A stretch of DNA of 36,289 nt, taken from Gammaproteobacteria bacterium (GTDB taxonomy: Bacteria > Pseudomonadota > Gammaproteobacteria > Pseudomonadales > CAMLJR01). The stretch covers positions 1 to 36,289 of the forward strand of contig JAJUJZ010000018.1 in assembly GCA_029265075.1 (NCBI GenBank), written 5' to 3'. The notes below the pieces were generated by a model, which saw only the letters and a program-made list of their open reading frames with translations, made no database searches and was not told the DNA's origin. Made by a program: the position numbers and the translations under genes. Shown piece by piece: positions 1 to 36,289 of this stretch; position 1 is the stretch's first letter; each line of letters opens with the position of its first letter.

Positions 1-588
1 AAGGAGCATGGGCTCAAGATCGGCACCATTGCCGACCTGATCCACTACCGCATGCTCAACGAGAGCACGGTCGAGGAGCTGAGTGTGGAGCCGGTCGTCA
101 CCGATTACGGCCCCTTCATGCTCCATACCTACCGCGACCTCATCAACGGTGATATTCACCTGGCGATGGTGGCCGGTGAACCCGATCCCGAAGTGCCGAC
201 ACTGGCGCGGGTCCAGCTCACCGTCACGGTGCGCGATCTGCTCGCGGTCCACTCGGTGAATCAGGGCGAGCAGGGGCCCAGCGGCTGGAATCTGCAGCAT
301 TGTCTGCGCCGCATCGCCACCGAAGGGCGGGGTGTGGTGGTGGTGCTGGCCGGTCAGGAGAGTGCCGGCGACATCCTTGAAAGCCTGGAGGTGATGCGCG
401 GCCACCGCCCGGCACCAGCCCCGCAGCCAGTCGGCGGGCACCAGGCATTTCTCACCATCGGGGTAGGCTCGCAGATTCTGCGTTCGCTGGGACTGCGTAA
501 GCTGCGTCTGATGAGCGCGCCCGTAAAATACAACGCCATCTCCGGATTCGATCTGGAAGTCGTGGAATATGTCAGCCCCGAGCGCTGA
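1..588 (+). CDS. ribBA: RibBA-type protein, 3' part: end of DHBP synthase plus degenerate GTP cyclohydrolase II domain
   Basis: The frame is open from base 1, so the N-terminus lies outside the window. The first residues read HGLKIGTIADLIHYR, the characteristic C-terminal end of 3,4-dihydroxy-2-butanone 4-phosphate synthase (RibB), which makes the four-carbon unit of riboflavin from ribulose 5-phosphate. About 165 residues follow with the fold pattern of GTP cyclohydrolase II (RibA). However, the zinc-binding and catalytic segment of true RibA (HSECLTGD...RCDCG) is replaced by a stretch beginning VHSVNQGEQ with no cysteines. The RibA half is therefore expected to lack GTP cyclohydrolase activity; this is inference from the missing ligands. 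An intact ribA sits at 11765-12367. Such RibB plus RibA-like proteins are common in proteobacteria and are often simply called ribB. ribH starts 22 bases downstream, so the pair is very likely one operon. Confidence 0.9.
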   Translation, partial: KEHGLKIGTIADLIHYRMLNESTVEELSVEPVVTDYGPFMLHTYRDLINGDIHLAMVAGEPDPEVPTLARVQLTVTVRDLLAVHSVNQGEQGPSGWNLQHCLRRIATEGRGVVVVLAGQESAGDILESLEVMRGHRPAPAPQPVGGHQAFLTIGVGSQILRSLGLRKLRLMSAPVKYNAISGFDLEVVEYVSPER

Positions 589-610
589 AGGGCTTATTTA
601 AGGAAACGCA

Positions 611-1081
611 ATGAGTACAGTGAAAGTGATCGAGGGCGATTTCGCGCCCAGCAACGGCCGGTACGCGCTGGTGGTTGGACGCTTCAACAGCTTCGTGGTG
701 GAGAGCCTGGTCAGCGGCGCCCTCGACACGCTGCGCCGGCATGGTGTCAGTGACGACCGGATCACCATTATCCGCGCGCCGGGCGCCTTCGAGATTCCGC
801 TAGTCTGTCAGCGCGTCGCACAGCAGAAACAGTATGACGCCATCATCGCGCTGGGCGCGGTGATCCGCGGCGGCACGCCCCATTTCGAATATGTGGCGGG
901 CGAATGCACCAAGGGGCTGGCGCAGGTCATGATGGATGCCAGCGTGCCGGTCGCCTTTGGCGTCCTGACAGTGGACACCATCGAGCAGGCAATCGAGCGT
1001 GCTGGCACCAAGGCGGGCAACAAGGGTGCCGAAGCGGCGCTGTCAGCGCTGGAAATGGTGAGTCTGCTCGGCCGTCTCTGA
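611..1081 (+). CDS. ribH: 6,7-dimethyl-8-ribityllumazine synthase
   Basis: The 156-residue product matches lumazine synthase in length and motifs. RibH condenses 5-amino-6-ribitylaminouracil with the 3,4-dihydroxy-2-butanone 4-phosphate made by RibB, the penultimate step of riboflavin synthesis. Visible family signatures are the substrate-binding segment APGAFEIPL near residue 57, [17 protein letters not shown] near residues 77-93 (including the conserved histidine region) and the phosphate-contacting GTKAGNKG near residue 131. The ATG follows an AAGGAA ribosome-binding site at 600-605. The gene lies between ribBA and nusB, the classic gammaproteobacterial rib-nusB order. The protein is cytoplasmic and normally forms large oligomers, up to 60-mers in the family. 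Confidence 0.96.
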
Positions 1082-1188
1082 TGGTCGCCCGCTCTGCGCC
1101 CGAACAGTAACAGAGGCCGGTGCCCGCGCGCCGGCCGTTCTTTGTCATGCGGCGTGCCGCTCGGTACGCCCCGATGTGTGGAATAGTC

Positions 1189-1653
1189 GTGACCAATCGT
1201 TCGCGCTCAGAATTCAATCCCGCGACCCGCCGCAAGGCGCGTCACTACGCGCTGCAAGCGCTCTATCAGTGGCAGATCAGCCGCAATCCGCTCAGCGAAA
1301 TCGAAACCCAGTTTCGTTCGCAGTACGATTTCAGCGGCACCGATGCCGACTTTTTCCGCACGCTGCTGCACGAGATTCCGGCCCTGGTTGGTGAGCTGGA
1401 GCAGCAGTTCGGCGCCAGCCTCGACCGGGCTGTCGACGAACTGGATCCGATCGAACTGAACCTGTTGCGGATGGGCACTTACGAGCTGGCTCATCGCATC
1501 GATGTGCCGTTCAAGGTGGTCATCAACGAATACGTGGCGCTGGCCAAAAAATTCGGCGCCACCGACAGCCACAAGTACATCAACGGCGTACTCGACAAGC
1601 TGGCGCTGCGGCTGCGCCAGATCGAAGTCAACGCCGCGCGCCAGCGGCGCTGA
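1189..1653 (+). CDS. nusB: Transcription antitermination factor NusB
   Basis: NusB binds boxA RNA with NusE (S10) and supports antitermination in rRNA operons. The protein carries the typical RRKARHYALQALYQWQ start, the central ELDPIELNLLRMGTYEL motif and the KFGATDSHKYINGVLDKLA C-terminal helix. The frame is open upstream to a GTG at 1120, with an ATG at 1174. I prefer GTG 1189, which gives a 154-residue protein opening MTNRSRSEFNPATRRKAR and has GGAA at 1180-1183 in front of it. The upstream starts would add 5 or 23 residues unlike the family. It lies between ribH and thiL, the usual proteobacterial order. The start is less certain than the identity. Confidence 0.93.
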   Translation: MTNRSRSEFNPATRRKARHYALQALYQWQISRNPLSEIETQFRSQYDFSGTDADFFRTLLHEIPALVGELEQQFGASLDRAVDELDPIELNLLRMGTYELAHRIDVPFKVVINEYVALAKKFGATDSHKYINGVLDKLALRLRQIEVNAARQRR

Positions 1654-1695
1654 ATCAGCACCGCGCGCGGAGCCCAGCCCCATGAGCCCGGTCCC

Positions 1696-2661
1696 ATGAG
1701 CGAGAGCCCGACCGAGTTTGAGTTGATCGAGCGCTGGTTCGCCGATCTCGGCGTGGCCGACCTGGCGCGCATCGCGCTTGGTGTGGGCGATGACTGCGCC
1801 TTGCTGCAACCGCAGGCCGGCGAACAGCTCGCACTGTCGGTCGATACGCTGGTCGCCGGTGTGCATTTTCCACACCTGGCAGATCCGGCGCTGGTCGCCC
1901 GGCGTGCGCTGCGGGTCAACCTCAGTGATCTGGCGGCGACCGGCGCCCAGCCTGTCGCCTTTACGCTGGCGCTGACCCTGCCACAGGTCGACGTCGACTG
2001 GCTCAGTGGCTTTGCCAGTGGTCTCGCTGCCGATGCGCAGCAGTTCGGTATCCGGCTGATTGGCGGTGACACCACGCGTGGCGAGCAGCTGACATTGACC
2101 CTGCAGGTGATGGGCGTGGTGCCGGCGGGTGCTGCACTGCTGCGTGCTGGCGCCCGGCCGGGGGATTGCATTGCGGTTTCGGGCGAACTCGGCGCGGCCG
2201 CGGCCGCGGTGGCGTTGCTGGAGCGTCCGGCCAGCTCACTGACGGCAGCGGAACAGGCGCTGCTGACCCGTTACTGGCTGCCCGAGCCGCGGCTGGCGCT
2301 GGGACAGGCGCTGCGGGGTATCGCGAGCGCTGCGCTTGATTTGTCCGATGGGCTGGCGGGTGATCTCTCCCATATCCTGCGGCACAGCGGCGTCGGCGCA
2401 GAATTAGAAGAACAGGCGCTGCCGCGCGCGGCCGGAGCGACAGGACCGGTTCCTCTGGCGCAGGCGCTGCATGGCGGCGATGATTACGAACTCTGCTTTA
2501 CCTACGCCCCCGGGCGCGCGGCCGAGGTCGCCGCGCTTGGGCGTCAGCTGGGTATCGCTATCACTGATATCGGACGGATCACTGCACAGCCCGGGCTGTT
2601 TATCCATGGCAGGGATGCGCAGCGGCGTGCGCTCGACGCGCGCGGCTACCGTCACTTTTAG
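1696..2661 (+). CDS. thiL: Thiamine-monophosphate kinase
   Basis: ThiL phosphorylates thiamine monophosphate to the active cofactor thiamine diphosphate using ATP. The 321-residue protein has the AIR-synthase-like fold motifs of the family in order: GVGDDCALL near residue 29, SVDTLVAGVHF near residue 49, NLSDLAATGA near residue 75, GGDTTRG near residue 117, LDLSDGLAGDL near residue 215 and HGGDDYELCF near residue 260. The aspartates in these motifs bind the magnesium ions. The ATG at 1696 is 42 bases after nusB, and pgpA follows closely. Its product finishes the pathway encoded by the thiC-thiDE cluster at 5736-11396, although the two clusters appear to be transcribed separately. Confidence 0.95.
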   Translation: MSESPTEFELIERWFADLGVADLARIALGVGDDCALLQPQAGEQLALSVDTLVAGVHFPHLADPALVARRALRVNLSDLAATGAQPVAFTLALTLPQVDVDWLSGFASGLAADAQQFGIRLIGGDTTRGEQLTLTLQVMGVVPAGAALLRAGARPGDCIAVSGELGAAAAAVALLERPASSLTAAEQALLTRYWLPEPRLALGQALRGIASAALDLSDGLAGDLSHILRHSGVGAELEEQALPRAAGATGPVPLAQALHGGDDYELCFTYAPGRAAEVAALGRQLGIAITDIGRITAQPGLFIHGRDAQRRALDARGYRHF

Positions 2662-2713
2662 ACTCGCGATGTTTAAACCGGCCCGGCCGGTCTCTCACAT
2701 AAGGAATTGCGCG

Positions 2714-3181
2714 ATGAGCGTCCCCAAACTGAGCAATCCGGTCCACTTGCTGGCACTGGGCTTCGGCAGTGGCCTGATGCGGCAGAGTCCCGGTACCTGG
2801 GGCTCGCTGGCGGCGCTGCCGCCCTGGTATCTGTTGCAGCATCTGCCGTTACCCGCTTATGCCGGCATGGTGGCGCTGGCGGCCCTGGTGGGCGTGTTTC
2901 TCTGTGCCCGCACGGCACGCGATCTGGGTGTCAGCGATCCGGTGGTGATCGTCTGGGATGAGTTTGTCGGCCTCTGGATCGCGCTGGCGCTGACGCCGCT
3001 GGACCCGTTCTGGATCTGCACCGGCTTTCTCTTTTTCCGCATCTTCGACATTTTCAAACCGTGGCCGATCAGCTGGTGTGATCGTCACGTCGGCGGCGGT
3101 CTGGGCATCATGCTCGACGATCTGGCGGCCGGCGTGGCAGCACTTGTCGCTCAGAGCCTGCTGATGGCGGCGGTGCTGTAA
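2714..3181 (+). CDS. pgpA: Phosphatidylglycerophosphatase A
   Basis: PgpA dephosphorylates phosphatidylglycerophosphate to phosphatidylglycerol at the inner membrane. The 155-residue product has the conserved SPGTWGSLAALP motif near residue 25, a VVIVWDEFVG acidic motif near the middle, and the family hallmark FKPWPISWCDRH followed by GGLGIMLDDLAAG. Several hydrophobic stretches are consistent with membrane segments. The frame is open about 80 codons further upstream, overlapping thiL. The ATG at 2714 is preferred because TAAGGAA lies seven bases before it and the protein then has the usual length. The thiL-pgpA order is typical of gammaproteobacteria. It is probably the last gene of the ribBA-ribH-nusB-thiL-pgpA run. 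Confidence 0.93.
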   Translation: MSVPKLSNPVHLLALGFGSGLMRQSPGTWGSLAALPPWYLLQHLPLPAYAGMVALAALVGVFLCARTARDLGVSDPVVIVWDEFVGLWIALALTPLDPFWICTGFLFFRIFDIFKPWPISWCDRHVGGGLGIMLDDLAAGVAALVAQSLLMAAVL

Positions 3182-3263
3182 GTGGGTTCTGCGCAATTGC
3201 GCGCAGCACCGATGAAGTTGCTATGGTGAGCTGACGGTAGCGGGGCCGTGCCTGACTGTTCGC

Positions 3264-3283
3264 GCCCGGGCTCCTGCCCGGGC
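3264..3283 (+). repeat. Inverted repeat just upstream of the first lipoprotein gene
   Basis: GCCCGGGC (3264-3271) and GCCCGGGC (3276-3283) flank a TCCT loop, giving a perfect 8-bp GC stem. It ends three bases before the strong ribosome-binding site AAGGAGGA (3287-3294). There is no T-run, so it is not a standard intrinsic terminator. It could stabilise the mRNA end or be the remains of a terminator for the upstream operon. Confidence 0.5.
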
Positions 3284-3297
3284 CTCAAGGAGGAAGA

Positions 3298-4353
3298 ATG
3301 CTGCGTCTATCCATGAAGCCACGCGGGCGGGTGGCTGTCGTTACATTGCTGAGCTCCTGGCTGCTGGCCTGTGCAACCCCGCCGGACGAGCGCTCGCTGG
3401 TCGAGCGGCTGCCGGCGGAGTTTGCCGCTGACCTGCCCTGCGACGACTGTGTGGCGCTTCGCGAACAGCTGCAGCTGCGTCCCGACCACGTATTCATCCG
3501 GCGGCAGGTGCGGCTGGAGAACAGTGTCGGCGCGCAGGGGCAGCCCAGTGATGCGGTCGGCCGCTGGCTGGTGTCTGCTGATGGTTACACCCTGTTGCTG
3601 GAGAGCGTCGAGGGCGAGCGCTGGCGCTACGCCATCGATTCAGCAACGCGGCTCCGACCGCTGTCGGAACAGCCGGCAGCGGCTGACAGCGTGACACTGA
3701 AGCGGACCAGTCGTCTCAGCCGTATCGAGCCGCAGGTCACGCTGTGGGGGTACTATCGCACCGGCGATGACGGCCAGTTGTTCGCGGCCTGCGAGCTGGA
3801 GCGGGATCTCATCGTGGCTGGCGGGCGGGGCGTTGAGGCTTTACAGCAGGCGGCAGCCGCCGGGCCGGAGGCGCTGGTGGCGGTCGAGGGGCGGCTGCTG
3901 GTACTGCTGGCCACTACCGAGCAGCCGCGGCGTGATGGGCTGGTCGTGAGCCGCGTGCTCCAGGTGCAGCCGGAGGCCAGCTGCGATATGCCGGTGACCA
4001 ACCAGCCACTGCTCGAGACCCGCTGGGAGCTGATCGAACTCGAAGGCCAGCCACTGGCCGAAGTTCCCGGCCAGGCACAGCCCTATATCCAGTTTCAGCC
4101 AGATGGGCGGCTGGTGGGCTTCACCGGCTGCAATCAGATGATGGGCAGCTACCGGCGGGATGGCTCAGGCCTCACCATCAGTCAGCTGGCGGCGACGCGA
4201 CGCGCCTGCCCCGGCAGCGCGGTGCTGGAATTGCTGTTCAGCGATGCCCTGAATGGTACTCGCCGCTGGCATCTGCTCGGTGACATGCTCGAGCTGCGCG
4301 ATGGCGAAGAGCGGCGCCTGGCGCGCTTTCGGGCCACCCCCGAACAGCCGTAA
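3298..4353 (+). CDS. NlpE-like/META-domain lipoprotein (first of a tandem pair)
   Basis: The 351-residue protein begins with a basic segment and hydrophobic stretch ending in the lipobox LLAC, so Cys25 should be lipidated. Residues about 38-75 resemble the N-terminal domain of the copper/envelope-stress lipoprotein NlpE: LPCDDC with Cys48 and Cys51, then a beta-rich LRPDHVF segment. The last 110 residues (about 238-345) form a META/HslJ-type domain, recognisable from LLETRWELIEL, FTGCNQMMGSYRRDG and the closing LELRDGEERRLARF. The middle is not recognised. Its neighbour at 4474-5499 has the same architecture, indicating tandem duplication. An outer-membrane or periplasmic envelope-stress role is plausible but inferred only from the domains. 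The ATG has an excellent AAGGAGGA site. Confidence 0.8.
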   Translation: MLRLSMKPRGRVAVVTLLSSWLLACATPPDERSLVERLPAEFAADLPCDDCVALREQLQLRPDHVFIRRQVRLENSVGAQGQPSDAVGRWLVSADGYTLLLESVEGERWRYAIDSATRLRPLSEQPAAADSVTLKRTSRLSRIEPQVTLWGYYRTGDDGQLFAACELERDLIVAGGRGVEALQQAAAAGPEALVAVEGRLLVLLATTEQPRRDGLVVSRVLQVQPEASCDMPVTNQPLLETRWELIELEGQPLAEVPGQAQPYIQFQPDGRLVGFTGCNQMMGSYRRDGSGLTISQLAATRRACPGSAVLELLFSDALNGTRRWHLLGDMLELRDGEERRLARFRATPEQP

Positions 4354-4397
4354 AACTGATAACCGGCTCGCAATTGCCTGCGGGCCGGGGCTGACGT

Positions 4398-4433
4398 GAC
4401 AGGGCGGCGGCACTCTGCACCACCGCCGCTGTC
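4398..4433 (+). repeat. Inverted repeat between the two lipoprotein genes
   Basis: GACA (4398-4401) and GCGGCGG (4404-4410) can pair with CCGCCGC (4423-4429) and TGTC (4430-4433), leaving a two-base bulge and a 12-base loop. No T-run follows. It may insulate or stabilise the mRNA between the paralogues. Confidence 0.45.
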
Positions 4434-4473
4434 TCGCATCTCCATACGGATGAGGATTGCAGGGAGGAAGCGC

Positions 4474-5499
4474 ATGGTGGGGCTGCGGTGGCTGATGCTG
4501 GCAATGCTGGGAGGACTGCTGGCAGCCTGTGGTGCGTTACCCGACCGGTCGAGCCCGCTGGCGCAGGAGCTGCCTGCCCTTTACGCCGGAGTGTTTCCCT
4601 GCAACGACTGCCGTGAGGTGCACTATCTGCTGTACCTGCGTCCAGACGGAAGTTTCTTCCAGCGCACCCAGTTTCCGGCGCGTCCCGCACAGGACGACGT
4701 CGGACGCTGGTTCATCTCATCGGATAACGAGCGCCTGATCCTGTTCGGCGGCAGAGCAGGCCGAGATCAGTTCAGTTTTGCGCCCGGCGGCGGCCTGCTG
4801 CAGCAGGTTTCGCTCGGCCGCCCGCTGGCAGCGCCGGCGCGCTACCGTCTCACTCATGTGCCCGACGCTGCGTTGTGGCAGCCGGAGCTGACACTGACCG
4901 GTATGTACAGCTTCGCCAATGGCCGCGCGCGTTTCGAAGAGTGCCTGACCGGTGCGACCATGGCGGTCATCGACAGTACCGAGGCGCGGCGTCTCGAGCG
5001 CGGGTATTTTGATGCCCGCCACAGCATGGGCGAACAGGTGATGGTGAGCCTGCGAGGCCGTCTGCTGCCGGCCGCTAACGAAACCTTGCAACTGGACGTG
5101 ACCCGCTTCGAGCTGGCCATGCCGGGTGCGGCCTGCGCGCCGCCGCCCCGCGCAGCGCCGTTGCTGGCGACGCGGTGGCAGCTGGTCGAGCTGGCAGGGC
5201 AGCCGGTGGTGGCTGTCGGCGGCGAGGCAGCTCCGTTCCTGCAGTTTGCAGAAGGCGGGCGGCTGCAGGGTTCGACCGGCTGCGATGAATTGCACGGCAG
5301 TTTTCGTCAGCGCGGTGCGCAGCTGACACTGACTGCAATCCGTGCCAGCGCCGCAGCCTGTCCCGGCGATACCGTATTCCAGATGATGCTGACTGAAACA
5401 CTGACGCAGGGAGCGACCTGGCGCGCGCTGGGACCGGTGCTGGAACTGCGCGACAGTGACGGCCGTCTGCTGGCGCGTCTGGAGGCGATGAGTGAGTAA
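4474..5499 (+). CDS. NlpE-like/META-domain lipoprotein (second of a tandem pair)
   Basis: Read from ATG 4474, which has GGGAGG at 4462-4467, the product is 341 residues. It opens with MVGLRWLML and a hydrophobic stretch ending in the lipobox LAAC (Cys19 lipidated). An earlier in-frame start at 4396 would put about 26 arginine-rich residues before the signal peptide and is unlikely. As in the preceding gene, an NlpE-like region follows (LPALYAGVFPCNDC with Cys43 and Cys46, then LYLRPDGSFF). The C-terminal META domain spans about 230-338 (LLATRWQLVEL, STGCDELHGSF, LELRDSDGRLLARL). It also has a central cysteine segment (FEECLTG) similar in position to the first copy's ACELERD. The two share architecture but have diverged clearly, so the duplication is not recent. 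Function is unproven; an envelope lipoprotein is the safe call. Confidence 0.8.
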   Translation: MVGLRWLMLAMLGGLLAACGALPDRSSPLAQELPALYAGVFPCNDCREVHYLLYLRPDGSFFQRTQFPARPAQDDVGRWFISSDNERLILFGGRAGRDQFSFAPGGGLLQQVSLGRPLAAPARYRLTHVPDAALWQPELTLTGMYSFANGRARFEECLTGATMAVIDSTEARRLERGYFDARHSMGEQVMVSLRGRLLPAANETLQLDVTRFELAMPGAACAPPPRAAPLLATRWQLVELAGQPVVAVGGEAAPFLQFAEGGRLQGSTGCDELHGSFRQRGAQLTLTAIRASAAACPGDTVFQMMLTETLTQGATWRALGPVLELRDSDGRLLARLEAMSE

Positions 5500-5521
5500 G
5501 TCGCACCTGTTCACCGCCGAT

Positions 5522-5550
5522 TTGCCAAGGGCAGCATCGCTCCGTAGACT
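5522..5550 (+). promoter_or_regulatory. Candidate sigma70 promoter of the thiamine operon
   Basis: TTGCCA (5522-5527) and TAGACT (5545-5550) are separated by exactly 17 bases. They match the -35 and -10 consensus at 5/6 and 4/6. The predicted transcription start, near 5557, falls just before the first stem of the TPP riboswitch, which supports the assignment. Confidence 0.5.
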
Positions 5551-5560
5551 GCTCGCTGTT

Positions 5561-5656
5561 TCTTGTCGGGGCGCCACGTTCATCTGAACAATGGCTGAGA
5601 TCGCTTTGCGAGTCCCGCATCACCTGATCCGGATAATGCCGGCGTAGGGAACAAGA
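5561..5656 (+). promoter_or_regulatory. TPP riboswitch (THI element) upstream of thiC
   Basis: The conserved aptamer core is plain: GGGGCGCC at 5568-5575, GGCTGAGAT at 5593-5601, ACCTGATCCGGATAATGCC at 5622-5640 and GGCGTAGGGAA at 5641-5651. The closing P1 stem pairs TCTTGT (5561-5566) with ACAAGA (5651-5656) perfectly. It senses thiamine diphosphate and should repress the thi operon when the cofactor is plentiful. No intrinsic terminator with a T-run lies between the aptamer and thiC, so translational control is favoured (see the helix at 5692-5733). Confidence 0.96.
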
Positions 5657-5691
5657 GCAGGCCAGGGCGCGTCCGCCCCTCTCCCGCCCCC

Positions 5692-7667
<1,976 letters not shown>

Positions 7668-7706
7668 TGTGGACGTTCCCGAACAGATTTCCCTGCAGGT
7701 GAAGCA

Positions 7707-8774
7707 ATGAGGGTCGGCATCGCAGGCGCCGGCCTGATGGGGCGGCTGCTTGCATGGCAGCTGCTGCGGCAAGGGCATACGGTCGAACTGTTCGACGCCG
7801 ATCAGCGCGATGGCGATGTGGCGGCGGCGCGAGTAGCCGCTGCCATGCTGGCACCGTACAGTGAAGCAGTGGCCTGCGAGCGCGAAATTTTCGACTGGGG
7901 GCGCGACGCCGTAGTGCGCTGGCCGCAGTTGCTCGCGGAACTGGCGACCGATGCCGGGCCGCCGGTCTGGTTCCGCCACGCAGGCAGCATCGTGGTGGCG
8001 CATCGCGCCGACCGAGCCACGCTGCATCATTTCAATGCCCACCTGCGGCAGCGGGCGCCGGATGCGCTGGCCGATGTGCGCTGGCTCGACCGCAGCGAAC
8101 TGCAGGCGCTTGAACCGGAGCTGAGTGGTTTCAGTGAGGCGACGTTTCTGGCGGATGAAGGCACACTCGACAATCATCAGTTGCTGGCACGGCTGGCAGA
8201 AGCGATCGAGGTTCGCGGTGGCATCTGGCATCCGCAGACGCCGGTCGAGTCGGTCGCACCAGGCGAGCTGCGGCTGGCTGATCGCACTCTCACCTTCGAT
8301 CTGGCGATCGATACGCGAGGGCTTGGTGCCCGCCAGCAGTTGCCGGGCCTGCGCGGCGTGCGCGGCGAAGTCCTGTGGGTACGGGCGCCCGATGTGCAGC
8401 TGCAGCGACCGGTGCGGCTGATGCATCCTCGTTATCAGCTCTATATCGCGCCCAAAAGCGATTCGGTGTATGTCATTGGCGCCACCGAGATTGAAAGTGA
8501 TTCGATGGCGCCAATCACGGTGCGCTCCAGTCTGGAGCTGCTGTCGGCGCTCTATAGCGTGCACAGCGGTTTTGCTGAGGCAGAGATTCTGCACAGCTAC
8601 GCCAACTGCCGCCCCGCTTTTGCCGATAATCTGCCGCGCATCGAAGTGGGTGCCGGCCTGCTGCGGGTCAACGGACTCTATCGCCACGGGTACCTGCTGG
8701 GACCGTGGGCACTGGAGCTGGCGCTGGCGGCATTGCGCGGCGAGACCACGCACCCGGTTGTGCGCAGGATTTAA
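7707..8774 (+). CDS. thiO: FAD-dependent glycine oxidase ThiO
   Basis: ThiO oxidises glycine to dehydroglycine (iminoacetate), the C2-N donor for the thiazole ring in aerobic thiamine synthesis. The 355-residue protein begins with the dinucleotide-binding motif GIAGAGLMG followed by an acidic residue at the end of the second strand (ELFDAD). It has the D-amino-acid-oxidase-like C-terminus GLLRVNGLYRHGYLLGPWALELA. The position between thiC and thiS-thiG, rather than a thiH gene, fixes the function as ThiO and implies an aerobic route. The ribosome-binding site is weak (AGGTG at 7697-7701). FAD dependence links it metabolically to the riboflavin genes on either side. Confidence 0.9.
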   Translation: MRVGIAGAGLMGRLLAWQLLRQGHTVELFDADQRDGDVAAARVAAAMLAPYSEAVACEREIFDWGRDAVVRWPQLLAELATDAGPPVWFRHAGSIVVAHRADRATLHHFNAHLRQRAPDALADVRWLDRSELQALEPELSGFSEATFLADEGTLDNHQLLARLAEAIEVRGGIWHPQTPVESVAPGELRLADRTLTFDLAIDTRGLGARQQLPGLRGVRGEVLWVRAPDVQLQRPVRLMHPRYQLYIAPKSDSVYVIGATEIESDSMAPITVRSSLELLSALYSVHSGFAEAEILHSYANCRPAFADNLPRIEVGAGLLRVNGLYRHGYLLGPWALELALAALRGETTHPVVRRI

Positions 8775-8790
8775 GTGGTGGAGGTATTTC

Positions 8791-8994
8791 ATGATTTCAG
8801 TTTCGATCAATGGTGAGCGACAACAGCTGAGTGCTGGCCAGTCGATCGCAGCGGCGCTGGCAAGCCTGGGTTATGAAGCGGCGAAGGTGGCTGTCGCCAT
8901 CAATGGCGAATTCGTGCCCCGCAGCGATTACGCGGCACGGGAAATCCGCGCTAACGACGAGCTCGATATCGTCGCGCCGGTCCAGGGCGGCTGA
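8791..8994 (+). CDS. thiS: Sulfur carrier protein ThiS
   Basis: The 67-residue product has the ubiquitin-like ThiS fold signature. It starts MISVSINGE, has the central [14 protein letters not shown] and ends in the obligatory Gly-Gly tail (APVQGG). The tail is adenylated and thiocarboxylated to deliver sulfur for the thiazole. ATG 8791 has TGGAGG at 8779-8784. The frame is open further upstream inside thiO, but that part is only an overlap. It lies directly before thiG, its physical partner. No thiF or other activating enzyme is visible in the window, so adenylation must be done by a product encoded elsewhere. Confidence 0.95.
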
Positions 8995-9053
8995 TTGCCA
9001 GCTTCTGGCTTGACCCCAGTAACAAGAGACTCCGCGTCTTTCAGGAGAACACG

Positions 9054-9863
9054 ATGGGCAGTACCACACAGAATGACGGCTGGACGCTGTACGGCGAGCG
9101 CCTCGACAGCCGGTTACTGATTGGCTCGGCGCTCTATCCGTCGCCCCAGGTAATGTGTGACGCGATCAGGGCCAGTGGCGCTCAGATCGTCACCTGTGCG
9201 TTACGCCGTCAGGCGCCTGGCGAGGCGGGCGGCCAGGCATTCTGGGAGCTGCTGAAGGGGCTCGGCTGTGCGCTGCTGCCAAACACTGCAGGCTGCCACA
9301 GCGCCCGCGAGGCGGTGACGCTGGCGCAGATGTCACGCGAGCTGTTCGGCACGAACTGGATCAAGCTCGAAGTGATCGGCGACGACTACAACCTGCAGCC
9401 CGATCCGTTCGGCACGCTGAAGGCAGCTGAGCAGCTGATCAAGCTGGGTTTCGCGGTTTTTCCTTACTGCACTGACGATCTGGTGCTGTGCCAGCGGCTG
9501 CGCGATGCTGGCTGCGAGGTGCTGATGCCGTGGGGGGCGCCGATCGGCACCGGTCGCGGCCTGATGAATCCCTATGCACTGCAGACCCTGCGGGAGCGGC
9601 TGCCCGATATGCCGCTGATCGTCGATGCTGGCATCGGCCGGCCGTCGCATGCAGTACAGGCGATGGAACTGGGTTATGACGGCATCCTGCTCAACACCGC
9701 GGTGGCGCAGGCGAGCGATCCGGTGCTGATGGCGGATGCATTCCGCGACGCAGTGGCGGCCGGACGCCGGGGCTATCTGGCCGGAGCCATGCCGGAGCGG
9801 CAGACAGCACAGCCGAGCACCCCGACGCTGGGGGTACCGTTCTGGCACCAGGATCAGGGCTGA
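9054..9863 (+). CDS. thiG: Thiazole synthase ThiG
   Basis: ThiG forms the thiazole phosphate from 1-deoxy-D-xylulose 5-phosphate, dehydroglycine and ThiS thiocarboxylate. The 269-residue TIM-barrel protein shows the Schiff-base lysine in [11 protein letters not shown] (Lys104), [15 protein letters not shown] near residue 74, [15 protein letters not shown] and the phosphate-binding segment [11 protein letters not shown]. The start has a CAGGAG site at 9042-9047. The C-terminal 20 residues ([20 protein letters not shown]) are a slightly longer tail than usual. It sits between thiS and thiDE. Its substrate, deoxyxylulose phosphate, is the product of Dxs, encoded nearby on the other strand (12763-14709). 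Confidence 0.96.
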
Positions 9864-9929
9864 TACGCACTGTCATTCCCGCGCAACCCGGGGAAAAGCC
9901 GACTTATTGCAGATTGAGATTCACTACAG

Positions 9930-11396
9930 ATGAGCAACCATAACCCCATCGTCTGGACCATCGCGGGCTCTGACTCCGGTGGTGGCGCTGGCATCCAGGC
10001 CGATCTACTGACCTTCCACGATTTCGATGTGCACGGCTGCAGCGCCATCACCGCGCTTACCGCACAGAACTCGGTGGCAGTGACGCACGTCGCGGTCACG
10101 CCGCCCGAAAATCTCCGTGCCCAGCTGGAAGCGCTGGCCAGTGATCTGCCGGCGCGAGCGATCAAGCTCGGCATGCTGGCGGATGCACCGACCATCGAAA
10201 TCATCTGCGATTTCCTCGCTGGCTTCGACGGGCTGGTGGTGTGCGACCCGGTCATGGTGACGACCACCGGTGCCAGCCTGCTTGACGGGGAGGGCGGGCG
10301 CCAGCTCCGCGAGCGGCTGCTGCCGCGCGTCGATTTGCTGACTCCGAATCTCACCGAAGCGGAGGTGCTGCTGGGACGGACTATCCGCGGCACTGAGCAG
10401 ATGGCACAGGCCGCTACCGATCTGGTCGCAATGGGCGCCCGCTCGGTGCTGATCAAAGGGGGGCATGATGTCGACAACCCCTGTAGCGCTGACTTCTGGA
10501 CCGATGGCACGCAGCAGTTCTGGCTGAGTACGCCGCGGATCGACACGATTCATACCCACGGCACCGGCTGCACCCTCTCTGCCGCAATCGCCGCCGCTCT
10601 CGCGCGCGGTGAAGCGCTGGAGGATGCGCTGGTGCTCGGCAAAATGTACGTAACGCAGGGCTTGCGGGTGTCGCGACGGCCCGGCACCGGCCCCGGTCCG
10701 GTGGCGCATCGCGGCTTCCCGCGCCGGCTGGCAGATCTGCCGATGCTCAGCGCCGACAATCCGCAGCCGGACGCCGGTGTACGTTTTCCTGACTGTGGGG
10801 GCGAACTCGGGCTCTACCCGGTGGTCGATACCGCGGACTGGATAGAACGGCTGCTGCCGCTGGGGGTCAGGACCATCCAGCTGCGCAACAAGACGTTGCA
10901 GGGCGACGCGCTGGCGGCGGAAGTGGCGCGCGCGGTCGAGCTGTCTCGTGAGTACGGGGCCCGGCTGTTCATCAATGATTACTGGGAGCTCGCGATTCAG
11001 CACGGCGCCTATGGCGTACATCTGGGCCAGGAAGATCTGGACGATGCCGATATCGCCGCCATCCGCAGGGCGGGGCTGCGGCTTGGGATCAGTACTCATA
11101 GCTGGGCGGAAATTGCGCGCGCTCATGCGCTGCGACCGAGCTATATCGCGATCGGACCGATCTTCCCGACTACGACAAAGGTGATGAAGTTCTCTGAACG
11201 GGGCATTGATCGGCTCCAGCAGTGGGTGGATCTCCTGCGGGAGGACTACACTCTGACTGCGATTGGAGGAATCAACCGCGAGCGCGCACCGCAGGTGCTG
11301 GCCACGGGCGTGGGCAGCTGTGCGCTGGTCACGGCCATTACGCTGGCCAGCGACTACCGCGCCGAAACGGCTGGCTTGCTGGCCCTGCATCAGTAG
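9930..11396 (+). CDS. thiDE: Bifunctional HMP(-P) kinase / thiamine-phosphate synthase (ThiD-ThiE fusion)
   Basis: The 488-residue protein joins two enzymes. Residues about 1-265 are ThiD, which phosphorylates hydroxymethylpyrimidine and its monophosphate: [17 protein letters not shown] at the N-terminus, KLGMLAD, DPVMV, the anion-hole motif [18 protein letters not shown] linker of about 25 residues follows. Residues about 291-488 are ThiE, which couples HMP-PP to thiazole phosphate: [49 protein letters not shown] and TAIGGI. Both active sites look intact. The start at 9930 has no clear ribosome-binding site, which may mean coupling to thiG 66 bases upstream. Fused ThiDE proteins are known in several proteobacteria. 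It is the last biosynthetic gene of this operon; the resulting TMP is the substrate of ThiL. Confidence 0.95.
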
Positions 11397-11449
11397 CGGG
11401 GCCAGCAAGTTCTGGTAGCGCGTGATGGATCATTCAATGGAATGCAGGC

Positions 11450-11677
11450 ATGGCTGCCATCTGGGTTTCACTACAACGTGCTTATCTGCCGCTGCTGCTG
11501 ATCGGGCTGGCGTCCGGACTGCTGGCGCTCATTCCCACCGTGGGCTGGCTGCTGGGCTGCCTGCTGTTCGTGCTGGGCTGGCGCTATGCGCGACGCACCC
11601 GGTTCGTCGCGGACGCGCTGGTGGTTATCGCCATCTGGCTACTGTTGCAGTGGTTCAAGGTCCAGCTTGGCGGTTGA
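11450..11677 (+). CDS. Small membrane protein of unknown function
   Basis: This 75-residue frame starts MAAIWVSLQRAY. It has three hydrophobic segments (about residues 13-28, 30-43 and 54-68) separated by a short basic turn (RYARRTR) and ends KVQLGG, a plausible small inner-membrane protein. The hydrophobic and basic residue pattern is what one expects from a real gene. The competing frame across the same DNA (11422-11727) gives a composition typical of a shadow. The ribosome-binding site is weak (ATGGA at about 11437). It lies in the thiDE-ribA gap and could be cotranscribed with the thi operon. I do not recognise a family. Confidence 0.5.
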   Translation: MAAIWVSLQRAYLPLLLIGLASGLLALIPTVGWLLGCLLFVLGWRYARRTRFVADALVVIAIWLLLQWFKVQLGG

Positions 11678-11764
11678 AAACGGTCGGCAGCACGCCGCAA
11701 TACCCAAAACCGCCAGCGGCCCGGTAAACTAAGCCCCTCTTTTTTGTCGTTCCCGGAGCCAGCC

Positions 11765-12367
11765 GTGCCAGTCCGTTATGTCGCCTCATCCCGCCTCCCC
11801 ACTCAATGGGCGGAGTTCGAGCTACATGGCTTTCAGGAAACCGGAAACGGTAAGGAGCATGTCGCCCTGACCCTGGGCGATGTCAGCGACGGCGCGCCGG
11901 TACTGGCGCGCATGCATTCCGAATGTCTCACCGGCGACGCCCTGTTCAGCCGGCGCTGTGACTGCGGCCCTCAGCTGGAGGCGGCCCTGCAGCGGATTGC
12001 GGCGGAGGGGCGCGGTGCGCTGCTCTATCTGCGTCAGGAAGGGCGCGGCATCGGCCTGCTCAACAAGATTCGCGCCTACCATCTGCAGGATCAGGGCTTT
12101 GATACCGTCGAAGCGAATGTAAAGCTCGGCTTCGAGGCCGACATGCGCAGCTACGATGTGTGCGAGAACATGCTGGCCCACCTCGGCATCAAGTCGGTGC
12201 GCCTGATGACCAATAATCCGCGCAAGGTTGATGCGCTGGTGCGAGCCGGTGTTACCGTGGTCGAGCGCCTGCCCCTGCATGTCGGCCACAATCCCGACAA
12301 CAAGCAGTACATCGCCACCAAGCGCGGCAAGCTCGGCCACCTGTTCGATCATCAGGCGGAGAGCTGA
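11765..12367 (+). CDS. ribA: GTP cyclohydrolase II RibA (stand-alone, intact)
   Basis: RibA opens the imidazole ring of GTP, the first step of the guanine branch of riboflavin synthesis. The protein carries the complete zinc and catalytic motif [20 protein letters not shown], with its three cysteines, and the GTP-binding [17 protein letters not shown]. Both are absent from the RibA-like half of RibBA at the window start. I chose GTG 11765, preceded by GGAG at 11755-11758, giving 200 residues, close to the usual 196-200. A TTG at 11744 is an alternative. The gene is 87 bases after the small membrane gene and separate from ribBA-ribH. Confidence 0.95.
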
Positions 12368-12460
12368 CCTTTCCGCGATTGCGCTTTTTTGCGAACCCCA
12401 GCAAGAACCTTTGTCAGGCTGCACAGTCCCAAAGCTGTTACCCACAACAGGAGAGCAGTG

Positions 12461-12652
12461 ATGGGCAGCACCGGTGACAAAATGAAAGGCAAAGCCAACG
12501 AGATGATCGGTCGTGGCAAGCAGGGCCTGGGTGAAGCCACGGGTGACCGCGACATGAAAGCGCGGGGTCAGGGCCAGGAGCTGCGCGGCAAAGGCCAGCA
12601 GCTGAAAGGCGACGTCAAACAAGCCATCAAACGGGGCGTCGACGACGTCTGA
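12461..12652 (+). CDS. CsbD-family stress-response protein
   Basis: The 63-residue, highly charged, glycine- and lysine-rich product (starting MGSTGDKMKGKANE, with GRGKQGLGEATGD) has the repetitive amphipathic pattern of CsbD-family proteins. These are general-stress proteins of unknown biochemical role. ATG 12461 has AGGAG at 12449-12453. An upstream in-frame start at 12389 lacks this support. A strong terminator follows immediately. The gene is 93 bases after ribA and may have its own promoter. Confidence 0.85.
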   Translation: MGSTGDKMKGKANEMIGRGKQGLGEATGDRDMKARGQGQELRGKGQQLKGDVKQAIKRGVDDV

Positions 12653-12659
12653 GTCTGGC

Positions 12660-12707
12660 AAAAAAGGCTGTGTCGCGCGGCGCTCTGCCGACGCCGCAGC
12701 CTTTTTT
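12660..12707. terminator. Bidirectional intrinsic terminator between csbD-like gene and dxs
   Basis: AAAAAAGGCTG (12660-12670) pairs with CAGCCTTTTTT (12697-12707), with a GC-rich 26-base insert that can fold further. A T-run follows on the plus strand, and the A-run on the left arm gives the same on the minus strand. It can therefore end both the csbD-like transcript and the convergent xseB-ispA-dxs transcript. Confidence 0.85.
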
Positions 12708-12762
12708 ATTTCTCACCTCACCTGATCAGGTCAGTCCCGTGGCAGCACGACGGGGCGACCTG

Positions 12763-14709
12763 TCAGGGTGCCTCGCCGCGCAATGACCGCAGCGCAGGCC
12801 GAATGTCGAGCAGCGTCATGCGCTGCCGGATCGAGCGCTCGATGCCGGTACTGTCGAGTCCCTGCAGACTGAGCAGCTCCGCATGCTTGCCATGCTCGAT
12901 AAAGCGGTCCGGCAGACCCAGCTGCAGCACCGGCATGGTGATGCCGCGTGCCGCCAGCAGTTCCATGACGGCACTGCCGGCGCCGCCGGCGATCACATTT
13001 TCTTCCACCGTCACCAGCAGCTGATGCTGCTCCGCCAGTTCGAGAATCAATGCTTCATCCAGCGGTTTCACGAAGCGCATGTCGGCCACGGTGGCGTCGA
13101 TCGACGCGGCGGCTTCGCGTGCGGCGCCCAGCAGGGTGCCGAAATTGAGAATGGCCACATCGCTGCCTTCGCGTACCACGATACCCTTGCCGAGCGGCAA
13201 TGCCGTCATGGTCTGCTCGATCCGGGCACCCGGTCCGGTACCGCGCGGATACCGCACCGCGGCCGGGCCGTTATGGCAATAGCCGGTGTATAGAAGCTGG
13301 CGCGCTTCATTCTCGTCCGACGGCGCCATGATCACCATGTTCGGAATGCAGCGCAGGAAGGAGAGATCAAAAGCGCCGGCGTGGGTCGGACCGTCCTCGC
13401 CGACCAGGCCGGCGCGATCGATGGCGAACAGAACATCAAGGTCCTGCAGCGCGACGTCATGAATCAGCTGATCGTAGGCGCGCTGCAGGAAAGTGGAGTA
13501 GATCGCTACCACCGGCTTCATGCCGTCGCAGGCAAGCCCGGCCGCCAGCGTGACCGCGTGCTGTTCGGCGATCGCCACGTCGATATAGCGGTCGGGAAAA
13601 CGCTCGGCAAAGCCCATCATGCCCGAGCCTTCGCCCATGGCCGGGGTAATGCCCACCAGTCGTTCGTCGACTGCGGCGATGTCGCACAGCCAGTCGCCAA
13701 AGACGTCCTGGTATTTGCGGGCTCTGACGGGCACCAGTGACTCCGGTTCGCGCTCGGGCGGCTCGATCTTGGTAAGCGACGGGCTCGGCGTGGAGAGCGC
13801 ATGGTAGCCGACGGGGTCGCTTTCAGCGGGCGCGAACCCCTTGCCCTTGCGGGTGATGGCATGCAGCAGCTTGGGACCGGGCAGGTCGCGCATATTGCGC
13901 AGCGTCGGGATGAGGGTGGCCAGGTCGTGACCGTCGATCGGTCCGATGTAGTTGAAGCCGAGTTCCTCGAACAGCGTGCCGGGCGACACCATCCCTTTCA
14001 TATGGCCTTCGGCGCGCCTGGCGAAATCCCAGGCCGGCGGAATCCGGGACAGTACCTTCTTGCTGCCGCTGCGCAGGCTGTTGTAGACCTTCGAGGCCCA
14101 GATCCGTGCAAAGTAAGTATTGAGGCCGCCGGTGTTGCGCGAGATCGACATCTGGTTGTCATTGAGGATGACCATCATGTCGGTCTTGCAGTGCGCAGCG
14201 TGGGTAAGCGCCTCGAACGCCATGCCGGCGGTCATGGCGCCATCGCCGATGACTGCCACGGTTCTGCGGTCGCTGTCGGTGTAGCGGGCAGCGAGCGCCA
14301 TGCCCAGCGCGGCACTGATGCTGGTACTGGAATGGCCGACGCCAAACGTGTCGTAGGGGCTTTCGCCGCGTTTGGGGAAACCAGCCAGTCCGCCCAGCTG
14401 CCGCATAGTATGCATCTGCTCGCGGCGGCCGGTGAGGATCTTGTGCGGATAGGTCTGATGGCCCACGTCCCAGACCAGCCGATCCTCCGGCGTATCGAAC
14501 AGGTAGTGCAGGGCGATGGTGAGTTCGACCACGCCCAGTCCGGCGCCGAAATGTCCGCCCGTCTGGCCGACCGTATACAGCAGGAAGGCGCGCAGCTCTT
14601 CCGCCAGGCGCGGCAGGTCGCTCTCCGCCAGCTGTTTCAGATCAGCCGGAGAGGCGATGGTGTCGAGCAGCGGAGTCGACGGACGCTGTTGCGGAATCTC
14701 GTGAAACAT
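12763..14709 (-). CDS. dxs: 1-deoxy-D-xylulose-5-phosphate synthase
   Basis: Dxs condenses pyruvate and glyceraldehyde 3-phosphate to deoxyxylulose phosphate, the entry point of the MEP isoprenoid pathway and a precursor of the thiamine thiazole. It is itself TPP-dependent. Recognisable blocks are [36 protein letters not shown], the TPP-binding [14 protein letters not shown] (Gly155-Asp156-Gly157), and the transketolase-like [18 protein letters not shown]. From ATG 14709 the protein has 648 residues (family usually 620-650). In-frame starts at 14778 and 14829 would add proline-rich, poorly conserved residues. It is last in the xseB-ispA-dxs order typical of gammaproteobacteria, 162 bases after ispA measured from this start. 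Confidence 0.96.
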
Positions 14710-14870
14710 GGGCGCCTGTTGAGTTGGGTTGGCTGACCGACCGCCCGGCGGAAGGGACACCCGTCCAGGCTGCGTCATCGCGTGATGATACCTGTCGATA
14801 AAGGCGACAAGAGGCGCATTGTAAACCAAATGCGCACGCGCCCGCCGAGCGGCGTGCGGGCGCCACCGGC

Positions 14871-15794
14871 TCAGTGGGTGCGGTCGATAATGAACGCCGC
14901 CAGCCGTCGCAGTGGTTCGGCGCTGCCGCTGAACTGAGCCAGCGCCGCTACCGCTTCCTCGTACAGGCGGCCCGCTTCCGCCTGGGCTTCAGCCAGCCCC
15001 AGCAGCGCCGGGTAGGTCGGCTTGGCACGGGCGGCGTCGGCCCCCGACTGCTTGCCGAGGGTGGCCGTTTCGCCGGTGACATCGAGAATGTCGTCCTGCA
15101 CTTGAAACGCCAGGCCGATGGCAGTGGCATAGCGATCCAGCGCCGCGAGTTCGTCAGCATCACCACCAGCGGCCAGCGCGCCCATTCTCACCGCTGCGCG
15201 GATCAGGGCTCCCGTCTTGAGGCGGTGCATCTGTTCTAGCTGATCGATATCGATCTGCTGCCGGGCTGAGCCGAGGTCGATCGCCTGGCCGCCGACCATG
15301 CCCCGTGGTCCGGCCGCTGCCGCCAGGGTGCGGACCAGCGCCAGCCGGACCTCGGGGCTGGCGCCGGGAAGATCGCACAGCAGCTCGAAGGCGCGACTCT
15401 GCAGGGCGTCACCGGCAAGAATCGCGGTCGGTTCGTCAAACGCCCGGTGACAGGTGGGCTGGCCGCGCCGCAGGTCATCATTGTCCATGGCCGGCAGGTC
15501 GTCGTGAATCAGCGAGTAGGCATGAATATATTCCACGGCGGCGGCGACGTGGTCGAGCTGGTCGGCCGTCACCCCGGGATTGACCGCCTGGCCCGCGGCA
15601 TAGACCAGCACCGGGCGAATCCGTTTGCCGCCGACCAGCAGGCTGTAGCGCATCGCTTCGGTCAGGCGCTCCAGATGCGGCTCGGCCAGACCGAGGCCAA
15701 ACTCTGACTCCGCGCCGTCCAGCAGCTCCGCCAGTACGCGATCTGCGCGCTGACGGGCGTGCTCGAGGTAATCTTCGAAGCTGGCGTCGCTCAT
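14871..15794 (-). CDS. ispA: Farnesyl diphosphate synthase (geranyltranstransferase)
   Basis: IspA condenses isopentenyl diphosphate with dimethylallyl and geranyl diphosphate to give farnesyl diphosphate. The 307-residue protein has the first aspartate-rich motif [10 protein letters not shown] (98-107) followed by [12 protein letters not shown], and the second, DDILD (234-238), within [19 protein letters not shown] near residue 55 binds diphosphate. The ATG overlaps the xseB stop codon (ATGA at 15794-15791), so translation is probably coupled. dxs lies downstream on the same strand. Confidence 0.95.
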
Positions 15795-16051
15795 ATGTCG
15801 TCGGCTTCGTCGTCAGCAGATTCAGCTGCCATATCAAATGGTGCCGTCGCGCCCTGCTCGGACAGCAGCAGTTCCACTTTCTGTTCCGCGCTGGCCAGTG
15901 CCTGCTGGCACTCCCGCGTGAGCCGGATGCCGCGCTCAAATGCCTGCAGAGACTCTTCCAGCGTCATATCGCCGCTTTCCATCGACTGCACCAGCGATTC
16001 CAGTTCGCCGAGCGCGCGCTCGAAATCGAGCGGCTTTTTGCTCTTCGCCAT
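15791..16051 (-). CDS. xseB: Exodeoxyribonuclease VII small subunit
   Basis: XseB assembles with XseA into exonuclease VII, a single-strand-specific DNA nuclease. The 86-residue product has the diagnostic small-subunit core [20 protein letters not shown] followed by [20 protein letters not shown] and a coiled-coil region, with an acidic tail. The ribosome-binding site GAGGG lies seven to eight bases before the ATG. It overlaps ispA by four bases. xseA is not in the window. A perfect TATAAT lies upstream on the minus strand (16083-16078). Confidence 0.95.
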
Positions 16052-16077
16052 GGTTTGCCCTCATCGGTTCGCGGCGG

Positions 16078-16083
16078 ATTATA
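16078..16083 (-). promoter_or_regulatory. -10 element upstream of xseB-ispA-dxs
   Basis: Read on the minus strand, 16083-16078 is a perfect TATAAT. It would start transcription about 20 bases before the xseB start codon. No good -35 element is seen 16-18 bases upstream, so this is a partial match in the divergent gap. Confidence 0.4.
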
Positions 16084-16181
16084 CGTGAGGTGGCGGCCCC
16101 GGCGCGTTTCCGTGGAAAGCTTTCGTTGCGTGCTAACATCGGCCGCTTTCCCCACGGTTCAGCAGCGCACGGTCGGACGGT

Positions 16182-17081
16182 ATGAAGCGAGCAGCAGGCA
16201 AACGAAAGGTGCTGAGCACCATGCTGGCTGGTCTGCTGACCCTGGTCGCACCGCTCTCATGGGGCGCGGCGCCACTGCGGGTCGCTTCTACCAATCTCTG
16301 CGCCGATCAGCTGCTGCTGATGCTGCTGCCCCGGGAACGTATCGCGTCCCTGAGTTACTGGGCGGTGCGCGCCGAATCGCCGCTGGCCGCCCAGGCAGCT
16401 GGCCTGCCGCTCAATCATGGCCTGGTGGAAGAGGTGTTGCCGCACAACCCCGATCTGATTCTGGTGGGCCGCTATAACGATGTGGCGCTGGTCAACAGCC
16501 TGCGCCGGGTTGGACAGGCGGTGGCGATCGTCGAAGTGCCGGCCTCGCTGGCGGAGGCGGCGACGCTGATTACCGCAGTGGGCGAACTGGTGGCGAGCCC
16601 CGGCCGCGCGGCGGCGTTACGCGCCGAATTCGAAGCACGGCTGGCGCGCATCCTGCCGGTGCCGGCCGAGCAGCGTCCGCTCGCTGTCATCTATGCCCCC
16701 AACGGTGTCACACCCGGTCGTGGCACGGTGCTGGATGAAGTTGTCGCCCGGGCGGGGCTGCGCAATCTCGCTGCCGAACTCGGTATTGAGGGCTACGGTG
16801 CCCTGTCGCTGGAGACAGTGCTCAATGCTGCTCCCGACCTGCTTATTATCGAGGGCGAACTGAACGAGACGGCCGACTCGCTGGCGCACCGGCAGCTGCA
16901 GCATCCGGCACTGGCTGAGCTGGCAGAGCGTACGCCAGTGGTGGGACTGCCGGCGCGTTTCACCCAATGTGTGGGTCCCGCCACCGTGGAGGCTATTGAG
17001 CGACTGGCGGCCGCCCGCGCCCGGTTGCTGGCGGGCGCTGCGCACCACAGTGCGGCCCGGTCTGGCGAAGTCCGGCCATGA
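16182..17081 (+). CDS. Periplasmic substrate-binding protein of a metal-chelate/corrinoid ABC importer (BtuF/FecB-like)
   Basis: The 299-residue protein starts with a basic signal peptide (MKRAAGKRKVLSTMLAGLL, probable cleavage near residue 28-30). It then follows the class III (TroA-like) binding-protein pattern: RVASTNLCADQLLLMLLPRE, ERIASLSYWAVRAESPLAA, EVLPHNPDLILVGRYND and a C-terminal VGLPARFTQCVGPATVEAIE. These resemble proteins binding vitamin B12 or ferric siderophores. The sequence alone does not settle the substrate. The stop codon overlaps the permease start (ATGA at 17078-17081). No TonB-dependent receptor and no cobalamin riboswitch is visible nearby. Confidence 0.8.
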   Translation: MKRAAGKRKVLSTMLAGLLTLVAPLSWGAAPLRVASTNLCADQLLLMLLPRERIASLSYWAVRAESPLAAQAAGLPLNHGLVEEVLPHNPDLILVGRYNDVALVNSLRRVGQAVAIVEVPASLAEAATLITAVGELVASPGRAAALRAEFEARLARILPVPAEQRPLAVIYAPNGVTPGRGTVLDEVVARAGLRNLAAELGIEGYGALSLETVLNAAPDLLIIEGELNETADSLAHRQLQHPALAELAERTPVVGLPARFTQCVGPATVEAIERLAAARARLLAGAAHHSAARSGEVRP

Positions 17082-18076
17082 AGGTCGTGATGCGGCCAAT
17101 CGCTTATCACTGGCTGCTGGCCGGGCTGGCAGCAGCACTGCTGCTGGCGCTCGGGCTGGTGCTGCAGCAGGGGCCGATGACGCTGAACTGGCAGGCGGCG
17201 TTGTTCGAGGCAGGGAGTGTGGATGCCACCATTCTCTGGCAGGTGCGGCTGCCACGCGCACTGCTGGCGGTAGCGGTAGGCGCCACACTGGGACTGGCGG
17301 GCGCGGCGTTGCAGGGCCTGCTGCGTAACCCGCTGGCCGGGCCGGACCTGATCGGAGTAACCAGCTGCGCGGCGTTCGGCGCGGTGATCACCCTCTATTT
17401 CGGGCTGGCCGGGCTCGCCTGGTTTGCGTTGCCGGCGGGCGGTATGGTCGGTGCTGCGCTGGCGGTACTGCTGATCTGGCTGCTGGCGGGCAGCCGCGGC
17501 GGCGCGCTGATCCTGATACTGGCGGGCATCGCCATCAGCTCGATGGTCTCCGCCCTGACGGCGCTGGCGCTGAGCCTTGCGCCCAACCCGTTCGCGATGA
17601 GCGAGATTGTCTACTGGCTGCTGGGCTCGCTGGCCAATCGCAGCGGTGCTGATCTCGCCATCAGCCTGCCATTCATGGCGACCGGCTGGGTCCTGCTGCT
17701 CTCCTGTGGCCGCTATCTTGATGCACTGACACTCGGCGAAGAGAGCGCGCGTACGCTCGGCTTTCCGGCGTCAGCAGCACGCTGGCGGCTGGTCATCGGC
17801 GTCGCGCTCAGCGTAGGGGCGGCGGTTTCGGTCAGCGGCAATATCGGCTTCATCGGGCTGGTGGTGCCGCACCTGATGCGCCCCTGGGTCGGCCATCGGC
17901 CCGGCCGGCTGCTGGCGGCGAGTGCGCTGGCTGGTGCCCTGCTGTTGCTGCTCGCCGACCTGCTGGTGCAGTGGTTCCCCACCACGCAGGAGCTGAAGCT
18001 TGGCGTGATCACGGCGCTGCTCGGCGGGCCGTTCTTCCTCCATCTTGTTTACAGCGCGCGCAGCCGCGCCGCCTGA
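17078..18076 (+). CDS. FecCD/BtuC-type ABC transporter permease
   Basis: This 332-residue, very hydrophobic protein shows the family landmarks of the FecCD permeases: RLPRALLAVAVGATLGLAGA near residue 50, LQGLLRNPLAGPDLIGVTSC immediately after, and the C-terminal NIGFIGLVVPHLMRPWVGHR, the loop that contacts the ATPase. About ten transmembrane helices are expected. It forms the channel of the importer with the binding protein upstream (4-base overlap) and the ATPase downstream (9-base gap). The substrate is probably a corrinoid or ferric chelate. Confidence 0.9.
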   Translation: MKVVMRPIAYHWLLAGLAAALLLALGLVLQQGPMTLNWQAALFEAGSVDATILWQVRLPRALLAVAVGATLGLAGAALQGLLRNPLAGPDLIGVTSCAAFGAVITLYFGLAGLAWFALPAGGMVGAALAVLLIWLLAGSRGGALILILAGIAISSMVSALTALALSLAPNPFAMSEIVYWLLGSLANRSGADLAISLPFMATGWVLLLSCGRYLDALTLGEESARTLGFPASAARWRLVIGVALSVGAAVSVSGNIGFIGLVVPHLMRPWVGHRPGRLLAASALAGALLLLLADLLVQWFPTTQELKLGVITALLGGPFFLHLVYSARSRAA

Positions 18077-18085
18077 GGAGCCGGG

Positions 18086-18877
18086 GTGAGCGCACTGACT
18101 GCCAGGGAAATCTCGCTGAGTGCTGATGAGCGTCTGCTGCTCGAGCATGTCAGCTTTCACGTCGCCTGCGGCGAGCTGGTGGGGCTGATCGGTCCCAATG
18201 GCGCCGGCAAGTCAACGCTCATGCGCGCGCTGGCGGGACTGGCGCCGTGTCAGGCGGGGGCGGTGCTCTGCGGCGATCGGCCGCTGAGTGAGCTGGCGCC
18301 CGCGCAGCGCGCGCGGCTGCTGGGTTATCTGCCGCAGGGAGCCATACCGCACTGGCCGCTGCCGGTCGAGGCGGTGGTGGAGCTGGGGCGGCTGCCGCAC
18401 CGGCGCTGGTGGCAGGCGACTACAGCCGCCGATCGACTGGCGGTCGAGCGGGCGCTCGGCATGGCCGACGTGCATCATCTGCGCGGCCGGCCGGTCACCC
18501 AGCTGTCAGGCGGCGAGCGGCTGCGCGTGTTGCTGGCGCGCCTGTTTGCCACCGACCCGCTGTTTATTCTGGCTGATGAGCCTGTTGCCGCGCTCGATCC
18601 TTATCATCAGCTGCAGATCATGGAACTGCTGCGTGCACACACCCGTGAGCGTCAGGCCGGGCGCGGCGGCGTCGTGGTGGTGCTGCACGACCTCAATCTG
18701 GCAGCGCGCTTCTGCGACCGGCTGGTACTGCTGGCCAATGGCCGGGTTGCCGTGACCGGGGCACCGCGTGAGGTACTGCAGCCGCAATGGCTGCGCGCGG
18801 TCTACGGTGTGGAGCCGCGTCTGCTTGAAAGTGATGGCGAATTTGCGGTCGTGCCGTGGCGGCGTCTGCCAGATTGA
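18086..18877 (+). CDS. BtuD/FecE-type ABC transporter ATPase
   Basis: The 263-residue cytoplasmic ATPase powers the importer encoded by the two preceding genes. Walker A is GPNGAGKST (36-44), the signature LSGGE is at 140-144, and Walker B is LFILADEP (159-166). The switch histidine lies in VVVLHDLNLAARFCDRL. It belongs to the metal-chelate/B12 subgroup of ABC ATPases. The GTG start at 18086 is supported by TGAGGAG at 18074-18080. It ends the three-gene operon. Confidence 0.93.
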   Translation: MSALTAREISLSADERLLLEHVSFHVACGELVGLIGPNGAGKSTLMRALAGLAPCQAGAVLCGDRPLSELAPAQRARLLGYLPQGAIPHWPLPVEAVVELGRLPHRRWWQATTAADRLAVERALGMADVHHLRGRPVTQLSGGERLRVLLARLFATDPLFILADEPVAALDPYHQLQIMELLRAHTRERQAGRGGVVVVLHDLNLAARFCDRLVLLANGRVAVTGAPREVLQPQWLRAVYGVEPRLLESDGEFAVVPWRRLPD

Positions 18878-18896
18878 GCCGGCTCGCCACTGTTGA

Positions 18897-18926
18897 TTGA
18901 AAACTGACCACTACCCGATCAATAAT
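18897..18926 (+). promoter_or_regulatory. Candidate sigma70 promoter of the HNH gene
   Basis: TTGAAA (18897-18902) and AATAAT (18921-18926) are 18 bases apart, each 5/6 to consensus. Transcription would start near 18933, giving a leader of about 100 bases. That leader contains the 7-bp hairpin GCACCGG/CCGGTGC (18981-18999), which has no T-run. Confidence 0.5.
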
Positions 18927-19033
18927 GGGCAAGCCTGTCGCGGGCAGCGGCCCCGCAAGGCCGCCAGCAGTCATCCACGAGCACCGGCCGTTCCGGTGCA
19001 GCAGATGTGGCTCACCCTGACGGGAGCCGATTC

Positions 19034-19612
19034 ATGCAAATCCTGCGTCTCAACAAAGCCGGGCAACCGATCGACTGGCTGAGCTGGCAGGAAGCGGTTT
19101 GCCTCTACTCGCGTGACCTGGTGATCTGGTCCCTGGGCGAAGTGATCTTTCGCGTGCATGGCGGCTGGAACCGGTTCAGCGGCCAGCGCACCGTGCTCGA
19201 ACTGCCCAGTATCGTCGCCTGCGGCGGCGACCAGCTCGCGCGCCCGCGTAGCAAGCCACCCCTCACCAATCGCGCACTGTTCGAGCGCGACAATTACCAG
19301 TGTCTCTACTGTGGCCACTTCTTCGGTTATGCCGAGCTGACGCGCGACCATATCGTGCCGCGTTCGCGTGGTGGCAGCGACAGCTGGGAAAACGTGGTGG
19401 CTGCGTGCCGGCGCTGCAATCAGCACAAGGGCCACCGGCGCCTCGAAGAAGCCAATCTCGAGCTGCTGGCACTGCCTTATCGACCCAATCCTGCGGAGTA
19501 TCTGGCGCTGGTCAACAGCCGGCGTATTCTGCCTGATCAGGCGGATTTCCTGAGCCGGCAGTTCTCGGCCAATTGTCGCTGGCAAATGCGATCGGGCCGT
19601 TTTTACGCCTGA
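19034..19612 (+). CDS. HNH endonuclease family protein
   Basis: From ATG 19034 (GGAG at 19023-19026) the product has 192 residues. An N-terminal region (MQILRLNKAGQPIDWLSWQE) typical of a widespread stand-alone bacterial HNH family precedes a zinc-ribbon HNH nuclease domain. That domain has Cys90 and Cys93 (CLYCG), the catalytic Asp105-His106 in LTRDHIVPRSRGG, Asn120, Cys125 and Cys128 (CRRC) and His131. All metal and catalytic positions look intact. No methylase, toxin partner, phage or intron gene is adjacent, so it is not part of an evident restriction or homing system. The role is unknown, perhaps DNA repair or housekeeping. Confidence 0.88.
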   Translation: MQILRLNKAGQPIDWLSWQEAVCLYSRDLVIWSLGEVIFRVHGGWNRFSGQRTVLELPSIVACGGDQLARPRSKPPLTNRALFERDNYQCLYCGHFFGYAELTRDHIVPRSRGGSDSWENVVAACRRCNQHKGHRRLEEANLELLALPYRPNPAEYLALVNSRRILPDQADFLSRQFSANCRWQMRSGRFYA

Positions 19613-19631
19613 GGCAGTCGGGCGCCAGGGT

Positions 19632-20624
19632 TCAGCTCACGGCCTGCACGCCGTCACGGGTTTCCCGATACAGCTGATGTTCCCTGTCGAGCAGGTAGCT
19701 GTGCAGATCATCGGCCAGGAACAGTCCGCCGCGGTAGTGCTGACGCGCTTCCTGCTCCAGATCGCGCAACGAATGAGTGCCGGTCCCGGGGCGACGACGG
19801 TAGCGCTGACTGATATGAGTGAGACCCAGCCATGGCACGCCGGCGGCGGCCGCCGTTTTCGCCACCTGGGCAGCGGTACTGTGCTGGTAAGCAGGACCGA
19901 CGCGCGCCAGCACATCTTCGGTATAGGTGGCTTCGTGGATCAGCAGGTCGCAGCCCAGCAGCGCCTCACGCAACAGTTCAGGCTGGTCGTTGTCGCCCCC
20001 TACCACGATGCAGCGCGGACGCCGCTGTGGCAGGCAGACTGCGGCCGAGGTGATCACACGGCCATCCTCCAGCTGCACATCGCGCCCCTGCTGCAGTTCT
20101 CCCCAGAGTGGACCGCGCGGCACGCCGAGCTGGGCCAGCCGCCCGGGATCGAGATGTCGTTCGCGCACCCGCTCTTCAATGCGGTAGGCGAAGCTGGGCA
20201 CCCGATGTGACAGCGGAACGCTTGTTACTACCACATCCTCATCTTCGTAGCGAAAGCCGGGCTTGTCGCTGCGCAGCCAGTGGATCGGGTAGACCGGGGT
20301 AAAGTCAGTGTAGCGGCAGGCGGCTTCGATGAATTCGGCAACACCGGTCGGGGCGCTGATGGTGAGCGGCGCGGAACGCCCGCTCATCTGAGCGCTGGCG
20401 AGCAGCCCCGGCAGCCCGTAACAGTGATCGCCGTGGACATGGGTAATGAAAATGGCGCGTACTTTGGCGGTGGTGTACGAGGAGCGCAGCAGCTGGTGCT
20501 GGGTGCCTTCGCCACAGTCGATCAGATACCAGTCGCGCTGCTGCTCCGGCGCCAGCGCCAGCCCTGAAACATTGCGGTCGCGGGCGGGCATTCCCGCCGC
20601 GGTGCCGAGAAAAGTGAAACGCAT
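19632..20624 (-). CDS. rnz: Ribonuclease Z (tRNA 3'-processing metallo-beta-lactamase)
   Basis: The protein opens with MRFTFLGTAAGMPARDRNVSG, the standard RNase Z N-terminus. It carries the zinc-binding HVHGDH (62-67) in IFITHVHGDHCYGLPGLL, followed by the later ligands in LSHRVPSFAYR, IHEATYTEDV and the terminal GLTHISQRY. It trims tRNA 3' trailers as an endonuclease (RNase BN-like exonuclease activity is possible). From ATG 20624, with GAGGG eight bases upstream, it has 330 residues. An earlier frame start at 20669 has no such support. It is convergent with the HNH gene and divergent from the DUF502 gene. Confidence 0.93.
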   Translation of the reverse strand: MRFTFLGTAAGMPARDRNVSGLALAPEQQRDWYLIDCGEGTQHQLLRSSYTTAKVRAIFITHVHGDHCYGLPGLLASAQMSGRSAPLTISAPTGVAEFIEAACRYTDFTPVYPIHWLRSDKPGFRYEDEDVVVTSVPLSHRVPSFAYRIEERVRERHLDPGRLAQLGVPRGPLWGELQQGRDVQLEDGRVITSAAVCLPQRRPRCIVVGGDNDQPELLREALLGCDLLIHEATYTEDVLARVGPAYQHSTAAQVAKTAAAAGVPWLGLTHISQRYRRRPGTGTHSLRDLEQEARQHYRGGLFLADDLHSYLLDREHQLYRETRDGVQAVS

Positions 20625-20737
20625 CTTTACCCTCACGCGAACGAGATGACCGGTAAAACATGCTAACACGTGGCTGGTCAGCGGCTGGACCGTACGCTTT
20701 TGGTAGAGTTGCCCGCTGACTGAATCAGGAGATGCAG

Positions 20738-21400
20738 ATGAAAGGGCTTAATGCGATCTGGCGCTGGTTTTACCGGCAGACCCTGCGTGGGCTGCTGATT
20801 CTGGTGCCAATCGTGGTAACGGTCATGTTTATCGTCTGGCTGGCACGCAGCATCGAGCAGATGCTGGCGCCGCTGGTGCTGCTGGTGCTGCCGCCGGACA
20901 TCTATTTCCCCGGCTTCGCACTGCTGCTGTTTCTGGCGGCTGCCTTTGTGCTGGGCATAGTTACCCGCAACGTGCTCATGCGCAAGCTGGGCGATGCGGC
21001 TGAGGCACTGCTGACCCAGCTGCCGGTCGTCGGCAAGATATATCCCATCGTGCGGCAGCTGATGGATTTGCTGAGTGGACGTAACCGCGAGGCCGAGAGT
21101 GGCCAGGTCGTCACGTTCCAGGTTCCCGGCGCCAGTGCGGCAGTCTTCGGCATCGTGTTGCGGCGCGGTGACCGGCAACCATGCGAGTGGCTGCCGGAAG
21201 AGTGCGATCTGGTTTACGCGCCGATGAGCTATCAGGTCGGCGGCTACAGTCTGATCATGCCCCGCGCTCAGCTGCAGCCGGTGGCTATGAGTCCCGGCGA
21301 AGCGTTGCAGCTGATCGTGATGGGTGGGCTGGGCAGCACACCGTCCGCCGTGCCACAGCCATCGGAGCCTCCGGTTACTGCTGTTACGGAGAACAGCTGA
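20738..21400 (+). CDS. DUF502 family membrane protein
   Basis: The 220-residue protein has two strong transmembrane segments near the N-terminus (about GLLILVPIVVTVMFIVWLA and FALLLFLAAAFVLGIVT) and the conserved DUF502 block LPVVGKIYPIVRQLMD. The VFGIVLRRGD-type soluble region follows, with a proline-rich tail. I chose ATG 20738 over the ATG two codons earlier because CAGGAG (20726-20731) then sits six bases upstream. Members of this family are inner-membrane proteins of unknown biochemical function. It is followed by a gap of about 240 bases. Confidence 0.88.
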   Translation: MKGLNAIWRWFYRQTLRGLLILVPIVVTVMFIVWLARSIEQMLAPLVLLVLPPDIYFPGFALLLFLAAAFVLGIVTRNVLMRKLGDAAEALLTQLPVVGKIYPIVRQLMDLLSGRNREAESGQVVTFQVPGASAAVFGIVLRRGDRQPCEWLPEECDLVYAPMSYQVGGYSLIMPRAQLQPVAMSPGEALQLIVMGGLGSTPSAVPQPSEPPVTAVTENS

Positions 21401-21508
21401 TGGCAAAAGGAGAAGACGGCGCTAAGGTTCTGTACCGGAAACTTATATCTAAACGATCTTGAATTTAGCGAGGCGCAGCTGGCGAGAGTTGGTTAAGGTA
21501 TTTCACAT

Positions 21509-21538
21509 CTGACAGGAACGAGCGATTACTTCTGTCAG
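21509..21538 (+). repeat. Inverted repeat in the gap before the YbaK gene
   Basis: CTGACAG (21509-21515) and CTGTCAG (21532-21538) form a perfect 7-bp dyad with a 16-base spacer. It lies in an AT-richer 240-base gap (21401-21640), which also has two tandem ATAACGACAA copies (21572-21581 and 21583-21592) and a second dyad, GCCCGG/CCGGGC (21597-21602 and 21611-21616). These may be operator sites or mRNA hairpins; function unknown. Confidence 0.5.
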
Positions 21539-21640
21539 GGTGCTCCACCCGGCACAAGCCAGACAAACAACGATAACGACAAATAACGACAAGCTGGCCC
21601 GGGAGTGCCACCGGGCGTCCGCGCAGGGGAGATCCGCTTT

Positions 21641-22231
21641 ATGCCGAGTCTGCTGCTGATCGATTATCTGGACCGCGCCCGTTCCGTCTATCAGTTGTTG
21701 CAGCACCGACCTGCATACACCGCAATAGAAACCGCACGCCTGCTTGCCATCCCGCCACGCCGGTTCGCCAAGGTGGTGATGCTGCGGCTGGACGACGAAC
21801 TCACTATGCTGGTGGTGCCGGCACACTGCTGCGTCGACACCGAGGCGGTGCGACGCGCCTGCAGCTGCCAGCACGTCGAAGTCGCGGGGCTGCGCTATTT
21901 GCGTGCGCGCTTTCCCCGCTGTGAAGAGGGCGCCATGCCGCCGTTCGGACATCTGTTCGGACTGCGGGCCTTTTCCTCGGGGCTGGTCGACGATCTTGAT
22001 ATTGCCTTTAAAAGCGGGGCTCACCATGAGACCGTGGTGATGCCGATTAGCGAATTTCATCGACTGGCTTATGTCGAGCCGCTGCCGGCCTGCAGCCGGC
22101 CGGCGGGACGAATGGCGCCGGCGCTGATGCAGCGGCGCCGGCTGCAGCCGGCGACCGCATCATCACGGCCGTTACCTGCTGGGCATCTTGGCACAGCAGG
22201 CTGGCAGGGTCGTCTGGCTGGGCCGGGATAA
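21641..22231 (+). CDS. YbaK/ProX-type aminoacyl-tRNA editing domain protein
   Basis: The 196-residue product matches the YbaK deacylase fold. It has the family block ELTMLVVPAHCCVDTEAVRRA, an FPRCEEGAMPPFGHLFGL segment with the invariant Gly-x-x-Pro-Pro-Phe-Gly core, and the IAFKSGAHHETVVMPISEFHRL C-terminal strand. Such free-standing domains hydrolyse mischarged tRNAs, such as Ala- or Cys-tRNA(Pro). The specificity here cannot be read. ATG 21641 has AGGGGAGA at 21625-21632. The last ~45 residues (after VEPLPACSRP) are arginine/proline-rich and not part of the family. They coincide with a palindrome-rich stretch (22087-22152). Confidence 0.78.
   Translation: MPSLLLIDYLDRARSVYQLLQHRPAYTAIETARLLAIPPRRFAKVVMLRLDDELTMLVVPAHCCVDTEAVRRACSCQHVEVAGLRYLRARFPRCEEGAMPPFGHLFGLRAFSSGLVDDLDIAFKSGAHHETVVMPISEFHRLAYVEPLPACSRPAGRMAPALMQRRRLQPATASSRPLPAGHLGTAGWQGRLAGPG
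22084..22152 (+). repeat. Palindrome-rich GC cluster at the 3' end of the YbaK gene
   Basis: GCCGGC-type palindromes recur: GCCGGC-CTGCA-GCCGGC (22084-22100), GGCGCCGGCGC near 22115 and GGCGCCGGC near 22134. CTGCAGCCGGC occurs twice (22090-22100 and 22142-22152). The cluster lies inside the 3' coding part of the YbaK gene, close to the convergent RND permease end. It could fold into strong mRNA stems. It resembles REP-like sequence, but only one cluster is present. Confidence 0.35.
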
Positions 22232-22251
22232 CTCGAAAGCGAGGCGAGGGC

Positions 22252-25200
22252 TCAGGCGGGCCCTGCGCCCCGGTCAGTGGCCGGCCTGTCAGCGGATGGA
22301 GTGGTATCAAGCTCTGTCTGCAGCTGGCGGGCGACCGTTTCGGGTGAAGAGGTGCCGCGCGCGATCGCCAGATAGGCTGCCGGTACCACAAACAGCGTCA
22401 GCAGCGTGGCCATCAGCACCCCTGCGATCACCACCACTCCGATAACGGTGCGCGATTCGCTGCCGGCGCCGCTCGCAAGCACCAGCGGTACCGCGCCCAT
22501 GATGGTCGTGAAGGCCGTCATCACAATGGGTCGCAGGCGCAGCTCGCTTGCCCGCAGCACCGCATCGCGGAAGGCGAGGCCTTCATCGCGCAGCTGGTTG
22601 GCGAACTCCACCAGCAGGATGCCGTTTTTCGCAGCCAGTCCCACCAGCATGATGATTGCGACCTGGCTGTAGATGTTGAGCGAATGCCCGGTGATCCACA
22701 GACCGAGCAGGGCGCCGGCCACCGCCAGCGGCACGGTGAGCATGATGACCAGCGGGTGGATATAACTTTCGAACTGCGCCGCCAGGACCAGGAACACCAC
22801 CACCAGCGACAGTGCGAACAGGAAATAGATCGACTGCCCCGAGCGTTTGAGCTCCAGTGATTCGCCTTTGTAATCGATGGTTGCCGTAGGCGGCAGCTGC
22901 TCCTGAACGAGTCGCTCCAGATAGTCGAGCGCTTCGCCGAGCGCGTAGCCACTCGCCAGGCTCGCTTCAATCGTTATGGCGCGCACTCGGTTATAGCGGT
23001 TGAGGCTGGCGGCATCCGCCTGTTCGGTCAGCGTCACCAGATTGCTGAGCGGGATCAGTTCACCACTGGTTTCGGAACGGATGTAGATGTTAGCGAGATC
23101 GGTCGTGGTACGGTGGAGGTCGGTTTCGCCTTCGAGGATGACGTCATACTCCTCGCCCTGGTACATGAACGTGGTGACGCGCCGCGAGCCCAGCAGGGTT
23201 TCCAGGGTGCGGCTGATCGCGACGGTGCTGACGCCCAGGTCGCCAGCGCGGTTGTGGTCGATCGCGACATGGATCTGCGGCTTGGTCTCCTTGTAGTCGG
23301 CATCCAGATCGATCAGGCCGGGATTGCTGCGGGCGGCCTCGAGCAGGATGTCGCGCCATTCGGCCAGCTCTTCGAAGGTACCGCCGCCAATGACAAACTG
23401 CACCGGCTTGCGGTTACCGCTGCTGAGCGGCTGGATGGGGATGGCAAATACCTGCACGCCGGTGAGATCGGCGGTGCGCCGTCGCACTTCATCAGCCATT
23501 GCGAAAATTGAACGCCGGCTGGCCCAGTCTTCCATGACGATGATGAGGCGGCCCTGGTTATAAAGCTCGCCGGCGCCGCGCCCGATCGGCGCCTGCACCA
23601 GCAGCCGCATGATCTCGCCCGCTTCCACCAGCGGCATCAGGCGCTGCTCAATCTCCAGCAGCTGGCGCTGGGTATATTCAAACGACGATCCCTCGGGCGC
23701 GGTGACCGCGATGAACATGTTGCCGCGGTCTTCGCGCGGCGTGAATTCGCTGGGAATGCGGGTGAACAGCAAGCCCGACGCGACGATAGTGCCTGCCAGT
23801 ACCGCGATGATCAGCGCGGGACGCTGCAGGGTGCCGCGCAGCGCGCGACCATAGAGGCGCTGCATGGCGGTGAGGCGGGCTTCGATGAAACTGCCAAGGC
23901 GTGAGTGCCGGGCAGCGGGGTCCAGCAGTTTGGAGCAGAGCATGGGCGACAGTGTCAGGGCCACTACCGCCGAGAAGAACACCGCCGCAGCCATGGCGAC
24001 TGCGAATTCCGCGAAGAGTCGCCCGACAGTGCCTTCCAGAAAGGTGATCGGCACAAACACTGAAATCAGGACGGCGGTGGTGGCGAGCACCGCGAAGCCG
24101 ACCTGCCGGGTACCGCGGAAGGCGGCTACCAGCGGCGTCTCACCGGCATTGAGGCGGCGGTGCACGTTTTCGAGCACCACGATGCTGTCATCCACCACCA
24201 GCCCAATCGCCAGCACCAGCGCCAGCAGGGTGAGCAGATTCAGGCTGTAGCCGAAGGCATAGAGCACGATCGCGGTCGCGATCAGCGATACCGGTACGGT
24301 GGCGGCGGGAATCAGCATCGCCCGGAAGTCGCCGAGGAAGGCCAGAATCACGAGGATGACGAGGATGCCGGCAATCAGCAGCGTTTCATACACTTCGGCG
24401 ATGGCAGCGCTGACGAATACAGAGGTATCGAAGCTCTGATTGAGCTTCATACCGGGCGGCAGCGTGGCATTGATCTCGTCCGCCAGTGCATGAACGGCGC
24501 GCGCCACCTCCAGCGTGTTGGCATTACTCTGCTTGATGACGCCGAGGCCGACCTGGTTGATGCCGTTGCCCCGATAGAGCCGGCGCCACTCCGCCGGTCC
24601 GATCTCCACCCGCGCGACATCGCGCAGGCGCACCAGATAGCCATCGTCGCCGCGCCGCAGCACCAGCCGGTCGAAATCCTCGGCGGTGGCGTAGCCGCGT
24701 GTCACCCGGACGACAAAATCACGCTGCCGCGATTTCAGCGAGCCGGCTGGCAGTTCGACGTTCTGGGCGCGCAGCGCCTCTTCCACATCGAGCACTGTCA
24801 GGCCGCGTGCGGCCAGCGCCTGACGATCGAGCCAGATGCGCATCGAATATTCCAGCGAGCCCCCGACGTTGACTCTGGCTACGCCATTGACCGTGGAGAA
24901 GCGGTCGACCAGAAACCGGTCGGCAAAGTCCGAGATCTCGAGGATCGACATTCCCTCGCCCGACAGGTTGAGCCAGAGGATCGGCACATTGTCAGCGTCG
25001 GTCTTTTCCACCTCGGGCGGGTCGATGTCGTCAGGCAGCTCGCGCCGTGCCTGCGCCACCCGGTCACGCACATCGTTGGCGGCGGCATCGATGTCGCGGG
25101 AGAGCTCGAATTCGATGGTGATGGTGGAAAGACCGTCGAAACTGCTGGAGGTGATGCTGCGAATCCCCTCAATGCCGGCCAGCCGCTCCTCCAGCGGCCG

Positions 25201-25392
25201 GGTCACGCGGTTTTCGACGACCGCGGAGTTGGCGCCGACATACTCTGTCCGCACAGTGACGATCGGCGAGTCGATGTCGGGATACTCGCGCAGCGGGATG
25301 CGCTCGAAGGCCACCAGACCGAAGGCGATCAGCAGCAGGCTGATGACCGATGCGAACACCGGCCGCTTGATGGAGATATCAGAAAGCAGCAT
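22252..25392 (-). CDS. RND-family efflux permease (AcrB/HAE1-like)
   Basis: The 1046-residue inner-membrane protein has the full RND layout: an N-terminal transmembrane helix beginning MLLSDISIKRPVFASVISLL, two large periplasmic loops and two sets of helices. The proton-relay residues look intact: paired aspartates in LVVDDSIVVLENV (fourth helix, near residue 400) and a lysine in LVGLAAKNGILLVEFA (tenth helix). The usual RIPLREYPDIDSP and PLEERLAGIEGIRSITSSS blocks are present. It should export drugs or toxic compounds with the adjacent membrane fusion protein. No outer-membrane TolC-type gene is in the window, so a shared channel must be assumed. It starts 17 bases after the fusion protein gene, so the two are cotranscribed. 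Confidence 0.95.
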   Translation of the reverse strand: MLLSDISIKRPVFASVISLLLIAFGLVAFERIPLREYPDIDSPIVTVRTEYVGANSAVVENRVTRPLEERLAGIEGIRSITSSSFDGLSTITIEFELSRDIDAAANDVRDRVAQARRELPDDIDPPEVEKTDADNVPILWLNLSGEGMSILEISDFADRFLVDRFSTVNGVARVNVGGSLEYSMRIWLDRQALAARGLTVLDVEEALRAQNVELPAGSLKSRQRDFVVRVTRGYATAEDFDRLVLRRGDDGYLVRLRDVARVEIGPAEWRRLYRGNGINQVGLGVIKQSNANTLEVARAVHALADEINATLPPGMKLNQSFDTSVFVSAAIAEVYETLLIAGILVILVILAFLGDFRAMLIPAATVPVSLIATAIVLYAFGYSLNLLTLLALVLAIGLVVDDSIVVLENVHRRLNAGETPLVAAFRGTRQVGFAVLATTAVLISVFVPITFLEGTVGRLFAEFAVAMAAAVFFSAVVALTLSPMLCSKLLDPAARHSRLGSFIEARLTAMQRLYGRALRGTLQRPALIIAVLAGTIVASGLLFTRIPSEFTPREDRGNMFIAVTAPEGSSFEYTQRQLLEIEQRLMPLVEAGEIMRLLVQAPIGRGAGELYNQGRLIIVMEDWASRRSIFAMADEVRRRTADLTGVQVFAIPIQPLSSGNRKPVQFVIGGGTFEELAEWRDILLEAARSNPGLIDLDADYKETKPQIHVAIDHNRAGDLGVSTVAISRTLETLLGSRRVTTFMYQGEEYDVILEGETDLHRTTTDLANIYIRSETSGELIPLSNLVTLTEQADAASLNRYNRVRAITIEASLASGYALGEALDYLERLVQEQLPPTATIDYKGESLELKRSGQSIYFLFALSLVVVFLVLAAQFESYIHPLVIMLTVPLAVAGALLGLWITGHSLNIYSQVAIIMLVGLAAKNGILLVEFANQLRDEGLAFRDAVLRASELRLRPIVMTAFTTIMGAVPLVLASGAGSESRTVIGVVVIAGVLMATLLTLFVVPAAYLAIARGTSSPETVARQLQTELDTTPSADRPATDRGAGPA

Positions 25393-25409
25393 CGGCGTGG
25401 CGCCTCATC

Positions 25410-26513
25410 TCAGCCGGGCAGGCCGCCGGCCTGACTGGCAGGGCCGGTGCCGGCGGTGGAACCGCTGGGCGCGACGGTCTTGATGGTGACTTTGCCGCCG
25501 GGGCGCGCGATGGTGATCCCTTCCTGAATGACCAGTTCCCCGGCCTGCAATCCGCTGACCACCTCGACCCAGCCGGGCTCGCGTGTGCCGGTGACCACTG
25601 CCCGCTCCGCCACAGTCAGTGTGGTGGGATCGACGATCAGCAGGAATTTCTGGTCCTGGCGCGCGATCAGCGCCTCCTCGGGCACCATCAGTGCGTCACG
25701 CGGCTGCCGCAGCAGCTCGACCGTCATCAGCAGGCCAGGTTTCAGCAGACCGTCGGGATTGTCGAACATGGCGCGTACCAGCAGCGAACGGCTGGTGGGA
25801 TTGATGCGACTGTCGATGGCGTTGACGCGGCCTTCGAACACCTGATCGAAGGCCTGGCTGGTGGCGAGGACCGGCTGGCCGATCTCGATAGATGCAATCA
25901 GCGCGGCCGGCACCGAGAAGTCGAGGCGCAGCCGGCGGGTGTCGTCCAGCGTGGTGATCACAGTGCCCGGTGTGACCAGCGCGCCGACACTGACTTCGCG
26001 CAGGCCGAGCCGGCCGGAAAACGGGGCGCGAATGGTGCGGTCGTCGATCCGCGCCTGAATCTCCTGCAGCCGGTGCTGCGAGCGGGCGACCAGCGTGCGC
26101 CGCTGATCCACCTCGGTCTTCGCCGCCAGGTTGCGTTTGAGCAGATTCTCCAGGCGTTGCAGCTCGCGCTCCTGCTCGGCCAGATTGGCCTGCTCTTCCG
26201 CCAGCTGGGCCCGCTCCTCTTGCTGGTCGAGCAGGGCCAGTACAGCGCCGGCTTCTACCCACTGACCGTCGTCGAAAAAGAGTTCGGTGATGGTCTCGGT
26301 AACCGTTGCGGTGATCTCCACCGACTCCTGTGCACGCAGCGTGCCGAGCGCCTCGGTGCGGTCCGCAATCTGCCGGGTAGCGGCTTCATGGACGATGACC
26401 GCGGGCGCGTTGCCCGCCTGGTTGTCAGTTACCGCAGCATTGTCGTCCCGCACCCACCACCAGGTGCCGGCAGCCGCTACGACCAGGATCACCACTGCAA
26501 GAATTCGAATCAT
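25410..26513 (-). CDS. RND efflux periplasmic adaptor (membrane fusion protein)
   Basis: The 367-residue protein begins with an N-terminal hydrophobic anchor or signal (MIRILAVVILVVAAAGTWWW) and no lipobox cysteine. A lipoyl-type half follows (VEITATVTETITELFFDDGQ), then an alpha-helical hairpin rich in Glu/Gln/Leu (about residues 95-145). The second lipoyl half (TIRAPFSGRLGLREVSVGALV) and the beta-barrel and C-terminal domains complete it. This is the HlyD/AcrA architecture. It links the downstream RND permease to an outer-membrane channel. There is no obvious regulator gene beside it. Confidence 0.93.
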   Translation of the reverse strand: MIRILAVVILVVAAAGTWWWVRDDNAAVTDNQAGNAPAVIVHEAATRQIADRTEALGTLRAQESVEITATVTETITELFFDDGQWVEAGAVLALLDQQEERAQLAEEQANLAEQERELQRLENLLKRNLAAKTEVDQRRTLVARSQHRLQEIQARIDDRTIRAPFSGRLGLREVSVGALVTPGTVITTLDDTRRLRLDFSVPAALIASIEIGQPVLATSQAFDQVFEGRVNAIDSRINPTSRSLLVRAMFDNPDGLLKPGLLMTVELLRQPRDALMVPEEALIARQDQKFLLIVDPTTLTVAERAVVTGTREPGWVEVVSGLQAGELVIQEGITIARPGGKVTIKTVAPSGSTAGTGPASQAGGLPG

Positions 26514-26657
26514 CGATGCTTTACCGCGGACTCATCTGCTGCCCGACGTCGGTTTCGGAGGCTGATACGGGATACGGTCGGGTCGGTTTCCCCCATGCTA
26601 GCGCACGCCGCGCTGTGACGCATGGCAAGGGTGCCGACCTGAACGTCTGGTAATAAA

Positions 26658-27629
26658 TCAGCGTCCGGTGTGGTAGCTGATGCAGTGCAGGACTTCTTCG
26701 GCCGAACCGAGAATGACGGGCACCCGCTGGTGAATATGCTCGGGCTGCAGGTCGAGAATCTTGGCGGCATCAGTCCACGCCTCCCCACCGGCCCGCTCGA
26801 TCAGCAGCGCCATCGGATTGGCTTCATACATCAGTCGCAGCTTGCCGGGCTTGTCCGGCTCACGCCGGTCCCACGGATAACTGAAGATGCCACCGCGACA
26901 GAGAATGCGGTGCACATCGGACACCATCGCTGCGACCCAGCGCATATTGAAATTCTTCTTGCGCGGACCGTCCTTGCCCAGCAGCAGGTCGGCAATGTAG
27001 CGCCGCATCGGTTCCGCCCAGAAACGCTGGTTCGACATGTTGATGGCGAACTCCTGGGTCTGGGCAGGAATGGCGACCCGCTCGCTGGTCAGCAGGAATT
27101 CATTGGAAACCGGATCCAGCGTATAAAACTGCACGCCCTGGCCCGCCGTCAGCGCGAGCATGACGGAGGGACCATACAGCACGTAGCCAGCCGCAATCTG
27201 CTGACGGCCGGGGCGCAGGAAGTCGGCCTCGGTGACAGGGGTGGCGCCCGGTGCTTCAAAAATCGAGAAAATCGTCCCAACCGAGCCATTGATATCGATG
27301 TTGGACGAGCCATCCAACGGATCAAACGCCACCAGAAAACGGCCATCCGGATTGGCTGCCACGATCTCGGTCTCTTCCTCGGAAGCCAGAGCGCGAACAG
27401 ACGGCTCGGCCAGCAGCAGCGCCTTGAGGATGTCGTTGGCAATGACGTCGAGCTTCTTCTGCGCTTCGCCCTGCACGTTCTCGGCGCCGGCGTTGCCCAG
27501 CACGCCGGCTACGGCACCGCGGCTGATCTGGCGCGCGATGTCGCGACAGCCGTCGGCCAGCGTCGCCAGCAGAGTGATCAGAGCAGGTTGCAGCAGCTGA
27601 CTTTGCAGTACCTGTGGAAGTCTTTGCAT
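26658..27629 (-). CDS. fbp: Class I fructose-1,6-bisphosphatase
   Basis: The enzyme hydrolyses fructose 1,6-bisphosphate in gluconeogenesis (and in Calvin-cycle organisms). The 323-residue product has the acidic ASEEETE loop near residue 80, the metal-binding signature [20 protein letters not shown], and the sugar-phosphate site [20 protein letters not shown] near the C-terminus. The start at 27629 has AAGGGA upstream on the minus strand and a sigma70-like promoter at 27688-27659. No Calvin-cycle gene is seen in this window, so gluconeogenesis is the default reading. Confidence 0.96.
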
Positions 27630-27658
27630 GGGGGAGTCCCTTCACGCGATGGGGGCGC

Positions 27659-27688
27659 ATTATGCCATCCGCGTCCGAAGCGTGTCAG
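27659..27688 (-). promoter_or_regulatory. Candidate sigma70 promoter of fbp
   Basis: On the minus strand CTGACA (27688-27683) and CATAAT (27664-27659) are 18 bases apart, each 5/6 to consensus. Transcription would start near 27652, leaving a short leader of about 23 bases before the fbp ATG. Confidence 0.5.
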
Positions 27689-28002
27689 CCGCACCCGGCT
27701 GTAGTGGCCGGGCCGCGGTGCTAGATCAAATCGGAATCGATTCACGGCTGAGCGGCCGATCGTCATCTAACCTGCAGAGGTGCCAGAAAACCGGCATCGC
27801 TGGATACCTCGGGGCACAGCTTTGCTAACTCACTGATTCGGCGTCGGCGGCATCGCTGCCGGACGGATCTGCGGCACGCGGCGATCCCAGCGCAGCAGCG
27901 TTGCGCGATGGGAGGGGCCGCTGCAGTCCGGCGGCGGCTGCCTTGCTGAGCAGCGAGTAGTGGACTAGCTTTAAAAGTGTGTTCATTGACGAGATAACAA
28001 TA
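27689..28002. other. Divergent gap between fbp and the MORN gene: no gene seen
   Basis: No frame here looks protein-coding and no structural RNA is recognised. GAATCGATTC at 27734-27743 is a perfect 10-base palindrome that could be an operator. A TTTAAAA-containing stretch at 27970-27976 near the MORN start could be part of its promoter, but no convincing -35/-10 pair was found. Confidence 0.4.
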
Positions 28003-28557
28003 ATGAAACGTTTATGGCATAAACCGCAAAATCTGGGCGTTGTGCTTTTTGTCTCTTCTGTTGTGCTCTCTGCCGCTGCCATCGCTGCAGAGGACGGCGT
28101 GTTGCTGGCGAAGGTGGATGCCAGTGGCCAGCAGGTCTGCAAGATCGATTATCGCAATCCTGCGGACTCGACCAGGACCGGTGTTTATACGGGACAGTGC
28201 GAGGCTGGCCGGCCGGAAGGCGCAGGCAAGGTTGTTTACCACAATGGCGACCGCTTCGAAGGAGAGTTCAGAGACGGACTGCCGCACGGCAAGGGAAGCT
28301 GGTTCGGTGCCGCTGGCGACAGTTATCGTGGTGAGTGGGTGGCGGGCATGCGCTCCGGCGAAGGTACCTACCGCTGGGCATCGGGCAGCGAGTACTCCGG
28401 CCATTGGCATGAGGATCGTCGCCACGGCCAGGGCACGCTGATCTGGTCGAACGGTAACCGGTTCGAAGGGGAGTTCGTCGAGAACCGGCACTGGCTCGGT
28501 ACCTACTACACCAGGAATGGCGGCATGCATCGCTGTCGCGCCGGTAAATGCCGCTGA
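28003..28557 (+). CDS. Exported MORN-repeat protein
   Basis: From ATG 28003 the product has 184 residues, starting with a signal peptide (MKRLWHKPQNLGVVLFVSSV, cleavage probably after AAIAA near residue 30). Four to five MORN repeats follow (YTGQCEAGRPEGAGKVVYHN, GDRFEGEFRDGLPHGKGSW, DSYRGEWVAGMRSGEGTYRW, SEYSGHWHEDRRHGQGTLIW, NRFEGEFVENRHWLG). The tail has two cysteines (MHRCRAGKCR). MORN repeats form an elongated beta structure often used for protein or lipid contacts. The cellular role is not clear. A GTG at 27979 is an alternative start but lies before the basic signal-peptide region. A terminator follows at 28597-28630. Confidence 0.85.
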   Translation: MKRLWHKPQNLGVVLFVSSVVLSAAAIAAEDGVLLAKVDASGQQVCKIDYRNPADSTRTGVYTGQCEAGRPEGAGKVVYHNGDRFEGEFRDGLPHGKGSWFGAAGDSYRGEWVAGMRSGEGTYRWASGSEYSGHWHEDRRHGQGTLIWSNGNRFEGEFVENRHWLGTYYTRNGGMHRCRAGKCR

Positions 28558-28596
28558 AGAACGGTTGACACCACGCGAGAAGTAAGCTGCTCGCAA

Positions 28597-28630
28597 CGGG
28601 CATGGTCATCCGACCGTGCCCGCTGTTTTT
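28597..28630 (+). terminator. Intrinsic terminator downstream of the MORN gene
   Basis: CGGGCATGGTC (28597-28607) and GACCGTGCCCG (28612-28622) form an 11-bp stem with one T-G wobble and an ATCC loop. A T-run follows at 28626-28630. It separates the MORN gene from the nitrogen operon. Confidence 0.8.
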
Positions 28631-28698
28631 CCTCTTGTCTGTTCAAGCCCTCTGTTCGTTCGGTCTGACGCCCGGCACGCGTGGCCGTTACTGTCTGG

Positions 28699-28746
28699 TG
28701 CGCCATGGCAGTGCATCGGCGCACCCTGATGCACCAGATTGTTGCT
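28699..28746 (+). promoter_or_regulatory. Tandem NtrC-like binding sites upstream of nasT
   Basis: Two 17-base sequences fit the NtrC dyad TGCACYA-N3-TGGTGCA. Site 1, TGCGCCATGGCAGTGCA (28699-28715), matches 11 of 14 defined positions. Site 2, TGCACCAGATTGTTGCT (28730-28746), matches 12 of 14. Their centres are 31 bp apart, about three helical turns, close to the spacing of the E. coli glnA enhancer sites as I recall it. They would lie near -105 and -74 from the predicted sigma54 start. Confidence 0.6.
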
Positions 28747-28786
28747 CAGCCGCTGCCTGCGCCCGCGCGTTTCGCCGGCTGCAGGC

Positions 28787-28802
28787 TGGCATTCCGTTTG
28801 CT
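28787..28802 (+). promoter_or_regulatory. Sigma54 promoter of nasT-nasS
   Basis: TGGCATTCCGTTTGCT fits the sigma54 consensus TGGCACG-N4-TTGCW. The GG (28788-28789) and GC (28800-28801) dinucleotides are separated by exactly 10 bases. Five of seven -24 positions and all -12 positions agree. Transcription would start near 28812, about 50 bases before nasT. Confidence 0.65.
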
Positions 28803-28863
28803 CTGTTGGATGCATGGCTCTCGCATACAGTGACGCATATATCCATTTCTGGCAGTGGTGTTG

Positions 28864-29454
28864 ATGACGACAGCGCGACTCAGGGTCATGCTGGTAGACG
28901 ACCTGCCGGCGCGCGCGGCGCTGCTCGAACAGGCGCTGCGCGATCAGCAGTTCGAAGTGGTGGCGCGGCTGGCGACCGCGGCCGGTCTTGCTGACGAGGT
29001 CGCTCGCCTTGAGCCGGACGTCATCATCATCGATATCGATTCGCCGGACCGCGACACGCTGGAGCATATGGCGTCGCTGCATCGCGACAACCCGCGACCG
29101 GTGGTGATGTTTGCCGGTGAGCGCGAAACCGCCACCATCGAGCGCGCCGTGCGGGCGGGCGTCAGTGCCTACATTGTCGACGGTCTCAATCCGGGGCGGG
29201 TGCGAACCATTGTCGACGTCGCCATTGCCCGCTTCCGCGAGTACCAGGCGCTGCGCCGGGAGCTCGAGGAGACGCGCACGCAGCTGGCCGATCGCAAGCA
29301 GATCGACCGCGCCAAGGCGCTGCTGATGCGCCATCGCAAGATGAGTGAAGAGGCGGCTTACAAGGCGATGCGAAAGATGGCGATGGATCGCGGCCAGCGC
29401 CTGCCGGAAGTGGCCGCGAACATCATCGACGTATTCGATCTGTCAGAGGAGTGA
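28864..29454 (+). CDS. nasT: NasT: ANTAR-domain RNA-binding antiterminator
   Basis: The 196-residue protein has an N-terminal response-regulator-like receiver (LRVMLVDDLPARAALLEQAL, with the acceptor-type Asp57 in DVIIIDIDSP). The lysine usually found after strand 5 is replaced (GVSAYIVDGL), as in other non-canonical ANTAR regulators. A coiled-coil linker (RRELEETRTQLADRKQIDRA) leads into a three-helix ANTAR domain (about residues 135-190; AKALLMRHRKMSEEAAYKAM). ANTAR domains bind paired RNA hairpins and stop terminator formation. NasT acts with NasS, which sequesters it when nitrate is absent. In-frame GTG/TTG codons at 28855-28861 are alternative starts. The likely RNA target is the leader at 30881-30991. 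Confidence 0.93.
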   Translation: MTTARLRVMLVDDLPARAALLEQALRDQQFEVVARLATAAGLADEVARLEPDVIIIDIDSPDRDTLEHMASLHRDNPRPVVMFAGERETATIERAVRAGVSAYIVDGLNPGRVRTIVDVAIARFREYQALRRELEETRTQLADRKQIDRAKALLMRHRKMSEEAAYKAMRKMAMDRGQRLPEVAANIIDVFDLSEE

Positions 29455-29476
29455 TGGCGGTGACGCCAGAGAGCCT

Positions 29477-30676
29477 ATGAGCATCGAGAAGCGCAAACTC
29501 AAACTCGGCTACATCCCGTTGACCGATTGCCTGCCGCTGGTAGCGGCGGCCGAGCTGGGGCTGTTCGCCGACGAGGGGCTGGAGGTGGAGCTGTCGCGCG
29601 AGGCCTCCTGGTCGACGGTCCGCGACAAGCTGATTGTGGGCGAGCTGGATGGCGCGCAGCTGCTGGCGCCGATGGCACTCTCCGCCACGCTCGGCCTGGG
29701 CGGTCTGCGCAAGCCGATGGTCACGGCGTTTTCGCTCGGCCTCAATGGCAATGCCATCACCGTATCGAATGCGCTGTTCGCCGAGCTGGGCCTGCATGCC
29801 GAGGAGGCCAGCCCGCTCGGCGCCGCCGCGGCACTGGGAAAAGTGGTGGCGCAGCGACGCGAGCGCGGGCGCCAGCCGCTGGTGCTGGCCACGGTATTCC
29901 CCTTCTCGAATCACAACTACCTGCTGCGCTACTGGCTGGCGGCCGCCGGTGTCGACGCGGGTCGCGATATCAAGCTGGTGGCGCTGCCACCCTCACAAAT
30001 GGGGGCCAACCTGCGCCTCGGCCACATCGACGGCTTCTGTGTTGGCGAGCCGTGGAACAGTTGCGCCGTCGCCGAGGGGCATGGCCGCTGCCTGGTGACC
30101 GGTTACGAAATCTGGCAGAACGCGCCTGAGAAGGTGTTCGGTGTGGTCGGCGACTGGGCGATGCAACATCCCGAAACCCATGCCGCACTGCTGCGCGCGC
30201 TCGACCGCGCCTGCGCCTGGATCGACGACGACCCGCTGCAGGCGCTGCCGCTGTTGCATCGTGGCGAGCATGTGGATGTACCCATCGAACAGCTGCAGAT
30301 GCCCTTCAACGGCGAGTTGCACGTGGGCCTCGGCCAGCAGCGCCGGGGCCGCGATCACTTTCATGTCTTCCACCGTTTCGCCGCCAACTTCCCCTGGCGT
30401 TCGCACGCCTGCTGGATGGTCGACCAGATGGCGCGCTCGGGCCAGCTGCCGGATGCGGTGATGGCCTCTAACGTTATTGCTGAGGTTTGGCGCAGCGATA
30501 TCTATCGCGCCGTGTTCGGCGACAGCCGATCGCTGCCGCTGCACGACTATAAAAGTGAAGGAGAGCACCATCTCGCCTGGCAATGCGAAGGTAGCCGCGG
30601 CGCTGTTACGCTCGGTCCCGACCGTCTGGTTGACGCCGCCGTCTATTCACCGCAATCGTCTCCGGCTCTTGCCTGA
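29477..30676 (+). CDS. nasS: NasS: cytoplasmic NrtA-like nitrate sensor
   Basis: The 399-residue protein resembles the nitrate/bicarbonate-binding proteins NrtA and CmpA: KLGYIPLTDCLPLVAAAELG, FFADEGL-type GLFADEGLEVELSREASWST, VLATVFPFSNHNYLLRYWLA and GFCVGEPWNSCAVAEG. It has no signal peptide, so it should be cytoplasmic and act as a sensor rather than a transport component. In the known nasST systems it holds NasT inactive until nitrate or nitrite binds. The frame is open upstream inside nasT; ATG 29477, 22 bases after the nasT stop, is the sensible start. It is cotranscribed with nasT. Confidence 0.92.
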   Translation: MSIEKRKLKLGYIPLTDCLPLVAAAELGLFADEGLEVELSREASWSTVRDKLIVGELDGAQLLAPMALSATLGLGGLRKPMVTAFSLGLNGNAITVSNALFAELGLHAEEASPLGAAAALGKVVAQRRERGRQPLVLATVFPFSNHNYLLRYWLAAAGVDAGRDIKLVALPPSQMGANLRLGHIDGFCVGEPWNSCAVAEGHGRCLVTGYEIWQNAPEKVFGVVGDWAMQHPETHAALLRALDRACAWIDDDPLQALPLLHRGEHVDVPIEQLQMPFNGELHVGLGQQRRGRDHFHVFHRFAANFPWRSHACWMVDQMARSGQLPDAVMASNVIAEVWRSDIYRAVFGDSRSLPLHDYKSEGEHHLAWQCEGSRGAVTLGPDRLVDAAVYSPQSSPALA

Positions 30677-30813
30677 CGCTCGTCTGACTCCGACCTGACT
30701 GCATCGCGATAGTGCGTGCAGCGTGCCCGCTGCACCATCGCTGCGCCCGCCGCGCCCTCACCAAAAGCCATCCATAAATTCCAACCCTTTGAAATTCGAG
30801 GGTTTGCCCGGAC

Positions 30814-30829
30814 TGGCATCAAACTTGTA
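30814..30829 (+). promoter_or_regulatory. Second sigma54-like element, upstream of the nas structural genes
   Basis: TGGCATCAAACTTGTA keeps the GG of the -24 element and 10-base spacing but has GT instead of GC at -12, so it is weaker than the site upstream of nasT. The same DNA can also be read as a sigma70 promoter, TTGCCC (30804-30809) and TGTAAT (30826-30831) with a 16-base spacer. Either would start the leader RNA around 30838-30841, before the ANTAR hairpins. Confidence 0.4.
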
Positions 30830-30880
30830 ATCCCATTGTTAACAGAGACGGGAACACTCCTGTCATCGCGGTTTCGTGTT

Positions 30881-30948
30881 CCGGCCAGCGGCGGTCGGGC
30901 AGATGTGCGGCTCCGCGAATCCAGCACGGGCAAAGGCGCTCAAGGCTG
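30881..30948 (+). promoter_or_regulatory. ANTAR-type RNA hairpin pair, proposed NasT target
   Basis: Hairpin 1 pairs CCGGCC (30881-30886) with GGTCGG (30893-30898), six pairs including one wobble, around the hexaloop AGCGGC. Hairpin 2 pairs GGGC (30928-30931) with GCTC (30938-30941) around the hexaloop AAAGGC, and can extend through CAGC/GCTG (30922-30925 with 30945-30948). Both loops have A at position 1 and G at position 4, the reported ANTAR target signature. Hairpin 2 uses the 5' arm of the downstream terminator, so the two structures are mutually exclusive. Fold drawn by hand. Confidence 0.65.
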
Positions 30949-30991
30949 ATCGGCTTGATTGAAGTCGGTCAGCGTTGGGCGCCTTTTTTTT
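30932..30991 (+). terminator. Long intrinsic terminator in the nas leader (attenuator)
   Basis: The 5' arm (30932-30956) pairs with the 3' arm (30962-30986) across about 24 base pairs with one G-G mismatch (30944/30974) and a GATTG loop. Its base is AAAGGCGC pairing with GCGCCTTT, and T8 follows (30984-30991). It lies 55 bases before the start of the next coding gene, so it should stop transcription there unless antiterminated. Confidence 0.88.
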
Positions 30992-31045
30992 CGCCGGTCT
31001 TTTTCCTCCGCAGGAGAGACCGGCAACCATCGCGGAGCAGGGCAG

Positions 31046-32314
31046 ATGAACGATACGCGCGACAGCAGTGCCAGCGTTCCCGCCGGAGACGGCGTGGAGG
31101 CTCGCAGCGATCTGGTCATTATCGGCAGTGGCATGGCCGCGGTGCGTCTGGTGGAGACACTGCGCCGGCGCGGCGATCGCCGCTCCATCACGCTGCTGGG
31201 TGCGGAGCGTTCGCTGCCCTACAACCGCGTGCTGCTGTCGCCGCTGCTGGCGGGTGAGACCGAGTGGCAGCAGCTGATCAGCCACGATGCCGACTGGTAT
31301 GCACAGCAGCGCATTGCTCTGCGTCTGGGTTGCGCTGTTACTAACGTCGATGTCGAGGCGCGAGCGGTCACCTGTGCCGATGGCTCGCGTATCGCCTATG
31401 GCGAGCTGGTGTTCGCGACGGGCGCACAACAGCCCTTCACGCCCCCCATGCCCGGCATTGACTTGCCGGGTGTGACGGCGTTTCGCAATGTCGACGATGT
31501 GCGTCTCCTGCAGCGGGCCACTGGCCGCGCAGTGGTGCTTGGCGGCGGCTTGCTCGGCCTCGAGGCAGCGGTGGGGCTGGCGGCGCGCGGTCTGTCGGTC
31601 ACGGTGGTACACCGCGGCCCCTGCCTGATGAATCGTCAGCTCGATGAAACCGCCGCCGCCTATCTCGCGTCGGCCATCGCGCAACGCGGCGTCGAAGTCG
31701 TCACTGGCTGCAAGCCGGTGGCTATCATCGGCAGCGAGCGCGCCGCTGGCGTGCGTCTCGACGATGGCCGGCTGCTGCCCGCCGACCTGGTGGTGCTCGC
31801 GGTCGGTATCAAGCCATCGACTGCACTTGCGCGCGCAGCGGGTATCGATGTCGCGCACGGCATCGTTGTCAATGGTGGTCTCGCAGCGTCGGTGCCCGCC
31901 GTCTACGCGCTGGGCGAATGCGCCGAAGTGAATGGCGAAACGGTGGGACTGGTCGCCCCGATCTGGCAGCAGGTCGAGGTGCTGGCTGCCCGGCTCTGTG
32001 GTGAAGCCTGCGATTACCGGCCCGCGCCGTACGTAACCATGCTCAAGGTGAGCGGCATCGATGTGCATGTCTGCGGCGACATCGCCGGACGCCCGGGCGA
32101 CCGCACGCTCGTTTACGAAGACCGCGCCTGGGGCATCTACAAGAAGCTGGTGCTCCGCGAGCAGCGCGTCGTCGGTGCGCTGCTCTACGGCGACGTCACC
32201 GACAGCCAACGCTTTTTCTCCCTGATTCAGGACGGCTCTGCCGTCGATCGCGACTTCTGCCGCTTGCTGCTGGCCGGTGAACTGCCCGTCAGCAAAGCAG
32301 CCGCTTCCGCTTGA
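31046..32314 (+). CDS. FAD-dependent NAD(P)H oxidoreductase of the nitrate assimilation operon (NasC-like)
   Basis: From ATG 31046 (GGAG at 31034-31037) the product has 422 residues. It contains the two nucleotide-binding segments of a glutathione-reductase-type flavoprotein: VIIGSGMAAVRLVETLRRRG near the N-terminus (FAD) and VVLGGGLLGLEAAVGLAARG in the middle (NADH). It also has the C-terminal AVYALGECAEVNGETVGLVAP and VYEDRAWGIYKKLVL blocks. It resembles the flavin half of NirB but lacks the BFD iron-sulfur and siroheme domains. In assimilatory nitrate reductases such a subunit passes electrons from NADH to NasA (called NasC in Klebsiella); I give that role as inference. It lies 10 bases before nirB. 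A frame start inside the terminator (30959) is excluded. Confidence 0.8.
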   Translation: MNDTRDSSASVPAGDGVEARSDLVIIGSGMAAVRLVETLRRRGDRRSITLLGAERSLPYNRVLLSPLLAGETEWQQLISHDADWYAQQRIALRLGCAVTNVDVEARAVTCADGSRIAYGELVFATGAQQPFTPPMPGIDLPGVTAFRNVDDVRLLQRATGRAVVLGGGLLGLEAAVGLAARGLSVTVVHRGPCLMNRQLDETAAAYLASAIAQRGVEVVTGCKPVAIIGSERAAGVRLDDGRLLPADLVVLAVGIKPSTALARAAGIDVAHGIVVNGGLAASVPAVYALGECAEVNGETVGLVAPIWQQVEVLAARLCGEACDYRPAPYVTMLKVSGIDVHVCGDIAGRPGDRTLVYEDRAWGIYKKLVLREQRVVGALLYGDVTDSQRFFSLIQDGSAVDRDFCRLLLAGELPVSKAAASA

Positions 32315-32324
32315 GGATTCCGTT

Positions 32325-34883
32325 ATGACAGCCCTTGAAAACAGTCTCGCAGCCTCCGGCACTGCTGGCCGTCCCCGCCTGGTGGTGGTCGGCAACGGCA
32401 TGGTGGGCCACCACTTTGTCGAGCAGATGCTGGGAGCGGCAGTGCCCTTCGCCATTACCGTGATCGGGGCCGAACCGCGCCCCGCCTACGATCGCGTACA
32501 TCTCTCCGAAGTGTTCGCCGGTCGCGCGCCGGCTGAACTGGCGCTGACCACCCGTGAGTTCTATCAGGAAGCCGGCGTCGAGGCGCACTTCGGCGATCCG
32601 GTGGTGAGCATCGATCGCGAGGCGCGCACCGTAACCACGCAGGGCGGTCGCCGGTTCGGCTACGACAAGCTGGTGCTCGCCACGGGCTCCTTCCCCTTCG
32701 TGCCGCCGGTGCCCGGCGCCGACAGCAATGGCTGCTTCACCTATCGCACCATCGACGACCTCGGCGAGATTCGCGCGGCGGCCGCCAAGGCGCGCCGCGG
32801 CGTCGTGGTGGGCGGGGGCCTGCTCGGACTTGAAGCGGCCAACGCGCTGCGCAATCTCGGCCTCGAAACCCACGTCGTGGAATTTGCGCCGCAGCTGATG
32901 GGCGTGCAGGTGGATCCCGAGGGCGGCGCCATCCTGCGCAGCCAGATCGAAGCGCTGGGCATCAGCATCCACACCGGCAAGAACACGCAGCGCATCGTCG
33001 CCGGCGAAGAGCTGCCGCTGGCGATGCATTTCGCCGATGGCGAGGTGCTGGAGACCGACCTGATTGTCTTTTCCGCCGGCGTGCGTCCGGACGACAAGCT
33101 GGCGCGCGATGCGGATATCAAGATCGGCGAGCGTGGCGGCATCGTGATCGACTATCGCTGCCGCACCTCCGACTCCGACATCTACGCAGTCGGGGAGTGC
33201 GCGCTGTGGGGCGGCAAGATCTTCGGCCTGGTCGCCCCCGGCTATCAGATGGCCAAAGTGGCGGCGAGTGCACTGACCGGTGGCGATCTGTCTTTCCACG
33301 GCGCCGACATGAGCACCAAGCTGAAACTGCTTGGCGTGGATGTCGGCTCCATCGGCGACAGCCATGCGCGCAGCGAAGGCGCGCTCTGTTACCGCGTGGT
33401 TGACGAGCGCGCCGGCATCTACAAGAAGCTGGTGGTGTCGGCCGATGGCGAACGGCTGCTCGGCGCGGTGCTGGTAGGCGACAACGCACTCTACGACACG
33501 CTGCTCCAGTACTGCCTCAACGGTATCAAGCTGCCGGCCCAGCCGCTGTCGCTGATCGCGCCAAGTGGCGGCGAGGTAGTAGCCCTCGGTCCCGATTCGC
33601 TGCCGGAGACGGCGACGATCTGCTCCTGCCACAACGTCAGCAAGGGCGACATCTGCTGCCAGATTGACAGCGGCGTTACCGCGCTGAGCGATATCAAGAG
33701 CGCGACCAAGGCATCCACCGGTTGCGGCGGCTGCGCGGCGCTGCTCAAGACGGTGGTCGACAGCGAGCTGGCCAAGCGCGGCGTCGCGGTCAACAACCAC
33801 CTCTGCGAACACTTTGCCTATTCGCGGCAGGAGCTGTTCCACCTGATCAAGGTCGGCGGCATCCACACCTTCGAAGAGCTGGTCGCACGGCATGGCCAGG
33901 GGCTGGGCTGCGACATCTGCAAGCCCACCGCCGCGTCGATCTTCGCTTCGCTCGACAACGAGCATGTGCTCGACAAGCCGCATGTCGGCCTGCAGGACAC
34001 CAACGACACCTTCCTCGCCAACATGCAGAAAGACGGCACCTACTCGGTGGTGCCGCGCATCGCCGGTGGGGAAATCACCGCCGACAAACTGATCGTGCTG
34101 GGTCAGGTGGCGAAGAAATACAACCTCTATACCAAGATCACCGGCGGTCAGCGCATCGATCTGTTCGGCGCGCGCCTCAACGAGCTGCCGCTGATTTGGG
34201 AGGAGCTGATCGCCGCCGGCTTCGAAACCGGGCACGCCTACGGCAAATCGGTGCGTACCGTGAAATCGTGCGTCGGCTCCACCTGGTGCCGCTACGGGCA
34301 GCAGGATTCGGTAAGCATGGCGCTGCGCATCGAGCATCGCTACAAGGGGCTGCGCTCGCCGCACAAACTGAAATTCGCGGTCAGCGGCTGCACCCGCGAG
34401 TGCGCCGAGGCGCAGAGCAAGGACATTGGCGTCATCGCTACCGACAAGGGCTGGAACCTCTATGTCTGCGGCAATGGCGGCATGCGTCCGCGCCACGCCG
34501 ATCTGTTTGCCACCGACCTCGATGACGACACGCTGATTCGTTATATCGACCGCCTGCTGATGTTCTACATCCGTACCGCCGACCGGCTGCAGCGCACCTC
34601 GGTCTGGCTGGAAAACCTCGAAGGTGGGCTCGACTACCTCCGCAGCGTGGTGATTGACGACAGTCTCGGGCTGGGCGCCGAACTGGAGGCGCAGATGGAG
34701 CACGTCGTATCGACCTACGTCTGCGAATGGAAAGTGGCGGTTGAGGATCCCGAGAAACGCAAACGTTTCCGTCAGTTCGTCAACAGCGATGCCGAAGATC
34801 AGCAGGTCGTGTTTGTAACGGATCGCGAACAGATCCGCCCGGCCACACCTGCGGAGAAACGCGAACTGGCCACGGTCGCCTGA
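32325..34883 (+). CDS. nirB: Assimilatory nitrite reductase [NAD(P)H], large subunit
   Basis: NirB reduces nitrite to ammonia with six electrons from NAD(P)H. From ATG 32325 (GAGGA at 32313-32317) it has 852 residues. The order is an FAD/NAD(P)-binding flavoprotein module (RLVVVGNGMVGHHFVEQML; GVVVGGGLLGLEAANALRNL), a BFD-type [2Fe-2S] domain (ICSCHN ... STGCGGC), a ferredoxin-like helper, and the siroheme/[4Fe-4S] domain. The four ligand cysteines of the last domain are intact: Cys649 and Cys655 (SCVGSTWCRYG), Cys689 and Cys693 (GCTREC). All key centres are present. nirD follows after 40 bases. The upstream open frame (32277) overlaps the previous gene and is not used. Confidence 0.97.
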   Translation: MTALENSLAASGTAGRPRLVVVGNGMVGHHFVEQMLGAAVPFAITVIGAEPRPAYDRVHLSEVFAGRAPAELALTTREFYQEAGVEAHFGDPVVSIDREARTVTTQGGRRFGYDKLVLATGSFPFVPPVPGADSNGCFTYRTIDDLGEIRAAAAKARRGVVVGGGLLGLEAANALRNLGLETHVVEFAPQLMGVQVDPEGGAILRSQIEALGISIHTGKNTQRIVAGEELPLAMHFADGEVLETDLIVFSAGVRPDDKLARDADIKIGERGGIVIDYRCRTSDSDIYAVGECALWGGKIFGLVAPGYQMAKVAASALTGGDLSFHGADMSTKLKLLGVDVGSIGDSHARSEGALCYRVVDERAGIYKKLVVSADGERLLGAVLVGDNALYDTLLQYCLNGIKLPAQPLSLIAPSGGEVVALGPDSLPETATICSCHNVSKGDICCQIDSGVTALSDIKSATKASTGCGGCAALLKTVVDSELAKRGVAVNNHLCEHFAYSRQELFHLIKVGGIHTFEELVARHGQGLGCDICKPTAASIFASLDNEHVLDKPHVGLQDTNDTFLANMQKDGTYSVVPRIAGGEITADKLIVLGQVAKKYNLYTKITGGQRIDLFGARLNELPLIWEELIAAGFETGHAYGKSVRTVKSCVGSTWCRYGQQDSVSMALRIEHRYKGLRSPHKLKFAVSGCTRECAEAQSKDIGVIATDKGWNLYVCGNGGMRPRHADLFATDLDDDTLIRYIDRLLMFYIRTADRLQRTSVWLENLEGGLDYLRSVVIDDSLGLGAELEAQMEHVVSTYVCEWKVAVEDPEKRKRFRQFVNSDAEDQQVVFVTDREQIRPATPAEKRELATVA

Positions 34884-34923
34884 CGGCGCCTGGCCCAACC
34901 CGAATTCACAGGAGAGAAGAACC

Positions 34924-35283
34924 ATGAGCTGTGATTTTATCGCCTGCCATGTCACCGATCTGGTGGAGTACAGCGGCGTATGCGCGCTGGTCAACGGTCA
35001 GCAGGTTGCGCTGTTTTACCTTCCCATGCGCAATCCGAAGATCTATGCCATCGACAACTTCGATCCGATTGGCGCCGCCAATGTGCTCTCGCGCGGCATC
35101 ATCGGCGAGCTGCGCGGCGAGCTGGTCGTCGCCTCGCCCCTCTATAAACAGCACTTCTCGCTGACCACCGGGCGCTGCCTGGAGGACGAAACGGTTGCAG
35201 TGCGCGTCTGGCCAGCCGAGATCAGCAACGGCCTGGTTCGCGTCGGCCATCCGCAGCAGTCGTTGATCGAGTCGGCCGCCTGA
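34924..35283 (+). CDS. nirD: Nitrite reductase small subunit
   Basis: The 119-residue protein has the Rieske-like fold of NirD (GQQVALFYLP, KIYAIDNFDPIGAANVLSRG and the ASPLYKQHFSLTTGRCLEDE block). As in other NirD proteins, the Rieske Cys-His ligand pairs are absent, so it should not hold an iron-sulfur cluster. It pairs with NirB. A good AGGAGAG site precedes the ATG. nasA starts 22 bases downstream. Confidence 0.95.
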   Translation: MSCDFIACHVTDLVEYSGVCALVNGQQVALFYLPMRNPKIYAIDNFDPIGAANVLSRGIIGELRGELVVASPLYKQHFSLTTGRCLEDETVAVRVWPAEISNGLVRVGHPQQSLIESAA

Positions 35284-35305
35284 GCGCGAGGAGAGACGCA
35301 GCATC

Positions 35306-36289
35306 ATGACGGCCACGCGTACTACCTGTCCCTACTGCGGCGTTGGCTGCGGCGTTGCCGTTACGGTACAGGACGGTGGCGTCGCGCCGGTCGCCGGCGA
35401 CCGCGAGCACCCGGCCAATCGGGGACGGCTCTGCGTGAAAGGCTCGGCCCTGCATGAAACCGTGGGCCGTCAGCGCCGCCTGCTAACGCCCGAAATCGAT
35501 GGACGGCAGGCGAGCTGGGATGAGGCGCTCGACGCCGTGGCCGGCCGGCTCTCCGCCACTATCGCTGCGCACGGTGCGTCGGCGACCGCGCTCTATCTCT
35601 CCGGTCAATTGCTGACCGAGGATTACTACGTCGCCAACAAGCTCTGGAAGGGCTTTGTCGGCAGCGCCAATGTCGACACCAACTCCCGGCTCTGCATGTC
35701 CTCTGCCGTGGCCGCCCATACGCGGGCGTTCGGCGAAGACGTGGTGCCGGGCTGTTACGAAGACCTTGAACTGGCCGATCTGGTGGTGCTGGTTGGCTCC
35801 AACGCCGCCTGGGCGCATCCCGTCCTCTATCAGCGCCTGCAGAAGGCGCGGCGGGCACGTCCGGCGCTGAAGGTGGTGGTGATCGATCCGCGTCGCACTG
35901 ACAGCTGCGAGGAGGCGGACCTGCACCTGCCGCTGGCGCCGGGCAGCGATGCGTGGCTGTTCAACGGCCTGCTGGTCTATCTCGCCGACAGTGGTGCGCT
36001 GGATCGCAATTATGTGGATGCCCACACCAGCGGCTTTGACGAGGCGTTAGCGGCGGCGCGTGACTCGGCGCCGTGGCCCGAATCGGTGGCGGCCAAATGC
36101 GGGCTCGACCCGGTCGCGGTGGCGACGTTCTTCGAATGGTTCGCGGCGACGCCACGCACTGTCACGCTTTTTTCGCAGGGCATCAACCAGAGCTCGAGCG
36201 GCACCGACAAGGGCAACGCCATCATCAACTGCCACCTCGCGACGGGTCGGGTGGGGAAGCCGGGCGCCAGTCCCTTCTCGATCACCGGG
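35306..36289 (+). CDS. nasA: Assimilatory nitrate reductase catalytic subunit, 5' part (runs off the window)
   Basis: The frame from ATG 35306 is open to the window end, 328 codons. It starts MTATRTTCPYCGVGC, giving the N-terminal [4Fe-4S] cysteines Cys8, Cys11, Cys15 and Cys43 (GRLCVKG). The molybdenum ligand region of the bis-MGD nitrate reductases follows, with Cys130 in NSRLCMSSAVAAH. The SQGINQSSSGTDKGNAIINC block near the end is typical of NasA. NasA reduces nitrate to nitrite, which NirBD then reduces to ammonium. There is no signal peptide, consistent with a cytoplasmic assimilatory enzyme. The start is supported by GAGGAGAG at 35288-35295. The rest of the gene, including any C-terminal iron-sulfur domain, lies beyond the window. 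Confidence 0.95.
   Translation, partial: MTATRTTCPYCGVGCGVAVTVQDGGVAPVAGDREHPANRGRLCVKGSALHETVGRQRRLLTPEIDGRQASWDEALDAVAGRLSATIAAHGASATALYLSGQLLTEDYYVANKLWKGFVGSANVDTNSRLCMSSAVAAHTRAFGEDVVPGCYEDLELADLVVLVGSNAAWAHPVLYQRLQKARRARPALKVVVIDPRRTDSCEEADLHLPLAPGSDAWLFNGLLVYLADSGALDRNYVDAHTSGFDEALAAARDSAPWPESVAAKCGLDPVAVATFFEWFAATPRTVTLFSQGINQSSSGTDKGNAIINCHLATGRVGKPGASPFSITG

Follow-up and report, generated by a model that had tools for sequence, protein, structure and literature searches.

Directly downstream of nasT and nasS in a gammaproteobacterial draft genome, a leader with two hexaloop hairpins, P1 and P2, runs into a strong terminator ahead of genes for nitrite and nitrate assimilation, raising the question of whether this is a switch read by NasT or simply the end of the nasTS transcription unit. 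The window, meaning the whole stretch of DNA analysed (36,289 nucleotides), was examined together with related loci from public genomes. The leader is very probably a nitrate-controlled NasT/ANTAR-type transcription attenuator, of a kind described before from Pseudomonas and other bacteria, to which this locus adds a new example.

The leader and the genes around it

P1, P2, their loops, the linker, the terminator and its T8 tract were all found where a previous, sequence-only reading of the window had placed them (Table 1). Both hexaloops have A at position 1 and G at position 4 and are closed by a C-G pair (C[AGCGGC]G and C[AAAGGC]G, loops in brackets), a closing pair also known from SELEX with NasR (PMC7496416). 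The linker between P1 and P2 spans 29 nt (30899-30927), giving a loop-to-loop spacing of 39 nt. The terminator begins at the P2 loop (30932), with the P2 3′ arm forming part of the terminator 5′ arm, and its fold (-42.1 kcal/mol) was equalled by none of 200 shuffles. Both strands of the 36-kb window contain 45 strict hexaloop hairpins and 15 terminator-like sites, and exactly one P1-P2-terminator arrangement.

Table 1. Positions of leader elements and genes in the window (loops in square brackets)
Feature	Position	Strand	Details
nasT	28855-29454	+	Response-regulator receiver and ANTAR RNA-binding domain; Pfam Response_reg E=3.6e-14, ANTAR E=2.7e-17
nasS	29477-30676	+	NrtA-like nitrate/nitrite sensor; Pfam NMT1_2 E=5.2e-82
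Sigma-54-type promoter	30814-30828	+	TGGCAT-CAAAC-TTGT (TGGCATCAAACTTGT); sequence motif
5′ leader hairpin	30847-30864	+	GACGGGA-ACAC-UCCUGUC, 7 bp, stable; MFE fold; at predicted RNA 5′ end
Candidate extended P1 arm	30866-30918	+	UCGCGG (30866-30871) with CCGCGA (30913-30918); MFE fold of 30842-30950
P1 hexaloop hairpin	30881-30898	+	CCGGCC[AGCGGC]GGUCGG; -9.1 kcal/mol; A1/G4, closing C-G
P2 hexaloop (antiterminator) hairpin	30928-30941	+	GGGC[AAAGGC]GCUC; extendable to 30922-30948 at -8.6 kcal/mol
Intrinsic terminator	30932-30991	+	24 bp: 12+12 bp around a 1x1 mismatch; T8 at 30984-30991
FAD/NAD oxidoreductase	31046-32314	+	ATG at 31046; Pyr_redox_2 and Rubredoxin_C; first gene of the putatively controlled operon
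nirB, nitrite reductase large subunit	32277-34883 (start approximate)	+	NF011565 1264.6 bits, above cut-off
nirD-like small subunit	34924-35283	+	119-aa ORF directly after nirB; named by size and position
nasA-like molybdopterin nitrate reductase	35306-36289, leaves window	+	ORF MTATRTTCPYCGVGCG...

NasT is an ANTAR protein, as had been proposed: in addition to its Pfam receiver and ANTAR domains, it matches EutV (6WSH) and NasR (4AKK) in the PDB, and it is the sole ANTAR protein found in the draft genome (2.79 Mb, 90% complete). Aligned with EutV, whose RNA-contact residues were taken from PMC8934654, NasT has K143, Y164, R168, M172 and R177 in common and carries R for K147, D for N173 and G for R175; NasR likewise has D at position 173. 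The N-terminus of the nasS product (MSIEKRKLKLGYIPL) has no obvious signal peptide by eye, and the gene order nasT then nasS is found in 127 of 161 loci compared. A terminator-like hairpin with a T-rich tail lies upstream of nasT (28597-28622).

The first gene behind the leader had been taken for nirB, and is instead an oxidoreductase related to the NirB N-terminus, so what had been called the nasS-nirB gap is really a nasS-to-oxidoreductase gap. This protein is 62% identical to an orthologue behind a leader (L258) of a sister species, and the N-terminus of the nasA-like ORF resembles, by eye, that of the gene behind another (L254). The operon behind the leader consists of the FAD oxidoreductase, nirB, nirD and nasA.

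A scan for sigma-70 promoters found none, and a sigma-54-type motif is present, from which transcription would be expected to start near 30840. An element of this type stands upstream of 78 of 96 relatives' leaders (the set is defined below), compared with 0.3% in shuffles and two of 96 downstream, in a region never seen by the covariance model, R1, that was used to find leaders. This bears on the possibility that the stem is an ordinary nasTS terminator with coincidental hexaloops: it does follow nasS and end in T8, as a strong terminator would, but the T8 starts 308 nt past the nasS stop codon and has a separate sigma-54-type promoter upstream of it. A perfect 8-bp inverted repeat (GTGCAGCG-TGCC-CGCTGCAC, 30716-30735) without a U-tract also lies between nasS and this promoter; it was rejected as an NtrC site, its half-sites (GTGC...GCAC) running in the opposite sense to the NtrC consensus.

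Comparative evidence for a P2-terminator switch

From the nasS/nasT loci gathered in public genomes, 148 regions downstream of nasS were examined. A strong terminator with CANNGNNG starting its 5′ arm occurs in 64 of these, and 62 of the 64 form P2 with 3 bp or more, compared with 86 of 575 (about 15%) for CANNGNNG elsewhere. P2 and the terminator had been read as mutually exclusive, with alignment of related leaders proposed as a check. Among 21 aligned gammaproteobacterial leaders, one of them from the window, P2 is paired in 91.7% of cells and has 10 double-changed cells against a shuffle mean of 4.1 (most leaders were admitted with 3 bp or more in this stem, so selection could cause part of this signal). 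The 12-pair outer stem of the terminator is paired in 93.3%, with 36 double-changed cells against a mean of 11.3; for both pairings the count was as high in none of 500 shuffles, although related sequences can exceed shuffles of this kind. The pairings have alignment columns 15-18 in common, and the comparison supports a shared arm that covaries with both of its partners, as expected of a switch. Folding and covariation thus agree that P2 and the terminator are mutually exclusive.

Further context comes from the sole other genome of the genus compared (G212), which encodes one ANTAR protein and has four leaders (L251, L254, L258 and L261), the first behind nasTS and ahead of an MFS transporter, the others ahead of a molybdopterin nitrate reductase, NrtA and the FAD oxidoreductase orthologue. 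The P2-terminator unit therefore also precedes nitrate genes away from nasTS, and this, together with the retention of the CANNGNNG hexaloop and P2 stem in 62 of 64 relatives and the covariation of P2, argues against an ordinary nasTS terminator, leaving that explanation very improbable. The leaders over nitrate genes are four and dispersed in G212, whereas one leader serves one operon in the genome of the window.

R1, which comprises P2 and the terminator, was built on the 21-leader alignment. It finds one clear leader in the draft genome (E=3.2e-7, the window itself being one of the 21 model sequences) and, across 391 genomes of the order, about 100 leaders that fall in 77 of them. Most of these, after removal of duplicates and with 3 bp or more in the P2 stem, form the 96-leader set used here. 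An ANTAR protein was found in 18 of 18 leader-positive genomes tested and in none of 18 leader-negative ones, a control biased by the latter having also been picked for absence of NasS-like matches; in many of the 18 leader-positive genomes the ANTAR protein has an open frame of NasR size.

This co-occurrence, and the encoding of NasT next door, weigh against a protein-independent attenuator or riboswitch, in which a small molecule or a leader peptide would decide between P2 and the terminator and NasT would act elsewhere. The pairings are exclusive without any protein, as such a device would need, but what is conserved in the leader is the hexaloop signature recognised by ANTAR proteins (PMC7496416, PMC3369931), and a device of this sort is least probable of all. 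Covariation and the company that leaders keep with ANTAR proteins instead support, at the level of sequence, the NasT-type ANTAR attenuator that the sequence-only reading had proposed.

Hexaloop spacing and the possible part played by P1

Of the 96 leaders, 70 have a strict P1, meaning a C-G closed A1/G4 hexaloop hairpin of 4 bp or more, no further than 100 nt from P2, compared with 2.0 expected from shuffles; for stems of 5 bp or more the count is 65 (0.9 expected). The 29-nt linker of the window had been thought unusual. Among NasT/NasR leaders it is not, since 34 of 70 related leaders place the nearest P1 at least 30 nt from P2, loop to loop, which makes the 39 nt of the window typical; spacings in relatives range from 14 to 84 nt. 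The linker does fall outside the ranges given for other ANTAR leaders, namely 5-12 nt in natural EutV targets, where antitermination is lost or falls drastically when the length is altered or 20 nt are inserted (PMC3369931, PMC8934654), and 2-25 nt as curated for actinobacteria (PMC8164766). The linker is variable in the definition of Ramesh et al., so its length is no condition of membership (PMC3369931). The terminator stem, similarly described as unusually long, is ordinary in length, with a loop-to-U-tract distance of 52 against a median of 45 and a longest value of 56 in the 96 leaders; its energy is third strongest of the 96 (median -30.0; raw energies).

Such freedom of spacing could mean that P2 is the sole functional NasT site, with P1 dispensable or a recruitment site and linker length nearly irrelevant. 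This variant of the attenuator reading would accommodate the spacings of up to 84 nt, the 26 of 96 leaders without a strict P1 within 100 nt, and the sister species, where leaders accompanying a single ANTAR protein have nearest-P1 spacings of 73, 25, 24 and 34 nt (in the order of genes given above); it would also suit EutV, which contacts one hexaloop at once and for which a single hexaloop is the minimal target (PMC8934654). P1 is, however, much commoner than chance, as its 65 occurrences with 5 bp or more attest. Hairpin HI is needed in the nasA leader of Paracoccus denitrificans, where mutating it severely cut expression and replacing it abolished growth on nitrate (PMC5424462), and the affinity of NasR for two hairpins is about tenfold above that for one (PMC7496416). 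On balance this variant is unlikely, though it retains a real, minor share of the probability, and an attenuator in which NasT reads both hexaloops is preferred.

By folding alone, P1 of the window is not favoured over other structures at most transcript lengths. The candidate extended P1 arm, equalled by shuffles in 31 of 200 cases, would tentatively occupy much of the linker, and the leader of the window may perhaps be a long-linker one whose linker is partly folded into this arm. A weak hairpin of the linker's own does not outdo shuffles (p about 0.44), and a nearer P1 within the linker was rejected, the only hairpin seen there having the loop GCUC/GGCUCC, without A1 or G4.

In the Rhizobiaceae (L094:4397-4468 and other loci, alignment A2), a non-hexaloop hairpin lies between P1 and P2 and the loop-to-loop distance is conserved at 40-43 nt; RNAalifold also predicted this spacer hairpin independently, and it shows some compensatory changes. 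As a general cause of long linkers a spacer hairpin was rejected: gammaproteobacterial linkers of more than about 45 nt tend to fold, but linkers of 18-28 nt are unstructured in several relatives, and the mean z over 33 long linkers is only -0.7. Third A1/G4 hexaloops occur in several gammaproteobacterial leaders (L173, L175, L179, L182, L116 and L135), and two others (L177 and L180) have a middle loop with G rather than A at position 1 (GATGTA and GAAGTA) at the classic 18-nt spacing.

Provided that the hairpins called P1 are functional, NasT/NasR leaders appear from these comparisons to tolerate longer linkers than EutV leaders. The broader proposition, that nitrate-type ANTAR leaders escape the EutV short-linker rule, with spacings of 11-84 nt even where an organism has just one ANTAR protein, and a third hairpin filling the gap in many lineages, is evenly balanced between holding and failing.

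Proposed mechanism and relation to known systems

By analogy with the NasS-NasT, NasR and EutV systems, the leader would be transcribed from the sigma-54 promoter, which NtrC presumably activates when nitrogen is limiting. When nitrate is absent, NasS would hold NasT, the nascent RNA would fold into the terminator and transcription would stop at T8. When nitrate or nitrite is present, freed NasT would bind the P1 and P2 hexaloops and hold P2, such that the terminator could not close and polymerase would read through into the FAD oxidoreductase-nirB-nirD-nasA operon. Folding puts the cost of P2 without protein at about 16 kcal/mol against a complete terminator, so NasT would have to act during transcription.

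The locus is a further instance of nitrate antitermination, here with a switch supported by comparison among relatives and preceded by a promoter that probably responds to nitrogen limitation. More important than the locus is the wider survey, as it provides about 100 NasT/NasR leaders in one order and ties two Rfam families to ANTAR control. A search of window positions 28400-33000 gave no relevant Rfam family at E<=10, neither RF00625 (P11) nor RF03032 (narK RNA), and two sub-threshold matches in this region were taken as chance. The P11 and narK models do match Pseudomonas-type leaders (L286:1114-1183 on the - strand, L306 and L309), narK above the Rfam threshold and P11 below it, and their consensus carries a C[AACGxx]G hairpin and an AAAGRC hexaloop together with an element resembling a sigma-54 promoter (GGCAC...UGC). 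Both families thus appear, on sequence grounds, to be NasT-type ANTAR leaders. The survey has also found natural hexaloop spacings that an EutV-based model would predict to be inactive, which makes the use of two hairpins by an ANTAR dimer directly testable.

Among characterised systems, the EutV/eutP leader shares two A1/G4 hexaloops, the second inside the terminator (PMC3369931, PMC8934654), but differs in its short and length-sensitive linker. The Klebsiella NasR/nasF leader resembles that of the window in its nitrate signal, ANTAR domain and C-G closed A1/G4 hexaloops (PMC7496416), whereas NasR is a one-component NIT-ANTAR sensor in place of NasS-NasT. NasS-NasT themselves act in Paracoccus denitrificans, where NasT binds the nasA leader (PMC3795266), with an operon that differs from that of the window (PMC3795266, PMC5424462). 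Closest among known systems is NalA, the leader of Pseudomonas aeruginosa nirBD, for which sigma-54 boxes and a terminator are reported (Romeo et al. 2012, per PMC3973561). As far as the description in PMC3973561 extends, both have a sigma-54 promoter, a terminator leader and antitermination (predicted for the window) before nitrite/nitrate assimilation genes, while the leader of the window differs in directly following nasTS and in having a FAD oxidoreductase as its first gene.
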